From the NCBI GenBank assembly GCA_012840925.1, contig DUVS01000019.1, positions 1-64,000 on the forward strand: DNA of 64,000 bases, given 5' to 3'. The translations under genes and the position numbers were made by a program. This document shows positions 1-64,000 of this stretch, piece after piece. How positions within the stretch are numbered: the first letter of the stretch is position 1; the number at the start of each line of letters is the position of its first letter. Under the pieces are notes generated by a model. That model did not search any database, had not been told where the DNA came from, and worked only from the letters and a program-made list of their open reading frames with translations. This DNA is from Bacillota bacterium (lineage in GTDB: Bacteria > Bacillota > Limnochordia > Darwinibacteriales > DTU012).

Positions 1-2421
1 ATCGTACTCAACGCCTTATTGGGATTTATTCAAGAGTATCGGGCCGAAAAATCCCTTGATGCCCTAAAACAGTTGACAGCACCGAGTGCAAAGGTAATCC
101 GGGACAATCGGCAGATCCAAATCAATGCAGAAGAACTAGTTCCTGGAGACATCGTGGTTCTGGAGGCTGGAGATCGAGTGCCTGCCGATGCTCGCTTATT
201 CCACGCGAATACACTCTATGTCAACGAGGCCATGTTAACGGGCGAATCCATGCCAGCGGCCAAAGACGTTGAAACGATGAAATCCGCTAATATCACTATT
301 GGGGATCAGAAAAATATGGTGTTTATGGGGACACTGTTGACCAGGGGTCGTGGTGTCGGGTTGGTTGTGGCAACTGGAATGGATACTGAGATCGGCAAAA
401 TTGCAGATTTGATTCAGGAATCTGTTATCAGCGAAACTCCTTTACAGCGGAGGTTGCAGAGACTTGGGGCCTGGCTGGTGGTTTCGTGTCTGGTTATCGT
501 AACTGCTGTGTTTATTACTGGTGTCTGGCGGGGCTTTCCAGTTTACCGGATGTTCTTCACGGGTGTGAGTTTGGCTGTGGCAGCCATACCGGAAGGACTA
601 CCAGCTGTTGTTACGATAGCGCTGGCAATCGGTGTCCAGCGAATGATTCGCTCTAATGCGATTATCCGACAGCTGCCAGCAGTGGAAACTTTAGGCTGTG
701 CAACAGTAATCTGCGCGGACAAAACTGGTACTTTGACACAAAACAAGATGAAAACACAGCTGTATTGGATCGATGGCCACAATATTGATGCGACGGACTC
801 AAGCCAGTTAAAACAAATGGCGAACAGCGAACCCACTCTTAAGCTCGCCTTAGAGATTGGTGCGCTCTGCAGTAATGTCCAAGTCCATGAACGGGGTACC
901 AGTGTGAAAATGACCGGTGATCCTACCGAAATAGCGCTGGTTGAAGCAGCCTATAATGCCGGCCTGAACAAAACAAAACTGGCCGCAGATTACCCTCTTT
1001 TACGGGAAATACCTTTCGACTCCGAACGGAAACGGATGAGCGTGGTCCTTCGCCATCATGATCAGTTGTTCGTTTATATTAAAGGCGCCCCAGGAATCAT
1101 CTTGGAACGCTGTACAAGGATTCTTACTGCTGAAGGGCCAAAGACACTGTCAAATTATGACAAACAGCAGATTCTGGCGGCGGTTGAAAGATATGCCGCT
1201 CAAGCATTGCGCATTCTTGGGCTGGCCTACCGTTTGATCCCTTCTGTGACAGTACCTGACGAGATTCTCGAGAATGAATTGATTTTTGTAGGCTTTGTGG
1301 GAATGATCGACCCACCCAGGATGGAAGTAAAACGAGCGATTCGTCAGGCAAAACAAGGAGGAATTAGAACCATAATGGTGACAGGAGACCACAAACTGAC
1401 TGCGCAGGCGATTGCCGATCAATTAGGGTTGGGTAGAGACGGAACAGCTAGGGTTATGACGGGCAGTGAGTGGGAGTTGTTGTCCTCCTTCGAGAGACAG
1501 GAAGCTGTCAGCAAAGTGGATGTTTTTGCCCGGGTGGCTCCGCATCACAAATTAAGCATAGTGCGGGCGCTAAAGCAAAACAGAGAGGTAGTGGGCATGA
1601 CAGGCGATGGTGTCAACGATGCACCAGCTGTCAAGGAAGCAGACATCGGCATTAGCATGGGGATCAGCGGCACCGACGTGACCAAAGAGGCTTCTGATAT
1701 GATCTTGGCCGATGATAATTACCAGACGATTATCGCGGCTATTCGCGAAGGGCGCATTATTTATGACAACATCCGCAAATTCATCCGCTATCTTTTGGGG
1801 TGTAATGTCGGTGAAGTGCTGACTATGTTTGCAGCCACTCTGGCAGGGCTGCCTTTGCCGCTGATTCCAATTCAGATCTTGTGGATGAATCTGGTAACAG
1901 ATGGATTACCTGCCATTGCGTTGGGGATGGATCCTGGCGATGAAGATATCATGGAGCGGCCGCCGCGGGATGCACATGAAAGCATTTTTGCCCGCAGACT
2001 ACATCTTAAGATTGGTTTTTCCGGACTACTAATCAGCATCTGCACTCTGGCAGTGTTTGTGCTCGCCCTAAGATACAGCCCGGATGACATCACCAAAGCT
2101 AGAACCCTGGCCTTTACCACTTTAGTGATGGCTCAACTGATTTTCGTTTTCGAATGCCGGAGCGAATATCACTCAATTTTTGAGATTGGACTCTTCTCAA
2201 ATGTCTATTTGGTCGGTGCCGTAATGATCTCTAGTCTGATGCACGTTTTAGTCCTTTATCATCCCTGGCTGCAAACAATTTTCGGTACAACCGCCCTCAA
2301 TCTGGATGACTGGCTTTTGGTGCTTGCTTTTGCCGCTGCGACACTAGTCATTGATACGGCTGCTAGAATAGGCAAGCGCCAGATCAAAAGACACTTTTCT
2401 TGGTTAAGATTGCGTCAATAG
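1..2421 (+). CDS. yloB: Ca2+-transporting P-type ATPase, SERCA type (5' end cut off)
   Basis: This P2A-type ATPase would export Ca2+ across the cytoplasmic membrane using ATP. The reading frame is open from the first base, so the N-terminus (actuator start, M1-M2) lies outside the window. Visible in order are the TGES actuator motif, the M4 segment with PEGLP, the phosphorylation motif DKTGT (Asp at 718-720), the nucleotide-binding KGAP, the hinge GDGVNDAPA, and M5-M6 with NVGE and NLVTDGLPA. The M6 N-x-x-T-D and M5 N-x-x-E residues match both Ca2+ sites of SERCA, so two-site Ca2+ transport is inferred, although Mn2+ is possible. It sits upstream of yicC as yloB does in B. subtilis. Confidence 0.9.
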
Positions 2422-2526
2422 CAGGAAATTGACACGGGAAGAAAGAAACAAAAGGCAGATAACCGACTAATTGCAGGGGGCAAGCCAGAACATAAGGCAG
2501 GCGGTACGCAGTGGGAGGACGAAGAA

Positions 2527-3402
2527 ATGGTATTTAGCATGACCGGGTTTGGCAGTGCGGAAGTAGCAACTGATCAGTGGGCTGTCAAGGTTGAAGTCAA
2601 GAGCGTTAATCATCGCTTTTTGGATAACCAGATCCGCCTTCCCCGTCAATATCAGGTACTAGAAGAGACTTTGCGCCAGCTGATAGCAGTAGGAATTCAA
2701 CGTGGGCGAGTAGAAATTTATGTAAAGATAGAGGAATTAAGCCAACAAGATAGAATGGTCAAGATAGACAAAGGTATTTTGACAGGATTATATAAGCAGT
2801 GGCAAGAACTGCAGCAGGAAATGGAACTTCCGGACCTAACATTTGACCATATTTTTCAGATACCCGAATTGGTTCAGATTACTGAGTCCGAGATTGACTG
2901 GGACATATTGACCGCAGTTACTAAAGAAGCTGTCACGAATGCGTTGGAACAGCTCAACGCCATGCGGACCATAGAAGGCCAGAGGCTGGCTCAAGATTTG
3001 GTCCTGAAAATGGATAGGATTGCCCAACTTGTGGAGGAAATTGAAAGCTACGCTCCTCAAGTGGTGATCAATTATCGCACCCGGCTCCAGGAGCGCCTTG
3101 ACGAGCTTTTGTCCGGGACAAGCCTTCCTTTGGAACGATTTGAGGCAGAAGTCGCCCTTTTTGCAGATCGCTGCAGTATCGATGAAGAGTTGGTCAGATT
3201 GGGCAGCCACATCGAACAGTTCTTGGAGACTCTCAAGCAAAGGGGGCCAGTCGGGCGGAAACTGGATTTCTTGATTCAAGAGATGAATCGAGAGATAAAC
3301 ACCATTGGTTCAAAGGCCAACGATCTACATATTACTAAAGCTGTAGTGGAATTGAAGAGTGAACTGGAGAAAGTTCGTGAACAGGTCCAGAATCTAGAAT
3401 AA
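2527..3402 (+). CDS. yicC: YicC/YloC family endoribonuclease
   Basis: The protein begins MVFSMTGFG, the hallmark N-terminus of the YicC/YloC family, and ends with the conserved region around SKANDLHITKAVVELKSELEK. Its 291 residues equal the family length. Members have been described as endoribonucleases that affect small-RNA stability in enterobacteria; the role in Gram-positives is less clear. A GGGAGG ribosome-binding site lies eight bases before the ATG. Its place between yloB and remA/gmk is the standard Bacillota order. The family assignment is firm; the biochemical role here is inferred. Confidence 0.93.
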   Translation: MVFSMTGFGSAEVATDQWAVKVEVKSVNHRFLDNQIRLPRQYQVLEETLRQLIAVGIQRGRVEIYVKIEELSQQDRMVKIDKGILTGLYKQWQELQQEMELPDLTFDHIFQIPELVQITESEIDWDILTAVTKEAVTNALEQLNAMRTIEGQRLAQDLVLKMDRIAQLVEEIESYAPQVVINYRTRLQERLDELLSGTSLPLERFEAEVALFADRCSIDEELVRLGSHIEQFLETLKQRGPVGRKLDFLIQEMNREINTIGSKANDLHITKAVVELKSELEKVREQVQNLE

Positions 3403-3461
3403 CACGTTAGGCGCTATTCTAGTTTGGAAATGGATTTTGGCGAACGAGGGAGGTGAAATTG

Positions 3462-3770
3462 ATGCCACTGCCAAAACTAAGTGCAGATGAAAAAAGAAAA
3501 GCGCTGCAAAAAGCGCAGCTGATGCGCAGCAAACGTGCAGAACTGCGCATGAAACTCAAGAGTGGTTCTCTGTCTCTACAGGATGTCTTAAACTCGAAGG
3601 ACGATGAGGTAGTTGCAAAAATGAGAGTTGCTTACTTGATCCAATCATTACCGCAAGTGGGTAAAGTAACTTCGAAGAAAATCATGGAAGAAATCGGGAT
3701 CAACGAGAATCGGCGTGTTCAGGGGTTGGGTAAACGACAAATCAATGCTCTGCTAGAGCGCTTAGGCTGA
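3462..3770 (+). CDS. mihF: mIHF-type integration host factor (S13-like H2TH nucleoid protein)
   Basis: This basic protein of 102 residues resembles mycobacterial mIHF along its whole length: an N-terminal helix rich in Lys and Arg ([12 protein letters not shown]), the segment [20 protein letters not shown] that carries the H2TH DNA-binding turn, and the closing [16 protein letters not shown]. mIHF binds and bends DNA non-specifically and compacts the nucleoid. In mycobacteria the gene also precedes gmk-rpoZ. The start is ATG 3462, eight bases after GGAGG; an in-frame GTG at 3453 overlaps that ribosome-binding site and is rejected. It is followed by remA, another DNA-binding protein. B. subtilis has no mihF at this place. 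Confidence 0.88.
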
Positions 3771-3802
3771 GAGGCAATCATGGTAGCAGGGAGGAACTAG
3801 TA

Positions 3803-4075
3803 GTGGAAATCAGACTAATCAATATTGGCTTTGGTAACATCGTTGCTGCCAACCGCATAATCAGTATCGTAAGCCCTGAATCAGCACCGATCAAAAGGAT
3901 TATCCAAGAAGCCAGAGAACGGGGCATGCTCATTGATGCCACCTATGGACGCAGAACAAGAGCTGTGATCATTACTGACAGTGATCACATCATCCTTTCG
4001 GCTGTTCAACCTGAAACTGTGGCACATCGTCTGGCCATTAATTTTCAGGAGACATCATCTGAAGGAAAAGAATAA
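3803..4075 (+). CDS. remA: RemA-family regulator (DUF370)
   Basis: The 90-residue product starts [12 protein letters not shown] and contains [19 protein letters not shown] and [10 protein letters not shown], diagnostic of RemA/YlzA. In B. subtilis RemA is an oligomeric DNA-binding activator of biofilm matrix and osmoprotection genes. The start is a GTG eight bases after GGGAGGA. It lies between mihF and gmk, as ylzA lies upstream of gmk in Bacillus. Which targets it controls here cannot be read from the window. Confidence 0.93.
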
Positions 4076-4153
4076 ACTAATTGAGGATGCAATGAACGTG
4101 GTTCGAGCCGATAAGGCTTATTCAGGTCGCAAGGACATAGGGGGGATATTGAG

Positions 4154-4774
4154 GTGGAAGTGAAAGGTTTCTTGATTGTCTTATCTGGTCCGAGCGGAGC
4201 AGGTAAGAACACTCTAATCAATCGTGTTATCCCTCGTATCCCCAATCTCAAATATTCGGTCAGTGCTACAACCAGAGCTCCCCGTACGGGTGAGGTTGAT
4301 GGGGTAGACTATTTTTTTGTGTCCGACGAAGAGTTTGATCAGATGATAGCGGACAATGAGTTTTTAGAGTGGGCTGAATTTGTCGGCAGCCGCTATGGTA
4401 CACCCAGATCATTTGTGGAAAAGCAGATTGAGCTTGGACATACTGTAATTATGGATGTGGACATTCAAGGTGCACTGCAAATCAGAAAGCTGATGCCCGA
4501 TGCAGTATTGGTGTTTTTGCTGCCGCCAACATTGGATGAATTACGCAATCGTTTAAATAAACGTGGTCAAGACGCCACCGATGCGATTATCAAGAGATTG
4601 GAGCATTCTGCCAAAGAACTTGAATACATTGTCGACTATGATTATTATATTATCAATGATGATCTTGACAAAGCTGCCGAAAGGCTAGTGACCATTATTA
4701 ACGCAGAACGGTGCCGTGTTGCCAGGACCGATCTTAATGCGATTCAACAGTTATGGCAAAGGAGGCAAAACTGA
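4154..4774 (+). CDS. gmk: Guanylate kinase
   Basis: The enzyme phosphorylates GMP to GDP with ATP. The P-loop reads GPSGAGKNT, with Asn in place of the more usual Gly or Ser at the penultimate position. The GMP-binding segment YSVSATTRAPRTGEVDGVDY and the lid-region RLNKRGQDATDAIIKRL follow. The 206 residues fit the family. The start is GTG 4154, about eight bases after a GGGGGG tract; a second GTG at 4160 is possible. The stop codon is one base before the rpoZ ATG, indicating coupled translation. Confidence 0.95.
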   Translation: MEVKGFLIVLSGPSGAGKNTLINRVIPRIPNLKYSVSATTRAPRTGEVDGVDYFFVSDEEFDQMIADNEFLEWAEFVGSRYGTPRSFVEKQIELGHTVIMDVDIQGALQIRKLMPDAVLVFLLPPTLDELRNRLNKRGQDATDAIIKRLEHSAKELEYIVDYDYYIINDDLDKAAERLVTIINAERCRVARTDLNAIQQLWQRRQN

Positions 4775-4775
4775 A

Positions 4776-4973
4776 ATGGTGTTGGAGAAAAAACCAGGAC
4801 ATGTGGACAATCGCTATACACTAGTGGTTGCTGCTGCTAAACGAGCCCGCCAGATCCTAGCTGGAGCCAGTCCAACCATCGAAGCAGAACACTATAAACC
4901 GGTGACAATTGCGTTGGCAGAGATAGCAGCCGGTAAAATCAACTGGGTACGCACCAAAGAAGGAATTAAATAA
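4776..4973 (+). CDS. rpoZ: RNA polymerase omega subunit
   Basis: This is the small omega subunit that assists folding and assembly of the beta' subunit. The core motif NRYTLVVAAAKRARQI is present, followed by the KPVTIALAEIAAGKI helix. With 65 residues it has the short length of Bacillota omega (67 in B. subtilis). The start is ATG 4776, preceded by AAGGAGG inside the end of gmk. In B. subtilis coaBC follows; here priA follows directly. Confidence 0.93.
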   Translation: MVLEKKPGHVDNRYTLVVAAAKRARQILAGASPTIEAEHYKPVTIALAEIAAGKINWVRTKEGIK

Positions 4974-4978
4974 CAGCG

Positions 4979-5005
4979 GGCCTGTGGAAAACCACAGGTC
5001 ATTTT
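4979..5005 (+). terminator. Hairpin between rpoZ and priA, weak terminator or attenuator
   Basis: CCTGTGG (4981-4987) pairs with CCACAGG (4992-4998) around an AAAA loop. The stem can extend by one G-T and one G-C pair, and ATTTT follows. The T-run is short, so termination is probably partial. Confidence 0.45.
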
Positions 5006-5018
5006 CGTTCCAGAGGGG

Positions 5019-7226
5019 GTGAAGGCGATCGCGAAGTATGCCGGCGTAATTGTTGATGTCAAGGCCAGTGCTGTGAACCGGGTTTTTCATTATTGGATTC
5101 CTGAACACCTTGACAACCTTCAGCTTGGGCACAGGGTATTAGTACCTTTTGGCAGCCGCAGAGTGGAAGCCTACGTCGTTGAGTTGGTTGATGATGTAGA
5201 GATTGAGCCAGAACGGATCAAAGCGATCATCAAGACGCTGGATCCTGAACCAGTGTTGACTATTGAACACCTTGAAGTAGCCGCATGGATGGTCAAAGAA
5301 TATGCTGGATTATATGCCCAGGCGCTTCAGTTCTTCTTGCCAACAGGCACTCGTTACGGAAAGGAAAGGGTTGGCGATAAACGGCAGTTGGTTGTCAAGC
5401 TGATTGAACCGGAGCGGATTGAAGATTATCTCCAGTCCCTACCTCGACGGGCAGTAAAACAGGAACAGGTTTTGCTAAGCCTGAAGCGACAGCCTCACCA
5501 ACTGGCAAGTGAGCTCTGCAGGAACACGAATACCAGCTACCAGACACTTACAGCACTACAAGCCAAAGGCTATATTATTGTTGAGCCTGCATTGATTGAG
5601 CGTAGGCTTGAGCTTTCTGTTGAAAACAAACCTGTTCCAGTGTTGACCGAGCAGCAGTCCGAGGCCCTTAAGGCCATTATCGCTGAATTTCATACAGGCC
5701 GCAATCCGGTCTTGATTCACGGTGTTACCGACAGCGGCAAGACTGAGGTATACCTGCAGGCCATCGCTTATTGTCTGGAATTTGGCAAACAAGCAATCAT
5801 GATGGTGCCGGAAATATCGCTTACTGAACAGACCATTGCCCGGTTCACTCAGAGATTCCCTAATCAGGTTGCTGTTTTGCACAGCGGATTGTCAGAAGGA
5901 GAACGGTATGACCAGTGGCAAAAAATCCATAAGGGAGATCTGCCAATTGTCATTGGCGCTCGTTCGGCTGTGTTTGCTCCTTTACAGAATATTGGCCTAA
6001 TTGTCATTGATGAGGAGCATGAAGGCACGTACAAACAGACAGATGGAATGCTGAAATATCATACCCGCAGCGTAGCTTTACAGCGGGCTCAGTATCATGA
6101 TGCAGTGGTGGTTATGGGCAGTGCAACTCCGGCCGTAGAAAGCTATCATCGGGCGCTCCGCGGAGAGTATCGTTTGGTGGAGATGCCGAATAGAATCTAC
6201 AACCGGCCGTTTCCACAAGTTTCATTAGTGGATATGCGCAAAGAGTTTGCAGATGGAAACCGGAGTATGTTCAGCGACTTGCTCACGGAAGAGTTGGCCC
6301 AGACTCTCGAACGTCACGAACAAGCCATCATTCTGCTTAATAGGCGGGGATATTCAGCTTTTGTGCTGTGCCGTGCCTGTGGGTATGTTGCATCCTGTTC
6401 AAACTGTCATGTTTCCTTAACCTATCACCGGGATAACCGGCTTAAATGCCATTATTGCGGCTACAGCCAAGAATTAAGGCCAAGTTGCCCCCAGTGTGGC
6501 TCCCATTATATCAGGCAATTCGGTACAGGGACCCAGCAGCTTGAGGAGCATATCCGGAAATACTTCACTAAAGCGCGCATTGTACGTCTGGATGCGGATA
6601 CAACCAAGCGCAAGGGTTCACACCAGCGCTTGCTGAACCAGTTCCGGCAAGGTCAAGCCAATGTTTTGATCGGCACCCAGATGATTGCTAAGGGTTTGGA
6701 TTTTCCCAATGTTACTTTGGTAGGGGTGATCAGTGCCGACTTTGCCCTGAATTTCCCTGATTTTCGGGCTGGAGAAAGGACATATCAGCTGTTGGCGCAA
6801 GTGAGCGGCAGGGCAGGAAGGGGCCCGAAACCGGGGAAGGTAATTATCCAGTGCTATGATCCGGATCATTATGCCGTGTGCTGCGTTCCTAAACATGACT
6901 ATGGTGCATTCTACCGTCAAGAAATTACCTATCGCCGTCAGCTTGACTATCCACCATTGGGATATTTAACGCGTATATTGATTCAGGGGCCGGAGGCAGT
7001 GGTGCAGCATCAAGCTGACGAAATCCTGTATTTACTCCAAGGACAGCTGGCCAATGTCAGAATCTACGGCCCGGCACCAGCTCCAATTTCCAGGCTCAAA
7101 GGCCGGCACCGGTGGCAAATCATCATCAAATCCAAGCATAAGATCAGCCACTTGTTAACCGAGTTGCCCAAGCACGATGGCACGGTTACCATCAGCGTAG
7201 ACCCGGATCCATTGTTCTTATTATAA
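5019..7226 (+). CDS. priA: Primosomal protein N' (replication restart helicase PriA)
   Basis: PriA binds stalled forks, unwinds DNA 3'-5' and reloads the replicative helicase. The protein shows the N-terminal 3'-binding domain, Walker A GVTDSGKT, the DEEH box in VIDEEHEGTYKQ, and a zinc module of four Cys-x2-Cys pairs (CRAC, CSNC, CHYC, CPQC), then the conserved GTQMIAKGLDFPNVTLV and SGRAGRG of the helicase C lobe. The GTG at 5019 overlaps the GAGGGGGTG ribosome-binding site. An in-frame ATC at 5028, nine bases later and at ideal spacing, may be the real start (see findings). Length is slightly below the usual 730-800 residues. Confidence 0.93.
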   Translation: MKAIAKYAGVIVDVKASAVNRVFHYWIPEHLDNLQLGHRVLVPFGSRRVEAYVVELVDDVEIEPERIKAIIKTLDPEPVLTIEHLEVAAWMVKEYAGLYAQALQFFLPTGTRYGKERVGDKRQLVVKLIEPERIEDYLQSLPRRAVKQEQVLLSLKRQPHQLASELCRNTNTSYQTLTALQAKGYIIVEPALIERRLELSVENKPVPVLTEQQSEALKAIIAEFHTGRNPVLIHGVTDSGKTEVYLQAIAYCLEFGKQAIMMVPEISLTEQTIARFTQRFPNQVAVLHSGLSEGERYDQWQKIHKGDLPIVIGARSAVFAPLQNIGLIVIDEEHEGTYKQTDGMLKYHTRSVALQRAQYHDAVVVMGSATPAVESYHRALRGEYRLVEMPNRIYNRPFPQVSLVDMRKEFADGNRSMFSDLLTEELAQTLERHEQAIILLNRRGYSAFVLCRACGYVASCSNCHVSLTYHRDNRLKCHYCGYSQELRPSCPQCGSHYIRQFGTGTQQLEEHIRKYFTKARIVRLDADTTKRKGSHQRLLNQFRQGQANVLIGTQMIAKGLDFPNVTLVGVISADFALNFPDFRAGERTYQLLAQVSGRAGRGPKPGKVIIQCYDPDHYAVCCVPKHDYGAFYRQEITYRRQLDYPPLGYLTRILIQGPEAVVQHQADEILYLLQGQLANVRIYGPAPAPISRLKGRHRWQIIIKSKHKISHLLTELPKHDGTVTISVDPDPLFLL

Positions 7227-7241
7227 GTAGTGTGGTATAAT
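7212..7241 (+). promoter_or_regulatory. Candidate sigma-A promoter for def-fmt
   Basis: TTGTTC (7212-7217) and TATAAT (7236-7241) are 18 bases apart, inside the 3' end of priA. Transcription would start about 30 bases before the def ATG at 7277. The -35 box matches only partly. Confidence 0.45.
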
Positions 7242-7276
7242 TATTAATGGATAGATGGAAAGAGGGGTTTAAGGCT

Positions 7277-7741
7277 ATGGCCGTGCTTAAAGTAGTCAAA
7301 GTGGGCGATCCAGTACTGCGGCAACCGACACAACCAGTCACAAGAATCACGAAGAGAATATCCCGACTGATCCAAGACATGTTTGAGACGATGTACGCAG
7401 TTGACGGAGTTGGCCTGGCTGCTCCACAAGTTGGTGTCAGCCGGAAAATTGCAGTGATCGATGTAGGTGAAGGGCCGATTGCCCTGATTAATCCAAAGAT
7501 CGTAAGTGGATCAGATGAAGATATCGATGTGGAAGGTTGTTTGAGCATTCCAGGAAAACAAGCTTATGTGAAGCGTTTGGCACAAGTGAAGGTTGAAGCC
7601 CTTAATGAAAAGGGAAAACCAGTTCAGATCGAAGCCGAAGGTTTGCTGGCCAGGGCGCTGCAGCATGAAATTGATCACCTCAACGGAATACTGTTTACGG
7701 ACTTGGTCGATGAAAAGGATATCATTGAAGGGGACGAATAG
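7277..7741 (+). CDS. def: Peptide deformylase
   Basis: This metalloenzyme removes the N-formyl group from new proteins. The three diagnostic motifs are present: GVGLAAPQVG, EGCLSIPG (metal-binding Cys) and QHEIDHLNG (two metal-binding His and the catalytic Glu). The product has 154 residues. The start is ATG 7277, nine bases after AGAGGGG, giving MAVLKVVKVGDPVLRQ. An in-frame ATG at 7247 lies right after a promoter -10 box and is less likely. The fmt ATG follows the stop codon after one base. Confidence 0.95.
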   Translation: MAVLKVVKVGDPVLRQPTQPVTRITKRISRLIQDMFETMYAVDGVGLAAPQVGVSRKIAVIDVGEGPIALINPKIVSGSDEDIDVEGCLSIPGKQAYVKRLAQVKVEALNEKGKPVQIEAEGLLARALQHEIDHLNGILFTDLVDEKDIIEGDE

Positions 7742-7742
7742 C

Positions 7743-8666
7743 ATGCAGGTTGTTTTCATGGGAACACCAGAGTTTGCAGTACCCAGCCTTGAGGTAGTAG
7801 CCAATCAACATCAACTATTGGCTGTGGTCACCCAACCAGACCGCAAACGAGACCGCGGCCAAAAGGTTCAATTTTCACCTGTTAAAGAAGCAGCACTTAA
7901 ATACAACGTGCCTATCTATCAACCGGAAAAAGTAAACACTCAGCAATTCCGTGCGGTAATGGCGCAGTATCAACCAGAGATTATTGTCGTGGTTGCCTTT
8001 GGCCAGAAAATCCCGAAGGCACTGTTGGAGCTCCCCGTCCATGGGTGTATAAATGTACATGCATCACTGCTGCCGAAGTATCGAGGCGCAGCTCCCATTC
8101 AATATGCGATCATCAATGGTGATCAGGTCACTGGCATAACCACCATGTATCTCAGCGAAGGCTGGGATGAAGGTGACATGATATTACAGGCGGAAGAACC
8201 GATTTTGGCAACCGATACGGCTGGAACGCTTCATGATCGGCTGGCTCAGAAGGGAGCCGTCCTTCTAGGCGAAACGCTCGACCTGATCAGTACAGGGAAC
8301 GCACCGCGAATTCCCCAGAATCACGAAGAAGCAACCTATGCCTACAAGTTGTCCAAGGCGGATGGTGAGATCAACTGGCAGTTGCCGGCAGTGAAAATAG
8401 CAGATCTTGTCCGGGGCCTTAATCCCTGGCCGACAGCATACACTTTTTTCAATGCTGAGATGATTAAAGTCTGGGAGGCATCGCCAGCGGGGCAAAACCA
8501 GGGTGCCCCAGGAGAAATCCTGGCCATTTCACCAGACGGTATTCTGGTTGGTACTGGTGCAGGTAGCCTGCTGTTAAAGAAACTGCAGCGTCAAGGGGCC
8601 CGCATTTTGGATGCCCACGATGTTGCCAATGGGTTAAGGCTCAGCATTGGCCAAAAGTTTGGTTAA
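7743..8666 (+). CDS. fmt: Methionyl-tRNA formyltransferase
   Basis: The enzyme transfers a formyl group from 10-formyl-THF to initiator Met-tRNA and so makes the substrate later trimmed by the adjacent def product. The N-terminus MQVVFMGTPEFAVPSLE is typical. The catalytic region contains INVHASLLPKYRGAAPIQ, followed by the linker and the C-terminal tRNA-binding barrel. The product has 307 residues. The start at ATG 7743 lies one base after the def stop, with GAAGGGG upstream. Confidence 0.95.
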   Translation: MQVVFMGTPEFAVPSLEVVANQHQLLAVVTQPDRKRDRGQKVQFSPVKEAALKYNVPIYQPEKVNTQQFRAVMAQYQPEIIVVVAFGQKIPKALLELPVHGCINVHASLLPKYRGAAPIQYAIINGDQVTGITTMYLSEGWDEGDMILQAEEPILATDTAGTLHDRLAQKGAVLLGETLDLISTGNAPRIPQNHEEATYAYKLSKADGEINWQLPAVKIADLVRGLNPWPTAYTFFNAEMIKVWEASPAGQNQGAPGEILAISPDGILVGTGAGSLLLKKLQRQGARILDAHDVANGLRLSIGQKFG

Positions 8667-8738
8667 GGTGTCGCAGTATCAATTCACAGAGTAAAAACGG
8701 GAATAATGTCAAAACTACTGATAGAGAGGGGTGTTGTG

Positions 8739-9425
8739 ATGTACTTGTTTTATGATCCTACCTACATTTTAGTATTGCCAGCATTATTACTCGCCGTGTG
8801 GGCTCAGTCCAAGGTAAGTTCCACTTTCAGGAAGTATCTGAGGGTGTTTGCTGCGTCCAACTATACTGGTGCACAAGTAGCCAGGTATCTTCTCGATGCT
8901 AATGGGCTGCATGATGTCAAGATCGAAATGGCCAAAGGACACCTGACAGATCACTATGATCCGCGGAAACGAGTCCTGAGATTGTCTCAGACCGTGTATT
9001 CAAGCAGCAGTGTTGCAGCCTTAGGCGTGGCAGCCCATGAGACTGGGCATGCTGTACAACATGCTCATAACTATCTGCCGCTTGGTATTCGCAATAATCT
9101 GTTTCCAGTAGCGCACTTTGGTTCCCAAGCTGCGTTTCCTTTGTTCTTCATCGGCTTGTTGTTAGCCAATCCAACCTTGATGAATATCGGGATCTGGTTT
9201 TTTGTAGCTGCATTGGCTTTTCAAGTAGTCACTTTACCTGTGGAGTTTAATGCATCGAGAAGGGCGTTGTCCATGTTGACTGAGGCAGGCTTTCTAACCC
9301 AGACTGAAAGGCCAAAGGCTAAAGAAGTCCTTTCAGCGGCTGCCTTAACCTACATTGCAGCGGTTGCTGTGTCAGCCATGCAGCTGCTGCGCCTTGTACT
9401 GATCCGGAATTCACGGAGACGTTAA
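8739..9425 (+). CDS. Membrane zinc metallopeptidase, YugP family
   Basis: The protein has 228 residues with a hydrophobic N-terminal segment, the zinc-protease motif VAAHETGHAVQHAHNY (HExxH), two central hydrophobic stretches (near residues 120-165) and a C-terminal hydrophobic segment. This matches the YugP/DUF456-like zinc peptidases commonly found beside def-fmt-rsmB in clostridia. The physiological substrate is unknown. The start is ATG 8739 after AGAGAGGGG; an upstream in-frame ATG at 8706 has no ribosome-binding site. A strong terminator follows. Confidence 0.85.
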   Translation: MYLFYDPTYILVLPALLLAVWAQSKVSSTFRKYLRVFAASNYTGAQVARYLLDANGLHDVKIEMAKGHLTDHYDPRKRVLRLSQTVYSSSSVAALGVAAHETGHAVQHAHNYLPLGIRNNLFPVAHFGSQAAFPLFFIGLLLANPTLMNIGIWFFVAALAFQVVTLPVEFNASRRALSMLTEAGFLTQTERPKAKEVLSAAALTYIAAVAVSAMQLLRLVLIRNSRRR

Positions 9426-9444
9426 CAAGTCTGACTTAATATAA

Positions 9445-9468
9445 CCGACGCATCCGCGTCGGTTTTTT
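9445..9468 (+). terminator. Intrinsic terminator after the zinc peptidase gene
   Basis: CCGACGC (9445-9451) and GCGTCGG (9456-9462) form a perfect 7-bp stem with an ATCC loop, followed by six T. rsmB starts only about 15 bases later, so rsmB relies on read-through or on a promoter further upstream. Confidence 0.88.
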
Positions 9469-9482
9469 AGGATGTGAACAGA

Positions 9483-10811
9483 ATGCATGCCTCAAATTCG
9501 CGTTCAGCTGCCGTGGATGCACTAGTCAAAATTGAAAACGGAGTTCTAATTAGTGCAGCTTTAGATGAAGCACTGGTTGCCCATAAACTCAATGAGCTTG
9601 ATCGGGCATTGGCTGCAGAAATTGTCTATGGCTCTGTGAGAATGCAAAAGACAATTGACTATGTTCTTAATTCCATCAGCAGCATTAAAATCAATGCCCT
9701 GGAGCCGTTGGTCCGCAATATTCTACGGACTGGTGCCTACCAGATTCTCTATTTGGATCGTGTTCCTGTATCAGCAGCGGTCAATGAGGCAGTGAAACTT
9801 GCTCCTGTCAAAAACCGCCGGAAGGTCAGTGGTTATATCAACGCTGTCTTGCGCAATCTGGTCCGTAAACACAGATCGATTCAATTTCCTGATCTGGACT
9901 CAGACCCGGTTGGCCACGTGGCAGTGAAGTACTCGCACCCCGAATGGCTCGTGAAACGCTGGCTTGACCGGTATGGTTTAGAGAATACAATCAGATTCTG
10001 CCAGATCAATAACACTAGCCCTGAGCTGCATCTGCGGGTAAATACACTGCGAATCTCCCTTGAAAAGCTGCGTAACAGTCTGGTTGAACAAGGTATAGCT
10101 GCTGAAAAAGGCCGTTTTGCACCTGATGTTCTCATATGCAGCAGGATGCTTAGCCCGGCGGCAGATGCGAGCTTTGAACAAGGATACTACTACATCCAGA
10201 ACGAGAGTTCAGCTCTGGTTGCTCATGCTCTAGCACCGAGGCCAGGTGAGATTGTTTATGATTTGTGTGCCGCTCCAGGGGGAAAAGCAACTCATCTGGG
10301 TCAGTTGATGGCCAATCAAGGTCAGATAATCGCCGTTGATCAAACTCGAGAACGAATAGAACTGATTCAGGAAAATGCCGCCAGACTCGGGATATCGATC
10401 ATTAAGACACTGGTAGGGGATGCCCGCTCGTTACAATTGCCCACAGCAGACAGGGTACTGGTTGATGCACCTTGTTCAGGTTTGGGTGTGCTTAGGCAGC
10501 GGCCCGATGCAAGATGGCGCAGGAAAGAGCAGGATATTGACAGCCTGGCCAAACTTCAACGCCAGATTCTGGAAAATGCTGCAACATTGGTTAAACCTGG
10601 GGGAACGTTAGTATATGCGACCTGTACAACAGAACCTGAGGAAAACCAGGATATGATTAAGTGGTTCTTGGAAAGATATCCTCACTTCAGCCAGTCGGCG
10701 TTGCCATCGTGGTTTCCGATGTCCCAAAGTGTGGGAATGACGGCAATTCTACCATTTATTCATGGAATTGATGGGTTCTTCATCTGTAAATTGCAGAACA
10801 ATCAATCCTGA
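9483..10811 (+). CDS. rsmB: 16S rRNA m5C967 methyltransferase RsmB (Sun)
   Basis: RsmB methylates C967 of 16S rRNA. An N-terminal NusB-like domain (about residues 1-130) precedes the SAM-dependent NOL1/Nop2/Sun fold: the SAM loop YDLCAAPGGKATHLG, the catalytic-region DAPCSGLGVLRQRPD and the second Cys motif YATCTTEPEENQ. The product has about 442 residues. The start is uncertain: ATG 9483 fits the AGGA at 9469-9472 better than GTG 9474. The gene directly follows a terminator and precedes spo0A; in B. subtilis rlmN comes next instead. Confidence 0.93.
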   Translation: MHASNSRSAAVDALVKIENGVLISAALDEALVAHKLNELDRALAAEIVYGSVRMQKTIDYVLNSISSIKINALEPLVRNILRTGAYQILYLDRVPVSAAVNEAVKLAPVKNRRKVSGYINAVLRNLVRKHRSIQFPDLDSDPVGHVAVKYSHPEWLVKRWLDRYGLENTIRFCQINNTSPELHLRVNTLRISLEKLRNSLVEQGIAAEKGRFAPDVLICSRMLSPAADASFEQGYYYIQNESSALVAHALAPRPGEIVYDLCAAPGGKATHLGQLMANQGQIIAVDQTRERIELIQENAARLGISIIKTLVGDARSLQLPTADRVLVDAPCSGLGVLRQRPDARWRRKEQDIDSLAKLQRQILENAATLVKPGGTLVYATCTTEPEENQDMIKWFLERYPHFSQSALPSWFPMSQSVGMTAILPFIHGIDGFFICKLQNNQS

Positions 10812-10865
10812 GCAGGAAAGTGGAATTTTGCGTCGAATTAAAATATTAATTTCTATTGGAAAGGG

Positions 10866-11657
10866 ATGACGGCACTTAAAATGATGCGAATCTTGGTAGT
10901 TGATAACAATGTTGAATTGTGTAGCATATTGGCGGAATATTTCGACAGCCAATCAGACATGGAAACAGCAGGAGTTGCTTATGACGGGGAGGAAGCCTTG
11001 GTAAAACTGACAGAGTTAGAACCTGATGTAATGATTCTCGACATTACCATGCCCCATCTTGATGGCATCGGTGTACTTGAGCGTATGGCCGCCATGCAGC
11101 TGAGTAATCGGCCCAGAATCATCGTCCTGACTGCATTTAGCCGTGATGAACTCCTGAGCCGCCTGACAGAACTGGGTGTTGATTACTTCGTGGTCAAACC
11201 CTTTAATCTGTCCATGCTTGCGGATCGGATCCGTGAGTTTGCGCGTGAAAGAAGTGATTCTGGTGTGCGCGAAGGAGGATATCAGGATTTGTCGAAGTAC
11301 CAACGATTTCCTCGGGAATCTGCAGAAAAGCGTATTGTCAAAATCCTTCATGAGATGGGGATCCCACCGCATTTCAAGGGCTTCACCTATCTGCGAGACG
11401 CAGCTCTAATGTGTCAGTCCCGGGGATATGTCGGCGGGGCTTTGACCAAGGAGATCTACCCGGCATTGGCCAGTAAGTACAATGCTACCATTGGTGGTGT
11501 GGAAGCTGCCATTCGCAATGCGGTTGTTGCTGCATGGGAGAACGGAAACACGGAGTATATCAGTGAATTATGCGGAACACACCGGGGCTCTCGCGTACCC
11601 ACAAATTCACTGATTATTGCCAAGCTCGCTGAAGAAATCAACGTGGCAGCGATGTAA
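10866..11657 (+). CDS. spo0A: Spo0A-type response regulator, divergent
   Basis: Spo0A is the phosphorylation-activated master regulator of sporulation entry. The receiver has the phosphoacceptor Asp59 in ILDITMPHLDG, Thr89 and Lys111 in VVKPFN. The Spo0A-specific C-terminal domain is recognisable from SAEKRIVKILHEMGIP through ALTKEIYPALASKYN to PTNSLIIAKLAEEI. Length (263) is close to the usual 267. Odd features: the acidic pair reads VDNN, so one Mg2+-binding Asp is Asn14, and the recognition helix reads IGGVEAAIRN where B. subtilis has ASRVERAIRH. The gene is not next to spoIVB. The start at ATG 10866 or ATG 10881 is unsettled. It could be a paralogue of the main Spo0A. Confidence 0.85.
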   Translation: MTALKMMRILVVDNNVELCSILAEYFDSQSDMETAGVAYDGEEALVKLTELEPDVMILDITMPHLDGIGVLERMAAMQLSNRPRIIVLTAFSRDELLSRLTELGVDYFVVKPFNLSMLADRIREFARERSDSGVREGGYQDLSKYQRFPRESAEKRIVKILHEMGIPPHFKGFTYLRDAALMCQSRGYVGGALTKEIYPALASKYNATIGGVEAAIRNAVVAAWENGNTEYISELCGTHRGSRVPTNSLIIAKLAEEINVAAM

Positions 11658-11707
11658 GTGTTACAACATGCGATGACTGAGCCCGCTCCCGCGTTCTCTG
11701 ATGGTCA

Positions 11708-11736
11708 TTGACAAAAGCCAGTCTTAGGAGTATAAT
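11708..11736 (+). promoter_or_regulatory. Consensus sigma-A promoter of tRNA-Pro
   Basis: TTGACA (11708-11713) and TATAAT (11731-11736) are both perfect and separated by 17 bases. The expected transcription start lies about seven bases before the mature tRNA. Confidence 0.92.
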
Positions 11737-11750
11737 ATCAGAGTAAGCAA

Positions 11751-11827
11751 CGGGGCGTGGCTCAGCTTGGTAGAGCGTCGCGTTCGGGACGCGAAGGTCG
11801 CAAGTTCAAATCTTGTCGCCCCGACCA
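11751..11827 (+). tRNA. tRNA-Pro(CGG), CCA encoded
   Basis: The cloverleaf is complete: acceptor CGGGGCG pairs with CGCCCCG, the D-arm is GCTCAGCTTGGTAGAGC, the anticodon arm TCGCG-TTCGGGA-CGCGA gives anticodon CGG, and the T-arm is GCAAG-TTCAAAT-CTTGT. The discriminator A (11824) is followed by encoded CCA. The tRNA reads CCG proline codons. It is a single tRNA with its own promoter and terminator. Confidence 0.96.
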
Positions 11828-11838
11828 GTAACGCATCG

Positions 11839-11870
11839 AAAACTAGATGAGAGATCATCTGGTTTTTTTT
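11839..11870 (+). terminator. Bidirectional terminator between tRNA-Pro and the converging minus-strand gene
   Basis: CTAGATGA (11843-11850) pairs with TCATCTGG (11855-11862) around GAGA, followed by eight T on the plus strand. On the minus strand the same hairpin is followed by TTTT (complement of 11839-11842). It contains the stop codon of the minus-strand gene. Confidence 0.85.
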
Positions 11871-12136
11871 AATATTTGCTCCAAATTGCCAAGATCCAGT
11901 ACTTCGCTGCCGAAGTGGAAAAATTTCCGGAGGGTTTTGCGGAGACGGTTTTGGTAAGAGGATGTTTTGGCAGATTGACGGATGAAATTGTTCACATCAG
12001 TTTCGGTGATATTAGCTAACAGGAACCTGATAAAGCGGCTGGCATCGCCAACATAATATTCTTCTGAACGAATACCTCTATTCATGAGGTATTCCACATA
12101 GGCCGTGAGAAAATGGACTTTACTGTTTCGATACAT
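11855..12136 (-). CDS. Stand-alone SAM-like core-binding domain of the tyrosine-recombinase type
   Basis: The 93-residue protein (MYRNSKVHFLTAYVEYLMNR...) has the pattern of the N-terminal core-binding domain of XerC/XerD-like recombinases: FLTAYVEYL, then DASRFIRFLLANITETDVNNF, then SYQNRLRKTLRKFFHF. No catalytic Arg-His-Arg-Tyr domain follows: the frame stops in the terminator next to tRNA-Pro. A good ribosome-binding site (GAGGTG, eight bases before the ATG) and a clean frame argue for a translated gene rather than debris. It may be a DNA-binding remnant of an element once integrated at the tRNA, or an adopted regulator. Function is unknown. Confidence 0.7.
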   Translation of the reverse strand: MYRNSKVHFLTAYVEYLMNRGIRSEEYYVGDASRFIRFLLANITETDVNNFIRQSAKTSSYQNRLRKTLRKFFHFGSEVLDLGNLEQILKKTR

Positions 12137-12206
12137 CAGGATCACCTCAAGTTTTAGCTTGTCCTTGTAGTTGTGTTCTATCCCGCAGGCCTGAGGAGGA
12201 AAAATC

Positions 12207-13256
12207 GTGCAAAAAAAGGGTACAATAGAGATCAACAGTCTTAGTTTGAATCACTTACAGCAGTTGTTTGGCGAAGCAAAAATCCCGAAGTATCGTGGGG
12301 AGCAGGTGTTCTGTTGGCTCCACAAGTTTGCGGTAAACTGCTTTACAGATATGACAAATATTCCGAGCTCGCTCCAGAAGGAACTGGCTGCCAGCTTTCA
12401 CATCACACCGCTAATGCCCATGGTTAAACGCACCAGTGCAGATGGTACAGTCAAATACCTGTTTGGCCTTTTTGACGGACAAACTATCGAATCAGTCCTT
12501 ATACCTGAAGAGGATCGTGTTACCATCTGCGTTTCTACGCAGGTAGGATGCGCCATGGGTTGTCGTTTTTGTGCAACAGGCAATTCAGGTTTTGTGCGTA
12601 ACCTTTCCAGCGGTGAAATAACAAGGCAGGTGGAGTGGATCAGTCAGGAAAACGCCGAAATCACAAATATTGTCTTTATGGGCATGGGTGAACCGCTCCT
12701 TAATTACTCCGAGGTCATGGACGCAATCAAGCTTTTGAATTGTGATGAAGGAATGGCTTTGGGCCTGCGGCGGTTTACGATTTCTACTTGTGGAATCGTG
12801 CCAAGGATCTATCAATTAGCTGATGAACAGGGCCAGGTAGGATTGGCAGTGTCGCTCCATGCAGCTACTGATCAAAAGCGCCGGCAAATAATGCCTATTG
12901 CCAAGAAATATCCGTTGGAGGAACTGTTTGGGGCTTGCCACTATTACACCAACAAAACACGGAGACGGATCACTTTTGAATATGTTTTGATTGCCGGTTT
13001 GAATGATGGTTTGGACGATGCTGCTGAGTTAGTCAACTTGTTGGCGGGGTTGAATTGTCATGTAAATTTGATTCCTGTTAACCCTGTGGGTGGACTATAT
13101 CAGAGACCTGAATCTAGACAAATTGAAAGCTTTGCCCGGTACTTAAGCCAAAACCGCATCGCTACAAGTATCAGGCGAGAGCGTGGTTTGGATATTGAAG
13201 CAGCTTGTGGTCAGTTGAAACAGACTGCAGGGGAGGTTGTGCATGAAGATTCTTGA
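12207..13256 (+). CDS. rlmN: Dual-specificity rRNA/tRNA methyltransferase RlmN (radical SAM)
   Basis: RlmN methylates C2 of A2503 in 23S rRNA and A37 of some tRNAs. The radical-SAM cysteines are Cys115, Cys119 and Cys122 in VGCAMGCRFCATG, and the methyl-carrying Cys is Cys334 in IEAACGQL. GMGEPLLNY and the SAM-binding SLHAATD segment are present. The product has 349 residues. The start is GTG 12207, five to seven bases after GAGGAGG. It is divergent from the small integrase-like gene, and its 3' end overlaps the FHA gene by 14 bases. Confidence 0.95.
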   Translation: MQKKGTIEINSLSLNHLQQLFGEAKIPKYRGEQVFCWLHKFAVNCFTDMTNIPSSLQKELAASFHITPLMPMVKRTSADGTVKYLFGLFDGQTIESVLIPEEDRVTICVSTQVGCAMGCRFCATGNSGFVRNLSSGEITRQVEWISQENAEITNIVFMGMGEPLLNYSEVMDAIKLLNCDEGMALGLRRFTISTCGIVPRIYQLADEQGQVGLAVSLHAATDQKRRQIMPIAKKYPLEELFGACHYYTNKTRRRITFEYVLIAGLNDGLDDAAELVNLLAGLNCHVNLIPVNPVGGLYQRPESRQIESFARYLSQNRIATSIRRERGLDIEAACGQLKQTAGEVVHEDS

Positions 13257-13995
13257 GCGGATAGAGAGTCTGCTTGAAAACGTATTCGAGGGTATTTCCC
13301 GCAAAGGGTACAGTTCGATTCAGCCTGTAGAAATCGGGAGAAAACTTGTCAAAGTTATGGAAGCTCAGCGGAGAATCAGCATAGCCAGGACCTATGTACC
13401 GAATGTATATGTGATTCAGCTCCACCCTGATCAACTGAAGGAACTGGAATCTTTACAGCACACTCTAATCCGGGAATTAAGAGGATTTTTGCTGCAAAAA
13501 GCAGAAGATAAAAACTTGAGCTTTATTGGAAATCTAAAGATTGCCTTTGCTGCAAGTTCCGGTTTGGAACCCGGCAAAGTAGAGATCGATGCATCGTTTG
13601 TTGAAGCTAGCGATGTGTTAACAGACGAATTTATGGACCATACATCTGAGGTGATGAATCCGGAACACACTCAGGTGTTTTCTGCTCAAGATCAAATCAG
13701 GAGGCTGCCATTACTCCTTGTCCAGGGAGCAAAGAAACAAATGACCTATCAGATTATTCCAGGACGACAGAGTATTGGGCGCAGCTTTCAGTGTGATTTG
13801 GTGATTGAGGATCAAAACGTCAGCAGGTTGCATGCCTGGTTGATGCCTTTTGGGGGCAAATGGAAGTTAATTGACAACGACAGTACTAATGGTACCTATC
13901 TGAATGACCAGCGAATACAGGAATGCGTACTCAATGATGGCGATCAAATCAGAGTAGGCACTACGATACTCGTCTTTAGAGATGGTGAAGACTGA
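13243..13995 (+). CDS. fhaA: FhaA-like protein (DUF3662 plus FHA domain)
   Basis: Residues 1-120 match DUF3662 (MKILERIESLLENVFEGI, then QPVEIGRKLVKVMEAQ). A linker of about 50 residues leads to a C-terminal FHA phosphothreonine-binding domain (about 165-250) with SIGRSFQCDLVI, VSRLHAWL and DNDSTNGTYLND. In actinobacteria FhaA sits in the fhaA-fhaB-pstP-rodA-pbpA-pknB cluster, where it reads out PknB phosphorylation for wall synthesis. The same cluster logic follows here. The start is ATG 13243 after GGGAGG. The stop overlaps the start of the next small gene (TGATG). Confidence 0.9.
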   Translation: MKILERIESLLENVFEGISRKGYSSIQPVEIGRKLVKVMEAQRRISIARTYVPNVYVIQLHPDQLKELESLQHTLIRELRGFLLQKAEDKNLSFIGNLKIAFAASSGLEPGKVEIDASFVEASDVLTDEFMDHTSEVMNPEHTQVFSAQDQIRRLPLLLVQGAKKQMTYQIIPGRQSIGRSFQCDLVIEDQNVSRLHAWLMPFGGKWKLIDNDSTNGTYLNDQRIQECVLNDGDQIRVGTTILVFRDGED

Positions 13996-14090
13996 TGTAT
14001 CTCCAACAACTTGTCAAGGTAGCGATTGTCCTATGGTTACTGCGATTCTGTTACCGGATAGTGCTGGGTATGCTGAAGCAGTTTGACTGA
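13995..14090 (+). CDS. 31-residue single-membrane-segment peptide, FhaB N-terminus-like
   Basis: The ATG overlaps the fhaA stop as TGATG, so translation is probably coupled. The peptide MYLQQLVKVAIVLWLLRFCY continues with RIVLGMLKQFD and ends at TGA 14088-14090. It is one hydrophobic helix with basic flanks and resembles the membrane anchor that begins FhaB-type proteins, but no FHA domain follows. It occupies the fhaB slot of the actinobacterial cluster. It may be a degenerate remnant or a real micropeptide; detection rests on reading frame, coupling and context only. Confidence 0.5.
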   Translation: MYLQQLVKVAIVLWLLRFCYRIVLGMLKQFD

Positions 14091-14105
14091 TCAGAGGTGA
14101 GAAGC

Positions 14106-14807
14106 ATGCGAGTGGGAGCTGTAACAAGTAACGGATGCCTTCGGGAGCATAATGAAGATGCTTTCTGGGTTTCAGATCATGTTTTTGTAGTCTGTGATGG
14201 CATGGGAGGGCATCAGGCAGGAGAAGTTGCCGCTGCAATCGCTGTTGATGTATTCAAGAGTTATGATTATACAGCCAGGAAACCTTTGGATGCTGTCCTG
14301 GACGCCATCATGTCCGCTCATCTATCGATCCAAGCTCAGGCAGTTGAACCTCACTTGCGGGGAATGGGAACAACAGCCACCTTAGCCCACATTGTGAAGG
14401 ATGGGCCAAGCTATCATCTGTATCTGGGCCATGTTGGTGACAGCCGCGCCTATCTGCTCCATAGTGGTAGATTGACTCAAATCACGTCTGATCATTCTCT
14501 TGTCGGTGAGCTTTTAAGAAATGGCAGTTTATCAAAGGATGAGGCTTATCACCATCCCCACCGCCATGTAGTAACTCAGGCTTTGGGAATAGGTGAAATT
14601 GATATAGAAACTTATACATCTCGATTGGAATCGACAGATATGATCCTTTTGTGTACAGACGGACTGACAGATGTAGTAGCCGATGAGGAGATTGAAGAGG
14701 TATTACTGCAGTATGACCCGGAGGCTGCGGCTCACAAGCTCATCGAGACTGCAAATGCAAAAGGCGGGCCTGATAATATCACGGTAATTTTAGTGGAAAT
14801 CCCTTAG
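14106..14807 (+). CDS. prpC: PP2C-family Ser/Thr phosphatase PrpC/Stp
   Basis: The phosphatase reverses phosphorylation by the PASTA kinase encoded two genes downstream. PP2C metal-binding motifs are all present: REHNEDAFWV, VCDGMGGHQAGEVAA, VGDSRAYLL, LLCTDGLTDVV and GGPDNITVILVEI. The protein has 233 residues, no membrane segment, and the usual Stp length. The start is ATG 14106, eight bases after AGAGG; the in-frame GTG at 14097 overlaps this ribosome-binding site. The SEDS-PBP gene follows after ten bases. Confidence 0.95.
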   Translation: MRVGAVTSNGCLREHNEDAFWVSDHVFVVCDGMGGHQAGEVAAAIAVDVFKSYDYTARKPLDAVLDAIMSAHLSIQAQAVEPHLRGMGTTATLAHIVKDGPSYHLYLGHVGDSRAYLLHSGRLTQITSDHSLVGELLRNGSLSKDEAYHHPHRHVVTQALGIGEIDIETYTSRLESTDMILLCTDGLTDVVADEEIEEVLLQYDPEAAAHKLIETANAKGGPDNITVILVEIP

Positions 14808-14817
14808 GGGTGACTTG

Positions 14818-17334
14818 ATGGTGAGCTGGCCAATAAAGGCGTCTTTGGAGCTTGGAGTATTAAGCCTGGCTGCTTTACTTTGGTTGTCACAGACAACTAT
14901 TTCATTAGAGTATTGGTGGCAGCTGGGATCGATCTGGCTGGCATTGGTAGTTATTGTGGTGGTGATGACCAGGTACAGGCTGCCGGCAGCGGCTCTGGTG
15001 AATGCAAGTGTCTTACTGGTGATTGGTTGGCTATTCATGCTTCGCATAGATGCTCAGCTTGGATGGGAACATTGGCGCGGTATAATGCTTGGATTGCTGA
15101 CATTTGTGATTTCACTGCGGTTTGATTGGGGCAATTTTCGATTCAAATATCTGGCTGGTGCTTCTGTCTTGCTGCTGTTATTGTTAACAGTCCTGTTTGG
15201 CGAGAGCTCAGGCGGGGCCAAAGCATGGCTGCGAATTGGCGGGCTGCGGTTTCAACCTGTTGAAATTGCCAGGATTGGCTTGCTGCTGTTTACAGCCGTA
15301 TATTTTGATGACTATCGAGCATTGCTCTTTAATCGGACCCGGCCGCAGTTAAAACATTGGGTCCCGGTACTGATTCTGCTATGTGTGTTGTTTTTATTCT
15401 TGACAGTACAAAGAGATCTAGGGCCAGCTTTGCTGTTTTTTCTTACCTTTGTAAGTCTAGTGTTCTATTGCGATTTTAACTGGCTTACTATCTTGATCGT
15501 TATGACAGCTGCAGCAGGAAGTGCTAGCGTTGCCTGGTTAGGTTTTGACCACGTCCAGCAAAGAATACAGATTTGGTTAAATCCCTGGGCCGAACCGACG
15601 GGCTTAGGTTATCAGATTGTTCAAGGTTTGTTTGCCATTCACAATGGAGGGTTATTTGGCCGCGGGTTGGGTTTTGGCTTAGGGATCAACATACCGGCGG
15701 TCCATACAGATTACGTGTTGGCACTGGTCTGCGAAGAACTGGGGTTGGTAGGTGCAACAGCAGTTTTTGCGTTTTACCTTGTGCTGTTGTTTTTTGGGCT
15801 AAAAACAGCCATAGGCCTAAAAGGCAAAGGCCAGATTCTCGCAGTGGGAATCGTAACACTATGGGGATACCAGGTTTTTCTAGTTGCAGGCGGAATTCTC
15901 AAAGTGGTACCCCTAACCGGTATGACACTTCCATTCGTAAGTTATGGGACAACATCGATCATTGCCAACATGTGTTTGCTGGGTATCTTGACAAGACTAG
16001 CCGTGCCTGCTGAAGCAGGGGCCAGCAGCCGGCAGGAAGGCCGAAAATTCAAACGGTTTTTTGGATTAGTGATCATCATGTTTGCCATCTTGTGGGGTGC
16101 GATTGTCTATTGGCAGCTGATTCGCGCCGATCTGGCGGACAGTCCTCACAATCCAAGGGTAATGCTACTATATAGAAGCAAACGAGGCAGCGTATATGAT
16201 CGCAACGGCCAGCTACTGGCCAGTTCTGATTTAGAAGCGGGGCAATACATTCGCCGCTACCATGGACATCCCAGTTTGTCACATGTAATTGGTTACTTCC
16301 ATCCCCGTTACGGGATGACTGGACTGGAGGCAGAATACAATCTGCAGCTTGCCAAAGAGAAGGATCTGTATTTGACCATAGATGCAAAGCTGCAGGCGGC
16401 CATTGATCAGTATATGCACAGCCATCAAGGCGCTGTAATCGTGATGAAACCAAATACCGGAGAAATTTTGGCATTGTATTCAACACCTTATGTCGACCCG
16501 AATTATTTGGATCACTTTTGGGAGCAGTACCAAAAGGATCAGAACAGTCCATTTCATAACCGGGCTGTAAATGGTGTTTATCCACCAGGTTCAACCATTA
16601 AACCTCTCCTTCTGGCGGCTGCATATCAGACGGGTGCTGCTGCGTCGGAAACAAGTTGGCTGGACGAAGGATTTGTGTTTTTTGCAGACCGGGTGATCCA
16701 AAATTTTCAAGGGCAGGCGTTTGGTACGATTTCAACTCAAGAAGCCCTGGCATTGTCTTCCAACGTTGTATTTGCGCAGTTGGCAGTTAGGCTCAAGGAC
16801 GATGGATTGAGATATTTACATGATTTCGGGCTGGGGGAGGCTCCTGGCCAGCTGCCTGTTCCTGGATTAAGTGAGTTTGGCTGGGCGCAGCTGGGTATTG
16901 GACAAGGAGAGGTTTTGGTTACGCCCTTGCAGATGGCAGCTGCGATTAGTACCATTGCCAATAATGGAATGCGCATGGAACCGTATTTGGTTCGAACGGT
17001 TTCAGGGAACTGGCTGACTCGTCTGTCTAGTGGGCCAAAAGCTGTAAGCCAAGTGATTACGCAGCGTACAGCCGTGCAAGTTCGCCGGGGAATGGTTGAA
17101 GTGGTGGCCAATGGAACTGGCCAGGCTGCCCAGCTACCTGGAGTTGCAGTGGCAGGTAAAACTGGGACAGCGGAGAATGCTCAAGGTAGAGACCATTCCT
17201 GGTTTGTTGGATTTGCCCCTGCAGAGAATCCCCGCATAGCTGTGGCAGTAGTGGTCGAACATGGAGGTTACGGGGGAGGAGCAGCTGCACAGATTGGCAG
17301 ACAAGTGATTAGTGAGGCGCTGGATAGGTCGTAA
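14818..17334 (+). CDS. Natural fusion of a SEDS glycosyltransferase (RodA/FtsW/SpoVE) with a class B penicillin-binding protein
   Basis: One uninterrupted frame of 838 residues carries both peptidoglycan polymerase and crosslinker. Residues about 1-400 form a polytopic SEDS domain with the catalytic-loop Asp298 in VHTDYVLALVCEELG and the PLTGMTLPFVSYGTTS segment. A junction (about 400-415) leads to one more membrane helix and a short pedestal. The transpeptidase follows with Ser592-x-x-Lys595 (PPGSTIKP), Ser647-Ser648-Asn649 and Lys781-Thr782-Gly783. The PBP half resembles mycobacterial PbpA. RodA and PbpA are normally separate neighbours; here they are covalently joined between phosphatase and kinase genes. 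The start is ATG 14818 after AGGGG. Confidence 0.95.
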   Translation: MVSWPIKASLELGVLSLAALLWLSQTTISLEYWWQLGSIWLALVVIVVVMTRYRLPAAALVNASVLLVIGWLFMLRIDAQLGWEHWRGIMLGLLTFVISLRFDWGNFRFKYLAGASVLLLLLLTVLFGESSGGAKAWLRIGGLRFQPVEIARIGLLLFTAVYFDDYRALLFNRTRPQLKHWVPVLILLCVLFLFLTVQRDLGPALLFFLTFVSLVFYCDFNWLTILIVMTAAAGSASVAWLGFDHVQQRIQIWLNPWAEPTGLGYQIVQGLFAIHNGGLFGRGLGFGLGINIPAVHTDYVLALVCEELGLVGATAVFAFYLVLLFFGLKTAIGLKGKGQILAVGIVTLWGYQVFLVAGGILKVVPLTGMTLPFVSYGTTSIIANMCLLGILTRLAVPAEAGASSRQEGRKFKRFFGLVIIMFAILWGAIVYWQLIRADLADSPHNPRVMLLYRSKRGSVYDRNGQLLASSDLEAGQYIRRYHGHPSLSHVIGYFHPRYGMTGLEAEYNLQLAKEKDLYLTIDAKLQAAIDQYMHSHQGAVIVMKPNTGEILALYSTPYVDPNYLDHFWEQYQKDQNSPFHNRAVNGVYPPGSTIKPLLLAAAYQTGAAASETSWLDEGFVFFADRVIQNFQGQAFGTISTQEALALSSNVVFAQLAVRLKDDGLRYLHDFGLGEAPGQLPVPGLSEFGWAQLGIGQGEVLVTPLQMAAAISTIANNGMRMEPYLVRTVSGNWLTRLSSGPKAVSQVITQRTAVQVRRGMVEVVANGTGQAAQLPGVAVAGKTGTAENAQGRDHSWFVGFAPAENPRIAVAVVVEHGGYGGGAAAQIGRQVISEALDRS

Positions 17335-17349
17335 CGAGAGGTTGATATC

Positions 17350-19293
17350 ATGATCGGCAGTATCCTTTCAAACAGATATGAAATTGTGGAGAAAATCGGC
17401 GATGGCGGGATGGCTTTGGTGTACAGTGCCAAGGACACATTGTTGAACCGGCTGGTTGCTGTCAAGATCTTGCGGGAACAGTACGCCAATGACAGCGAGT
17501 TTATAGACCGGTTTTACCGGGAAGCTCAAGCAGCCGCCAGTTTGTCCCATCCCAACGTAGTCACTGTATATGATGTTGGAACAGTGGAAAAGACGCCTTT
17601 TATTGTTATGGAATATGTTCACGGCCAGAACCTGAGTGAGATTATCAAAGAGCAAGGGCAGCTCAACCCCGCAGATGTTGTCAAGGTCTCCATCCAGATC
17701 TGCTCGGCATTAGCTCATGCCCATCGCCACAATATTGTTCATCGTGATATTAAGCCGCATAACATTCTGATCACCAAAGATGGCCAAGTCAAGGTGACCG
17801 ATTTTGGCATTGCCGCCATATCATCTATGAGTATAACCCAGACGGGTGTCGTGTTAGGATCGGTGCTGTATTTCTCTCCGGAGCAAGCACGGGGTAATAA
17901 GGTTGATCACTTGTCGGACCTCTATTCGCTAGGGGTAGTGATGTACGAAATGCTGTGTGGGAGAGTGCCTTTTCGAGCTGAAACTCCCATTTCCATTGCC
18001 TTGAAACACATCCAGGATCAACCAGTACCTCCAACACGGGTCAATCCTCGCGTTCCACCGCAACTGGAAAAAATTGTGCTAAAGTTGTTGGCAAAGCGTC
18101 CTGAGGAACGGTTTCAATCCGCCCTTGAACTGAGTACAGCATTAGAAAAAGTGGACTTGGGCGCTGCTGTTGATGCCGATGTGGAGCAAACCCAGAAGTT
18201 AACTATAGATGTCAGTGAGAGGCTTGACGAACAAAAGTTGGAAGAGGGTGAGGCGGAATTGTCTGCGGTAAGTAGAAAGAAACCGGGTAAGCGTTCTAAG
18301 AAAGCCAGATCACGTGCTCCAATTGTGTTATTGCTTTTGTTATTGTTTGCCGGTTTGGTTTTTGGATTAATGGTTTTTATTCCTGAGCTCTTGTTTCCCG
18401 ATGATGTTCCGGTTCCGAATGTCGTGGGCTTAAGTGTGGAGGAGGCTGAACGTATACTTGCGGAAAGCAAGCTGAAGATGGCCGTCGAGATCGAAGTCTT
18501 TGACAATGAGGTTCCCGAAGGCCATGTCATCAGTCAAGAACCAAAAGCTTATCGTATGAAAAAAGAAAACCAGGTTGTGTTTGTCAGAGTAAGTAAAGGC
18601 CCGGAATTCGTTTATATGCCGAGTGTAATCGGTTTATCTCATCGAGAAGCTCAACTGGCCTTAACCCAGGCCGGGTTTACGCTCGGTGAAGCGAAGTTCG
18701 TTCAAACAGGAGAGCATCCTGTCAATACGGTTGTGGATCAAGAGCCGCAGCCAGACGAATATGTAGCCCTTGGTTCGCCAGTTGTGCTGATGGTAAGTCA
18801 AGGGTTGGACACGATTCCTGTTGTTGTCCTGCCGAATTTCCGTGGCCAGGAGCTTGATGCAGTCCGGCAGCAACTTGCTGAATTGGGGTTGAAAGAGGGA
18901 AAACTCATTCCAGAATTCAGCACCATGATTCCAAAGGATCATGTCGTTGAACAGAACCCGCCGCCATTTGCAGAAGTGGAGGTAGGCTGGGAAGTTGACC
19001 TTGTTTATTCCGAAGGCTCCCCTGCCAGCGGCAGATCCGATGCGGAAGGTGTTCAGCGCTGGACTACGAACGGTGACTGGCATTTCAAGCAAGTAAGAAT
19101 AGATGTTCCGGAGGGACGGGATCAGGAAATAGCCATTATCGTCGTTGATGATTTTGGCGCCAGGGAGGTTTACCGTCAAGTCCATGCCGGAGGCTCGAGC
19201 TTCGATTTTACCGCCCAGGGCAGAGGCGATCAGGCTCGCATTCAAGTTTATATTGGAGGCAGATTATTTATTGATCGTGATTTTGTCGAATGA
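17350..19293 (+). CDS. prkC: PASTA-domain Ser/Thr protein kinase PrkC/PknB
   Basis: This transmembrane kinase senses muropeptides or lipid II outside the cell. The kinase domain (about 10-275) has the glycine loop IGDGGMALVYSAKD, Lys39, His131-Arg132-Asp133, DFGIA and YFSPEQARG. A basic juxtamembrane linker precedes the membrane helix (about 323-345). Three PASTA repeats follow (about 353-418, 420-485, 490-560), then a C-terminal beta-rich tail of about 85 residues. Cognate phosphatase and wall-synthesis genes lie directly upstream. The rsgA ATG overlaps the stop codon as ATGA. Confidence 0.95.
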   Translation: MIGSILSNRYEIVEKIGDGGMALVYSAKDTLLNRLVAVKILREQYANDSEFIDRFYREAQAAASLSHPNVVTVYDVGTVEKTPFIVMEYVHGQNLSEIIKEQGQLNPADVVKVSIQICSALAHAHRHNIVHRDIKPHNILITKDGQVKVTDFGIAAISSMSITQTGVVLGSVLYFSPEQARGNKVDHLSDLYSLGVVMYEMLCGRVPFRAETPISIALKHIQDQPVPPTRVNPRVPPQLEKIVLKLLAKRPEERFQSALELSTALEKVDLGAAVDADVEQTQKLTIDVSERLDEQKLEEGEAELSAVSRKKPGKRSKKARSRAPIVLLLLLLFAGLVFGLMVFIPELLFPDDVPVPNVVGLSVEEAERILAESKLKMAVEIEVFDNEVPEGHVISQEPKAYRMKKENQVVFVRVSKGPEFVYMPSVIGLSHREAQLALTQAGFTLGEAKFVQTGEHPVNTVVDQEPQPDEYVALGSPVVLMVSQGLDTIPVVVLPNFRGQELDAVRQQLAELGLKEGKLIPEFSTMIPKDHVVEQNPPPFAEVEVGWEVDLVYSEGSPASGRSDAEGVQRWTTNGDWHFKQVRIDVPEGRDQEIAIIVVDDFGAREVYRQVHAGGSSFDFTAQGRGDQARIQVYIGGRLFIDRDFVE

Positions 19294-20171
19294 GCCCAAT
19301 GTTCAATCCAATCATCGTCCGTGGTGTGGGAGGATTCTATGATGTGCTGACACCCGATGGCAGTCTGGTTCGGTGTAAGCTCAGAGGGAAACTGAGGCTT
19401 AGCCATGATAAAGTACTAGTTGGTGATTGGGTTCATATCGGAATGCTGGAGTGTGGCCAAGGTGTGATAGAAGATGTGCTGCCGCGCAAGAATCAGCTGG
19501 TGCGGCCCGCCATCGCCAATATCGATCAAGCGGTAGTGGTGTTAGCGTTTTCCGACCCTAAGCCTGATTGGTTGTTTCTCGACCGCCTTTTGGCTTTGAT
19601 CGAAGCGAACAAACTGGAGGCTGCAATCTGTATTAATAAACGGGACCTGATCGAACAACCGGATCAGGTTCAACAAATGATTGCTGTGTATGAGAGGATT
19701 GGCTATCCTGTGGTCATAACCAGCACCATAGATAATCAGGGGATCAGAGAACTAAGTGAACTGCTCAAGGACAAGGTCAGCACATTTGCCGGGCCTTCGG
19801 GCGTGGGCAAATCATCTCTGCTCAATCAGATTGAATCAGGATTGGAATTACCTGTTGGCTCCATCAGCAGGAAACTGAAGCGGGGAAGGCATACTACCAG
19901 GCAGGTTGAATTGGTGCGGCTATCCCATGGAGGACTGGTTGCTGATACTCCCGGGTTTTCTCAATTGTCACTATCGGAAATTGCTAAAGAAAGCTTGCAT
20001 TCATTTTTCCCAGAAATGAAGGCAGTCGCGCTTCAATGTAGATTTGGCGGATGCCTGCACCACAAAGAACCGGACTGTGCAGTCAGAAAGCTAGTGGATA
20101 GCGGTCAGATTGCATCGTCCCGTTATCAGAACTACCTGACGCTTCTGACCGAAATAGAACAGATGAGGTGA
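19290..20171 (+). CDS. rsgA: Ribosome small subunit-dependent GTPase RsgA
   Basis: RsgA checks late 30S subunit maturation. The circularly permuted GTPase order is visible: NKRDL (G4), then GPSGVGKSSLLNQ (G1), then DTPGFSQL (G3), followed by the zinc motif CRFGGCLHHKEPDCAV. An N-terminal OB-fold precedes. The 293 residues match YloQ. The ATG overlaps the prkC stop (ATGA), so it is probably translated by coupling. prkC-rsgA-rpe is the conserved Bacillota order. Confidence 0.95.
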   Translation: MSPMFNPIIVRGVGGFYDVLTPDGSLVRCKLRGKLRLSHDKVLVGDWVHIGMLECGQGVIEDVLPRKNQLVRPAIANIDQAVVVLAFSDPKPDWLFLDRLLALIEANKLEAAICINKRDLIEQPDQVQQMIAVYERIGYPVVITSTIDNQGIRELSELLKDKVSTFAGPSGVGKSSLLNQIESGLELPVGSISRKLKRGRHTTRQVELVRLSHGGLVADTPGFSQLSLSEIAKESLHSFFPEMKAVALQCRFGGCLHHKEPDCAVRKLVDSGQIASSRYQNYLTLLTEIEQMR

Positions 20172-20176
20172 AGGAA

Positions 20177-20821
20177 ATGGACAAGCTGTTGATCTGCCCT
20201 TCAATCTTGGCTGCTGATTTCAGACATCTAGGAGATGAACTGCGCCGAGTTGCCAATGCTGATTATATCCATGTTGATGTCATGGACGGACATTTCGTTC
20301 CAAATCTCAGCTTTGGGCCGATGATTGCCAAAGCAGTTCAAGAAGTGGTTGATATACCTTTGGATGTTCATTTGATGGTTACCAATCCAGATGACTGTAT
20401 CGAACGATTCATACCACTTCGTCCAGGCTTTATAACCATACATTATGAGACATGTACACACCTGCAAAGAACGCTGGTCAGGATTAGAGAGGCGGGGATC
20501 AAGGCTGGGGTAGCTTTGAATCCTCACACACCTTTGGCGGGATTGGAATATGTGCTTGACGATTTAGATTTGATCTTGGTAATGACTGTCAATCCAGGGT
20601 ATGGAGGTCAGGAGTTTATTCCCAGCATGGATCAGAAAATCAAGGCAGCACGCCATTTGATTGGCCAACGGCCAATCCGGCTTCAAGTGGATGGCGGAAT
20701 CAGCCTTGAGAACTTGCACCACATTGTAGCCTGCGGAGCAGACACGATTGTTGCCGGTTCAGCAGTGTTTCAAGCTCAGGATCCTATGGTGTATATTGAT
20801 AAAATGCGAGCTGCACAGTAG
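20177..20821 (+). CDS. rpe: Ribulose-phosphate 3-epimerase
   Basis: The enzyme interconverts ribulose 5-phosphate and xylulose 5-phosphate in the pentose phosphate pathway. Motifs include CPSILAADF, HVDVMDGHFVPNLSFGP (metal ligands), VHLMV, VNPGYGGQ and VDGGI (phosphate-binding). The product has 214 residues. The start is ATG 20177 after GAGGTG; the in-frame GTG at 20168 lies within that ribosome-binding site and overlaps the rsgA stop. It is the last gene before a 790-bp stretch without protein genes. Confidence 0.95.
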   Translation: MDKLLICPSILAADFRHLGDELRRVANADYIHVDVMDGHFVPNLSFGPMIAKAVQEVVDIPLDVHLMVTNPDDCIERFIPLRPGFITIHYETCTHLQRTLVRIREAGIKAGVALNPHTPLAGLEYVLDDLDLILVMTVNPGYGGQEFIPSMDQKIKAARHLIGQRPIRLQVDGGISLENLHHIVACGADTIVAGSAVFQAQDPMVYIDKMRAAQ

Positions 20822-20868
20822 CAACGTAATTTTTGGTCACATTAATTGAGAAATATTCATTTTAACTA

Positions 20869-20897
20869 TTGACATATCAGAAAATTGAAGCTATAAT
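20869..20897 (+). promoter_or_regulatory. Consensus sigma-A promoter upstream of the structured RNA region
   Basis: TTGACA (20869-20874) and TATAAT (20892-20897) match consensus perfectly with 17-base spacing. The expected start is near 20904. No protein gene follows for 700 bases; the region downstream contains long-range complementary segments and then the TPP riboswitch. Confidence 0.9.
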
Positions 20898-20903
20898 AAA
20901 ACT

Positions 20904-21290
20904 GAAACAACATACTTACAGAGTCATCGAAAGGGGTTGTGGCCCGGAAAGTGGGTGATAAATGCAGGGAATTGACAGAACAGATAGAAAGGGAAAATAA
21001 AATTACAAAGGATTATCACATAAAAAAATAATACCGTCTCCCTTGGGTACTAGCATGTCGATTCCGAAAGGGCGTAATAGATAAACTGCTTTGGACTGAA
21101 CAACTCAAAACATAACTTTGGGTCCGGCAAAAAGGTAAGGCTTGAACTCCAACTGACAGGAAACCCCCTGACAGTCAGCGCAGAATACCGTCTCCCTTGG
21201 TTCCGATCGGTGTTCAAATCCAAAGCAGACACTAAGCGTCAGCAAGGCAAATTCCAACTTCCTACCGGAACGCTAGTCTGAGAAAAAAGT
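20904..21290 (+). ncRNA. Candidate structured non-coding RNA of unknown family
   Basis: Several complementary segments nest into one fold: ACTAGC 21049-21054 with GCTAGT 21272-21277; TTCCG 21062-21066 with CGGAA 21266-21270; CTGCTTTGGA 21086-21095 with TCCAAAGCAG 21219-21228; GAACA 21098-21102 with TGTTC 21211-21215. A separate 5' domain is closed by GTGATAA 20955-20961 with TTATCAC 21013-21019, and ACAAC 20907-20911 can pair with GTTGT 20936-20940. There is no open frame with a ribosome-binding site. It has its own consensus promoter. It does not resemble RNase P RNA, tmRNA or a T-box. The 3' end is unclear, as I find no convincing terminator before the TPP element. It could be an independent RNA or part of a long thi leader. 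Confidence 0.6.
21030..21200 (+). repeat. Two copies of a 17-bp direct repeat inside the structured RNA region
   Basis: AATACCGTCTCCCTTGG occurs at 21030-21046 and again at 21184-21200, 154 bases apart. Copy one lies 5' of the outer stem, copy two inside the multi-branched part. Both can form a small ACC/GGT hairpin, and their CCCTT could pair with AAGGG tracts nearby. Confidence 0.7.
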
Positions 21291-21360
21291 AGGTCACAAT
21301 CTCTTTTGATGAATAGAGGAATTTCTCGTCTTTCGGCGAATATATTATCAACAAAATAAT

Positions 21361-21450
21361 ATCCGCTAGGGGAGCTTTTTCGAAAGCTGAGAGAGGTATA
21401 TACCGAAACCCTTAGAACCTGTCAAGGTAATACTTGCGGAGGGAAGCGGT
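21361..21450 (+). promoter_or_regulatory. TPP (THI-box) riboswitch aptamer
   Basis: The aptamer shows CTAGGGGAGC, GCTGAGAGAGG, ACCCTTAGAACCTG, GGTAATAC and GCGGAGGGAAGCG in the conserved order. P1 is formed by CCGC 21363-21366 and GCGG 21446-21449. An intrinsic terminator follows 30 bases later, so thiamine pyrophosphate is expected to promote termination before thiT. Confidence 0.95.
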
Positions 21451-21480
21451 GGTGCTTGGAGATAATATGTCGCCTTGATT

Positions 21481-21511
21481 ACTGTGGCTTCCACGCCACA
21501 GTTATTTTTTT
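21481..21511 (+). terminator. Riboswitch-controlled intrinsic terminator
   Basis: ACTGTGGC (21481-21488) pairs with GCCACAGT (21495-21502), followed by TA and seven T. It lies between the TPP aptamer and thiT and is the likely expression platform. Confidence 0.9.
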
Positions 21512-21610
21512 GTAGTGAAGTTTAGCGAGATGTGGGCGGAGCGTATTCCAAATGCAAGCTCCTGCCGCTGAAGTCTTGTAGTCGGGAAGTTTACAAAGGA
21601 GGTATTTGCC

Positions 21611-22144
21611 TTGAAACGAATCAGTCTTACTGTTCAGATGGAAGTTGCAGTTGCTGTCGCATTGGCGGTGGCACTGTCGTTTTGGAAGGTATTTACAATG
21701 CCTCAGGGCGGTTCAGTATCTCTGGACATGATTCCGCTGCTGCTGCTGGCGGTGAGGCGGGGGACACCTGTAGGGTTGCTGGGCGGTTTGCTGTTTGGAT
21801 TGCTCAAATTGCTCATTAATCCGTACATTGTACATCCGGTTCAGGTTGTCCTTGATTACCCACTAGCGTTTGCCGTGTTAGGATTTGCGGGATTATGGGT
21901 AAGATATGGAACAAAGCACGTTGATTATATCCGTAATGGCTTATCAATTGGTTTTGGGCTTGCTCTGAGATTTCTCAGCCATCTCATTTCCGGAATAATC
22001 TTTTTTGGCGAGTTCGCACCGGAAGGAACTCCAGGGTGGCTCTATTCCCTGACATACAATGCTGCTTACTACTTGCCGGAGATGATTGTGGCACTAGTGG
22101 TGGTTTTAGTGCTAATTAGCCGTAGGGAGATTGCTTTAAGTTGA
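21611..22144 (+). CDS. thiT: Thiamine transporter substrate-binding subunit ThiT (ECF S-component)
   Basis: ThiT binds thiamine and works with the ECF energising module to import it. The 177-residue hydrophobic protein has about six membrane helices and the family motifs MPQGGSVSLDMIPLLLLAVR, FGEFAPEG and YNAAYYLPE; conserved Trp, Tyr and Glu in these regions contribute to thiamine binding in characterised ThiT. The start is TTG 21611 after an ideal AAAGGAGGT at seven bases spacing. It is under the TPP riboswitch and overlaps thiN. Confidence 0.93.
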   Translation: MKRISLTVQMEVAVAVALAVALSFWKVFTMPQGGSVSLDMIPLLLLAVRRGTPVGLLGGLLFGLLKLLINPYIVHPVQVVLDYPLAFAVLGFAGLWVRYGTKHVDYIRNGLSIGFGLALRFLSHLISGIIFFGEFAPEGTPGWLYSLTYNAAYYLPEMIVALVVVLVLISRREIALS

Positions 22145-22797
22145 TCAATCGCCAACCTAGATGGGCCCGGTGCTTGATTATCGGCCACAGTGACGACATT
22201 CCTGCCAAGCCTCCTGTTGTTGATGGGCATACTTTGATTATCGCCGCTGATGCAGGCTACTTACTTGCTCAAAAGTGGGGCTTGGTTCCCCATTGGCTGC
22301 TGGGAGATTTTGATTCTCTGGATCCCCACGCCGTTGGAGATTTCCCTCCAGAGCAAATAATCCGTCATCCGGTTGAAAAGGATAAGACAGATTTAGAATT
22401 GGCGGTAGACTATGCTCTAACTTTTGGTGTAGGCGAGATTATCATGACGGGGGTATGGGGAGGAAGAGTCGATCACAGCTTGGGAAACATTGAGCTGATG
22501 TACAAACTGGCCGGTAAAAATATCGAGGCTCGAATACTTACAGGCAGTGCCGAACTGCACTTGGTGAACCAATCATTAAAGCTTGATCTGCCTGTTGACA
22601 CAGTGGTTTCATTGCTGCCCTTAAGTGCTGAGGTATCAGGTGTGACTACCCGCGGATTGTATTATCCCCTGCGTGATGCCGTAATCAAAAAAGGCAGCAC
22701 GTGGACGATTAGTAATAAAGCTGCGGCAAGAAGCATAGAGATCAAATGCGGAACTGGTGTGCTGCTGGTGGTTGTCATTCAAAAAGACCCCAGGTGA
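22141..22797 (+). CDS. thiN: Thiamine pyrophosphokinase
   Basis: ThiN converts imported thiamine to TPP, the riboswitch ligand, so the operon forms a closed feedback loop with thiT. Motifs are AADAGYLLAQKWGLVPHWLL, GDFDSL, DKTDLELAVDYAL and GGRVDHSLGN. The product has 218 residues. The start is TTG 22141 overlapping the thiT stop as TTGA; GGGAG lies about eleven bases upstream. Its last codons form part of the following terminator. Confidence 0.93.
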   Translation: MINRQPRWARCLIIGHSDDIPAKPPVVDGHTLIIAADAGYLLAQKWGLVPHWLLGDFDSLDPHAVGDFPPEQIIRHPVEKDKTDLELAVDYALTFGVGEIIMTGVWGGRVDHSLGNIELMYKLAGKNIEARILTGSAELHLVNQSLKLDLPVDTVVSLLPLSAEVSGVTTRGLYYPLRDAVIKKGSTWTISNKAAARSIEIKCGTGVLLVVVIQKDPR

Positions 22798-22813
22798 ATT
22801 CACCTGGGGTTTT
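22787..22813 (+). terminator. Bidirectional terminator between thiN and rpmB
   Basis: ACCCCAGGTG (22787-22796) and CACCTGGGGT (22801-22810) form a perfect 10-bp stem with loop AATT, with T residues on the 3' side and A residues on the 5' side, serving both converging genes. Confidence 0.9.
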
Positions 22814-22835
22814 CTAGCAAAGGTCAGGGGTTAAG

Positions 22836-23027
22836 TTAAACGACTCGCTCTACTTTGTTGCTCTTCAGGCATCGAGTACAAACATAAGCCCGTTGTGGAA
22901 CCCCTTTAATCCTTACTCGAACTCTCTGCAAGTTTGGTTTCCATGTACGGCGAGACTTGTTCATAGCGTGGCTTCTGGTGTTACCAAACACAGTACCCTT
23001 ATCGCAAACAATGCACCTTCTAGCCAT
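22836..23027 (-). CDS. rpmB: 50S ribosomal protein L28
   Basis: The 63-residue basic protein begins MARRCIVCDKGTVFGN and ends with YVCTRCLKSNKVERVV. The two Cys-x2-Cys pairs mark the zinc-binding (C+) form of L28. AAGGGGG lies upstream of the ATG on the minus strand. As in B. subtilis, it lies on the strand opposite to its neighbours and is divergent from the Asp23-family gene. Confidence 0.96.
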   Translation of the reverse strand: MARRCIVCDKGTVFGNTRSHAMNKSRRTWKPNLQRVRVRIKGVPQRAYVCTRCLKSNKVERVV

Positions 23028-23083
23028 TCAGTTAACCCCCTTTGATTCGTTGTTACCAAGTGCATAAATTGTCATCGAACACC

Positions 23084-23112
23084 ATTCTAACATAGCGAAA
23101 CTAAGTTTGCAA
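23084..23112 (-). promoter_or_regulatory. Candidate sigma-A promoter of rpmB
   Basis: On the minus strand TTGCAA (23112-23107) and TAGAAT (23089-23084) are 17 bases apart, about 57 bases upstream of the rpmB start. Confidence 0.6.
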
Positions 23113-23123
23113 GCCAAAAATGC

Positions 23124-23152
23124 TTTACATTTACCCTGTAAACGGATAAAAT
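23124..23152 (+). promoter_or_regulatory. Candidate sigma-A promoter of yloU-fakA-fakB
   Basis: TTTACA (23124-23129) and TAAAAT (23147-23152) are 17 bases apart. The -35 box is also the left arm of TTTACA-N7-TGTAAA (23124-23142), a possible operator. Confidence 0.55.
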
Positions 23153-23197
23153 GTAGCTGTAATAAAATAGAATTGGCAAATTTAGGGGGGATAGTTT

Positions 23198-23569
23198 TTG
23201 ACCCAGAAGCTTCAAACCGAACTTGGCAGCATCAATATCAGTGAAGATGTGATTGCAACCATCTGCGGCGTAGCAGCCATGGAATGCTATGGACTGGTAG
23301 GTATGGCCTCCCGCAACGTACAGGATGGAATCAGCGATTTTCTGCGCAAAGATTACTATGAACGTGGTGTCGATGTTCAATATATAGACGACCATATCGT
23401 GAGTGTCACACTTTATATCATTGTTGAATATGGAGTAAAGATCTCCGAGGTTGCCCGGAACATTCAAGAACGAGTCAAATATGCAATCGAAAACACAATA
23501 GGATTAGATGTGGAAAGCATTGATATTCGGGTTCAGGGAGTAAGAGTGACCGATGCGAAACGAAAGTGA
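23198..23569 (+). CDS. yloU: Asp23/Gls24 family envelope stress protein (YloU)
   Basis: The 123-residue protein has the Asp23 core: GSINISEDVIATICGVAAME, GVDVQYIDDHIVSVTLYIIVEYGV, SEVARNIQERVKYAIE and VQGVRV. Family members sit at the membrane and are linked to alkaline or envelope stress. The start is TTG 23198, eight bases after AGGGGGG. It overlaps the region before fakA, as yloU-yloV do in B. subtilis. A role in fatty acid or envelope homeostasis is inferred only from this neighbourhood. Confidence 0.9.
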   Translation: MTQKLQTELGSINISEDVIATICGVAAMECYGLVGMASRNVQDGISDFLRKDYYERGVDVQYIDDHIVSVTLYIIVEYGVKISEVARNIQERVKYAIENTIGLDVESIDIRVQGVRVTDAKRK

Positions 23570-23585
23570 GCAGGAGGATATCAAG

Positions 23586-25247
23586 GTGGATGTACTAAAT
23601 GGCATAGAATTCAAGAGGATCATTACCGCCGCAGCCCAAGTTTTGGCAGAATCAAAAGAACAAATAAATGCCTTGAATGTATTCCCTGTTCCCGATGGTG
23701 ATACAGGAACTAATATGGCGTTGACGCTCCAGTCCGCCCTTAGGGAGCTGGATAATCTTGAGACAGAGAGCATATCCAAAGTTGCGCAAGCTATAGCCCG
23801 GGGCTCGCTGATGGGTGCCAGAGGTAACAGTGGAGTGATCCTGTCCCAATACTTCCGGGGTTTCAGTGATGGATTGGGTAAACTAAAGGCAGCAAATGGC
23901 CGGCAACTGGCAAAAGCGTTTGATCAAGCTTCGAAACGAACATACAAAGCGGTCATGAAACCTGTCGAAGGTACAATGCTGACAGTTGGGCGGGTTATTG
24001 CTGAGGCTTGCAGCGCCGCCTGCGAGAATGAGGAATTGTCGCCTGTCGAGGTCTGGAAGGTTGCGGTCCAGGCTGGAACCAAGGCCCTGGAGAATACCCC
24101 AAACATCTTACCGGTCCTGAAGCAAGCTGGTGTGGTGGATGCCGGAGGCAAAGGGCTTCTTGTGGCACTTGAAGGAGCCTACAAGGCACTAGTTGGAGAG
24201 ATTGATGTCAGCGATAGGCCTGCGCCGGTCCAGGAACAAATCCAGGAAGGAATCACGCGCATAGAAGGCGTTCTGGTAAACAAATACTGCACTGAGTTTT
24301 TGATCAAAGGTGAGCGTCTGGACGTTGATCAGATTCGTTCGCAATTAGAGCCAAAAGGTGAGTCGCTGTTGGTTGTAGGTGATCAACAGGTAGTTAAGAT
24401 TCACATCCATACCGATCACCCAGGCCAGGTCTTGGAATACTGCACCGGAATCGGTGACTTAACCGACATCAAGATTGACAACATGCAATTTCAAAATGAA
24501 ATGATAACAGATGAACCAGAAATGCAAAATCATAACGGGTTGTCAAATTCGAACAATACAATTATTTCCCGCAACTCTTCGACCGAAAAGAAGCCGATTG
24601 GAGTGGTAGCAGTTGTTCCGGGGAATGGTTTGGCGGAGATTTTCACGAGTCTTGGAGTCGATGTTGCGCTTTACGGCGGCCAAACCATGAATCCCAGCAC
24701 AGAGGAGCTTGTTCGAGCTGTGGAGGATGTCAATGCCGATGCAGTGATCATTTTGCCAAACAACAAAAACGTTATTTTCTCAGCTCAGCAAGTGAAAGAA
24801 TTTATCGACAAGAGAGTTGAGGTAATCGCCACTACAACAGTACCACAGGGCGTTGCGGCTATGGTTGGCTTTGCAGAGCACCTGGATTTAGAAGCCAATC
24901 TACAGGCCATGGAAGAAGAAGTGGCAAATGTCCGTTCCGGTGAGATCACATTTGCGGTCCGTTCCACCAAAGCAGGTGAGCTGAGTATTGAAGAGCAGGA
25001 TTATATTGGCCTTGCCGATGGAAAAATCGTTGCAGCAGGTCAATCGTTGACGGATGTGGGGCTGACACTATTGGATAATCTGGTGGATGACGATTCATCC
25101 CTGATCAGTATTTACTATGGCGATGATCTGGATCCCGAAGCGGCCGAGCTTTTTAAGCAAGAAGTAGCCAATCGCTTTGGCCATTGTGAAGTAGAACTGT
25201 ACCAGGGTGGTCAGCCGCTGTATTTCTACATTATCTCCGTGGAATAA
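23586..25247 (+). CDS. fakA: Fatty acid kinase catalytic subunit FakA (DhaL/DAK2 domain, YloV)
   Basis: FakA phosphorylates fatty acids bound to FakB to give acyl-phosphate for PlsX/PlsY. The N-terminal DhaL-type kinase domain (about 10-205) has NVFPVPDGDTGTNM and GSLMGARGNSGVILSQ for Mg-ATP. A middle domain (about 215-305) and a DegV-like C-terminal domain (about 350-553) follow. The product has 553 residues. The start is GTG 23586, seven bases after AGGAGG; an earlier in-frame ATG at 23553 lies inside yloU. The next gene encodes a FakB-type partner, which supports the function. Confidence 0.92.
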   Translation: MDVLNGIEFKRIITAAAQVLAESKEQINALNVFPVPDGDTGTNMALTLQSALRELDNLETESISKVAQAIARGSLMGARGNSGVILSQYFRGFSDGLGKLKAANGRQLAKAFDQASKRTYKAVMKPVEGTMLTVGRVIAEACSAACENEELSPVEVWKVAVQAGTKALENTPNILPVLKQAGVVDAGGKGLLVALEGAYKALVGEIDVSDRPAPVQEQIQEGITRIEGVLVNKYCTEFLIKGERLDVDQIRSQLEPKGESLLVVGDQQVVKIHIHTDHPGQVLEYCTGIGDLTDIKIDNMQFQNEMITDEPEMQNHNGLSNSNNTIISRNSSTEKKPIGVVAVVPGNGLAEIFTSLGVDVALYGGQTMNPSTEELVRAVEDVNADAVIILPNNKNVIFSAQQVKEFIDKRVEVIATTTVPQGVAAMVGFAEHLDLEANLQAMEEEVANVRSGEITFAVRSTKAGELSIEEQDYIGLADGKIVAAGQSLTDVGLTLLDNLVDDDSSLISIYYGDDLDPEAAELFKQEVANRFGHCEVELYQGGQPLYFYIISVE

Positions 25248-25268
25248 TTAGAAACGAGGTGGAAAACA

Positions 25269-26120
25269 ATGCCTAGGATTCATGTTGTGACCGATAGTGG
25301 AAGCGATCTGCCAGATTCAATCAGGAGTCAGTACAATATTCATTTGGTTCCATTGAGTATTCAGTTCGGCGAGGAAATCTATCTGGACACAGTTGAGTTA
25401 AGTGCAGAGCAATTCTATCAGCGTCTTGGCGAATCTAGCGCCCTGCCCAGCACCTGCCAACCTTCGCCGGCTGACTTTGTCAAGTGCTACGAGCAGATCT
25501 CCGAACCAGGGGATCACATCATCTCGGTACACCTCAGCAGCAGATTAAGTGGTACCTATCAATCAGCGGTACTGGCCTCCACTATGGTGGAAAATCGCAA
25601 CATCCATATCATCGATACAAAATCTGCCTCGATTGGCATCGGAATGGTGGCCATGGCGATCTCTGAAGCAGTCCAAAACGGTGCCTCAGTTGAAGATGCT
25701 CTGGCTTTGGGCGAGCGGGTAATGGAAGACTTGCAGGTATACTTTGTCGTCGACACACTGGAGTATTTGAGACGTAATGGACGCATTGGCGCAGCTTCAG
25801 CCATGGTTGGCTCATTGCTAAATATCAAGCCGGTTTTGACGCTAGCCAATGGGATTGTCACACCCTTTGACAAAGTTCGCGGAAAGGCTAGAGCCCTTAA
25901 GAGGATCTATGATCTCCTTGGTGATTATGTCCAAACTCACCAGGGCCGGAAGATCAGAATTGGACTGGTCCATAGTAACTGCGCAGATGAGGCGCTTCAG
26001 TTTGCTGATAAGATTAAGTCTGAATTCGCTATTGAGGATTTCACAATTGGACTGATTGGCCCTACAATTGGGGTACATGTTGGGCCAGGTACGATTGCGC
26101 TGCTGTGGCATCCGATCTAG
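25269..26120 (+). CDS. fakB: DegV family fatty acid-binding protein (FakB-like)
   Basis: DegV proteins bind a single fatty acid and present it to FakA. Motifs include VTDSGSDLP at the N-terminus, STCQPSPADF, HLSSRLSGTYQSAVLA and the VDTLEYLRRNGRIG segment. The protein has 283 residues. GAGGTGG lies before the ATG. Adjacency to fakA makes a kinase-substrate carrier pair likely. Which fatty acids it prefers cannot be inferred from sequence alone. Confidence 0.9.
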   Translation: MPRIHVVTDSGSDLPDSIRSQYNIHLVPLSIQFGEEIYLDTVELSAEQFYQRLGESSALPSTCQPSPADFVKCYEQISEPGDHIISVHLSSRLSGTYQSAVLASTMVENRNIHIIDTKSASIGIGMVAMAISEAVQNGASVEDALALGERVMEDLQVYFVVDTLEYLRRNGRIGAASAMVGSLLNIKPVLTLANGIVTPFDKVRGKARALKRIYDLLGDYVQTHQGRKIRIGLVHSNCADEALQFADKIKSEFAIEDFTIGLIGPTIGVHVGPGTIALLWHPI

Positions 26121-26129
26121 ACATCTAGC

Positions 26130-26152
26130 CCCCGGGGTAACCTTGGGGTTTT
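26130..26152 (+). terminator. Intrinsic terminator after the DegV gene
   Basis: CCCCGGGG (26130-26137) pairs with CCTTGGGG (26141-26148, two G-T pairs) around TAA, followed by TTTT. Confidence 0.75.
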
Positions 26153-26172
26153 AGTTGTAGTGGAGGTGTGGT

Positions 26173-28182
26173 ATGTTAGCACAACCAATCACCGTGATTC
26201 CGCGAGTTGGTACGAGAAAAGCGCAATTGGGGGCAAAACTGGACCTGCACACCCTGCGTGATGTAATCTTTAGCTTCCCTAGGGCATACAAGGATTTCAC
26301 TGCTGTCGTCAGCCCTGATCAGGCAGAAGCCGGTATGGAAGGTTTGTTCCATGGAAGAATAGCTGATCTGACAGAGCGTGCCTTATTCCGCAACCGCCGC
26401 TTGATCCAGGCTAGATTGCTGGGAACCAGGCAAGTTTTGAACCTAAGTTGGTTTACTGCTTCCTATCGCCGTGGTTTCAGTTATCAATATCAACAGCTTT
26501 CAAAAGCAGATAATCTGTGGGTTTACGGTCTGGTGAAGAGCGGCCTTTACGGGCCGGAAATAGTTGGCGGTGAATTCTATACCTCAATGCCCAAGTATCG
26601 TGGTTTGGTGCCGATCTATCCTCTAGTGGCTGGTATCACCAACCGGATGCGGATCGAATGGATCGAATTTGCCCTTAAATACTTAGATCAGATCCAAGAA
26701 TGCCTTCCTGAGCATCTTTTGGACAAGTTTCCAGGCCGTCAGAATGCTTTGAGGGCGATGCATTTTCCCCGCAACGAGATAGAGCTTGCCAAAGCCAGAC
26801 AGCGCCTTGTCTTTGAGGAGTTTTTTCTTTTCCAGATCAGTCTTGGTACCGTCATCAGCCACAGACAAGAATCAGTTCGGCATCAACCGGACGGTCCATT
26901 AACAAAGCAGTTTTTCGAGGGTCTTCCGTTTCGGCTGACTAATGGCCAGGTGAACGCCATCGCTGATGTTCGCCGTGATATGGAATCTAAACAACAAATG
27001 CGGCGACTAATCCAAGGCGATGTCGGTTCCGGCAAAACCGTAATCGCCAAGTACGCATGTCTAAAAGCTGTGGATTCCGGCGGACAGGTGGCGGTGATGG
27101 TGCCGACTGAAATCCTGGCACGGCAAATGTATGATCGGATGGCTGCGGATTTCGAACCGCTGGGGGTACCCACGGCTCTCTTGATAGGCAAGACCAGTGC
27201 AAAGCAGCGTCAGGAAATTATCCGCAAAGCAGCCAATCAAGAAGTATCAGTCATAGTTGGCACTCATGCTTTAATCTCAGAACGAGTCGAGTTTAAAAAT
27301 CTAACTCTTGCGGTCATAGATGAGCAGCACCGTTTCGGAGTACGGCAGCGGCTTGCCCTTAGCGACAAAGGCAACACCGATCTGTTGGTCATGTCGGCGA
27401 CGCCAATACCACGGTCGCTGGCGTTGACCTTGTATGGAGATCTAAACATATCTATCATTCCTGACTTGCCAGAAGGCCGCAAGCCCATCGACACCAGATT
27501 GATTCATCCCCGGCAGAGAGATGATGTATACCGGTTTGTAGTACAGCGGGTAAAGCAAGGAGAACAGGCTTTTGTTGTCTTTCCGTTGGTGGAGGAGTCG
27601 GACAAGCTGGACGCACGGGCAGCGATTCAAGAAATGGAGAATTTATCCAAGCAGCAGCTTGCCCAAGTCCGGGTTGGCCTTGTTCATGGGCAAATGGGGA
27701 AGTCTAAGGATCAGGTGATGCAGGACTTCTACGATGGAAAACTTGATGTGCTGATTTCAACAACTGTCATTGAGGTTGGTATGAATGTACTTACTGCTAC
27801 GGTAATGGTGATCGAAAATGCAGACCGGTTTGGCTTGGCACAGCTGCACCAGCTGCGGGGCAGGGTCGGGCGCGCCGAAAAGCAGGCCTATTGTTTTTTG
27901 ATCGCAGATCCTAAAACTGAACTTGCCAGACAAAGACTGGACATAATCAGGCATACTAATGATGGATTAAAGATCGCTGAGGAAGATCTCAAATTGAGAG
28001 GCCCTGGTGACTTGTTAGGTACGCGGCAGTCAGGTGATCCGTGGTTTAACCTGGCAGATTTGATTCGAGATCAGGCACTGCTGGAACAAGCGACACAAGA
28101 AGCCCGGGAGCTAATTCAAGCCGATCCCGGCCTGGAAATGCACCCGGCGCTGCAGGCAGAAATTAAAAGACAGCAACCGTAA
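26173..28182 (+). CDS. recG: ATP-dependent DNA helicase RecG
   Basis: RecG remodels stalled forks and Holliday junctions. The N-terminal wedge/OB region (about 1-230) is followed by Walker A GDVGSGKTV, DEQHRFG (DEQH box), SATPIPRSLALTLYGD, and the motif VI region QLHQLRGRVGRAEKQAYC. The TRG-like C-terminal segment RGPGDLLGTRQSGDP is present. The 669 residues match the family. The start is ATG 26173 after GGAGGTG. It stands just after a terminator. Confidence 0.95.
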   Translation: MLAQPITVIPRVGTRKAQLGAKLDLHTLRDVIFSFPRAYKDFTAVVSPDQAEAGMEGLFHGRIADLTERALFRNRRLIQARLLGTRQVLNLSWFTASYRRGFSYQYQQLSKADNLWVYGLVKSGLYGPEIVGGEFYTSMPKYRGLVPIYPLVAGITNRMRIEWIEFALKYLDQIQECLPEHLLDKFPGRQNALRAMHFPRNEIELAKARQRLVFEEFFLFQISLGTVISHRQESVRHQPDGPLTKQFFEGLPFRLTNGQVNAIADVRRDMESKQQMRRLIQGDVGSGKTVIAKYACLKAVDSGGQVAVMVPTEILARQMYDRMAADFEPLGVPTALLIGKTSAKQRQEIIRKAANQEVSVIVGTHALISERVEFKNLTLAVIDEQHRFGVRQRLALSDKGNTDLLVMSATPIPRSLALTLYGDLNISIIPDLPEGRKPIDTRLIHPRQRDDVYRFVVQRVKQGEQAFVVFPLVEESDKLDARAAIQEMENLSKQQLAQVRVGLVHGQMGKSKDQVMQDFYDGKLDVLISTTVIEVGMNVLTATVMVIENADRFGLAQLHQLRGRVGRAEKQAYCFLIADPKTELARQRLDIIRHTNDGLKIAEEDLKLRGPGDLLGTRQSGDPWFNLADLIRDQALLEQATQEARELIQADPGLEMHPALQAEIKRQQP

Positions 28183-28361
28183 ACAGCTGCTGTCTCTGGG
28201 AGAGGAGAAACCGGAGGAAGAATAGAACCAAATTAATGGTTGCACTTCCTGTGCCTTTTGGGGAGGGTCAATCTCTTCATTGCTATTATGTGGCAATATC
28301 CCCATAGAATATTCAAGCAGACTACCGGTATTTTTTTCCATCAGACCGAGGAGGAGTTTTT

Positions 28362-28952
28362 GTGCGAGTAATCGCAGGAAGCGCTCGCGGCAGAAGGCTG
28401 AAGAGTGTGCGAGGCCGGCATACGCGTCCGACTACCGATCGTGTTAAGGAGAACCTGTTCAACATCGTAGGCGAAGCTGTGGTCCAAGCTCAGGTCCTGG
28501 ATCTGTTTGCCGGTAACGGGGGTATCGGGATTGAAGCGCTGAGCCGCGGTGCGGCTAAAGCTGTTTTTGTTGATAAAGACCGTCTGTGTACAGACATGAT
28601 CCACACCAATTTAACAGAAACCGGATTATTGGCACGGGCAGAGATCTACACGAACGATGTCTTTAGAGCGGTCAGAATTCTAGGGCAAAAACAGAGGCAG
28701 TTTAACTTCATTTTTCTTGATCCACCATATGAAAGTGGTTTGAGTAACAAAACGTTGACTGAAATTGCCGCAAACAACCTGCTGGCTGCAGACGGCATAG
28801 TGGTGGCAGAGCACAGCAGTAAAGAGGAAATCATCGATTTTACGTTGAACTTAATTCGAGTAAGGCAAGTGCGTTATGGAGATATTATCCTGTCATTTTA
28901 CCGCATCGAGGAGGATGAACTTGAAGATTTGCGTATGTCCCGGCAGCTTTGA
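28362..28952 (+). CDS. rsmD: 16S rRNA m2G966 methyltransferase RsmD
   Basis: The protein begins [16 protein letters not shown] and contains [14 protein letters not shown], the SAM loop [20 protein letters not shown] and the catalytic DPPYE. It methylates N2 of G966 in 16S rRNA. The product has 196 residues. The start is GTG 28362 after GAGGAGG. The 180 bases between recG and this gene hold a small hairpin (ATTGC/GCAAT near 28280-28297) but no clear promoter or terminator. Its 3' end overlaps coaD by 32 bases. Confidence 0.94.
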
Positions 28953-29421
28953 TCCAGTTACTTACGGGCATGTAGATATCATTCATAGAGCTGCGGACAT
29001 TTTTGATCATGTGTATGTCGCAGTCCTAAAGAATCGGGAAAAACAGTCGTTTTTTTCAATAGATGAACGCCTGGAGATGCTGCACCTGTCAGTTAGAGAT
29101 TTGGATAATGTTTCGGTGGAGAGTTTTGACGGTTTAGTCGTGGAATATGCCCGCAGGAAAGGTGCATTGGCAATTGTCCGCGGCTTAAGGGCCGTAACCG
29201 ATTTTGAATATGAATTTAAGTTGGCTGCCATGAATCGCAATCTCGATCCAGAGATAGAAACGGTATTCATGATGACCAGCAGCCAGTATTCATTCTTAAG
29301 CTCTTCAGCGGTGAAAGAGGTTGCCAGTTTCGGTGGTGACGTGTCGCAATGGGTTTCACCAGAGGTTGCCCAACGCCTGTACGCGAAGTACCAGATCAAT
29401 GAAAGGGGTAAGCGAGATTGA
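28921..29421 (+). CDS. coaD: Phosphopantetheine adenylyltransferase
   Basis: CoaD makes dephospho-CoA from 4'-phosphopantetheine and ATP. The nucleotidyltransferase motif [11 protein letters not shown] and the C-terminal [13 protein letters not shown] are present. The start TTG 28921 gives [17 protein letters not shown], six bases after GAGGAGG; the ATG at 28915 touches that site directly. The product has 166 residues. rsmD-coaD-ylbJ is a conserved Bacillota neighbourhood. Confidence 0.94.
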
Positions 29422-29903
29422 ACAGGATCAATTTAATCATGCTGCTCGACAAGTTGGAAGAGATCATAGACAAGGCACCTGAAATTCCCTTGACGGGACG
29501 TGTCTTGTTGGATTCAGACGAGTTACTGGAACTGATTGAAAAGATCCGGAATGCAGTTCCCGAAGAAGTCAAACGTGCCGAAATCGTTTCAACTGAAAAA
29601 GATCGGCTGATTTCAGAGGGCCAGCAGCGAGCTGAGAGAATCATTGCGCAAGCGAAGGAACAGGCAGCAAGGCTGTTAAAAGAAAGCGAGATTTACCGCC
29701 AAGCTCAACAGGAGGCAAAACAGATCTTGGCCGAGGCCCATCAAAGAGCTCAAGAGTTAATCAAAGGGTCAGAGGAATATGCGTTCAATGTCCTTTCTGA
29801 GCTCGAAGAAACCTTGAACAAAACCCTGAAAGTAGTGGTCAGGGGACAAGAAGAACTCAAAAAGGACACAGGCACCAACACTAATGCTGCCAGCAGTCAG
29901 TAG
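29418..29903 (+). CDS. Coiled-coil protein, V/F-type ATPase stalk-like, function unknown
   Basis: The 161-residue protein is almost entirely helical and charged. After a short amphipathic N-terminus comes an Ala-, Gln- and Glu-rich coiled coil (about 50-135) with alanine-spaced segments such as [18 protein letters not shown], like stator subunits b/H of ATP synthases. Similar proteins follow coaD in many clostridia and are usually annotated ATPase or hypothetical without experiment. No membrane anchor is seen. The TTG start overlaps the coaD stop (TTGA). Confidence 0.7.
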
Positions 29904-29905
29904 GT

Positions 29906-31135
29906 TCACTTTCTGACCCAGAAGAATACAATGCGGTTAAGCAGATAGGCAAGCAGCACTAGAAGGACGAATATGGCCCCAATCAGGGCGGCCATACTGA
30001 CAGATAGACCTAGTATGGCGAGCATTGAAGGTTGGCTGAAACTTAGTTTGGCCATTACCAGTACTGATAGTCCGAGCTGCCGCCAGATTAAACCAACGGG
30101 ATGGTAGAGCAGGGCTGTTGTTATGCCTGCGCAGACCGCATGGAATACACGAGCGATGATGTATGGTTTGATCCTGATGTCGGTTCCCCGGATCATGGCC
30201 GCCACTTGCATGTGAACTGATAAACCACTCCAACCAATTATGGCACTGATAACCACCAGTTTTTGGATTAAAGTGGCTTTTGCCTGAGCGACGGCCTGGA
30301 TGCCGATATCAATTTCCAGTAACCCTGAAATTGCAGAACTGGCAAGATCCTGGTTGAGATCGAAGAAGGGCAGTACGGATGTAAGAAAATCAGATAGAGC
30401 AGGGATAAGTCCAGCCAAGTTAAGAATTCGCGAGAATACAGAAAAGATCATGATGCAGCCCCCGATAAAATTCAGAGATCTAAGGCTCTGCATTACCGCA
30501 TCATAAAAGAGTGATCCGATATGGGCTGTGCTGCCCCTAGCATTGAACAGGGCATTTGTTCCATAGATTGGTGGATTTACCGTTTCGGTGCATGTTCTGC
30601 CTCCCTGTTGGGAACTGCCATAAAAGCGCATGAAAAAGCCCACCATAATGGTGGAAATGTAGTGGGCAAGCATTAATACCAAGGCCATCTCCGGCAATCC
30701 CAACATTCCTACAGCAACTGCTCCGGCGATGAACAATGGCCCTGCTGTATTAGCAAAGCTGACCAATCGTTCGGCCTCAATCTGAGTGATCAGTCTTTCA
30801 CGGCGCAAATCTGCGGTAAGCTTGGCCCCTAGCGGATATCCCGATGCCAGCCCCAAAGCCACGGCAAATGCACCGACACCGGGGATGCGGAAAAGCGGAT
30901 ACATAACTGGTTCTAGGAAAACGCCCAGGAATTGGATTACCCCCAGATGAATCAACAACTCTGCCATGACAAAAAATGGAAGAAGTGCTGGCAGGACAAC
31001 TCCAAACCAAAGATTAAGCCCTTCCAGGGAGGCTTGAAACGTTTCTTTTGGGAAAACTATCAGCGAGAGAGCAAGCACCAGGACAAGTGCTGCTGTGAGA
31101 TAAGCCTTGATGCGTTGACGTTTGCTGACACTCAT
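29906..31135 (-). CDS. ylbJ: Sporulation integral membrane protein YlbJ (nucleoside-recognition/Gate domain)
   Basis: The 409-residue protein has about ten hydrophobic segments and the Gate-domain motifs LNLWFGVVLPALLPFFVMAE, GVGAFAVALGLASGYPLGAK and FANTAGPLFIAGAVAVGML. In B. subtilis ylbJ is a mother-cell (SigE) gene needed for heat-resistant spores; the transported substrate is uncertain. The start is ATG 31135 after AGAGGTG; the in-frame GTG at 31144 overlaps this site. It converges with the coiled-coil gene and is divergent from yceD. Confidence 0.9.
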   Translation of the reverse strand: MSVSKRQRIKAYLTAALVLVLALSLIVFPKETFQASLEGLNLWFGVVLPALLPFFVMAELLIHLGVIQFLGVFLEPVMYPLFRIPGVGAFAVALGLASGYPLGAKLTADLRRERLITQIEAERLVSFANTAGPLFIAGAVAVGMLGLPEMALVLMLAHYISTIMVGFFMRFYGSSQQGGRTCTETVNPPIYGTNALFNARGSTAHIGSLFYDAVMQSLRSLNFIGGCIMIFSVFSRILNLAGLIPALSDFLTSVLPFFDLNQDLASSAISGLLEIDIGIQAVAQAKATLIQKLVVISAIIGWSGLSVHMQVAAMIRGTDIRIKPYIIARVFHAVCAGITTALLYHPVGLIWRQLGLSVLVMAKLSFSQPSMLAILGLSVSMAALIGAIFVLLVLLAYLLNRIVFFWVRK

Positions 31136-31246
31136 GATGAACACCTCTTATTCTATCTCTGAATCATAGATATGGGATATGGACCCTGGTTTATGCCATA
31201 TGTGTTTAGCGGCTGTAGAAAAGGTTTGGGTGCATGCTCGCGTTAC

Positions 31247-31275
31247 TTGACAGGAACAGGCATTGTATGTATAAT
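31247..31275 (+). promoter_or_regulatory. Consensus sigma-A promoter of yceD-rpmF
   Basis: TTGACA (31247-31252) and TATAAT (31270-31275) are perfect and 17 bases apart. Transcription would begin about ten bases before the yceD ATG at 31292, so the leader is very short. Confidence 0.9.
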
Positions 31276-31291
31276 TTATGAGGTGACTTAT

Positions 31292-31813
31292 ATGCGGATT
31301 AGGATTGCAGCTCTTGGCAAGATAGGCAGTTCGCTGGATTTTGAAGAAGTGGTAGGAGTAAACCACTTTCCTGAGTTGACGCAAATTGGTGAGTCACAGA
31401 CACCGCTGCAGATCAAAGGGACAGTGTTAAAGACTAAATTTGGTTTTCTGGTATCGGGTGCTGCGGAGATGAGCCTGACCCTTACGTGTTCCCGCTGTCT
31501 GACGCCTTTCGAACAAACAATTAAGGCAGATTTCAGTGAGGAGTATGTGCCAGCAGGGTATAAGGCGGAAAACCCTGAACCTAGTGAGCTTGAGGATCCA
31601 GCACACACATTTCAAGGAGACTATATCGATATTACACGATTGGTAACTGAAGCTGTGATTCTGGAAATACCCATGAAGGCAGTATGCCGCAATGACTGTA
31701 AGGGGATCTGCCCCGAATGCGGCCAGGTGTTGAATGAAAAGGTGTGTGATTGTGACAAAGTTCAGCCAGATCCCCGCCTGGCGGTTTTGGCTGACTTATT
31801 GAAAAATCAATGA
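31292..31813 (+). CDS. yceD: YceD/DUF177 protein linked to 23S rRNA accumulation
   Basis: The 173-residue protein has the DUF177 pattern: CSRCLTPFEQTIKADFSEEYVP, then DITRLVTEAVILEIPMKAVC and CKGICPECGQVLNEKVCDC with clustered cysteines that may bind zinc. Plant and bacterial relatives are needed for normal 23S rRNA levels. It pairs with rpmF (L32) in most bacteria, as here. The start is ATG 31292 after GAGGTG. Confidence 0.92.
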   Translation: MRIRIAALGKIGSSLDFEEVVGVNHFPELTQIGESQTPLQIKGTVLKTKFGFLVSGAAEMSLTLTCSRCLTPFEQTIKADFSEEYVPAGYKAENPEPSELEDPAHTFQGDYIDITRLVTEAVILEIPMKAVCRNDCKGICPECGQVLNEKVCDCDKVQPDPRLAVLADLLKNQ

Positions 31814-31847
31814 GCTAGAAAACTTGCATGAGAGGGGGATGGAGCAA

Positions 31848-32033
31848 ATGGCTGTACCAAAGCGAAAGGTTTCAAAAGCGAAGGGACGTAGTCGGCGTAC
31901 ACACTGGAAAATAAAGGCTGTAAATGCCATGGAATGTCCTCAGTGCCACGAGCCGAAACTGCCGCATCGTGTTTGTTCCAACTGTGGTTACTATAAAGGT
32001 CGTCAGGTTGTGGAAGTGAAGAAAGCTGAATAA
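31848..32033 (+). CDS. rpmF: 50S ribosomal protein L32
   Basis: The 61-residue protein begins MAVPKRKVSKAKGRSRRTHW and contains the zinc-binding pairs CPQC and CSNC. The start is ATG 31848, preceded by AGAGGGGG. It is followed by an intrinsic terminator that separates it from fapR. Confidence 0.96.
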   Translation: MAVPKRKVSKAKGRSRRTHWKIKAVNAMECPQCHEPKLPHRVCSNCGYYKGRQVVEVKKAE

Positions 32034-32061
32034 TTGAATGCTTTAATCTGATTACAGAAGG

Positions 32062-32092
32062 ATGATAGGGAGCGAATCTCTATCATTTTTTT
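32062..32092 (+). terminator. Intrinsic terminator after rpmF
   Basis: ATGATAGGGA (32062-32071) pairs with TCTCTATCAT (32077-32086, one G-T pair), followed by a run of seven T. Confidence 0.88.
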
Positions 32093-32093
32093 C

Positions 32094-32122
32094 TTTACAA
32101 AACTGGCAAATTTGGTTATACT
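32094..32122 (+). promoter_or_regulatory. Sigma-A promoter of the fapR-plsX-fab operon
   Basis: TTTACA (32094-32099) and TATACT (32117-32122) are 17 bases apart. The predicted start near 32129 lies immediately before the FapR box. Confidence 0.8.
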
Positions 32123-32130
32123 AGGATCGT

Positions 32131-32149
32131 ATTAGTACCAGGTGTTAAC
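32131..32149 (+). promoter_or_regulatory. FapR operator
   Basis: ATTAGTACCAGGTGTTAAC fits the FapR-box pattern TTAGTACC-N-GGT..TAA known from Bacillus. It is an imperfect palindrome right after the -10 box, so FapR binding would block its own operon until malonyl-CoA releases it. Confidence 0.8.
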
Positions 32150-32163
32150 AGGAGGTCAAAACA

Positions 32164-32736
32164 ATGACATCCAGTCGCCAAGGCCGGCGCCAACGCCTCC
32201 AGGCTCTTCTCGATGCAGAACCGTTCCTCACTGACCGGCAGATTGCAGAACTGCTCCAGGTGAGCGTAGCAACCGTACGTTTGGATCGAATGGCACTGGG
32301 AATTCCAGAACTGCGGGAACGAATCAAAGCTGTAGCTGAAGAGAATTATGCAAAGCTGCGGGCTTTGGAAGGGCACGAGGTGATTGGCGAACTGATCGAT
32401 CTAAGTATCGGGCAGGAAGCACTTTCGGTGTTGTCAACCACTCATGAAATGACATTCAAACGCACTGATGTCCTCAGAGGCCACTATTTATTTGCCCAAG
32501 CCAATTCTCTTGCTGTTGCACTCGTGGATGCCGAAATAGCCTTGACTGCGTCTGCCAGAATTCGTTTTCTTCATCCCGTGGAGAGTGGCAAACGTGTCAT
32601 CGCCAAAGCCAGATTGATACAGAGGACCGGGTCACGGCATACTATCAAGGTTGAGAGCCGTATTGATCAACTGAAGGTGTTTGAAGGCGAGTTTGTGGTA
32701 GTTGCGCTAGACAAAAAGGAGGGTGATTCCCATTAA
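32164..32736 (+). CDS. fapR: Fatty acid and phospholipid biosynthesis repressor FapR
   Basis: FapR represses lipid synthesis genes and is released by malonyl-CoA. The N-terminal HTH (LTDRQIAELLQVSVATVRLDR) joins a C-terminal hot-dog thioesterase-like domain (about 70-185) with LRGHYLFAQANSLAVALVDAE, the ligand-pocket segment. The product has 190 residues. GGAGG precedes the ATG. The operator and promoter are directly upstream, and the controlled genes directly downstream. Confidence 0.94.
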   Translation: MTSSRQGRRQRLQALLDAEPFLTDRQIAELLQVSVATVRLDRMALGIPELRERIKAVAEENYAKLRALEGHEVIGELIDLSIGQEALSVLSTTHEMTFKRTDVLRGHYLFAQANSLAVALVDAEIALTASARIRFLHPVESGKRVIAKARLIQRTGSRHTIKVESRIDQLKVFEGEFVVVALDKKEGDSH

Positions 32737-33730
32737 AATCGCAGTGGATGGTTTCGGAGGAGATTTTGCTCCTGAGCAAATCGTCGCAGGATGCCTACAG
32801 GCAGCAAGCGAGGATCGGATTCCAATAATGCTAACCGGTGATCGAGACGTGCTCTCATCCATGATTGAAGGCAAACCGGGGAGCGACTTGATTGAGATTG
32901 TCCATGCCCCTGAGCGGATCGGCATGGACGAAGCGCCGGTTGAGGCGGTGCGCACGAAAAAGGATTCTTCGTTGAATGCTGCAGCACGTCTGGTCAAAAA
33001 TCAAGCGGCAGCAGGCATGGTCAGCGCAGGCAATACAGGGGCATGTATGGCCGCTGCATTGTTTACAATAGGGAGGATCCGTGGAGTTGAACGGCCTGCG
33101 ATTACTTCCCTGATGCCGACCGTCAAAGGGGTTTGCCTTATGGTTGACGTGGGGGCCAACGTGGATTGCCGCCCCAGTCAACTTGCCCAGTTCGCACATA
33201 TGGGCGCTATCTATGCCCAACGAGTCTTGGGGCGGCCTGACCCAAGGGTTGGATTGCTCAATATCGGAGAAGAACCGGTAAAGGGCAATGAGGCTGCACA
33301 GCAAGCATATCAGCTTTTGAGCACGGCCAAGATCAATTTCATAGGAAACATCGAGGGCAGGGATATACCCGGTGGTGAAGTCGATGTTGTTGTTTGCGAC
33401 GGATTTGTCGGTAATATTGTGCTAAAGTTTGCAGAGGGTTTAGGTACGGGCTTGTTTACAATGCTAAAGCAGGAACTGACTGCTACGCTGCCGCGCAAGC
33501 TGGCAGCCATGATTTTACGTCCCGGATTTGCCAAGCTTAAACAGAAAATGGATTATGCCGAATATGGAGGGGCTCCGCTCTTGGGGGTCAAAGGAACGGT
33601 AATCATTGCCCATGGTAGCTCCAACGCCAAAGCCATTCACAATGCGATTCGAGTGGCTAAAGAAGCGTCTTCCAACCAAGTTGTCGAATCAATAGCAGAA
33701 CTGATTGCGGGTGAAATGAGTGAACAATAA
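32723..33730 (+). CDS. plsX: Phosphate acyltransferase PlsX
   Basis: PlsX interconverts acyl-ACP and acyl-phosphate for PlsY, and links to FakA-made acyl-phosphate. The N-terminus KIAVDGFGGDFAPEQIV and the segments VSAGNTGACMAAALFTIGRI, DVGANVDCRPSQLAQFA and VIAHGSSNAKAI are diagnostic. About 333 residues. GTG 32723 is fused to the AGGAGGGTG ribosome-binding site; the in-frame ATT at 32732 has ideal spacing and would give the family-typical MKIAVD start (see findings). It overlaps fapR and fabH. Confidence 0.93.
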   Translation: MIPIKIAVDGFGGDFAPEQIVAGCLQAASEDRIPIMLTGDRDVLSSMIEGKPGSDLIEIVHAPERIGMDEAPVEAVRTKKDSSLNAAARLVKNQAAAGMVSAGNTGACMAAALFTIGRIRGVERPAITSLMPTVKGVCLMVDVGANVDCRPSQLAQFAHMGAIYAQRVLGRPDPRVGLLNIGEEPVKGNEAAQQAYQLLSTAKINFIGNIEGRDIPGGEVDVVVCDGFVGNIVLKFAEGLGTGLFTMLKQELTATLPRKLAAMILRPGFAKLKQKMDYAEYGGAPLLGVKGTVIIAHGSSNAKAIHNAIRVAKEASSNQVVESIAELIAGEMSEQ

Positions 33731-34715
33731 TGTAGGAATTCTTGGGTTGGGTAAAGCTGTGCCGGAACGTGTGTTGACGAACAAGGATCTTGAAGCATTG
33801 GTTGACACCAGCGATGAGTGGATTACAACCCGAACCGGGATTAAGCAGCGATACATTGCCGATCCGGACACTGCTGCATCTGATCTAGGCTACTTGGCAG
33901 CTGTGCAAGCTTTGGCCAATGCTCAAGTTCGGGCAGACGATATTGATCTGCTCATAGTGGCCACAACTACACCGGATATGCCTTTTCCAGCTACTGCATG
34001 TATCATTCAAGAACGGCTGAATGCCAAGAATGCCGCCGCTTTTGATGTTGCCGCTGCTTGCTCAGGATTCATGTACGGAATTGAGATAGGGCGGGCCATG
34101 TTGGCAGCAGGGTATCAGAAAGTGCTGGTAGTTGGTGTTGATGTCATTAGCCGCTTAATAGACTATGAAGATCGGAGTACCTGCGTCCTTTTCGGCGATG
34201 GAGCAGGTGCAGCCGTACTGGGATCAGTAGAGCCGGGTTTCGGATTCATTGCTTCTGAAATTGGAGCAGATGGGTCAGGTGCGATGCTGCTGCATGTACC
34301 GGCAGGCGGATCCCGAATTCCGGCTCAGGCAAAAAGTCTTGAAGCTAAACAGCACTATGTGAAAATGTGCGGCCGTGAAGTATATAAATTTGCAGTGCAG
34401 ATCATCTGTGACTCAACCGAGCGGGTCTTGCGCAAAGCAGGAGTCGCCGTTGATACCATTCGCTGGTTTGTGCCCCATCAGGCAAACGTACGGATTATTG
34501 AAGCGGCTGCGCAGCGTTTGCAAATTGCAGCAGACAGGATTTACGTCAATGTGGATCGCTATGGCAATACATCGGCAGCAAGTGTCCCTATTGCCTTGGC
34601 GGAACTGGCGCAGGCGGGATTGGTAGAGGATGGAGACCTGGTGCTGATGGTAGGATTTGGTGCGGGACTGACCTGGGGTTCAGCCCTTTTGCGTTGGGGA
34701 GGGTTCGAACGATGA
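33720..34715 (+). CDS. fabH: 3-oxoacyl-ACP synthase III FabH
   Basis: FabH condenses acyl-CoA with malonyl-ACP to start fatty acid synthesis. The catalytic triad is visible: Cys in VAAACSGFMYG, His in WFVPHQANVRII, and Asn in YGNTSAASVP. The product has 331 residues. The start is GTG 33720, overlapping the 3' end of plsX; GCGGGTGAA serves as a modest ribosome-binding site. The fabD ATG overlaps its stop. Confidence 0.95.
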   Translation: MNNNVGILGLGKAVPERVLTNKDLEALVDTSDEWITTRTGIKQRYIADPDTAASDLGYLAAVQALANAQVRADDIDLLIVATTTPDMPFPATACIIQERLNAKNAAAFDVAAACSGFMYGIEIGRAMLAAGYQKVLVVGVDVISRLIDYEDRSTCVLFGDGAGAAVLGSVEPGFGFIASEIGADGSGAMLLHVPAGGSRIPAQAKSLEAKQHYVKMCGREVYKFAVQIICDSTERVLRKAGVAVDTIRWFVPHQANVRIIEAAAQRLQIAADRIYVNVDRYGNTSAASVPIALAELAQAGLVEDGDLVLMVGFGAGLTWGSALLRWGGFER

Positions 34716-35581
34716 CTGCAGTTGCGTTTCCAGGCCAGGGAATACAGCATGTTGGTATGGCAGAGAATCACAATCCCATCCGGATCGAGTATTACACCAG
34801 GGCAAGTGCTGTTTTAGGTTATGATCTGCTGGAACTGTGTCAAATCGGGCCAATGGAACAGTTGTCCAATACCAGGTTTGCGCAGGTAGCAATCATGGTA
34901 ACCTGTATCAGCCACTGGGCGGTCTTAAGCCAAACAACACAGCCTCAATTACTGCTCGGGCACAGTCTCGGTGAAGTGACAGCTCTGGTGGCGTCCGGTG
35001 CCATTAGTTTTGAGGACGGAGTGCAGATAACCGCCAAGCGGGGAGAACTGATGGATGATTATGCCGGAGAAGGACAAATGGTGGCAGTTTTAGGCTTAGA
35101 TCTGGGAACAGTAGAGAAGATAGTAGAACAAGCATTCGGGTACGGTACGGTTACCATCGCCAACTATAACAGCCCTGGTCAGTTTGTACTTGCCGGTGAA
35201 CCGGGATCTGTTGACTATGCTAGTCGTCAAGCCCAGCAGCGAGGAGCAAGGAAGGTCGTCAAGCTGCAGGTAAACCGACCGTTTCATTCGCCTCTAATGC
35301 AGAAAGCTGCCGATCAATTTGCCATCTATCTACAGGGTTTTTCGTTTTCAGATCCGCTAATACCAGTGGTAAGCAATATTAACAGTGGCTTGATTACTAG
35401 CAAAGATCAGGTTAAAATGGAACTGGTCAACCAAATAACCAGTTCCGTACAGTGGATTGACAATATCCAAGCCATAGAACGGATGGGTATCGTCAGGTTT
35501 ATCGAAGTTGGTCCCGGAAATGTCTTGATTGGCCTTACAAAGAGAATCACCAAAAACATGGAACTAGTTTCTTATCCTTAG
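34712..35581 (+). CDS. fabD: Malonyl-CoA:ACP transacylase FabD
   Basis: FabD loads malonate on ACP. The active-site GHSLGE and the catalytic His in RPFHSPLM are present, as is the oxyanion-loop region AFPGQGIQHVG (Ile where Ser is common). With 289 residues it is about 20-25 shorter than B. subtilis FabD, mainly because the region after GMAENHN is trimmed. The start is ATG 34712, overlapping the fabH stop as ATGA, with GGGGAGGG upstream. Confidence 0.92.
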   Translation: MTAVAFPGQGIQHVGMAENHNPIRIEYYTRASAVLGYDLLELCQIGPMEQLSNTRFAQVAIMVTCISHWAVLSQTTQPQLLLGHSLGEVTALVASGAISFEDGVQITAKRGELMDDYAGEGQMVAVLGLDLGTVEKIVEQAFGYGTVTIANYNSPGQFVLAGEPGSVDYASRQAQQRGARKVVKLQVNRPFHSPLMQKAADQFAIYLQGFSFSDPLIPVVSNINSGLITSKDQVKMELVNQITSSVQWIDNIQAIERMGIVRFIEVGPGNVLIGLTKRITKNMELVSYP

Positions 35582-35605
35582 GAGGTTCCTGAAGAGGTGG
35601 ACGTG

Positions 35606-36328
35606 ATGAGTGAATTTACGAAAACAGCGATCGTTACTGGTGCCTCTCGAGGTATTGGTAAAGCTATCGCCTTGCGGTTGGCCGAAGCGGGAATGAATGT
35701 CGCAGTATGTGCCCGGAATGAGGCCATACTGTCCACATACAATGATTCGCGGATCATGCCGGTGATAGCAGACGTCAGTGACTTCAACCAGGTTGAAGAG
35801 CTAGTTAACCAAGTGCTGGAGCAGTTTGGCAGGATCGATGTAGTAGTCAATAATGCCGGAATCACTAGAGACAATCTGCTGATGCGTATGAGCAACGAAG
35901 AGTGGGAACAAGTGCTGCAGGTCAACTTGACCGGCACATTTTATGTTTGTCGGGCAGTGATTAGGCAGATGCTGAAGCAGCGCTACGGACGCATTGTCAA
36001 CATTGCATCGGTTGTAGGCGTCGCAGGGAACCCTGGACAGGCTAACTATGCAGCTGCGAAAGCGGGCATTATTGGATTGACCAAATCGTTGGCCAAAGAA
36101 GTTGCATCGCGACAAATATTAGTAAACGCCGTGGCTCCCGGGTATATTGATACTGACATGACACAGGTGTTAAGTGAGCAGCAGAAACAATCCATCGTTA
36201 ATCATATTCCACTCGGCAGAGTTGGCCAGGTGGGCGATGTGGCAGAATTGGTGCACTACTTGGTGTCCGATACAAATATGTACATTACAGGTCAAGTCAT
36301 CAATGTCGATGGCGGCCTGGTAATATAA
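35606..36328 (+). CDS. fabG: 3-oxoacyl-ACP reductase FabG
   Basis: This NADPH-dependent SDR reduces 3-oxoacyl-ACP in chain elongation. TGASRGIGKA binds the cofactor, NNAG is present, and the catalytic Ser-Tyr-Lys lie in IASVVGVAGNPGQANYAAAK. The 240 residues end with QVINVDGGLVI. The start is ATG 35606, eight bases after AGAGG; the in-frame GTG at 35597 is part of the ribosome-binding site. Confidence 0.95.
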   Translation: MSEFTKTAIVTGASRGIGKAIALRLAEAGMNVAVCARNEAILSTYNDSRIMPVIADVSDFNQVEELVNQVLEQFGRIDVVVNNAGITRDNLLMRMSNEEWEQVLQVNLTGTFYVCRAVIRQMLKQRYGRIVNIASVVGVAGNPGQANYAAAKAGIIGLTKSLAKEVASRQILVNAVAPGYIDTDMTQVLSEQQKQSIVNHIPLGRVGQVGDVAELVHYLVSDTNMYITGQVINVDGGLVI

Positions 36329-36355
36329 TCAGATGTGGCAAGGAGGTGACAGCGG

Positions 36356-36589
36356 ATGGAGATTTTGGATCGCGTCAGAGATATTCTGGTTGAGCAATTA
36401 GGGGTCAAACCTGAAGATGTGACATTAGAAGCATCTTTCCAGGATGATCTAGGTGCTGACTCTTTGGATGTTGTGGAGTTGGTGATGGCTTTTGAGGAGG
36501 AATTTGACATAAAGATTCCGGATGAGGATGCCGAAACCATAAACACGGTAGCCGATGCTGTTGAATACATCAAAAATCATACAAGTTAA
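36356..36589 (+). CDS. acpP: Acyl carrier protein
   Basis: The 77-residue acidic protein has the phosphopantetheine site in [18 protein letters not shown]. The start is ATG 36356 after AAGGAGGTG. A terminator-like hairpin follows before fabF, which may adjust the ratio of ACP to elongation enzymes. Confidence 0.97.
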
Positions 36590-36598
36590 TGCAATATT

Positions 36599-36630
36599 GA
36601 GACCCCTAGGTAAGCTAGGGTCTCATTTTT
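36599..36630 (+). terminator. Intrinsic terminator or attenuator between acpP and fabF
   Basis: GAGACCCCTAG (36599-36609) pairs with CTAGGGTCTC (36615-36624, one bulged C) around GTAAG, followed by ATTTTT. Genes on both sides belong to one pathway, so partial termination is likely. Confidence 0.8.
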
Positions 36631-36651
36631 CGTATTCTGTGAGGTGGAATC

Positions 36652-37887
36652 ATGGAACGGAGAGTTGTTGTTACGGGAATTGGCGTAATTTCTCCTTTAG
36701 GCAAGAAAGATCAATTGTGGGAGAATTTGCTTAAAGGTGTCAGTGGTGTAGGTAGAGTAACCCGTTTTGATGCATCTGAGTATCCAGTCCAAATAGCAGC
36801 CGAGGTTAAAGATTTCGATCCTGCTGAATATCTGGAGCCTAAAGAAATCAGACGGATGGACTTGTTCTGTCAATATGCTGTTGCTGCAGCGATCCAAAGC
36901 CTGATGGATGCAGAGCTGAAGATAACTGAGGAAAATGCTCATCGCGTTGGTGTGTTGATTGGTTCGGGCATTGGCGGAGTCAACACAATTGAGAAACAGG
37001 CACAGGTCTTAAGGGAGAAGGGGGTTGGAAAAGTCAGCCCTTTTCTGGTACCGATGCTGATTCCCGATATGGCCAGTGGGCAGACAGCAATCATTACCGG
37101 CGCCAAGGGGCCAAATTCCTGCACTGTTACTGCTTGCGCATCAGGGACTCATTCCATTGGTGATGCTTTTCGGATTATTGCCCGAGGCAATGCCGATGTA
37201 ATGATGGCCGGTGGAGCGGAAGCGGGAGTAACTCCTTTGTCTATGGCAGGTTTTATTGCCGCCAGAGCTTTGTCCACTCGTAACGACGCGCCTGAACGAG
37301 CCAGCCGCCCATTTGATCTGGAACGTGATGGATTTGTAATGGGTGAAGGTGCTTGTGTGTTATTACTGGAAGAACTGAGCCATGCTAATGCCCGTGGTGC
37401 CAGGATCTATTGCGAGCTGATTGGTTATGGTGCCAGCGGTGACGCCTATCATATGACTTCGCCAGCGCCGGAACATGAAGGGGCTCAGCGGGCTATGAAG
37501 GAGGCACTTGCTGACGCAGAAATCACCATCGATGATGTAGGTTATATCAATGCCCACGGCACGAGCACTAAATACAATGACTATTATGAAACACTGGCAA
37601 TCAAGAAGGTATTTGGCGAACGGGCTTACCAGATCCCAATCAGTAGTACCAAAGCGTTGACCGGGCATCTTCTGGGAGCATCAGGAGCTTTGGAAGCTGG
37701 AATATGTGCGCTTACCCTAAAGAATCAGGTCATCCCAGGCACTTACAACCTTGAAAATCCGGATCCTGAGTGTGATCTTGATTATGTTCCCAATCAATTG
37801 CGAAAGGCTGATCTAGAGGTGGCACTCAACAATTCGTTTGGTTTTGGCGGTCATAATGCAGTGCTGGTAATGCGGCGATGGGGTTGA
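36652..37887 (+). CDS. fabF: 3-oxoacyl-ACP synthase II FabF
   Basis: FabF elongates acyl-ACP with malonyl-ACP. The catalytic Cys is in VTACASGTHSIGDA, and the two His are in NAHGTSTKYND and LTGHLLGASGA. The protein begins MERRVVVTGIGVISPLG and has 411 residues. GAGGTGG lies before the ATG. rnc follows after four bases. Confidence 0.96.
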   Translation: MERRVVVTGIGVISPLGKKDQLWENLLKGVSGVGRVTRFDASEYPVQIAAEVKDFDPAEYLEPKEIRRMDLFCQYAVAAAIQSLMDAELKITEENAHRVGVLIGSGIGGVNTIEKQAQVLREKGVGKVSPFLVPMLIPDMASGQTAIITGAKGPNSCTVTACASGTHSIGDAFRIIARGNADVMMAGGAEAGVTPLSMAGFIAARALSTRNDAPERASRPFDLERDGFVMGEGACVLLLEELSHANARGARIYCELIGYGASGDAYHMTSPAPEHEGAQRAMKEALADAEITIDDVGYINAHGTSTKYNDYYETLAIKKVFGERAYQIPISSTKALTGHLLGASGALEAGICALTLKNQVIPGTYNLENPDPECDLDYVPNQLRKADLEVALNNSFGFGGHNAVLVMRRWG

Positions 37888-37891
37888 TATC

Positions 37892-38590
37892 ATGGAGAAA
37901 CAACATGCCTTGTCCAGACTGGAGAATAATCTGAACTACAAGTTCAAGGAGCTCGGCCTGTTGGAGCTGGCATTAACCCATCGTTCGTGCTGCCCGGGAG
38001 AGCCTACCGGCAATAACGAAAGGTTGGAGTTCCTTGGCGATGCGGTACTGCAGATCATTGTCAGTGATCATTTATACCATCAATATTTTGATTTCGCAGA
38101 AGGCCGGCTTGCCAAGATACGGGCTTTCCTGGTCAGCCAGCCCACTCTGGCCTCCCATGCCCGCAGGCTTGAGTTGGACAAGTATATGAAAGTGGGCAGG
38201 AGTGAAACACTTAGTCGTGCCTTCGAGAGAGATTCACTGCTTTGTGATGTTTATGAAGCAGTGATCGGTGCCATATACCTTGACTCAGATTTGGAGACAG
38301 TAAGGCCTATAATCTTAAGGCACCTTTCATGGATTGACGGTGAACATCTTGAAGAACAGCTGCCGATCATTGATGCCAAAAGCACTCTTCAGGAGCGTTT
38401 CCAACAAAGCGGCCAGGATTTGCCTACATATTATCTGGCTCAAGAGCACGGGCCGGATCACGCCAAGGAATTTGTGATGGAAGTCGTTTTCGGAAATAAA
38501 GTATTAGGCAGAGGTGTGGGAAGGACAAAAAAAGAAGCTGCTCAAAATGCAGCCAGGGCAGCTCTTGCCAACCTCGATCCTCAAGAATGA
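37892..38590 (+). CDS. rnc: Ribonuclease III
   Basis: RNase III cleaves double-stranded RNA, including rRNA precursors. The signature NERLEFLGDAVLQIIVSD and the acidic DVYEAVIGAIYLD site are present, followed by a C-terminal dsRNA-binding domain (about 160-230) with GVGRTKKEAAQNAARAALA. The product has 232 residues. Its end overlaps by ten bases the convergent minus-strand regulator. In B. subtilis smc follows directly; here two genes are inserted. Confidence 0.95.
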   Translation: MEKQHALSRLENNLNYKFKELGLLELALTHRSCCPGEPTGNNERLEFLGDAVLQIIVSDHLYHQYFDFAEGRLAKIRAFLVSQPTLASHARRLELDKYMKVGRSETLSRAFERDSLLCDVYEAVIGAIYLDSDLETVRPIILRHLSWIDGEHLEEQLPIIDAKSTLQERFQQSGQDLPTYYLAQEHGPDHAKEFVMEVVFGNKVLGRGVGRTKKEAAQNAARAALANLDPQE

Positions 38591-39162
38591 GACCAGTTGC
38601 GCCAAAGCTGGATGATTTGACCTATCTCGCTAAGCCCAGTGCGGGGGATGGGATTGAGGGTATTGACGTGCAAGAGCTTATTATTACCGTCTCGCCGTCC
38701 AATCATATAAGTGCGCCCTTTTCTTAGTAAAATCCAGGTGGAAGCATTTTTACCAATCGTAGTGTTTACAACGATTAAGTCTCCCTGAATGAACCACGGC
38801 GCAAACTCGTTTGTTTCCACATTAAAGGCAAATAACCCTTCCGGATTGGGGACGTGGTGAAACAGATAGACCCAATTGTGTGGCTTCTCAGTTTTCCTCT
38901 GGTTCCATGGCCTAACCGGGACTTTGACTAAGAACTTGCTTTCACCATTTTGGATTACAGAAAAACCCTCAAGGCAGTCAGTGTGTTCCTTCAAAACAGC
39001 CTGTTTAAAATCTCCGATTCCGTGATAGTTCGCCTTGTTCAGCCAGTAGTAGACCGACTTATTGTCAGCGAATTTCAGGTTATTGGCGATTTCACGTACG
39101 GTGATGTTCGGGTTTTCCCGGATTAAAGCTGCCATGTATGCCAGGGTTTCATTCAGCTGCAA
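38581..39162 (-). CDS. HTH regulator with S24/LexA-like domain lacking catalytic residues
   Basis: The N-terminal 55 residues form a helix-turn-helix (ITVREIANNLKFADNKSVYYW). The C-terminal part (about 105-190) has the look of the LexA/S24 fold: FAFNVETNEFAPWFIQGDLIVVN, then ILLRKGRTYMIGRR. In LexA a Ser precedes Met in the first segment and a Lys lies in the second; here Asn-Glu-Phe and Ile occupy those places, so self-cleavage is not expected. The start is probably TTG 39162 after GGGTGGG, with TTG 39189 as alternative. It is divergent from the sigma-factor gene and may control it. The exact target is unknown. Confidence 0.6.
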   Translation of the reverse strand: MQLNETLAYMAALIRENPNITVREIANNLKFADNKSVYYWLNKANYHGIGDFKQAVLKEHTDCLEGFSVIQNGESKFLVKVPVRPWNQRKTEKPHNWVYLFHHVPNPEGLFAFNVETNEFAPWFIQGDLIVVNTTIGKNASTWILLRKGRTYMIGRRDGNNKLLHVNTLNPIPRTGLSEIGQIIQLWRNWSHS

Positions 39163-39277
39163 AGCATTTCCCACCCATCTTATGAGCAATGGTGCGCATT
39201 TAATGTAATGTTATCATCTTAGGGCGGAAAACCTTTACATAGATCATGGATATATTTGCAATATCGTGCCTGTTTGC

Positions 39278-39308
39278 GCCATATTTACCATACGTTATGG
39301 AAAATGGC
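39278..39308 (+). promoter_or_regulatory. Imperfect palindrome between the regulator and sigma-factor genes
   Basis: GCCATATTTACCATA (39278-39292) and TTATGGAAAATGGC (39295-39308) are near-inverted copies around CG. It lies in the 239-bp divergent region and is a possible operator for the S24-like regulator. I see no clear sigma-A promoter in this region. Confidence 0.45.
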
Positions 39309-39401
39309 GGCTGACGGTACAGCAGAAATTAGCATAACTTGAGTTTCTCCTCATATAGATAGTAACAAAGACATGCCATTAAGCTCTTGGGAGGAGAAAC
39401 A

Positions 39402-40106
39402 ATGGGAAAGGCGAAATCCAATGGGGACTCAAACCAGCAAAAGGACTACAGCCTGATCGCCCGGATTCGTCTTGGCGATCAAGAAGCCAAAGAGAAGCTG
39501 GTCCTCAAATATATACCCATGGTTAAACATATTGTCCGCAATTACTACGCCAGTTTTCTTGATTTTGACGACCTGATGCAAGAGGGTGTAATCGGTCTTT
39601 TACACGCCATTGATGAATACAAACCAGATCAGTATGATGTCAAATTCAGTTCCTTTGCTTATATCTGTATCATCCGCAAGATCTACAATGTGATTAAACA
39701 GACTACCGGCAACAAACACAAGGCGCTCAATGATGCTTTGTCGCTGCAATCCCATCTTGGCGGCGACGACTCGCGGATCATTCTTGACCTAATCAGTGCC
39801 GAAGATTCCCTGGTGGATCCTGAGAGGATGATTGAAGAGAAATTCGTCTTTCAGTACCTGGACCGGGTTTTGGTCAATCATTTGTCACTGCTGGAATACT
39901 CTGTAATAATGATGCTGTTAAGCGGTTACTCCTGCGGTGAAATTGAAGAAGCAATCGGTGTAGGAGCCAAAGTCATCGATAATGCCCGGACCCGAGTGAA
40001 AACCAAGCTGCGCAAGTTAATCGCGGAATACGGTTCACTGTTAAACCCGCAGGTTCCATTGGCGGTTCGCAAACGGAAAGATTTATATCTGAAACTGGGG
40101 GGATAA
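39402..40106 (+). CDS. SigH (Spo0H)-like RNA polymerase sigma factor
   Basis: The 234-residue sigma-70 family protein has region 2 (VKHIVRNYYASFLDFDDLMQEGVIGLLHAI, then FSSFAYICIIRKIYNVIKQT) and region 4 (LEYSVIMMLLSGYSCGEIEEAI, then VIDNARTRVKTKLRKLI). The intervening KHKALNDALSLQSHL and SLVDPERMI are characteristic of SigH. SigH drives early stationary-phase and sporulation genes. The usual sigH locus is near rpmG-secE, so this may be a paralogue. A basic tail of about 20 residues follows region 4. The start is ATG 40402-equivalent at 39402 after GGGAGGAG. Its stop lies inside a terminator. Confidence 0.85.
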   Translation: MGKAKSNGDSNQQKDYSLIARIRLGDQEAKEKLVLKYIPMVKHIVRNYYASFLDFDDLMQEGVIGLLHAIDEYKPDQYDVKFSSFAYICIIRKIYNVIKQTTGNKHKALNDALSLQSHLGGDDSRIILDLISAEDSLVDPERMIEEKFVFQYLDRVLVNHLSLLEYSVIMMLLSGYSCGEIEEAIGVGAKVIDNARTRVKTKLRKLIAEYGSLLNPQVPLAVRKRKDLYLKLGG

Positions 40107-40119
40107 TCCTCCAGTTTTT
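40092..40119 (+). terminator. Intrinsic terminator after the sigma-factor gene
   Basis: AAACTGGGGG (40092-40101) pairs with CCTCCAGTTT (40108-40117, one G-T pair) around GATAAT, with T continuing to 40119. Confidence 0.85.
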
Positions 40120-40183
40120 ATCAATATTGGTCAATTTTATGGTACAATATTTAAAGTGATCAATATCTTCACTGGAGGTTATT

Positions 40184-43100
40184 ATGCGCTTAAAACGGCT
40201 GGAATTGGTTGGGTTTAAGTCTTTTGCCAATAGAGTTGCATTGGATTTCGGCGATGGGATTACGGCCATCGTTGGCCCCAATGGCTCAGGAAAAAGTAAT
40301 ATTTCTGATGCTATAAGGTGGGTTCTGGGCGAGCAAAGCATCAAGAGTCTCCGCGGTGCCAAGCTCGAAGATGTAATCTTTGCCGGCAGCGATGGTAAAA
40401 AACCTCTCGGTATGGCTGAGGTACAGTTGACTTTAGACAACGGTGATGGATTCTTGCCTGTCGAATACAGTGAAGTGACCATAACCAGGCGTGTTTATCG
40501 TTCGGGTGAAAGTGAGTTTCTGATCAATCGCCAACCCTGCCGTTTGCGTGACATCCAGGATCTATTCACCGATACGGGATTGGGGCGAGAAGGATATGCC
40601 ATCATCGGCCAAGGCCAGGTTGACGCCATTCTCAGTGTCAATCCCCAGGATCGGCGTTTTATTTTGGAAGAGACTGCCGGGACCATTAAATACCGCCAGC
40701 GAAAGGAACAGGCTCAAAAGAAAATAGCCCAAACTGAATATGATTTGGTTCGGGTATGCGATCTTCTTTCCGAACTGAAAGAACAGTTAATCCCTTTGGA
40801 GATCCAGGCCAAAAAGGCCAGGGAATATCAGAATTTGTCAGCCGAACTCGAGACTGTATTTTTGGACAAAACTGCCTTAAAACTTCATGACTTAACCATA
40901 AGGAAGGAGCGTCACACCAAGGCGTTGGACGAATGCCACAAAGATGCGGAGAAGTTGAGCAGCGAGTATGAAGCATTGGAGCAATCTTTCCTGACGGACC
41001 AGGAACAACTGTCTCAGCTTGAACAAACCCTTGATACGAGGCAGCAAGAACTTACCGTGCTTAACGAACAAATTAACCAGGCGATGCAGGCGATCGGGTT
41101 GATTGATGAACGATTGACCCATAACCAGCTCAACCAGGAACAGCGTCTCAAATCGAAAAGCAGCCATGTTGGTCAGATCGAGATGCTCAGGCTGAAGCTG
41201 GAAGACCTCAGCACTGAATTGAATTTAAGGCAGGAACAATATCAAGAACTGGAACAAAGCGTGTCTGAAGCCGTACAGCTGGTAGATCAAAAGCGGGACA
41301 TGCTTCAGAGGCAGCGCTGTGAGCTTGAGGCAGCAAAAAGCTCATTTATTGAGTTTGTCCGTGAATTGGCTGATGCCCGGAATTATGGTTTGAGTTACCA
41401 ACAGCAGATGCAACAGCTAAAACAGCAGATCGAGTTTGCAGTCAGGGAGTCAAAACAGTTTGAACGGGCGTTGGAAGACCAGCGCAAGTCGCAGACAGAG
41501 TTGGCGAAACGGCATGATCAACTAAACCAGCAAGAACTGGAGTGCGAACAACAGCTTGCCGTTTTGAGCAGGGATTACCAAAGGATCGAACAGGACCTGG
41601 AACACGTAGCCCGTACAGAAAGAACATATACCAACAGATTCCAACAGGCCACATCACGCCTGCAGGCATTACAAGAATTGGAGAAGGAATACGAGGGTTA
41701 CAGCTTCAGTGTACGCCGTTTGATGCAGGCAAATAAAACTGATTTTAGGATTTTGGGTACAGTGGCGGAAGTGATTACTGTCCCTCCAGGTTTGGAAACT
41801 GCGATTGAAGTTGCTCTAGGCCAAGGCCTGCAGTATCTGATCACTCCAGAGGAAACCGACGCCAAACTGGCCATTGAATGGTTGAAAAAACATCAAGCTG
41901 GACGCTGTACGTTCTTACCATTGAATAATGTCAGAGAAAGTTCCTTTCCCGCTGACTACCAAAGGTTCTGGCAGGAGGAAGGCTGCTTGGGGCCTGCTGT
42001 TGATTTGGTGAAATTTGACCCCATGTTTACACCAGCCTTGTCTGCTCTATTGGGCAGAGTTGTAGTTGTAAAGGATTTGGACACCGCCCTTCTCATGCAG
42101 CGAAAGATTAAAAGCTTTAACCGGATCGTTACTTTGTCAGGAGAAGTTGTGATGCCTAATGGTTCCCTGACTGGAGGCAGCCTCAACCAGAAGTCATCCG
42201 GATTGCTGGCTCGCAAGAATGAGATTGTCCGCTTGGAGCAAGAACGAGCAGATTTTCAAGCCCAAATTGATCGGATCCTGGAAACAAAAGCCAAACTGGA
42301 AGATGAGCTTGTTAAGGTGAAAACCGAACAAGAGCAAACCAGAGGACTGCTCTATCAAGTGAAACTGGACATTCAGGCAGCTGAATCGGAATTGGACAAA
42401 TTCCAAGCGGAACAGAATCGACTGTCTCAGCTCTTAGATGCCAGGTTAAAACAGGTGCATGAATATGAAACAACAATCAGAGAGTTGGAGCAACAGGCTG
42501 CGGCTGCTGGTGATACCATTACTTCAATGGAGCAAGAAGAGATCAGCAAGAGGGAGAGAATCCATCGGCTGGAGGAAGCTATTGCCATTCTCGAACAGGA
42601 ACTCAACGAGGCTTCGACAGGATTTACCAATCAGAAAGTCGCCCTGACTGGTGCGGCTGCTGAGGTTAAGCGAGTTGAGGAGCAAAAACAGGTTATTACC
42701 GAGCAAATTCGTTCCAATGAGGCAGCGCTCGTAGAAATAGAGAACGCTTTAGAGGAACTGGAACTGCAGCGTTCCCAGCTGCAGCTTGAACAAGCGCAGT
42801 ATCAAGAGCAGCAAGTGCAGTTGCGTAAAGAAAGGGAAAGATTGATTGATCAGATAACTGCCGAGAAAGATGTCCGTTCCCAGCTTCAAGAGCAAGTCAA
42901 ACAACACAATCATCAGTTGAAATCCTTGCAGACACGCATCGGGCGTATTGATAAGAACATATATAACCACCGGCTTGAGTTGGATCGTATCGATTTGGAA
43001 TTGCGGCGTATTGATGAAGATTTGCTGGAAAGAGAGCTTAATCGGAGCGATGTTGCCATCCGGGATGTGGCTTCCAGTCTGGAGCAGCTGTTGGAGAATG

Positions 43101-43729
43101 AGGGCAATTTGAAGGATTCCATACGCGAGCTTGGGATAGTTAACCTTGCTGCTTTGCAGGATTACGAAGCTGTCAAGGAAAGGGTGTTTTTCTTACAAAC
43201 CCAATATGATGATCTGATCAAGGCTAAAGAAACGCTTTATGAAACCATAGCTGAAATTGATGCCACTAGTGCCGAACGTTTGTCAGACACTTACAGCAAA
43301 CTTCGGGAAGAGTTTCAAGCCATGTTCAAGCAGTTGTTCAAAGGTGGTAATGCTGATTTGGAATTGACTGAACCTGAGAACATCCTGGAAAGCGGAATCA
43401 ATATCGTAGCCCAGCCGCCAGGTAAAAAACCGCAGAACCTGCTGCTTTTATCAGGAGGAGAAAGGGCTCTAACAGCGATTGCACTCTTGTTGGCTATTAG
43501 AAAGGTTAAACCGACACCATTTGTTGTTTTGGACGAAATCGACGCTAGCCTGGATGAGGTCAACCTGCGGCGCTTTGCGGAACAAATGCAGTTCTTGGCT
43601 CAGGCTACTCAGTTTTTGGTGATAACTCACCGTCCCGGTACAATGGAAGTGGCAGATCGCTTGTATGGAGTCACCATGTCTGACCATGCCACTTCCCAGT
43701 TAATATCGGTGCAACTATCACAGGAATAG
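40184..43729 (+). CDS. smc: Chromosome partition protein Smc
   Basis: Smc is the ATPase core of bacterial condensin, working with ScpA and ScpB. The 1181-residue protein has Walker A GPNGSGKSN near residue 32, a long coiled coil, a hinge (about 510-660, with AEVITVPPGLETAIEVALGQ), a return coiled coil, and the C-terminal head with signature LLLSGGERALTAIA and Walker B FVVLDEIDASLDE. GGAGG precedes the ATG. smc-ftsY-ylxM-ffh order is conserved in Bacillota. Confidence 0.97.
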   Translation: MRLKRLELVGFKSFANRVALDFGDGITAIVGPNGSGKSNISDAIRWVLGEQSIKSLRGAKLEDVIFAGSDGKKPLGMAEVQLTLDNGDGFLPVEYSEVTITRRVYRSGESEFLINRQPCRLRDIQDLFTDTGLGREGYAIIGQGQVDAILSVNPQDRRFILEETAGTIKYRQRKEQAQKKIAQTEYDLVRVCDLLSELKEQLIPLEIQAKKAREYQNLSAELETVFLDKTALKLHDLTIRKERHTKALDECHKDAEKLSSEYEALEQSFLTDQEQLSQLEQTLDTRQQELTVLNEQINQAMQAIGLIDERLTHNQLNQEQRLKSKSSHVGQIEMLRLKLEDLSTELNLRQEQYQELEQSVSEAVQLVDQKRDMLQRQRCELEAAKSSFIEFVRELADARNYGLSYQQQMQQLKQQIEFAVRESKQFERALEDQRKSQTELAKRHDQLNQQELECEQQLAVLSRDYQRIEQDLEHVARTERTYTNRFQQATSRLQALQELEKEYEGYSFSVRRLMQANKTDFRILGTVAEVITVPPGLETAIEVALGQGLQYLITPEETDAKLAIEWLKKHQAGRCTFLPLNNVRESSFPADYQRFWQEEGCLGPAVDLVKFDPMFTPALSALLGRVVVVKDLDTALLMQRKIKSFNRIVTLSGEVVMPNGSLTGGSLNQKSSGLLARKNEIVRLEQERADFQAQIDRILETKAKLEDELVKVKTEQEQTRGLLYQVKLDIQAAESELDKFQAEQNRLSQLLDARLKQVHEYETTIRELEQQAAAAGDTITSMEQEEISKRERIHRLEEAIAILEQELNEASTGFTNQKVALTGAAAEVKRVEEQKQVITEQIRSNEAALVEIENALEELELQRSQLQLEQAQYQEQQVQLRKERERLIDQITAEKDVRSQLQEQVKQHNHQLKSLQTRIGRIDKNIYNHRLELDRIDLELRRIDEDLLERELNRSDVAIRDVASSLEQLLENEGNLKDSIRELGIVNLAALQDYEAVKERVFFLQTQYDDLIKAKETLYETIAEIDATSAERLSDTYSKLREEFQAMFKQLFKGGNADLELTEPENILESGINIVAQPPGKKPQNLLLLSGGERALTAIALLLAIRKVKPTPFVVLDEIDASLDEVNLRRFAEQMQFLAQATQFLVITHRPGTMEVADRLYGVTMSDHATSQLISVQLSQE

Positions 43730-43740
43730 GAGTCGATCAA

Positions 43741-44820
43741 GTGATGCTTAGAAAACTATTTTCAAGAGGCGGCAAAAAGGAAGCCAAGGTAATGCCGGAC
43801 CCAAGAATCAATGACGATCAAGTAAAACCAGAGGGTGGCGCCGACGCCGGACTGTTGACAGACGCTGAACGCAGTCAAGGAAGTGAAGCTAACACTGAGG
43901 AAGTGACGCCACAAGGGTTGTTTGCCCGTTTAAAGCAGGGATTGACAAAAACACGGACCGGGTTTATTGATCGCATCGGCCAAATACTGGCAGGGCGCGG
44001 AATTGATGAAGATCTTTTTGATGAGCTGGAAGAGATATTGATTCAAGCCGATGTAGGCGTGGCCACTACTTTAGAATTGATTGGCAGAATCAGGCAGCGA
44101 GTTGAGACAGAGAGAATCACTGACAGTAATGCGATTCAAGGCCTTTTAAAAGCAGAAATCAAGGATTTGTTATCCCGTGATCATCAACCCCTCGCACTTC
44201 CTGATCATACTCCCGCTGCGATCATGGTGGTAGGTGTCAATGGTGTTGGCAAGACCACCACAATTGGCAAACTAGCCTACCGTATCAAGCAGAATCATGC
44301 CAAAGTAGTTCTAGGTGCGGCTGACACATTTAGAGCTGCAGCCGTTGATCAGTTAAGAGTATGGGCTAACCGAGTAGGCGCAGATTTGATCGCTCATCAA
44401 GAGGGAGCAGACCCAAGTGCGGTTGCCTTTGATTCGGTTGCGGCAGCGAAAGCCCGCAGTGCCGATGTCTTGATCATTGATACTGCCGGCCGGCTGCACA
44501 CCAAGACCAATCTCATGGCCGAACTGGGCAAAGTCTACCGTGTCACAACAAGAGAACTGGGACGGGATTTGGATGAAGTACTGCTGGTTGTGGATGCAAC
44601 TACGGGACAAAACGCCCTTTCACAGGCAAAACTTTTCAGTGAATCGGTGCCCCTGACAGGGATTGTATTAACGAAGCTCGACGGCACGGCCAAGGGAGGA
44701 ATTATCCTGGCACTCGCCAATGAACTGAGGCTTCCGGTGAAACTGATTGGTGTTGGTGAGCAGATGCGGGATCTACAGGACTTTGATCCCATCAGTTTTA
44801 CGGAAGCGTTATTCAACTAG
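43741..44820 (+). CDS. ftsY: Signal recognition particle receptor FtsY
   Basis: FtsY docks SRP-ribosome complexes at the membrane. A variable acidic N-terminal region (about 1-60) leads to the NG domain: GVNGVGKTTTIGKLA (G1), GAADTFRAAAVDQL, DTAGRLHTKTNLMAEL (G3) and LTKLDGTAKGG (G4). The product has 359 residues. GTG 43741, eight bases after AGGAG, or the next codon ATG 43744, starts the protein. There is no terminator before the ylxM promoter. Confidence 0.95.
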   Translation: MMLRKLFSRGGKKEAKVMPDPRINDDQVKPEGGADAGLLTDAERSQGSEANTEEVTPQGLFARLKQGLTKTRTGFIDRIGQILAGRGIDEDLFDELEEILIQADVGVATTLELIGRIRQRVETERITDSNAIQGLLKAEIKDLLSRDHQPLALPDHTPAAIMVVGVNGVGKTTTIGKLAYRIKQNHAKVVLGAADTFRAAAVDQLRVWANRVGADLIAHQEGADPSAVAFDSVAAAKARSADVLIIDTAGRLHTKTNLMAELGKVYRVTTRELGRDLDEVLLVVDATTGQNALSQAKLFSESVPLTGIVLTKLDGTAKGGIILALANELRLPVKLIGVGEQMRDLQDFDPISFTEALFN

Positions 44821-44837
44821 TTGGCAAGGAAAATTGC

Positions 44838-44866
44838 TTGACAGCCATCGGATATTTGTGTATACT
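44838..44866 (+). promoter_or_regulatory. Sigma-A promoter of ylxM-ffh
   Basis: TTGACA (44838-44843) and TATACT (44861-44866) are 17 bases apart in the 84 bases between ftsY and ylxM. The -10 box abuts a long palindrome. Confidence 0.88.
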
Positions 44867-44898
44867 ACCTCTGTAAAGTTAATTTACTTAACAGAGGT
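44867..44898 (+). promoter_or_regulatory. 32-bp interrupted palindrome at the ylxM-ffh transcription start
   Basis: ACCTCTGT (44867-44874) and ACAGAGGT (44891-44898) are perfect inverted repeats. The 16 bases between them, AAAGTTAATTTACTTA, are themselves nearly palindromic. The left arm covers the predicted start point and the right arm contains the GAGGT ribosome-binding site of ylxM (ATG 44905). It could be an operator or an RNA hairpin that hides the ribosome-binding site. Confidence 0.75.
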
Positions 44899-44904
44899 AT
44901 TATT

Positions 44905-45270
44905 ATGGAAGATGCAGTGCGGAAAGCCTTAATGTATGATTTTTATGGCCCGTTGTTGACCGCAAGGCAGCAGGATATCTATGAGATGTATTATGGGCAG
45001 GATATGAGTTTGGGTGAAATTGCCGAGCAGTTGGAAATCTCACGCCAGGCTGTCTGGGATAATCTGAAACGTTCAGCTGTAATCCTGGATGAGTACGAAC
45101 AAAAACTAGGCCTGATAGCTAGACATATGGCACAGCAAGCTCTCCTAACCCAAGTTGAAAGCTGCCTTTCGGAGCTTAAAAGGTTAATCGAAACTCAAGG
45201 CGCAGCTGATTTGGTTCATGTGATCAGAGAAATTGAACAGTTGCTTCACAGAATTCGTTTTGACGCTTAG
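44905..45270 (+). CDS. ylxM: YlxM, HTH protein associated with the SRP
   Basis: The 121-residue protein has the UPF0122 sigma-4-like HTH: LLTARQQDIYEMYYGQDMSL, then GEIAEQLEISRQAVWDNLKR. In streptococci YlxM binds SRP components and stimulates their GTPase activity. It always sits before ffh, as here, 11 bases upstream. It may also bind DNA, and an unusual palindrome covers its own start region. Confidence 0.93.
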   Translation: MEDAVRKALMYDFYGPLLTARQQDIYEMYYGQDMSLGEIAEQLEISRQAVWDNLKRSAVILDEYEQKLGLIARHMAQQALLTQVESCLSELKRLIETQGAADLVHVIREIEQLLHRIRFDA

Positions 45271-45281
45271 GAGGCGAAACT

Positions 45282-46622
45282 ATGCCTTTCGCAAACTTAT
45301 CCAGCCGCTTGCAGGAAACGTTCCGTAAGCTGAGGGCAAGAGGTAAACTGACTGACAAAGATGTTGATACAGCCCTGCGGGAAGTAAGACTGGCTTTGCT
45401 GGAAGCGGATGTTAATTATCTGGTTGTTAAGGATTTTATTGCTAAAGTCAAAGAACGCGCTGTTGGGCATCAAGTTTTGGCAAGTCTCTCGCCAGGCCAG
45501 CAGGTGATCAAGATTGTCAATGAGGAACTTACCAGTTTGATGGGGGGGACTCAAAGCAAGATCAGCCTGGCATCCAAGCCTCCCACAATCATTATGATGG
45601 TGGGATTACAGGGTTCGGGAAAAACCACTACCAGCGGTAAATTGGCTTTACACTTTAAAGGCAAAGGCCATCGGCCATTATTGGCAGCTGCTGATATTTA
45701 CCGCCCTGCAGCTGTAAAGCAGCTGATAGTTGTTGGTGAGCAAGTAAATGTACCAGTTTTCAGTATGGGCGAGACTAACCCGGTGGATATCGCCAAGGCT
45801 GCAGTTGCCCACGCCAAAACCCACGGCAACGACATAGTGATTATCGATACAGCAGGAAGATTGCACATTGACACCGAGTTAATGCATGAACTGGAAGAGA
45901 TTAAACGCAGCGTAAACCCCCACGAGATCCTGTTAATTGTCGATTCAATGACTGGCCAGGAGGCAGTCAGTGTTGCTGTCAGCTTCGATCAGCAGCTTGG
46001 CATTGATGGTGTGATACTTACCAAGCTTGATGGCGATGCCCGAGGTGGTGCAGCCCTGTCAGTCAAAGCAGTAACAGGAAAGCCGATCAAGTTCGCCGCC
46101 ATGAGTGAGAAGATGGATGGCCTGGAAGTGTTCCATCCGGATCGAATGGCTTCCCGCATTCTAGGTATGGGTGATGTTTTAAGCTTGATTGAAAAAGCTG
46201 AAGCAACTTTTGATGAGCAAAAGGCTAAAGAATTGACAGAAAAAATGCGGCGGGACGCGTTTACCCTGGAGGATTTCCGGGAACAGCTGGCGCAAATTAA
46301 GAAAATGGGGCCGCTGGATCAACTATTGGGCATGATACCCGGGATGGGGAAACTAGGCCAAATGCGAGATCTGGCAGTAGATGACAGCCACCTGAAACGG
46401 ATTGAGGCCATAATCAGTTCGATGACAGTTGAAGAAAGACGTAATCCTGATATTATCGGTGGTTCACGCAAACGGAGGATAGCAGCGGGATCAGGTACAC
46501 GAGTTCAAGAGGTGAACCGGTTGTTGAAACAGTTCAATCAAACCCGGCAGATGATGAAGCAGTTTTCGGAAATGGAAAGGCGAGGAAGAAAGGGTAAAGG
46601 CGGGTTTAATCTGTTTCGCTAA
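45282..46622 (+). CDS. ffh: Signal recognition particle protein Ffh
   Basis: Ffh binds signal peptides and SRP RNA. The NG domain has [31 protein letters not shown] and [12 protein letters not shown]. The methionine-rich M domain (about 325-430) has [15 protein letters not shown] and [20 protein letters not shown]. The product has 446 residues, with AGGAGG before the ATG. A small CTCTC/GAGAG hairpin lies after the stop codon without a T-run. Confidence 0.97.
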
Positions 46623-46675
46623 TCCTCTCGATTGAGAGTGATATAAAAGGTTGGATCAACAGAGGAGGTGACATG

Positions 46676-46930
46676 ATGGCAGTTAGAATCAGATTAAAGA
46701 GGATGGGAGCAAAGAAGCGTCCGTTTTACAGACTGGTGGTGGCTGACTCGAGGGCAGCACGGGACGGCAGGTTTATTGATACCCTGGGATACTACAATCC
46801 AATCACCGATCCTGCGGAAATAGAGATTGACAAGGAAAAAGCACTAAGCTGGCTGAAAAAAGGCGCACAACCTTCTGATACTGCTAGAGCGCTTTTAAAA
46901 AAAAGCGGTGTGCTGGATCAAGCTGATTAA
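46676..46930 (+). CDS. rpsP: 30S ribosomal protein S16
   Basis: The protein [20 protein letters not shown] continues with [22 protein letters not shown], typical of S16. It has 84 residues. Of two consecutive ATG codons, 46676 has the better distance (seven bases) from GAGGAGG; 46673 is possible. Confidence 0.97.
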
Positions 46931-46962
46931 AGTACTCAACATTCAAGATAGGAGGCAAAACT

Positions 46963-47193
46963 TTGAAGGAATTACTTGAATTCATGACTAAATCTTTGGT
47001 GGAAAAAGCGGATGAAGTAACGGTTACTGCAGTTGAATCTGATGGTGAGACGATTTTTCAAATCCAGACTGCGGAAAGCGACATCGGTAGAGTAATCGGT
47101 AAACAGGGAAGAATCATCAAAGCGATTCGCACTGTTGCCAAAGCCGCTGCAATCAAGGAAGGAATCAAGATTAGGGTTGATGTCGTAGAATAA
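46963..47193 (+). CDS. khpA: KH-domain RNA-binding protein KhpA (YlqC)
   Basis: The 76-residue protein has one KH domain with the GxxG loop in VIGKQGRIIKAIRTVAKAAA. KhpA forms dimers with KhpB and binds many RNAs, with roles in cell size and division in Gram-positives. The start is TTG 46963 after AGGAGG. Its stop overlaps the rimM ATG (TAATG). Confidence 0.93.
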   Translation: MKELLEFMTKSLVEKADEVTVTAVESDGETIFQIQTAESDIGRVIGKQGRIIKAIRTVAKAAAIKEGIKIRVDVVE

Positions 47194-47726
47194 TGAAAAC
47201 AAAATGGATTCTCATTGGTGAAATTGTTGCCACGCAAGGCAGCAAAGGCGAAGTACGGGTAATCCCGCACACAGAGTTTCCTGAGCGATTCTTGGATATG
47301 GATCACGTTTTGTTGTTCAGGGAATCTGATCCAGAACCCTACGGCAGAGTTCCAGTTGAGAGTTCTCGATTCCATAAGAGATTTGTCCTGTTGAAGCTGG
47401 AAGGCGTTGATACTATTGAACAGGCTCAGGCTCTTAAGGGAATGCTGATCAAGGTAGATTACCGGGATGTAGTACCATTACCTCCAGGGCGCCATTACAT
47501 TTTTGAATTGATAGGGTTGAAAGTAGTTACCGATGATGGCCTGGAGTTAGGCGTGATCGATGATGTGATTCAGACTGGTGCCAATGATGTCTATGTGGTC
47601 AATCCAAATCCTGGCCTTACCAAACAACGCCAGATTCTAATCCCTGTGGTTGAGTCTGTAGTGTTGGATGTCAACTTGGAAGACCAGGTAGTATTAGTGA
47701 ATCTGCTTGATGGATTATTAGATTGA
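47193..47726 (+). CDS. rimM: Ribosome maturation factor RimM
   Basis: RimM assists 30S head assembly. The N-terminal domain has IGEIVATQGSKGEVRVIP; the C-terminal PRC barrel contains YIFELIGLKVVTDDGLELG and ILIPVVESVVLDVNLED. The product has 177 residues. Translation probably couples to khpA, as no strong ribosome-binding site precedes the ATG. Confidence 0.94.
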   Translation: MKTKWILIGEIVATQGSKGEVRVIPHTEFPERFLDMDHVLLFRESDPEPYGRVPVESSRFHKRFVLLKLEGVDTIEQAQALKGMLIKVDYRDVVPLPPGRHYIFELIGLKVVTDDGLELGVIDDVIQTGANDVYVVNPNPGLTKQRQILIPVVESVVLDVNLEDQVVLVNLLDGLLD

Positions 47727-47737
47727 GGATTGAAAAT

Positions 47738-48481
47738 ATGCGAATAGATATCTTGACTCTGTTTCCCGAGATGTTCAGCGAAGTGTTAAGCAGCAGTATT
47801 CTCGGCAGAGCGCAGGCTAACAATCTACTCACGATTCACGCCTGGAATATTCGTGATTTCGCCTTTGACAAGCATCGCACCGTTGATGACATACCATATG
47901 GCGGCGGTGCCGGGATGGTCTTAAAACCAGATGTGGTCGTAGCATGCATTGAGCACGTCAAGGCGATCAATTCCGGGAAAGTGATTTATATGACTCCCCA
48001 GGGATCAGTGTTCGATCAAACAAAGGCCCAAAGTCTGGCACAGGAAGCAAACTTGATTTTCCTCTGCGGGCATTATGAGGGAATTGATCACCGTATTCGC
48101 GAAGGATGGGTCGATGAGGAAATTTCAATTGGAGATTATGTCCTTACCGGTGGAGAACTGCCGGCCATGGTGGTTATTGACGCCATTGCCCGTCTGATTC
48201 CCGGTGTCCTTGGGGATCAAGCCTCAGCCCGTGAAGACTCATTCGCCAACGGACTGTTGGAATATCCCCATTATACGCGGCCGTCCCAGTTTAGAGGTCG
48301 AATGGTGCCAGAAGTGCTGTTGAGTGGAAACCATGAGTTAATCCGGAAATGGCGGCTTAAGGAAGCACTGCGCATGACCTTGGTCAGGCGCCCGGACTTA
48401 CTGAAGAAACGCCAACTTAATGATGAAGAGCGGCAGTTGCTGCAGCAAGTATTAGCTGACGATTGCAATGAAAGGAGGTAA
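47738..48481 (+). CDS. trmD: tRNA (guanine37-N1)-methyltransferase TrmD
   Basis: TrmD methylates G37 next to the anticodon of tRNAs such as tRNA-Pro and prevents frameshifts. The trefoil-knot fold motifs are [41 protein letters not shown] and [17 protein letters not shown]. The product has 247 residues. The start is ATG 47738 after GAGGA; an in-frame TTG at 47723 is rejected. Its end carries the ribosome-binding site of rplS. Confidence 0.95.
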
Positions 48482-48486
48482 TCGAT

Positions 48487-48834
48487 ATGAATATGATAGA
48501 TGCAATTGAGAAGGAACAGTTGAAGCAAGATCTGCCTGAATTCAGGGCAGGAGACACAGTACGGGTTCATGTTAAAGTTGTTGAAGGTTCAAATGAACGG
48601 ATCCAAGTTTTTGAAGGCGTCGTTTTGCGACGGATGGGATCCGGGATCAATGAGATGTTCACTGTGAGAAAAGTGACTCAAGGTATTGGCGTGGAAAGAA
48701 CTTTTCCGCTCCACTCTCCACGGGTGGCCAAAATAGATGTTGTTCGCCGCGGTAGAGTGCGCCGCGCCAGGTTGTATTATCTGCGGGAGCGCTCTGGTAA
48801 AGCTGCTCGCATAAAAGATCGACGGTTTTTCTAG
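48487..48834 (+). CDS. rplS: 50S ribosomal protein L19
   Basis: The 115-residue protein has [26 protein letters not shown]-type segments and [20 protein letters not shown] of L19. AAAGGAGG precedes the ATG. rpsP-khpA-rimM-trmD-rplS is the universal bacterial order. Confidence 0.97.
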
Positions 48835-48841
48835 GATGTTG

Positions 48842-48874
48842 GGGAGTGAATCCAAGCACTCCCTATCCTTTTTT
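48842..48874 (+). terminator. Intrinsic terminator after rplS
   Basis: GGGAGTG (48842-48848) pairs with CACTCCC (48857-48863) around an eight-base loop, followed by TATCC and six T. Confidence 0.8.
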
Positions 48875-48907
48875 GATTTAGTGATCTTTGTGAGATGGGG
48901 TGCTTTG

Positions 48908-49462
48908 ATGACTAGAAGTGAGATTCGGGAATATGTAGAGGCATTTGTGGTTGCGGTACTCTTGGCCTTATTTATTATTACCTTCATCGCTCAATCTTTT
49001 CGGGTGGAAGGTTCGTCAATGGAACCGACACTCCATGATGGGCAGCGTTTAATCGTTGACAAACTCTCATACCGTTTTAGCACTCCGAAAGTAGGCGATG
49101 TTGTAGTTTTTCGCTACCCTACTGATGTCAACCGTATGTTCATTAAACGGGTGATTGGCATTCCAGGCGATGAGATTTTGATTGAAGATGGTATTGTTTA
49201 CCGCAATGGACGGGCATTGGTGGAGAACTATATTAACGGCCCGACCCATGGAGCGTTTACCCGCAACTATGGCCCTGTGGTTATCCCCCCGGACAGTTAC
49301 TTCGTATTAGGTGATAATCGGCTCAACAGTGATGACAGTCGCTATCCTGATGTTGGGTTTGTCCCCAAAGATCATTTAGTCGGAAGAGCCATTTTCGCTT
49401 ACTGGCCCTTAAACACAATCGGAATTATCCGAGTGCCTGATTCATTGAAGCAAGAAAGGTGA
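48908..49462 (+). CDS. lepB: Type I signal peptidase
   Basis: The enzyme removes signal peptides from exported proteins. It has one N-terminal membrane helix (about 9-30), the catalytic Ser37 in VEGSSMEPTLHDG, Lys80 in FIKRVIGIPGD, and the GDNRLNSDDSRYPDVG box. The 184 residues equal Bacillus SipS. The start is ATG 48908 after GGGG; upstream in-frame ATG 48836 would run through the terminator and is rejected. Confidence 0.95.
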   Translation: MTRSEIREYVEAFVVAVLLALFIITFIAQSFRVEGSSMEPTLHDGQRLIVDKLSYRFSTPKVGDVVVFRYPTDVNRMFIKRVIGIPGDEILIEDGIVYRNGRALVENYINGPTHGAFTRNYGPVVIPPDSYFVLGDNRLNSDDSRYPDVGFVPKDHLVGRAIFAYWPLNTIGIIRVPDSLKQER

Positions 49463-49477
49463 ATTTGGAGGTCATTT

Positions 49478-50311
49478 ATGGATATTCAATGGTATCCCGG
49501 ACACATGGCGAAGGCAAGGCGCCAGATTCAGGAGCATCTGAAGTTTATCGATGTTGTCGTTGAACTAACTGATGCCAGGATTCCCCGCAGTGCCCGGAAT
49601 CCCGATATTATTGAGATTCACCGCAAACCTCGGATTTTGGCGGTTACAAAATGCGATCTTGCTGATCCTGCCCGCACAGCGATATGGTGCCAGCATTGGC
49701 AGCGACAGCAAGAAAAAGTTGTTTTGTTGGAATTGACAAATGGAAAAGGAATTAATGTTTTGCGCAAAGAAATAAGAAAATGTCTGACAAAACAGAAACG
49801 TGAACCTAGAGTATTGGTAGTTGGAATACCCAATGTTGGCAAGTCTACCTTGATTAATCGCCTTGCGGGCAGAAGCAGTGCCAAAGTAGGAGCTAAACCC
49901 GGTGTGACCAGAGGCAAGCAGTGGATTAACGCCCAGGGATTTAGGCTGTTGGATACACCAGGGTTGTTGTGGCCCAAGCTTGAGGATCAAGAAACGGCAC
50001 GGAAACTAGCGGTTGTAGCCGCGATTAAAGATGAAATTTTCGACTCCGAGGAGATTACATATTGGTTGTTACGGTTTTTGCAGGATAACTACCCACACCT
50101 GCTTGTCAGACGCTATGATCTTGAAGATCCTGCTGCTGAGATCAGTGCAATATTCTCCCTAATCGGATACCAGCGTGGTTGTTTGCTGGCCAAAGGTGAG
50201 ATTGATCGATTGCAGACTGCACAATTAATTCTCAAAGATTTTCGTCAAGGCCTGATCGGACCAATCACACTTGAATTGCCACAAAGGAATGACCAGAATG
50301 AGGGATCTTGA
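49478..50311 (+). CDS. rbgA: Ribosome biogenesis GTPase RbgA (YlqF)
   Basis: RbgA is needed for late 50S assembly. The protein MDIQWYPGHMAKARRQ shows the circularly permuted GTPase order: VTKCDLAD (G4), GIPNVGKSTLINRLAGR (G1), VTRGKQ (G2) and LLDTPGLLWPK (G3). The product has 277 residues, with TTGGAGG before the ATG. Its end overlaps rnhB. Confidence 0.95.
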   Translation: MDIQWYPGHMAKARRQIQEHLKFIDVVVELTDARIPRSARNPDIIEIHRKPRILAVTKCDLADPARTAIWCQHWQRQQEKVVLLELTNGKGINVLRKEIRKCLTKQKREPRVLVVGIPNVGKSTLINRLAGRSSAKVGAKPGVTRGKQWINAQGFRLLDTPGLLWPKLEDQETARKLAVVAAIKDEIFDSEEITYWLLRFLQDNYPHLLVRRYDLEDPAAEISAIFSLIGYQRGCLLAKGEIDRLQTAQLILKDFRQGLIGPITLELPQRNDQNEGS

Positions 50312-50906
50312 AAGAAAACTATTGAGCAAAGGTTTCCGTCAAATTGCCGGGATAGACGAGGCGGGAAGAGGGCCGCTGGCAGGCCCGGTGGTGGCGGCGG
50401 CTGTTATTTTGCCAATAGACAAAGAGGTAGCGGACATCAAAGATTCGAAGCAATTGAGCGCCAGGCGGCGAGCCAAGGTTTATCAACAGATTCTGGAACT
50501 CGGGACCATCGGTATTGGTCTGGCATCGGCTGCCGAAATCGACAAGCTCAATATTTTGCAGGCTACTTTCTTGGCAATGCAGCGGGCAGTGGTTCAACTT
50601 GCATGCAAAACCAATGTGGATTACTGCATTGTCGATGGAAACCGGTCTATCCCCAATCTGGGCATTGCTCAATCTGCCGTTGTCAAGGCTGATTCAAGCT
50701 GTTATTTGGTGGCGGCGGCTAGCATCGTAGCCAAAGTTTACCGGGACTCGTTAATGGAAAGTTACGACCGGCAATATCCGCAGTATGGATTTGCCAAGCA
50801 TAAAGGCTATCCGACAAAAAGCCACATCAAAGCCTTAAATCTTTACGGCCCATCACCAATTCACAGGCATTCTTTCGCCCGGGTCAAAGGAGGCCTGATT
50901 TCATGA
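50298..50906 (+). CDS. rnhB: Ribonuclease HII
   Basis: RNase HII removes ribonucleotides from DNA. The metal site is in AGIDEAGRGPLAGPVVAAAV, with DSKQLSARRR and the C-terminal ASIVAKVYRD and HKGYPTKSHIKAL motifs. The product has 202 residues. The start is ATG 50298, about ten bases after AAAGGA; ATG 50289 is an alternative. It overlaps rbgA by 14 bases, and its stop overlaps the HD-GYP start (ATGA). Confidence 0.94.
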   Translation: MRDLERKLLSKGFRQIAGIDEAGRGPLAGPVVAAAVILPIDKEVADIKDSKQLSARRRAKVYQQILELGTIGIGLASAAEIDKLNILQATFLAMQRAVVQLACKTNVDYCIVDGNRSIPNLGIAQSAVVKADSSCYLVAAASIVAKVYRDSLMESYDRQYPQYGFAKHKGYPTKSHIKALNLYGPSPIHRHSFARVKGGLIS

Positions 50907-51964
50907 AATATGTGTCGTACAAGGATCTGCAGCCTGGTATGTGTATTGCACGCCCAATCTACGGTGAAGATGGCCAAGTGTTGCTCAACAGCGGTGTAAT
51001 TCTAAATGAAAACTACATTGCGCGGCTGTATGGCAACGGTATTCCCGGTGCGTTTGTCCTGACGGACCATGATGAAGAAGTAGAGGTTCCGGAATTGGTA
51101 ACCCAACGCACCCGCCAGAGTGTGATTGGCCATGTCAAGCATGTGTTTGAATCGATCGAACTTGGGAAGACTTTTGATATGACTCCGCTTGGAGAAAGTG
51201 TGGCTGCAATTGTAGATGAAATAACAGCCAATCCAAATGTATTGATCAATTTAACAGATATTCGCACTTTTGACGGCAATATATTTGCCCATTGTGTTAA
51301 CGTGTGTATTTTATCAATCATCATTGGCATTAAGTTTAACCTTAATGAGCTGGAATTGCGAGAGCTGGCAATCGGTGCCATACTCCATGACATTGGCAAA
51401 ATCAGCATTCCTCCACAGATTTTGCAGAAACGAGGCCCACTAACACAGAGCGAATTTGACCTGGTCAAGCGCCATACGGTCAATGGTTGGCACATTCTCA
51501 GGAACAATAATGGGATTCCATTGTTGAGCGCCCATATTGCGTATCAACATCACGAACAACCTAATGGGAAGGGTTATCCTCGAGAGCTCTTGGACGAACA
51601 GATCTATCTCTACGCCAAGATTGTGGCTGTAGCTGATGCGTATGATGCCATGACTTCCGCGAGAGTTTACAGGCAGGGCATGATGCCTTTCCAAGCCCTC
51701 AGGGTTATCAGACAACTGCGGGAAATTCAGTTTAACACCACCGCTGCCGATTTTTTGATCAGCTCTGTGGTACCATATCCAATAGGGACACGTGTGCTGC
51801 TCAGTAGTGCCGAAATTGGAGTGGTGGTTGATGTCAATATCGAGGATCGGGAACGTCCTGTCGTACGCCTGCTGTTTCGTGCTGATGGCAGCAAGTATCA
51901 TCTTCCCAAAGAAGTTGACTTGATGAGAGAAGAATCTTTAAGAATTGTCAGGAGTCTGTCGTGA
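50903..51964 (+). CDS. HD-GYP domain phosphodiesterase (probable cyclic-di-GMP hydrolase)
   Basis: The 353-residue protein has an N-terminal region of about 100 residues, an HD-GYP domain (about 110-290) with AILHDIGKISIPPQILQKRG, KRHTVNGWHIL and YQHHEQPNGKGYP, and a C-terminal PilZ-like tail (about 295-353). HD-GYP enzymes hydrolyse cyclic di-GMP and related dinucleotides. Metal-binding His and Asp residues are kept; Asn replaces Asp in the HHE..DGxGYP motif, a common variant. AAAGGAGG precedes the ATG. It is linked by overlaps to rnhB and yraN, an unusual insertion in this conserved block. Confidence 0.88.
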   Translation: MKYVSYKDLQPGMCIARPIYGEDGQVLLNSGVILNENYIARLYGNGIPGAFVLTDHDEEVEVPELVTQRTRQSVIGHVKHVFESIELGKTFDMTPLGESVAAIVDEITANPNVLINLTDIRTFDGNIFAHCVNVCILSIIIGIKFNLNELELRELAIGAILHDIGKISIPPQILQKRGPLTQSEFDLVKRHTVNGWHILRNNNGIPLLSAHIAYQHHEQPNGKGYPRELLDEQIYLYAKIVAVADAYDAMTSARVYRQGMMPFQALRVIRQLREIQFNTTAADFLISSVVPYPIGTRVLLSSAEIGVVVDVNIEDRERPVVRLLFRADGSKYHLPKEVDLMREESLRIVRSLS

Positions 51965-52296
51965 CGAAGTCAAGAGGTTTTCTTGGGGAAGAGATTGCCC
52001 GTGCCTATTTGGAAACACAAGGATTAATCACCAGGGAGCGAAACTATCAGACTGAGTATGGTGAGATTGATTTGATCATGCAGGATCAGGATATCTTGGT
52101 CTTTGTTGAAGTCAAATACCGCTCAACTGATCGGTACGGCAGTCCCTTGGAGGCGGTAAACTGGCATAAGCAACGCAAAATCAAGCAAATGGCCCGACAT
52201 TACATTGCCCAATTGGGATATGAACCTGTATGCCGGTTCGATGTGATAGGGATTCTAGGAACGGAAATATATTGGGTGAAGGGAGCATTTTCATGA
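51961..52296 (+). CDS. yraN: YraN family endonuclease-like protein (UPF0102)
   Basis: The 111-residue protein has the restriction-endonuclease-like fold motifs RGFLGEEIARAYLETQG, YGEIDLIMQD and LVFVEVKYRS (D-x-n-E-x-K). The function is unknown; family members lie next to rnhB across bacteria. The start is GTG 51961 after AGGAG, overlapping the previous stop (GTGA). Confidence 0.92.
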   Translation: MTKSRGFLGEEIARAYLETQGLITRERNYQTEYGEIDLIMQDQDILVFVEVKYRSTDRYGSPLEAVNWHKQRKIKQMARHYIAQLGYEPVCRFDVIGILGTEIYWVKGAFS

Positions 52297-53444
52297 AATC
52301 CAGATTAGTTTCACTAGTGATCGCAGTTTTTTTGATTGCAGGCAGCTTAAGCCCTGTGTTTGCTCAAAACTTCGCTGTTGAAGCAGAAATAGGGCTTTTG
52401 TATGATTTCGATTCTGACCAAGTACTCTTTGCACAAGAGGCAGACACACCCTGGATACCTGCCAGTTTAGTAAAGGTAATGACTATGTTTGTAGCATTTG
52501 ATCGGATTGCCGCTGAGAATATTGATCTTAACAGCGAAGTTTCGGTCAGTGAACGTGCCTGGCAGATGGGTGGCTCCCAGATGTTTTTGGAAGTTGGTGA
52601 CAAGGTTACAATTGATGATTTACTGCGTGGTATAGCGGTCGTGTCTGGCAATGATGCGTGTGTAGCCATAGCGGAAGCGTTGGCTGGGACCGAAGAGCTG
52701 TACGTTCAGTGGATGAATAACAAGGCTGAACAGCTAGGGCTCAATCTTCATTTTGTGGATGTCCACGGTCTGTCCGACACAAATCAGATCACTGCCATTG
52801 ATTTTGCCAAACTGGTGAAGCATTATCTGAGTGCATATCCCCAGGCTTTGCAGTATCACAGCCAGATTTCTTTTGCTTACCAGCCCCGTTCGAGCAAAAA
52901 CCCAATTGTCCAGGCCAACCGAAACGGTTTGTTGCGAGTTTACGATGGAGCAGATGGCTTGAAAACGGGTCATTTAAGCCAGGCTGGATACAATCTGGTT
53001 GCTACTGCTCAAAGAGACGGAAGAAGGCTTATAGCTGTGATCCTGGGAGCTGCAAGCGAAGCGAAACGGGAGCAGGAAGCAGCCAAAGCATTAGACTATG
53101 GGTTTCGCAGTTTCGAGTCGGTAAGCGCTGATCAGTTGTTACCCCAGGAGCAAGTCCGAGTTTACAAGGGACGCAGTGACTACGTGGATGTGACCACAGA
53201 CGGTGCCCGCGTCAGTGTCCTAAGGGGTAATCGGGACAGCCTGAGTGCTGAAATGTCCATCAATGATCTTCAGGCTCCAATTGCCGTCGGAGAGGAAGTA
53301 GGCACGCTTACGATTTATTTGGATGGTGAAGTCTTGAAAGAAACGGCGTTATTAGCCGCTAGTCAAGTTGAGCGGGGCAATTGGTTTACAGTACTCATTG
53401 ATTCTATCGTATTGCTGTTTAGAAAAATATTCAAGTTTGGTTAA
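52293..53444 (+). CDS. dacF: Secreted D-alanyl-D-alanine carboxypeptidase (DacA/DacF type)
   Basis: This class C PBP trims the terminal D-Ala from peptidoglycan stem peptides. A signal peptide (about 1-25, ending SPVFAQ) is followed by the catalytic Ser58-x-x-Lys61 (PASLVKVM), Ser118-Gly119-Asn120 and Lys224-Thr225-Gly226. A C-terminal PBP5-like domain and a membrane-associating helix (WFTVLIDSIVLLFRKIFKFG) end the 383-residue protein. The start is ATG 52293 after GAAGGGAG, overlapping yraN as ATGA. Confidence 0.94.
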   Translation: MKSRLVSLVIAVFLIAGSLSPVFAQNFAVEAEIGLLYDFDSDQVLFAQEADTPWIPASLVKVMTMFVAFDRIAAENIDLNSEVSVSERAWQMGGSQMFLEVGDKVTIDDLLRGIAVVSGNDACVAIAEALAGTEELYVQWMNNKAEQLGLNLHFVDVHGLSDTNQITAIDFAKLVKHYLSAYPQALQYHSQISFAYQPRSSKNPIVQANRNGLLRVYDGADGLKTGHLSQAGYNLVATAQRDGRRLIAVILGAASEAKREQEAAKALDYGFRSFESVSADQLLPQEQVRVYKGRSDYVDVTTDGARVSVLRGNRDSLSAEMSINDLQAPIAVGEEVGTLTIYLDGEVLKETALLAASQVERGNWFTVLIDSIVLLFRKIFKFG

Positions 53445-53471
53445 GAAGGACCTGAAATTCGGTCCTTCTTT
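53443..53471 (+). terminator. Terminator between the carboxypeptidase and the converging hydrolase gene
   Basis: AAGAAGGACC (53443-53452) pairs with GGTCCTTCTT (53461-53470) around TGAAATTC. The T-tract is part of the stem (TTCTTT). It overlaps the stop codon and can serve both strands. Confidence 0.75.
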
Positions 53472-53472
53472 G

Positions 53473-53835
53473 CTACAGGCAAAAGACGTGATCACCAATA
53501 AGATAGATGATCTCTCGCGTTCTGATCCAGTTTGTGGGACTCACCTTGTTAGGATTGTAAAAGAAGAGAGCGCCCCCAGTAGGATCGGAGCCTGCCAACG
53601 CCATCCTGGCAGCCTTGTAACTGTCTTCATCCACGTTGGTGATACTGAACAATCTGCCATCGCTTACTGGTGAGAATTGCTGTGGTTGATAGATAATCTC
53701 CGATATACTGTTGGGAAAGCGTGGATCTTTGAGACGATTCATAATCACCGCTCCAACGGCCACCTTGCCGATGAATGGTTCTCCTTCAGCTTCAGCATGG
53801 ATTAGCCTGGCTAGCAGGTTTAGATCATCATTCAT
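53473..53835 (-). CDS. SleB/CwlJ-type spore cortex-lytic hydrolase, catalytic domain only
   Basis: The 120-residue protein is a single hydrolase-2 domain: LARLIHAEAEGEPFIGKVAV (with the catalytic-region Glu), AVIMNRLKDPRFPNSISEIIYQP, and DPTGGALFFYNP. SleB enzymes carry a signal peptide and a peptidoglycan-binding domain; this protein has neither and so resembles CwlJ (142 residues, leaderless), which acts in spore germination. The start is ATG 53835 after GGAGGTG; in-frame GTG 53844 overlaps that site. It supports spore formation in this organism. Confidence 0.88.
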   Translation of the reverse strand: MNDDLNLLARLIHAEAEGEPFIGKVAVGAVIMNRLKDPRFPNSISEIIYQPQQFSPVSDGRLFSITNVDEDSYKAARMALAGSDPTGGALFFYNPNKVSPTNWIRTREIIYLIGDHVFCL

Positions 53836-53981
53836 TGCATTCACCTCCAGTATAGAATACTCTCAGAAATTTTTATTGCCACAGGCTTCTTTTCCAACAG
53901 GGATATTACGATTTTCGTGGAAATCTATAAATTGGATAGAAAAATCAGGAATATCTGTGCCGGTAAGAGGGGGGAATACGT

Positions 53982-54473
53982 ATGCAAATTGATGATCTGG
54001 ATCGCAAAATCCTGCAGCATCTGCGGGATGATGGCAGGGTTAGTTATGTTACACTTGCCAATGAGTTCGCTGTTTCCGAAGGAACCATACGGAAACGTGT
54101 TCGCAAACTTGAAGAGAACCAGGTCTTACAAATTGTAGGTGTGACGGACCCGTTTAAAGTTGGAATGGACACAGTTGCTTTTATCTGGCTCAAAGTTGAG
54201 CGAAACAAGTTAGAATGCATAATTAATGAAGTCAAAACCATTAAAGAGATTCGCTACCTGGTGATTACCACCGGTTCTTATGATGTTGTGGCAATGGCCG
54301 TGCTTCCTAACCGAGAGCGTTTGATCCAACTGCTGAACAAGCAGCTGGGACAAATCCCTGGTGTCCAGAGTACAGAAACTTCGATAGTGCTTGAGATCCA
54401 TAAACAGATCTATCATTGGAGTCCCTTTGATCAAGTTGCGGAATCAGGGGGTGATGCTAGTGTCGAGAATTGA
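53982..54473 (+). CDS. Lrp/AsnC family transcriptional regulator, first of a tandem pair
   Basis: The 163-residue protein begins with the AsnC-type HTH (DDLDRKILQHLRDDGRVSYV, then LANEFAVSEGTIRKRVRKLE) and continues with an RAM ligand-binding domain (about 65-140, VRN-type segment EIRYLVITTGSYDVVAMAV). Ligand and targets are unknown. GGGGGG lies before the ATG. The second regulator starts inside its 3' end, so the two are probably made together and may form mixed oligomers. Confidence 0.9.
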   Translation: MQIDDLDRKILQHLRDDGRVSYVTLANEFAVSEGTIRKRVRKLEENQVLQIVGVTDPFKVGMDTVAFIWLKVERNKLECIINEVKTIKEIRYLVITTGSYDVVAMAVLPNRERLIQLLNKQLGQIPGVQSTETSIVLEIHKQIYHWSPFDQVAESGGDASVEN

Positions 54474-54921
54474 GATCGATGATGTTGATCGCCAGATTAT
54501 CCAGGCGCTCCAAGAAGACGGGAGAGTACCTTTTTTAACGATTGCCAATCAACTTGGCCTGGCGGAAGGGACTATCCGCCGCAGGGTTGCCCGTTTGTTA
54601 GATGAGAAGGTACTGGAAATTGTTGGAGTGACCGATCCCCTCAAAGTAGGCATGCATACCGTCGCCATCGTCGGCTTGAATGTGGAACGGCGGCGGATAG
54701 AGGACACTATTGAGCGTTTGAAACAGATGCCGGAGGTTCGTTATATTGCCGTTGCCACAGGTATGTATGATGTGATCACTGAAATCGTAGTGCAGAGCAA
54801 TGATGCATTGTTGGAGTTTTTGATCAAGAAGTTGAATGACATTCCTTGGATTTTGAATACTGGGACATCTTTAATTCTGAAGATAGCTAAGCAGGATTTT
54901 GCGTGGGGGCCTGATGATTAA
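54460..54921 (+). CDS. Lrp/AsnC family transcriptional regulator, second of a tandem pair
   Basis: The 153-residue protein is a clear paralogue of the preceding one: DDVDRQIIQALQEDGRVPFL, then LAEGTIRRRVARLLDEKVLE, GVTDPLKVGM and VRYIAVATGMYDVITEIVV. HTH and RAM domains are complete. The start is GTG 54460, eight bases after AGGGGG, overlapping the first gene by 14 bases. An earlier start near 54391 would lie deep in the upstream gene. It converges with the comM gene, overlapping by four bases. Confidence 0.88.
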   Translation: MSRIEIDDVDRQIIQALQEDGRVPFLTIANQLGLAEGTIRRRVARLLDEKVLEIVGVTDPLKVGMHTVAIVGLNVERRRIEDTIERLKQMPEVRYIAVATGMYDVITEIVVQSNDALLEFLIKKLNDIPWILNTGTSLILKIAKQDFAWGPDD

Positions 54922-56375
54922 TCCAGGATTTTCGCCGCTTCCCAACGGTAGCGTAAAGCTTCTGCCACATGTTGGGGTTGAATCTCGGCCTGGCCATCGA
55001 GCTCAGCAATTGTTTTGGCGATTCTGATTGTTTTATAGTACCCGCGGCCTGACAGCTTAAGCCTTTGCAGAGCCTTGTTGAGCAAGGCTTGCACATCGGG
55101 GGCCAATTGGATGGCCTGGATCGCTTCATCAGGTAGCAACCCATTGCGATGGCAAACATCAACAGGAGCTAGAATAGGCTCCTGTTTTTGTTGATAGTCT
55201 TCTGTTGTCAGCGGTTCCAGGAAGGTAAACAAGTCAATCCGATCCAATAGCGGCCCAATCAGTTTCTTTTGGTACCGGCGGATTTCAAGTTGAGTACAGC
55301 GGCACTGATGGTTCGGATCACCAAGATAACCGCAGGGACAAGCGTTTGTGGTGGCAATTAACAAAAACTTCGTTGGATAGGTAACCCGTTCGTTGGCCCT
55401 GACAATTTTTATTTGCTGTGATTCGAGCGGCTCCCGCAGTCCTTGCAGGACATCACTTTGAAATTCCAGCAATTCATCAAGAATCAAAACGCCGTTGTTG
55501 GCTAGTGATACTTCACCCGGCCTGATCGGGCTGCCACCGCCTAGTAAGCCTGCTTTGGTAACATTGTGGTGGGGTGTACGGATCGGGCGAGAGGTCATTA
55601 ATCCGGAATTAGGGGGCAAAAGGCCTGCACAGCTGTAAATTTTCGTTGTTTCCAAAGCCTCCTGTGTTGACAGAGGTGGCAGCAAACCGTGTACTGACTG
55701 GGCCAGCAACGTCTTTCCGGTTCCCGGGGGTCCGATCAACAGCGCATGATGATGCCCGGCTGCGGCAATTGTCAGCATTCGTTTGGCGATTACTTGACCC
55801 TTAACGATGGTGTGGTGTGTTCGTTTGGTTTGCTGAGGTGAAAATTTTGATTGCATAATTGGCTGAATATTGGTATTATTAGATAAAAGGGCATATGCGA
55901 GACTCAGGCTCTTTACTGCATAGGATTGATCAGTAACGGCGGCTGCTTCGGAACCGTTCTCCTCTGGGATTAACAGCAGTTTTCGGTGCCGGGCAGCAAG
56001 TTCGGCGATACAGATCATACCGGGCACGCCCCGCAGTTTTCCATCTAGTGAAAGCTCGCCGACTACTATATAGCGCTGCAGCTGCTCTATGGGTATGCAG
56101 CCCATTCCAGCCAAAATACCAAGGGCAATTGGCAGGTCATAGAGGGTGCCGTTTTTTCTTATATCGGCTGGAGCCAGATTGATAACAATTTTGTGTAAGG
56201 GGTAGTTGAAACCAGAGTTTTTCAGGGCGGAACGGATCCTTTCCCGGCTTTCTTTCACTGCGGGACCTGCCAAACCGACGATCTCAAATCCCGGTAATCC
56301 AGCGCGAATATCAACTTCGACGTCGATGGTTGCAGCTTCAATGCCGATAATGACAGCACTTGTGACCTTGACCAT
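54918..56375 (-). CDS. comM: ComM/YifB family AAA+ protein (Mg-chelatase-like)
   Basis: Members promote branch migration during natural transformation. The N-terminal Lon-like domain (about 1-165, SAVIIGIEAATIDVEVDI and GLPGFEIVGL) precedes the AAA+ core with Walker A LLIGPPGTGKTLLAQS, Walker B GVLILDELLEF and the zinc-like CPCGYLGDPNHQCRC insertion. The C-terminal helical lid ends at 485 residues. AAGGAGG precedes the ATG on the minus strand. It is near dprA, another transformation-linked gene. Confidence 0.93.
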   Translation of the reverse strand: MVKVTSAVIIGIEAATIDVEVDIRAGLPGFEIVGLAGPAVKESRERIRSALKNSGFNYPLHKIVINLAPADIRKNGTLYDLPIALGILAGMGCIPIEQLQRYIVVGELSLDGKLRGVPGMICIAELAARHRKLLLIPEENGSEAAAVTDQSYAVKSLSLAYALLSNNTNIQPIMQSKFSPQQTKRTHHTIVKGQVIAKRMLTIAAAGHHHALLIGPPGTGKTLLAQSVHGLLPPLSTQEALETTKIYSCAGLLPPNSGLMTSRPIRTPHHNVTKAGLLGGGSPIRPGEVSLANNGVLILDELLEFQSDVLQGLREPLESQQIKIVRANERVTYPTKFLLIATTNACPCGYLGDPNHQCRCTQLEIRRYQKKLIGPLLDRIDLFTFLEPLTTEDYQQKQEPILAPVDVCHRNGLLPDEAIQAIQLAPDVQALLNKALQRLKLSGRGYYKTIRIAKTIAELDGQAEIQPQHVAEALRYRWEAAKILD

Positions 56376-56500
56376 CCGCTCAACCTCCTTTTTGTAATCC
56401 TAATATTGAGAATTCTCCGACAGCAAGAAAGTTCCTGCACGAACATAGAAATGCTGGGATAATGGAATCCTAACAGAAAGAACACGGGAAGGAGTTCAGA

Positions 56501-56737
56501 ATGGATTTCGAAATCGGCAGTACGCGAATTTTCAACTGCCCAGTTTGCGGCGTTGACACACCTCACAGCATTCGGGCCCATAAAGACGTCAACTATGGAA
56601 TTGTTTGCACCAACTGCAACTCTGGTGCAATCGTTCATGAATTAGATTTGCGGATTTACCAGTTAAAATGGGAAGAAGAGCTGCGGGAAATCTTGGACAA
56701 CCTTGTAGAACAATCGTTCGGCAAAGATGATGACTAA
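56501..56737 (+). CDS. Small zinc-ribbon protein of unknown function
   Basis: The 78-residue protein has two Cys-x2-Cys knuckles (CPVC near residue 14 and CTNC near residue 36), then an acidic helical C-terminus (EEELREILDNLVEQ). AGGAG lies before the ATG. I do not recognise the family. It is divergent from comM and just upstream of dprA, so a link to DNA uptake or processing is possible but unproven. Confidence 0.7.
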   Translation: MDFEIGSTRIFNCPVCGVDTPHSIRAHKDVNYGIVCTNCNSGAIVHELDLRIYQLKWEEELREILDNLVEQSFGKDDD

Positions 56738-56764
56738 AACCAGGTTTCGGGGGAGGGGATCAAC

Positions 56765-57820
56765 ATGCAGTGGAGTTTACAGGATTATCTCGTAGCCTTT
56801 AATATGCTTGACGGGATAGGGCCAAAGAGGCTTGCAGCACTGGTTGCCTTTCTGGGCAGCCTGGAAAATGCTTGGCACGCAACCTATAGTGAGTTGGTTC
56901 AAGTACCAGGTATTGGCCCAAGGTTAGCGCAACAGATAATAGACCAAAGAAGATTAGTCGACCCACTTGAAGAACGAAAATGGGCTGAACAGCACGCTTC
57001 AAGGATAATTACCAACCTGGACAAAGAAGATTATCCCTACTGGTTACGTGAATTAGCTAATCCGCCTCCAGTCCTTTATGTAAAGGGACAGCTGCCTAAG
57101 CAGCTTGGTGTGGCCATTATTGGATCCAGAAGAGCTACCCAGACCGGTAAAAGCCAGGCATACAATTTCGCTCATCGGCTGGCCAGCTATGGTTTGCCGG
57201 TAATCAGCGGGTTGGCTATGGGGATCGATACACAGGCCCACCTAGGCGCCCTTGCAGCCAATGGTTTCACCGTGGCTGTCATGGCTACTCCCATTAGTAT
57301 TGTATACCCTCCCCAAAACTACAAACTGGCAAAGGCTATAGCAGCCAGTGGCTGTATTATTACGGAATTTTCCAGCCGCAGCCAGACCCGGCCAGGCAGT
57401 TTTCCCCTTCGCAATCGCTTGATCGCTGCTTTCTCCAAAGCTATTCTCGTTGTGGAAGCAGGGCAGAAATCAGGAACATTATCTACTGTTGATGCAGGAT
57501 TGGAAATCGGGCGAGATGTTTGGGCAATTCCAGGTGATATTGCCCATCCGCTTAGAAAGGGTACCCATTCTTTGATCAAACAGGGGGCAGGATTAGCTGA
57601 CTCACCTGAAGATCTCCTGATTGCTTTTCCCCAAGTTTCGACAAATTTGGCAGACGATCTTGACCATGACAATCAACTTGTGTTTAAATATTACCTGCAA
57701 GGATACTCGCCGGAGAAAATAGTGGAGTTAACCGGCCTACCGGTTCAGCAAGTACAGAACCTGATCACTTTGATCGAGATTGACGGCTTATCAAACTGCA
57801 GTAATGATCATAGATTATAA
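56765..57820 (+). CDS. dprA: DNA processing protein DprA
   Basis: DprA loads RecA on incoming single-stranded DNA in transformation. The N-terminal helix-hairpin-helix part (about 10-65, NMLDGIGPKRLAALVAFLGS and QVPGIGPRLAQQI) leads to the Rossmann core with VAIIGSRRATQTG, ISGLAMGIDTQAHLGAL and GSFPLRNRLIAAFS. A C-terminal winged helix (about 290-350) follows. The product has 351 residues, with GGGAGGGG before the ATG. dprA-topA order is conserved. Confidence 0.95.
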   Translation: MQWSLQDYLVAFNMLDGIGPKRLAALVAFLGSLENAWHATYSELVQVPGIGPRLAQQIIDQRRLVDPLEERKWAEQHASRIITNLDKEDYPYWLRELANPPPVLYVKGQLPKQLGVAIIGSRRATQTGKSQAYNFAHRLASYGLPVISGLAMGIDTQAHLGALAANGFTVAVMATPISIVYPPQNYKLAKAIAASGCIITEFSSRSQTRPGSFPLRNRLIAAFSKAILVVEAGQKSGTLSTVDAGLEIGRDVWAIPGDIAHPLRKGTHSLIKQGAGLADSPEDLLIAFPQVSTNLADDLDHDNQLVFKYYLQGYSPEKIVELTGLPVQQVQNLITLIEIDGLSNCSNDHRL

Positions 57821-57827
57821 GAAAGAT

Positions 57828-57856
57828 TTGCATTATCAAAATAAAACCACTACAAT
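57828..57856 (+). promoter_or_regulatory. Candidate sigma-A promoter of topA
   Basis: TTGCAT (57828-57833) and TACAAT (57851-57856) are 17 bases apart, giving a leader of about 45 bases before GTG 57908. Confidence 0.65.
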
Positions 57857-57907
57857 AGTATAGTATCATGGTTTCCAATGGCGACTGATCAAGTAGGAGG
57901 TGAAAAC

Positions 57908-59977
57908 GTGGCAACATCCCTGGTTATAGTTGAATCACCAGCCAAGGCAAGAACCATCAAGAAGTTTTTGGGTAGTAAATACACTGTCAAGGCAACCATG
58001 GGACATCTGATAGACTTGCCTCGTAGTCAATTCGGAGTGGACGTGGAAAACGATTATCAACCAAAATACATTACTATTCGCGGCAAGGGAGATATATTGC
58101 GGGAGCTGAAGAAAACGGCAAAGAAAAGCGATCGGGTGCTGTTAGCCACTGACCCAGATCGAGAAGGAGAAGCCATCGCCTGGCATGTGGCGCAGGCTCT
58201 TGAACTTGACAATGCGAAATGCAGGGTCGAGTTTAGGGAAATAACCAAGCAGGCGGTCACGAATGCGATCAAAAACCCGCGCCATATCTCCGAGAATTTG
58301 GTTGCAGCACAGCAAGGGAGGCGGATCTTGGACCGGATTGTCGGCTACAAGCTTTCGCCGTTGTTGTGGGCTAAGGTCAAGAGAGGGCTTAGTGCCGGAC
58401 GGGTGCAATCAGTGGCCGTCCGTTTGATTTGCGACAGGGAAGCTGAGATAGAGAGCTTCGTTTCAGAAGAATACTGGTCAGTGGTGGGATTACTGCAGAA
58501 CTCAGCCGGTAATCAGTTTGAAGCCAAACTTGTTCAGCGCAATCATAAAAAAATTAAACTCAGAAACGAAGCAGAAGCACTACAGGTTAAGGAAAACATA
58601 CAGGGGTTACCTTGGGTAGTGGCAGCAGTTTCCCGAAAAGACCGTAAACGTCATCCTGCACCGCCGTTTACCACCAGTACGTTACAGCAGGAAGCAGCCC
58701 GCAAGCTGAATTTTACCCCCAGAAGGACGATGAGTATAGCCCAGCAGCTGTATGAAGGCCTTGATATTGGTGAACAAGGTAGTGTCGGGTTAATCACTTA
58801 TATGCGTACTGATGCTGTCAGAGTTGCCAATGAAGCCCTACAGGAGGTAAGGCGGCTCATTGAACAGAATTATGGCAAACCTTTTGTCCCGGCAAAACCC
58901 AATTACTATAAGTCGAAATCACAGGCGCAGGATGCTCATGAGGCGATTAGGCCTACAGATGCCTGGAGAACACCCGATAGTGTTAAACCATATCTTAACC
59001 GTGATCAATTCAGGCTGTACCGCCTAATCTGGGAACGCTTTGTCGCTAGTCAAATGGAGTCAGCTGTGATCGACAGTGTATCCGCAGATATTCAAGTGGG
59101 GGATTACACCTTTAGGGCTACAGGTTCATCCATCAAGTTTCCCGGTTTTATCCAGATCTATGTCGAAGGCAGTGATGAACAAGAAGAACAAACAGCCATG
59201 CTGCCGGAATTGGCGGAAAACGAAAAGGTTACCTGCAAGGATCTGCAATTGAACCAGCACTTTACCCAGCCGCCTCCCCGTTATACAGAGGCCATGCTTG
59301 TCAAGGCTCTTGAGGAAAAAGGTGTTGGCAGGCCAAGTACTTTCGCTCCGACCATTGATACCATCCAAAAACGGGGGTATGTAGTGCTCCAGGACAAACG
59401 TTTCGTCCCTACAGAGCTGGGGAAAATTGTCATTGATATTCTCAAAGAGAATTTTGCAGAACTGATCGATGTGGACTTTACTGCATCGATGGAGCAAAAA
59501 CTTGATGAAATCGAAGCCGGGCAGGCTAAATGGATTGAAGTTATTGACGAGTTCTATCAAGAATTCATACAGCTTCTGGAGAAAGCCAATCAAGAGCTGG
59601 AAAAAGTTGAAATCAAGGATGAAGTCTCAGACCAGCAATGCGACAAGTGCGGTGCCTATATGGTTATCAAACAGGGGAGATTTGGCAAATTTTTAGCTTG
59701 CCCAAACTATCCAGAATGCAAGAACACAAAGCCGATATTAAAAAGTACTGGTGTACCTTGCTCTTTCTGTGACGACGGTGAAATTGTGGAGCGCAGAACC
59801 AAAAAGGGCAGGTTATTTTATGGGTGTTCCAATTACCCCGATTGTGAGTTCACAAGCTGGTACAAGCCCGTAAAGGAAAAGTGTCCCCATTGTGGCCACA
59901 ACCTGGTGCTTAAAGCCAGGCAGTCGCAGCCTATGTGCAATAACAAGGCGTGTCCCGGAAAAAGCCGGCATAGATGA
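57908..59977 (+). CDS. topA: DNA topoisomerase I
   Basis: TopA relaxes negative supercoils. The TOPRIM domain has VIVESPAKARTIKKFLG and ATDPDREGEAIAWH; the catalytic Tyr298 is in LITYMRTDAVRV. Three C-terminal zinc ribbons are visible (CDKC..CPNYPEC, CSFC..CSNYPDC, CPHC..CNNKAC). The product has 689 residues. The start is GTG 57908, seven bases after AGGAGG; ATG 57878 lacks a ribosome-binding site. Confidence 0.96.
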   Translation: MATSLVIVESPAKARTIKKFLGSKYTVKATMGHLIDLPRSQFGVDVENDYQPKYITIRGKGDILRELKKTAKKSDRVLLATDPDREGEAIAWHVAQALELDNAKCRVEFREITKQAVTNAIKNPRHISENLVAAQQGRRILDRIVGYKLSPLLWAKVKRGLSAGRVQSVAVRLICDREAEIESFVSEEYWSVVGLLQNSAGNQFEAKLVQRNHKKIKLRNEAEALQVKENIQGLPWVVAAVSRKDRKRHPAPPFTTSTLQQEAARKLNFTPRRTMSIAQQLYEGLDIGEQGSVGLITYMRTDAVRVANEALQEVRRLIEQNYGKPFVPAKPNYYKSKSQAQDAHEAIRPTDAWRTPDSVKPYLNRDQFRLYRLIWERFVASQMESAVIDSVSADIQVGDYTFRATGSSIKFPGFIQIYVEGSDEQEEQTAMLPELAENEKVTCKDLQLNQHFTQPPPRYTEAMLVKALEEKGVGRPSTFAPTIDTIQKRGYVVLQDKRFVPTELGKIVIDILKENFAELIDVDFTASMEQKLDEIEAGQAKWIEVIDEFYQEFIQLLEKANQELEKVEIKDEVSDQQCDKCGAYMVIKQGRFGKFLACPNYPECKNTKPILKSTGVPCSFCDDGEIVERRTKKGRLFYGCSNYPDCEFTSWYKPVKEKCPHCGHNLVLKARQSQPMCNNKACPGKSRHR

Positions 59978-59980
59978 CAG

Positions 59981-60012
59981 CTGCTGCCCGGTGATGGGCT
60001 GCAGATTAGTTT
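59981..60012 (+). terminator. Weak terminator-like hairpin after topA
   Basis: CTGCTGCCC (59981-59989) pairs with GGGCTGCAG (59996-60004, one T-T mismatch) around GGTGAT, followed by ATTAGTTTT. Confidence 0.4.
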
Positions 60013-60056
60013 TGCGAGCCCTTTCCTATTTTTAATGTGATGGTGAGTAGATCAAA

Positions 60057-60941
60057 ATGGAACAACTTTTGGTGCGTTACCTTCAATATCTGCGTGTTCA
60101 GAGAAATTTGTCAGAGAATACACTCAAAGCGTATCAGCGGGATCTGACAGCGTTTTCAGCCTTTGTCCGCGAGTACTGGCAAAAGCGGTTGACTGAGGTT
60201 GATCGGCACCTGATCCGTGATTATTTAGCAGTTTTGCACAGGAAAGGATTCAAAAGCGCCAGTGTTGCACAGCATTTGGCCGCCTTGCGGAGTTTCTACG
60301 GTTATCTGAAGAGATTTGGATATATTGAAACTGATCCTACCCAGGCAGTACGTATTCCCAAGCATGGTAAACATTTGCCTCAAGTCCTCTCTGTAGATGA
60401 AACGGATCTGCTTTTGTCCGGTATCGACACTTCGATGCCTTTAGGAATGAGAGACCGGGCTATCTTTGAACTTCTTTACGCCACAGGAATTCGCCTTAGT
60501 GAGTTGGTGGGCCTGAATGTGGACGGAGTAGACTTGGATGTGGGGTTTGTCCGTGTATACGGCAAGGGACGCAAGGAGCGCATTGTTCCGATTGGTGAAT
60601 ATGCGGTGCAAGCCCTTATGCTGTATCTTGCGGAGGCGCGGCCCAAATTGAGCAAACCTGAAGAAACAGCTCTGTTTGTTAATAACCGGGGCAGCCGCTT
60701 GACTCAAAGAGGAGTGCAGTATCTGCTTAATAAACATATTCATCAGTGTGCCATTTCTAAGCAGGTTTCTCCCCACAGCTTGCGGCACAGTTTTGCTACG
60801 CATCTGTTAGATGCGGGAGCCGATCTGCGGGTGGTGCAGGAATTATTAGGCCATGTCAGCCTGTCAACAACGCAGATTTATACGCGGATTAGTCAAAGCA
60901 AGCTTAAGTCAGTATACAATCGAGCTCACCCACGGGCATAG
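60057..60941 (+). CDS. xerC: Tyrosine recombinase XerC
   Basis: XerC with XerD resolves chromosome dimers at dif. The N-terminal SAM-like core-binding domain (about 1-90) is followed by the catalytic domain with Arg146 (TGIRLSELVGL), Lys170 (VYGKGRKERIVPI), His240 and Arg243 (SPHSLRHSFATHLL), His266 (LLGHVSLS) and the nucleophile Tyr275 (TTQIYTRI). The product has 294 residues. The ATG has only a weak GGTGAG upstream. The topA-xerC-hslVU-codY order matches Bacillus except for the missing trmFO. Confidence 0.95.
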   Translation: MEQLLVRYLQYLRVQRNLSENTLKAYQRDLTAFSAFVREYWQKRLTEVDRHLIRDYLAVLHRKGFKSASVAQHLAALRSFYGYLKRFGYIETDPTQAVRIPKHGKHLPQVLSVDETDLLLSGIDTSMPLGMRDRAIFELLYATGIRLSELVGLNVDGVDLDVGFVRVYGKGRKERIVPIGEYAVQALMLYLAEARPKLSKPEETALFVNNRGSRLTQRGVQYLLNKHIHQCAISKQVSPHSLRHSFATHLLDAGADLRVVQELLGHVSLSTTQIYTRISQSKLKSVYNRAHPRA

Positions 60942-60965
60942 TTAAGGGCATAAAGGAGGGGAAAC

Positions 60966-61541
60966 ATGGAACAATTCAAAGCCACAACCATCATCGCAGT
61001 AAGAAGAGACGGCAAGATTGCCATGGCCGGTGATGGTCAGGTCACTTTTGGGGAAAACACCATTATCAAGCATGGAGCCAAAAAGATCAGAAAGCTTTAC
61101 AACAACTCAGTCTTGGTGGGTTTCGCAGGAGCCGCTGCTGATGCTTTCGCTTTGTTTGAAAGATTCGAAGGAAAATTGGAGGAATTTCACGGGCATTTAG
61201 AACGAGCAGCCGTAGAATTGGTCAAAGAATGGCGTACTGATAGGGCCATTCGTAATCTTGAGGCTTTGATCCTGGCAGCTGATGCCGGGAAAATCTTGCT
61301 GATCTCAGGTTCTGGAGAGGTAATCGAACCCGATCAAGATGTGATTGCCATCGGATCAGGCGGAGCTTACGCCATGGCGGCTGCCAAAGCACTGCTTGCT
61401 CATTCAAAACTGTCAGCTAGTGAAATTGCACAGCAGGCCCTGGAGATTGCCGCCAGTATTTGTGTCTATACAAATGATCAGATTCATGTTGTGGAGCTTT
61501 CAGGTGGAAAGGGGGCCGCCGGTAGTGGAGTTGACTCCTAA
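60966..61541 (+). CDS. hslV: ATP-dependent protease HslV (ClpQ)
   Basis: HslV is the peptidase chamber of the HslVU protease. The protein reads [20 protein letters not shown], then [24 protein letters not shown] and [13 protein letters not shown]. The nucleophile is probably Thr7 after removal of a six-residue leader, as in HslV proteins with a short propeptide; B. subtilis ClpQ uses an N-terminal Ser instead. The product has 191 residues. AAAGGAGGGG precedes the ATG. It overlaps hslU by 17 bases. Confidence 0.95.
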
Positions 61542-62919
61542 AGAAATTGTGGAGCATCTCGACAAATATATAGTAGGGCAAGATGAGGCTAAAAGAGCAG
61601 TAGCCATCGCTCTGCGCAACCGTTACCGCCGTACCCTGCTTCCTGGTGAGCTTCGCGATGAAATCATGCCCAAGAACATCCTGATGATCGGCCCCACCGG
61701 TGTGGGCAAAACGGAGATTGCCAGGCGTTTGGCCAAGTTGGCCAAAGCTCCTTTTGTAAAGGTGGAAGCCACAAAATTCACCGAGGTCGGCTACGTAGGC
61801 AGGGATGTAGAGTCTATAGTGCGTGATTTGGTCGAATCAGCTATTCGGATGGTAAAAGCAGAGAAGTTCAACCAAGTTGAGGATCGGGCAAGGGCAGCAG
61901 CTCAAGAGCGGATTCTTCATATCTTGGTACCAATGCCAGGCAGCGAAAAACGAACCAATCCTTTTGGAATAATGTTTGGTATGGGTCAACGCCAGTTTGC
62001 CAGCGACGAGTCGGATACATCGGAGCAAAAACTAGCCGAGACGAAGGCACAACGGCAGCGATTCCGGCAGCTTCTAGAACTTGGTGAATTGGATCATACT
62101 ATGATTGAAATTGAACTAGAAGACCAAACCAATCAGTTTTTTGAAGTTTTTTCCGGCATGGGTATGGAAGATTTGACCCTGAACATTCAGGATGCACTTG
62201 GTGGGATGCTGCCAAAACGGAAACGCAGACGCCGCACCACCGTAAAGGAAGCTTTGAAAATTCTGACCCAGGAAGAAGCAGATAAACTGATCGACATGGA
62301 TTCAATTGCCGCTGAAGCGGTTACCAGGTGTGAACAGATGGGAATTGTTTTTGTTGATGAGATTGATAAGATAGCTGGCAAATCCAGTCAAATCGGCCCT
62401 GACGTTTCCAGAGAGGGCGTTCAGCGAGATATCCTGCCTATTGTTGAGGGCGGAACGGTGATGACGAAATACGGACCCGTGAAAACAGATCACATTCTGT
62501 TTATTGCAGCTGGGGCTTTTCACATTGCTAAACCATCAGATCTGATTCCCGAACTCCAGGGACGGTTTCCAATCCGGGTAGAATTATCTAGTTTGAAACG
62601 GGAGGATTTCAAACGGATTCTGACTGAACCGAAAAATGCATTAATTAAACAGTATTCTGCATTACTAAAAACCGAAAACGTAGAGCTGGACTTTACTCCT
62701 GACGGTATCGATGCTATTGCCCAGTTCGCAGAGGAAGTCAATCAAGCTACCGAAGACATAGGGGCTCGCCGATTGTATACTATTCTAGAGCGTCTGTTGG
62801 AAAACTTGATGTTTGAAGCCGATCAAACGCCCCGAAGGGTAGTGATTGATCAGGGATATGTGCAAAAGGAACTCGGCCCAATTGTCGCTGATAGAGATTT
62901 AAGCGGGTATATTTTGTAG
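61525..62919 (+). CDS. hslU: HslU ATPase (ClpY), unfoldase of the HslVU protease
   Basis: HslU recognises and unfolds substrates for HslV. The start GTG 61525, nine bases after AAGGGGG, gives [19 protein letters not shown]. The AAA+ motifs are Walker [18 protein letters not shown], pore loop GYVGRDVES and Walker [11 protein letters not shown]. The I domain (about 110-240) is rich in Glu and Arg. The C-terminus ends LSGYIL, the tail that inserts into HslV. The product has 464 residues. Confidence 0.96.
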
Positions 62920-62954
62920 CAAAATTCGACATTGAGATTGGAGGTTTTTTGAGA

Positions 62955-63737
62955 ATGAGTGATTTATTGGAGAAGACGAGAAAGATCAGTAGATCGATTC
63001 AGCAATCAGTAGGTTATGAAGTGGATCTCAACCACATAGCAGAAGTACTTGCGGATGTTATAGGAGTCAGCGTTTATATTCTTAACAGAAGAGGCAAGCT
63101 GTTAGGGTCTGCCGTGTATGAACCATTCGGAACCAGTGTCATGGAAGACGAAGTATTAGCTCAGGGCGCTATAGCTGCTGATTTCAACCAAGAAGTGCTT
63201 AAAATCGACGTGACCAGCGCGAATCAAAAAGGTCAGAGGCAGGTTGTCTATAATCCTGAAGTTGTCAGCCCTTTTGCTGATAAGAACATTACTATTGTCC
63301 CCCTGGCCGGTGGTGGTGAAAGGCTGGGAACTTTGATTCTGGCCAGAGTCAACAGCGACTTTACTGATGATGATTTGATTCTGGCAGAGTATGGTGCGAC
63401 CGTAGTTGGAATGGAAATTGTCAGAGCCAGATCCGATCAGATTGAGGATGAGGTCCGCAAAAAAGCGGCTTGCCAGATTGCAATTGGAACCCTGTCCTTC
63501 TCTGAGCAGGAAGCAGTCGAACACATTTTTGATGAGCTGGATGGTGAAGAGGGATTATTAGTGGCAAGCAAAATTGCGGATAGTGTGGGTATAACCCGCT
63601 CGGTAATTGTCAATGCACTGCGGAAACTGGAGAGTGCGGGAGTGATCGAGTCCCGTTCCTTAGGGATGAAAGGCACATACATCCGGGTACTCAATGAATA
63701 TTTCCTGGATGAGTTAGCTAAGCATCGTACTCGTTAA
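62955..63737 (+). CDS. codY: GTP- and branched-chain amino acid-responsive repressor CodY
   Basis: CodY represses starvation and stationary-phase genes in rich conditions. The N-terminal GAF domain (about 1-155) has RRGKLLGSAVYEPF and IVPLAGGGERLGTLILARV; the C-terminal winged HTH carries GLLVASKIADSVGITRSVIV and NALRKLESAGVIESRSLGMK, nearly identical to Bacillus. The N-terminal third is more divergent, so ligand specificity might differ. The product has 260 residues. ATG 62955 or TTG 62949 starts it after GGAGG. It is followed by a terminator and flgB. Confidence 0.96.
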   Translation: MSDLLEKTRKISRSIQQSVGYEVDLNHIAEVLADVIGVSVYILNRRGKLLGSAVYEPFGTSVMEDEVLAQGAIAADFNQEVLKIDVTSANQKGQRQVVYNPEVVSPFADKNITIVPLAGGGERLGTLILARVNSDFTDDDLILAEYGATVVGMEIVRARSDQIEDEVRKKAACQIAIGTLSFSEQEAVEHIFDELDGEEGLLVASKIADSVGITRSVIVNALRKLESAGVIESRSLGMKGTYIRVLNEYFLDELAKHRTR

Positions 63738-63763
63738 GATCAGAAAAACAGGCTTGGCTTGAG

Positions 63764-63795
63764 AGAGCAGTCCAATTTGGTACTGCTCTTTTTTT
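63764..63795 (+). terminator. Intrinsic terminator after codY
   Basis: AGAGCAGT (63764-63771) pairs with ACTGCTCT (63782-63789), with an inner CC/GG, followed by a run of T to 63795. Confidence 0.88.
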
Positions 63796-63891
63796 GATTT
63801 GTAATAATAATTGTTCGTGTTTCGAAGGATTCCTGAGGTAAATTGTAGAACTCTATGGAATAAATATCCATATTGTTGGAGGATGAAGGTT

Positions 63892-64000
63892 ATGTTCAGA
63901 TTTGTTGACCTGGTTACCCAAGGCCTGGATGCAGCCAGTGTGCGCCACAAGGTATTGAGCAACAATCTTGCAAATGCTAACACGCCGGGTTTTCGCCGTA
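63892..64000 (+). CDS. flgB: Flagellar basal-body rod protein FlgB (3' end cut off)
   Basis: The first 36 codons read MFRFVDLVTQGLDAASVRHK, then VLSNNLANANTPGFRR, the conserved N-terminal helix and ANxNTPGF motif of flagellar rod proteins. FlgB forms the proximal rod. TTGGAGG lies upstream of the ATG. In B. subtilis codY is likewise followed by the fla/che operon starting with flgB, so a large motility operon probably continues beyond the window. Confidence 0.93.
   Translation, partial: MFRFVDLVTQGLDAASVRHKVLSNNLANANTPGFRR

Follow-up and report, generated by a model that had tools for sequence, protein, structure and literature searches.

The stretch of DNA analysed here (the window, 64,000 nucleotides) comes from a 1.72-Mb draft genome of the order Darwinibacteriales within the class Limnochordia. 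It contains, behind a sigma-A promoter on the forward strand, a non-coding interval flanked by rpe and the thiT TPP riboswitch. The promoter (20869–20897) is formed by TTGACA (20869–20874), a 17-nt spacer (20875–20891), and TATAAT (20892–20897). It matches the consensus at 12 of 12 positions, and the first-pass annotation was right to call it perfect. The spacer contains TCAGAAAATT, the order-wide form of which is TCWGANAATT. Judged from the promoter, the putative small RNA starts at 20904, and it extends at least to 21311, where the 3′ arm of its closing helix P1 ends. The first-pass annotation had let the RNA end at 21290, which is too short, and it missed the strongest conserved helix because P1 runs past that position.

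The two arms of P1, CATCGAAAGGGGTTGTGGCC (20925–20944) and GGTCACAATCTCTTTTGATG (21292–21311), form 20 uninterrupted pairs in the window. The 5′ arm is followed by a purine-rich element resembling a Shine-Dalgarno (SD) sequence (20948–20963), which is conserved by inspection, includes the 5′ arm of helix P2 (GTGATAA, 20955–20961), and in most relatives reads GAAAGGAGG or GGUGAU. The 3′ arm of P2 (TTATCAC, 21013–21019) begins a conserved AUYACCAC motif with an A-rich linker. The most conserved element of the RNA is a C-rich loop, which reads ACCGUCUCCCUUGGG in the window and is repeated there. Its first copy is the seed of hairpin 1, UACC-GUCUCCCUUG-GGUA (21032–21049), of which UCCCUGGGC is invariant in A1. 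The second copy, AATACCGTCTCCCTTGG (21184–21200), is identical to the first over 17 nt, and a second copy is also present in G006, G009–G011, and G036. No clear intrinsic terminator was found after P1 in the window genome. Two elements of the neighbouring unit lie outside the RNA: a sigma-H-like promoter, AGAGGAATTT..GGCGAATAT (21317–21345), which was read by eye and unscored, and the TPP riboswitch of thiT (21358–21461; Rfam match, 77 bits).

Comparison of the window with the covariance models of Rfam 15 gave nothing above chance for the RNA even at E=10, and no known family was recognised in the window, 19 relatives, or 10 more distant loci. RNase P RNA, the core of which the first-pass annotation had found to be missing, does not match (RF00010), and the RNase P RNA of this genome is located elsewhere (C20:175957–176289). 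The same holds for 6S RNA (RF00013), which is encoded at C52:43113–43295. A phage origin was considered and gave no match.

The distribution of the RNA was determined in 37 genomes of the order, mostly draft assemblies from metagenomes, in 36 of which rpe was located. A promoter with 17-nt spacing and the core of the RNA lie downstream of rpe in 35 of these 36 genomes, and the TPP riboswitch comes next in nearly all of them; in G011, the contig stops before any TPP element could follow. The 17-nt spacer was present in 36 of 36 genomes. RNAs with the related core UUCCCUCAUGGGCAUGGCUGG also follow rpe in other Limnochordia orders, where homology is judged from position, promoter, and core motif and not from an alignment. 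At the loci from other orders (L074, L077, L084, L085, L087, L094, L095, and L096), the RNA has the longer core CCCUNAUGGGCAUGGYUGG and its own promoter. A phylum-wide scan with the class-wide core pattern gave matches in 20 of 398 genomes, including some Limnochordia; at the inspected loci outside the class, the matches resembled chance and lay inside genes. This comparison shows that the predicted transcript is conserved, and it is a previously undescribed putative small RNA family, kept across a group of largely uncultured bacteria.

The fold calculated from the window sequence is unremarkable, with a z-score of −1.21, and 11 of 100 shuffled sequences fold equally well. The argument of the first-pass annotation, that its series of complementary segments is unlikely to have formed by chance, therefore fails. 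The segments it listed do exist, including a 10-bp pair (21086–21095/21219–21228) and the 7-bp P2, but some of them are not conserved; inspection of relatives showed that the 10-bp pair recurs in G003 and not in G006. Across seven relatives from the window's own family, 131 of 139 cells of P1 are paired, as opposed to about 47% when one side is slid, and both sides have changed at 10 of the 20 pairs in seven genomes. The consensus of family f3 (15 genomes, 33 pairs) contains the closing stem P1, a CCA[NCUCCC]UGG mini-hairpin, a UUCGC..GCGAA hairpin, and a terminator. Both-sided changes affect 21 of its 33 pairs, compared with 9.0 in shuffles (59 cells versus 19), and 95.9% of the cells are paired, compared with 34–46% after sliding. 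The covariation supports the predicted P1, the apical hairpin, and, in most relatives, the terminator. P1 is longer in the window's own family than in f3. The first covariance model was built on f3, and it therefore scores the window weakly, at 18.7 bits. Homologous intergenic regions, compensatory changes in P1 and the f3 consensus, and the lack of an Rfam family bear out the proposal of the first-pass annotation that the interval encodes a structured RNA of a family that it did not recognise. In the predicted single-sequence fold, the first seed is partly paired, and the SD-like element within the RNA could pair with the seed and sequester it.

A messenger for a small protein, translated in frames like KKIPTPWA across the core, is hardly conceivable. 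Some relatives have open frames, with an SD-like GGAGG upstream; however, 1-nt core indels that distinguish close relatives (AAAAA to AAAAAAA; CCCUGGG versus CCCUUGGG) shift the frame and rule out this reading, there is no consistent start, and the stems carry both-sided changes. The earlier claim of no coding potential is thus confirmed, and no convincing open reading frame was found on either strand of the RNA stretch.

Candidate targets were sought as complements of the 12-nt seed, with one mismatch allowed, in G000, G003, and G006, which belong to one genus. Apart from the RNA itself, the search returned the same orthologous leader, that of comEA, in all three genomes and T2 leaders in two, and the comEA and T2 sites lie directly upstream of the SD. 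The comEA product has a helix-hairpin-helix domain (PF12836, HHH_3) and a partial match to the NCBIfam comEA model below its cut-off, and the next gene is comEC (PF03772, 1.8e-52). The helix-hairpin-helix gene ahead of comEC is comEA. Homologues of comEA were matched in 36 genomes of the order, some being other helix-hairpin-helix proteins; the leader was readable with confidence in 29. A complement of the genome's own loop is visible by eye in most of the 29 and is weak in G002 and G008. Three further leaders (G009, G010, and G013) are compatible, with duplex energies of −20.8 to −31.1, and the complementarity of the comEA-comEC leader extends to nearly all of 32 genomes, being weak in a few. 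Sites are also present in the radC leader in six of six genomes (this one and five further) and in the comFA leader of this genome. RadC was identified by PF04002, and comFA by a DEAD domain with a cysteine-rich region, followed by comFC and flgK. The leader of a pilB-like ATPase gene is without a site (−17.5). T2 is a protein of about 165–180 residues whose gene has, in G003 and G006 (L226, L227, L251, and L252), a leader containing a 15-nt complement of the seed. It had no Pfam or NCBIfam match, and its homologues were found in 11 genomes and not in that of the window. A lipoprotein gene of this genome (L309:1895) and its orthologue in G003 (L239) have the same leader site. The first-pass annotation gave no function for the RNA; these complementarities point to predicted antisense control of competence genes.

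Any SD offers a C-rich loop some complementarity, and the specificity of the pairing was evaluated by permutation. The summed duplex energy of the 29 comEA leaders with the loops of their own genomes is −770.1 kcal/mol, compared with −661.6 (sd 15.8) for swapped pairs, a difference reached in 0 of 5000 permutations. With one genome per genus, in a set that keeps G005 beside G000, own pairs sum to −429.1 and swapped pairs to −354.3 (sd 12.4; 0 of 20000 permutations). Relative to 161 other leaders with ribosome-binding sites (RBS), the median fraction pairing at least as well was 1.2% and the worst 12%; controls were as good as the own pair in about 8% of cases in G015 and G020 and in 12% in G008. 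Since permutations do not fully remove phylogeny, compensatory cases provide the stronger argument. The loop of G005 has changed to AUCUCUUCUCUUGGGUG, and the T2 leader of the same genome, CACCCAAGAGAAGAGAU, is complementary to it at 17 of 17 positions, while its comEA leader follows the changed loop through G-U pairs. The single loop U in f3 (CCCUGGG) is matched by one target A, and two by two in f1 and g8. The radC leader of G012, GGGAGUC, faces its own loop GACUCCC at −35.0. Seed and targets are thus complementary and covary between molecules.

Duplex energy was also used to rank 1123 leaders of open reading frames, drawn from 1.26 Mb (about 73%) of this genome; radC came first, comEA fifth, comFA sixth, and the lipoprotein gene ninth. 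The chance that radC, comEA, and comFA would all fall among the top six is 8.5e-8 if they are named beforehand; comEA was known from the seed search before the ranking, and radC and comFA were not. The result concerns three heads of competence operons recognised among the top hits, not an enrichment by blind genome-wide annotation.

In all cases, the leaders of comEA, radC, and comFA share a 10–12-nt sequence with the RNA gene, where it is inverted and on the opposite strand, as it might be if it were the DNA operator of a transcription factor. Among 42 leader-loop pairs, however, 33 of the transitions departing from Watson-Crick pairing are compatible with G-U pairs and three are not (p 1e-7), an asymmetry expected of an RNA duplex and unpredicted by DNA binding; the same pairs contain 36 transversions, some of them artefacts of misaligned divergent leaders. 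Moreover, within the RNA gene the sequence is located a long way downstream of the promoter, and the leader site always adjoins the SD and is always antisense. We regard the operator as most improbable.

It is also quite improbable that the RNA is a cis-acting leader controlling thiT, as a riboswitch or attenuator paired with the TPP element, with a P1 3′ arm that in some relatives also serves as the 5′ arm of the terminator. The RNA is syntenic upstream of TPP-thiT, its termination is weak in the window, and by inspection the 3′ arm of P1 overlaps the terminator hairpin in G007, G008, G001, and G002. Read-through is possible because of this overlap in the four f1 relatives and the lack of a clear terminator in the window. 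In f3, however, the terminator and P1 do not overlap, and in G023 a tandem array of three copies of the RNA separates rpe from the TPP element (L033:2300–3300); every copy has a promoter and a terminator of its own, which argues for a discrete trans-acting RNA and not a leader. In copies 1 and 2 of G023, the SD-like element is lost and the seeds are altered (GCUCCCUGAGC and GCUUUCCCUGAGC). The RNA behaves as an autonomous unit throughout the comparison, with its own promoter in 36 of 36 genomes and terminators in relatives. The sigma-H-like promoter separates the RNA from the TPP element and makes a transcription start of its own probable for TPP-thiT; it also suggests stationary-phase transcription of the thiamine transporter. 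In other orders, the RNA lies downstream of rpe with no TPP element within the stretch scanned, and the covarying targets are located elsewhere. A segment of the RNA (21243–21260) is 83% complementary over 18 nt to the thiT RBS (21596–21613); this complementarity is present in G000 and G006 and lost in G003, and an antisense action on the neighbouring thiT is unsupported.

Based on these comparisons, we consider it likely that the RNA is a multi-target antisense regulator that blocks the translation of DNA-uptake genes. It would be a discrete, structured small RNA, presumably transcribed by sigma-A RNA polymerase and acting in trans. P1 would close a multi-branched structure exposing one or two C-rich loops, NCUCCCU(U)GGG, which may pair over about 10–17 bp with the conserved SD-adjacent site in competence mRNAs, chiefly those of comEA-comEC, comFA-comFC, and radC. 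As a rule, the predicted comEA duplex spans about −35 to −18, with a median gap of 2 nt to the SD and overlap in some genomes. Since it ends within the 30S footprint, a block of translation initiation is the most likely outcome. DNA uptake would be kept off or tuned until the level of the RNA falls, and the RNA is probably a brake on the acquisition of genes by transformation. We assume repression from the position of the site in the leaders. The RNA might instead pair with the competence leaders and activate them, by opening their structure or stabilising the mRNA, and the moderate predicted accessibility of the comEA SD in the absence of the RNA (mean 0.35) would leave room for this. Activation is nevertheless rather unlikely, because the site abuts the SD, the classical position for repression, and no conserved anti-SD structure was noticed upstream of it.

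The signals that might set the level of the translational repressor can be proposed from the promoters. The TCWGANAATT motif in the promoter spacer resembles the right half of a CodY box. It is kept across most of the order and absent from G009–G011 and G036. CodY-family proteins are encoded in 32 of the 37 genomes, in this genome at 62964–63491 of the window. The half-site and the CodY-family genes make nutrient control a lead, not a result. Several target operons are apparently transcribed from sigma-H-like promoters, and in Lactobacillus sakei and Staphylococcus aureus, competence genes are known to be under the control of sigma-H (PMC3364868, PMC3486894). We speculate, tentatively, that the class-wide RNA of Limnochordia is a dedicated post-transcriptional gate of transformation, repressed by a CodY-type regulator and opposing sigma-H, so that nutrient state might set the uptake regulon through a common leader box.

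The small RNAs RsaE/RoxS, LhrC, and FsrA of Firmicutes use C-rich motifs to occlude SD regions. The Limnochordia RNA is similarly predicted to place a C-rich loop over the SD region; however, those RNAs have other structures and regulate metabolism, iron, or virulence, whereas the RNA described here is directed at competence and has no Rfam match. It resembles 6S RNA in having a long closing stem and a single gene, but 36 of the 37 genomes have a separate 6S gene. To our knowledge, small RNAs that control competence are known from Legionella and streptococci only, and no report came up when the open literature was searched for Limnochordia in combination with small RNAs. RocR of Legionella pneumophila represses comEA and other uptake genes by pairing with their leaders and works with the ProQ/FinO protein RocC (PMC9977716, PMC9674577). 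The predicted pairing in trans with the leaders of comEA and other uptake genes through a shared target box was also found for the Limnochordia RNA, which is a likeness of function, not homology: RocR is gammaproteobacterial and RocC-dependent, whereas the Limnochordia RNA is closed by P1 and has one or two C-rich loops. The csRNAs of Streptococcus pneumoniae, members of the CiaR regulon, restrain competence by pairing with comC, and their related copies act additively (PMC4507080). They are likewise small RNAs of a Gram-positive bacterium, and the RNA described here is predicted to restrain competence by base pairing as they do, but they target the precursor of a pheromone under the control of CiaR, whereas the Limnochordia RNA would target the uptake machinery and matches no Rfam family. 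The best explanation of the comparative data is that it would work like RocR and the csRNAs, with no demonstrated relation to either.

If this is true, an unrelated RNA family follows the same logic in largely uncultured, digester-associated Firmicutes, and the gating of uptake genes through a shared leader box would be a case of convergent evolution. The bacteria that carry the RNA would be naturally transformable now or have been so recently, and the RNA would offer a concrete handle to check and switch transformation. The covariation between loop and leaders would also mean that, even for unculturable organisms, sequence data suffice to read out the target genes of such an RNA.
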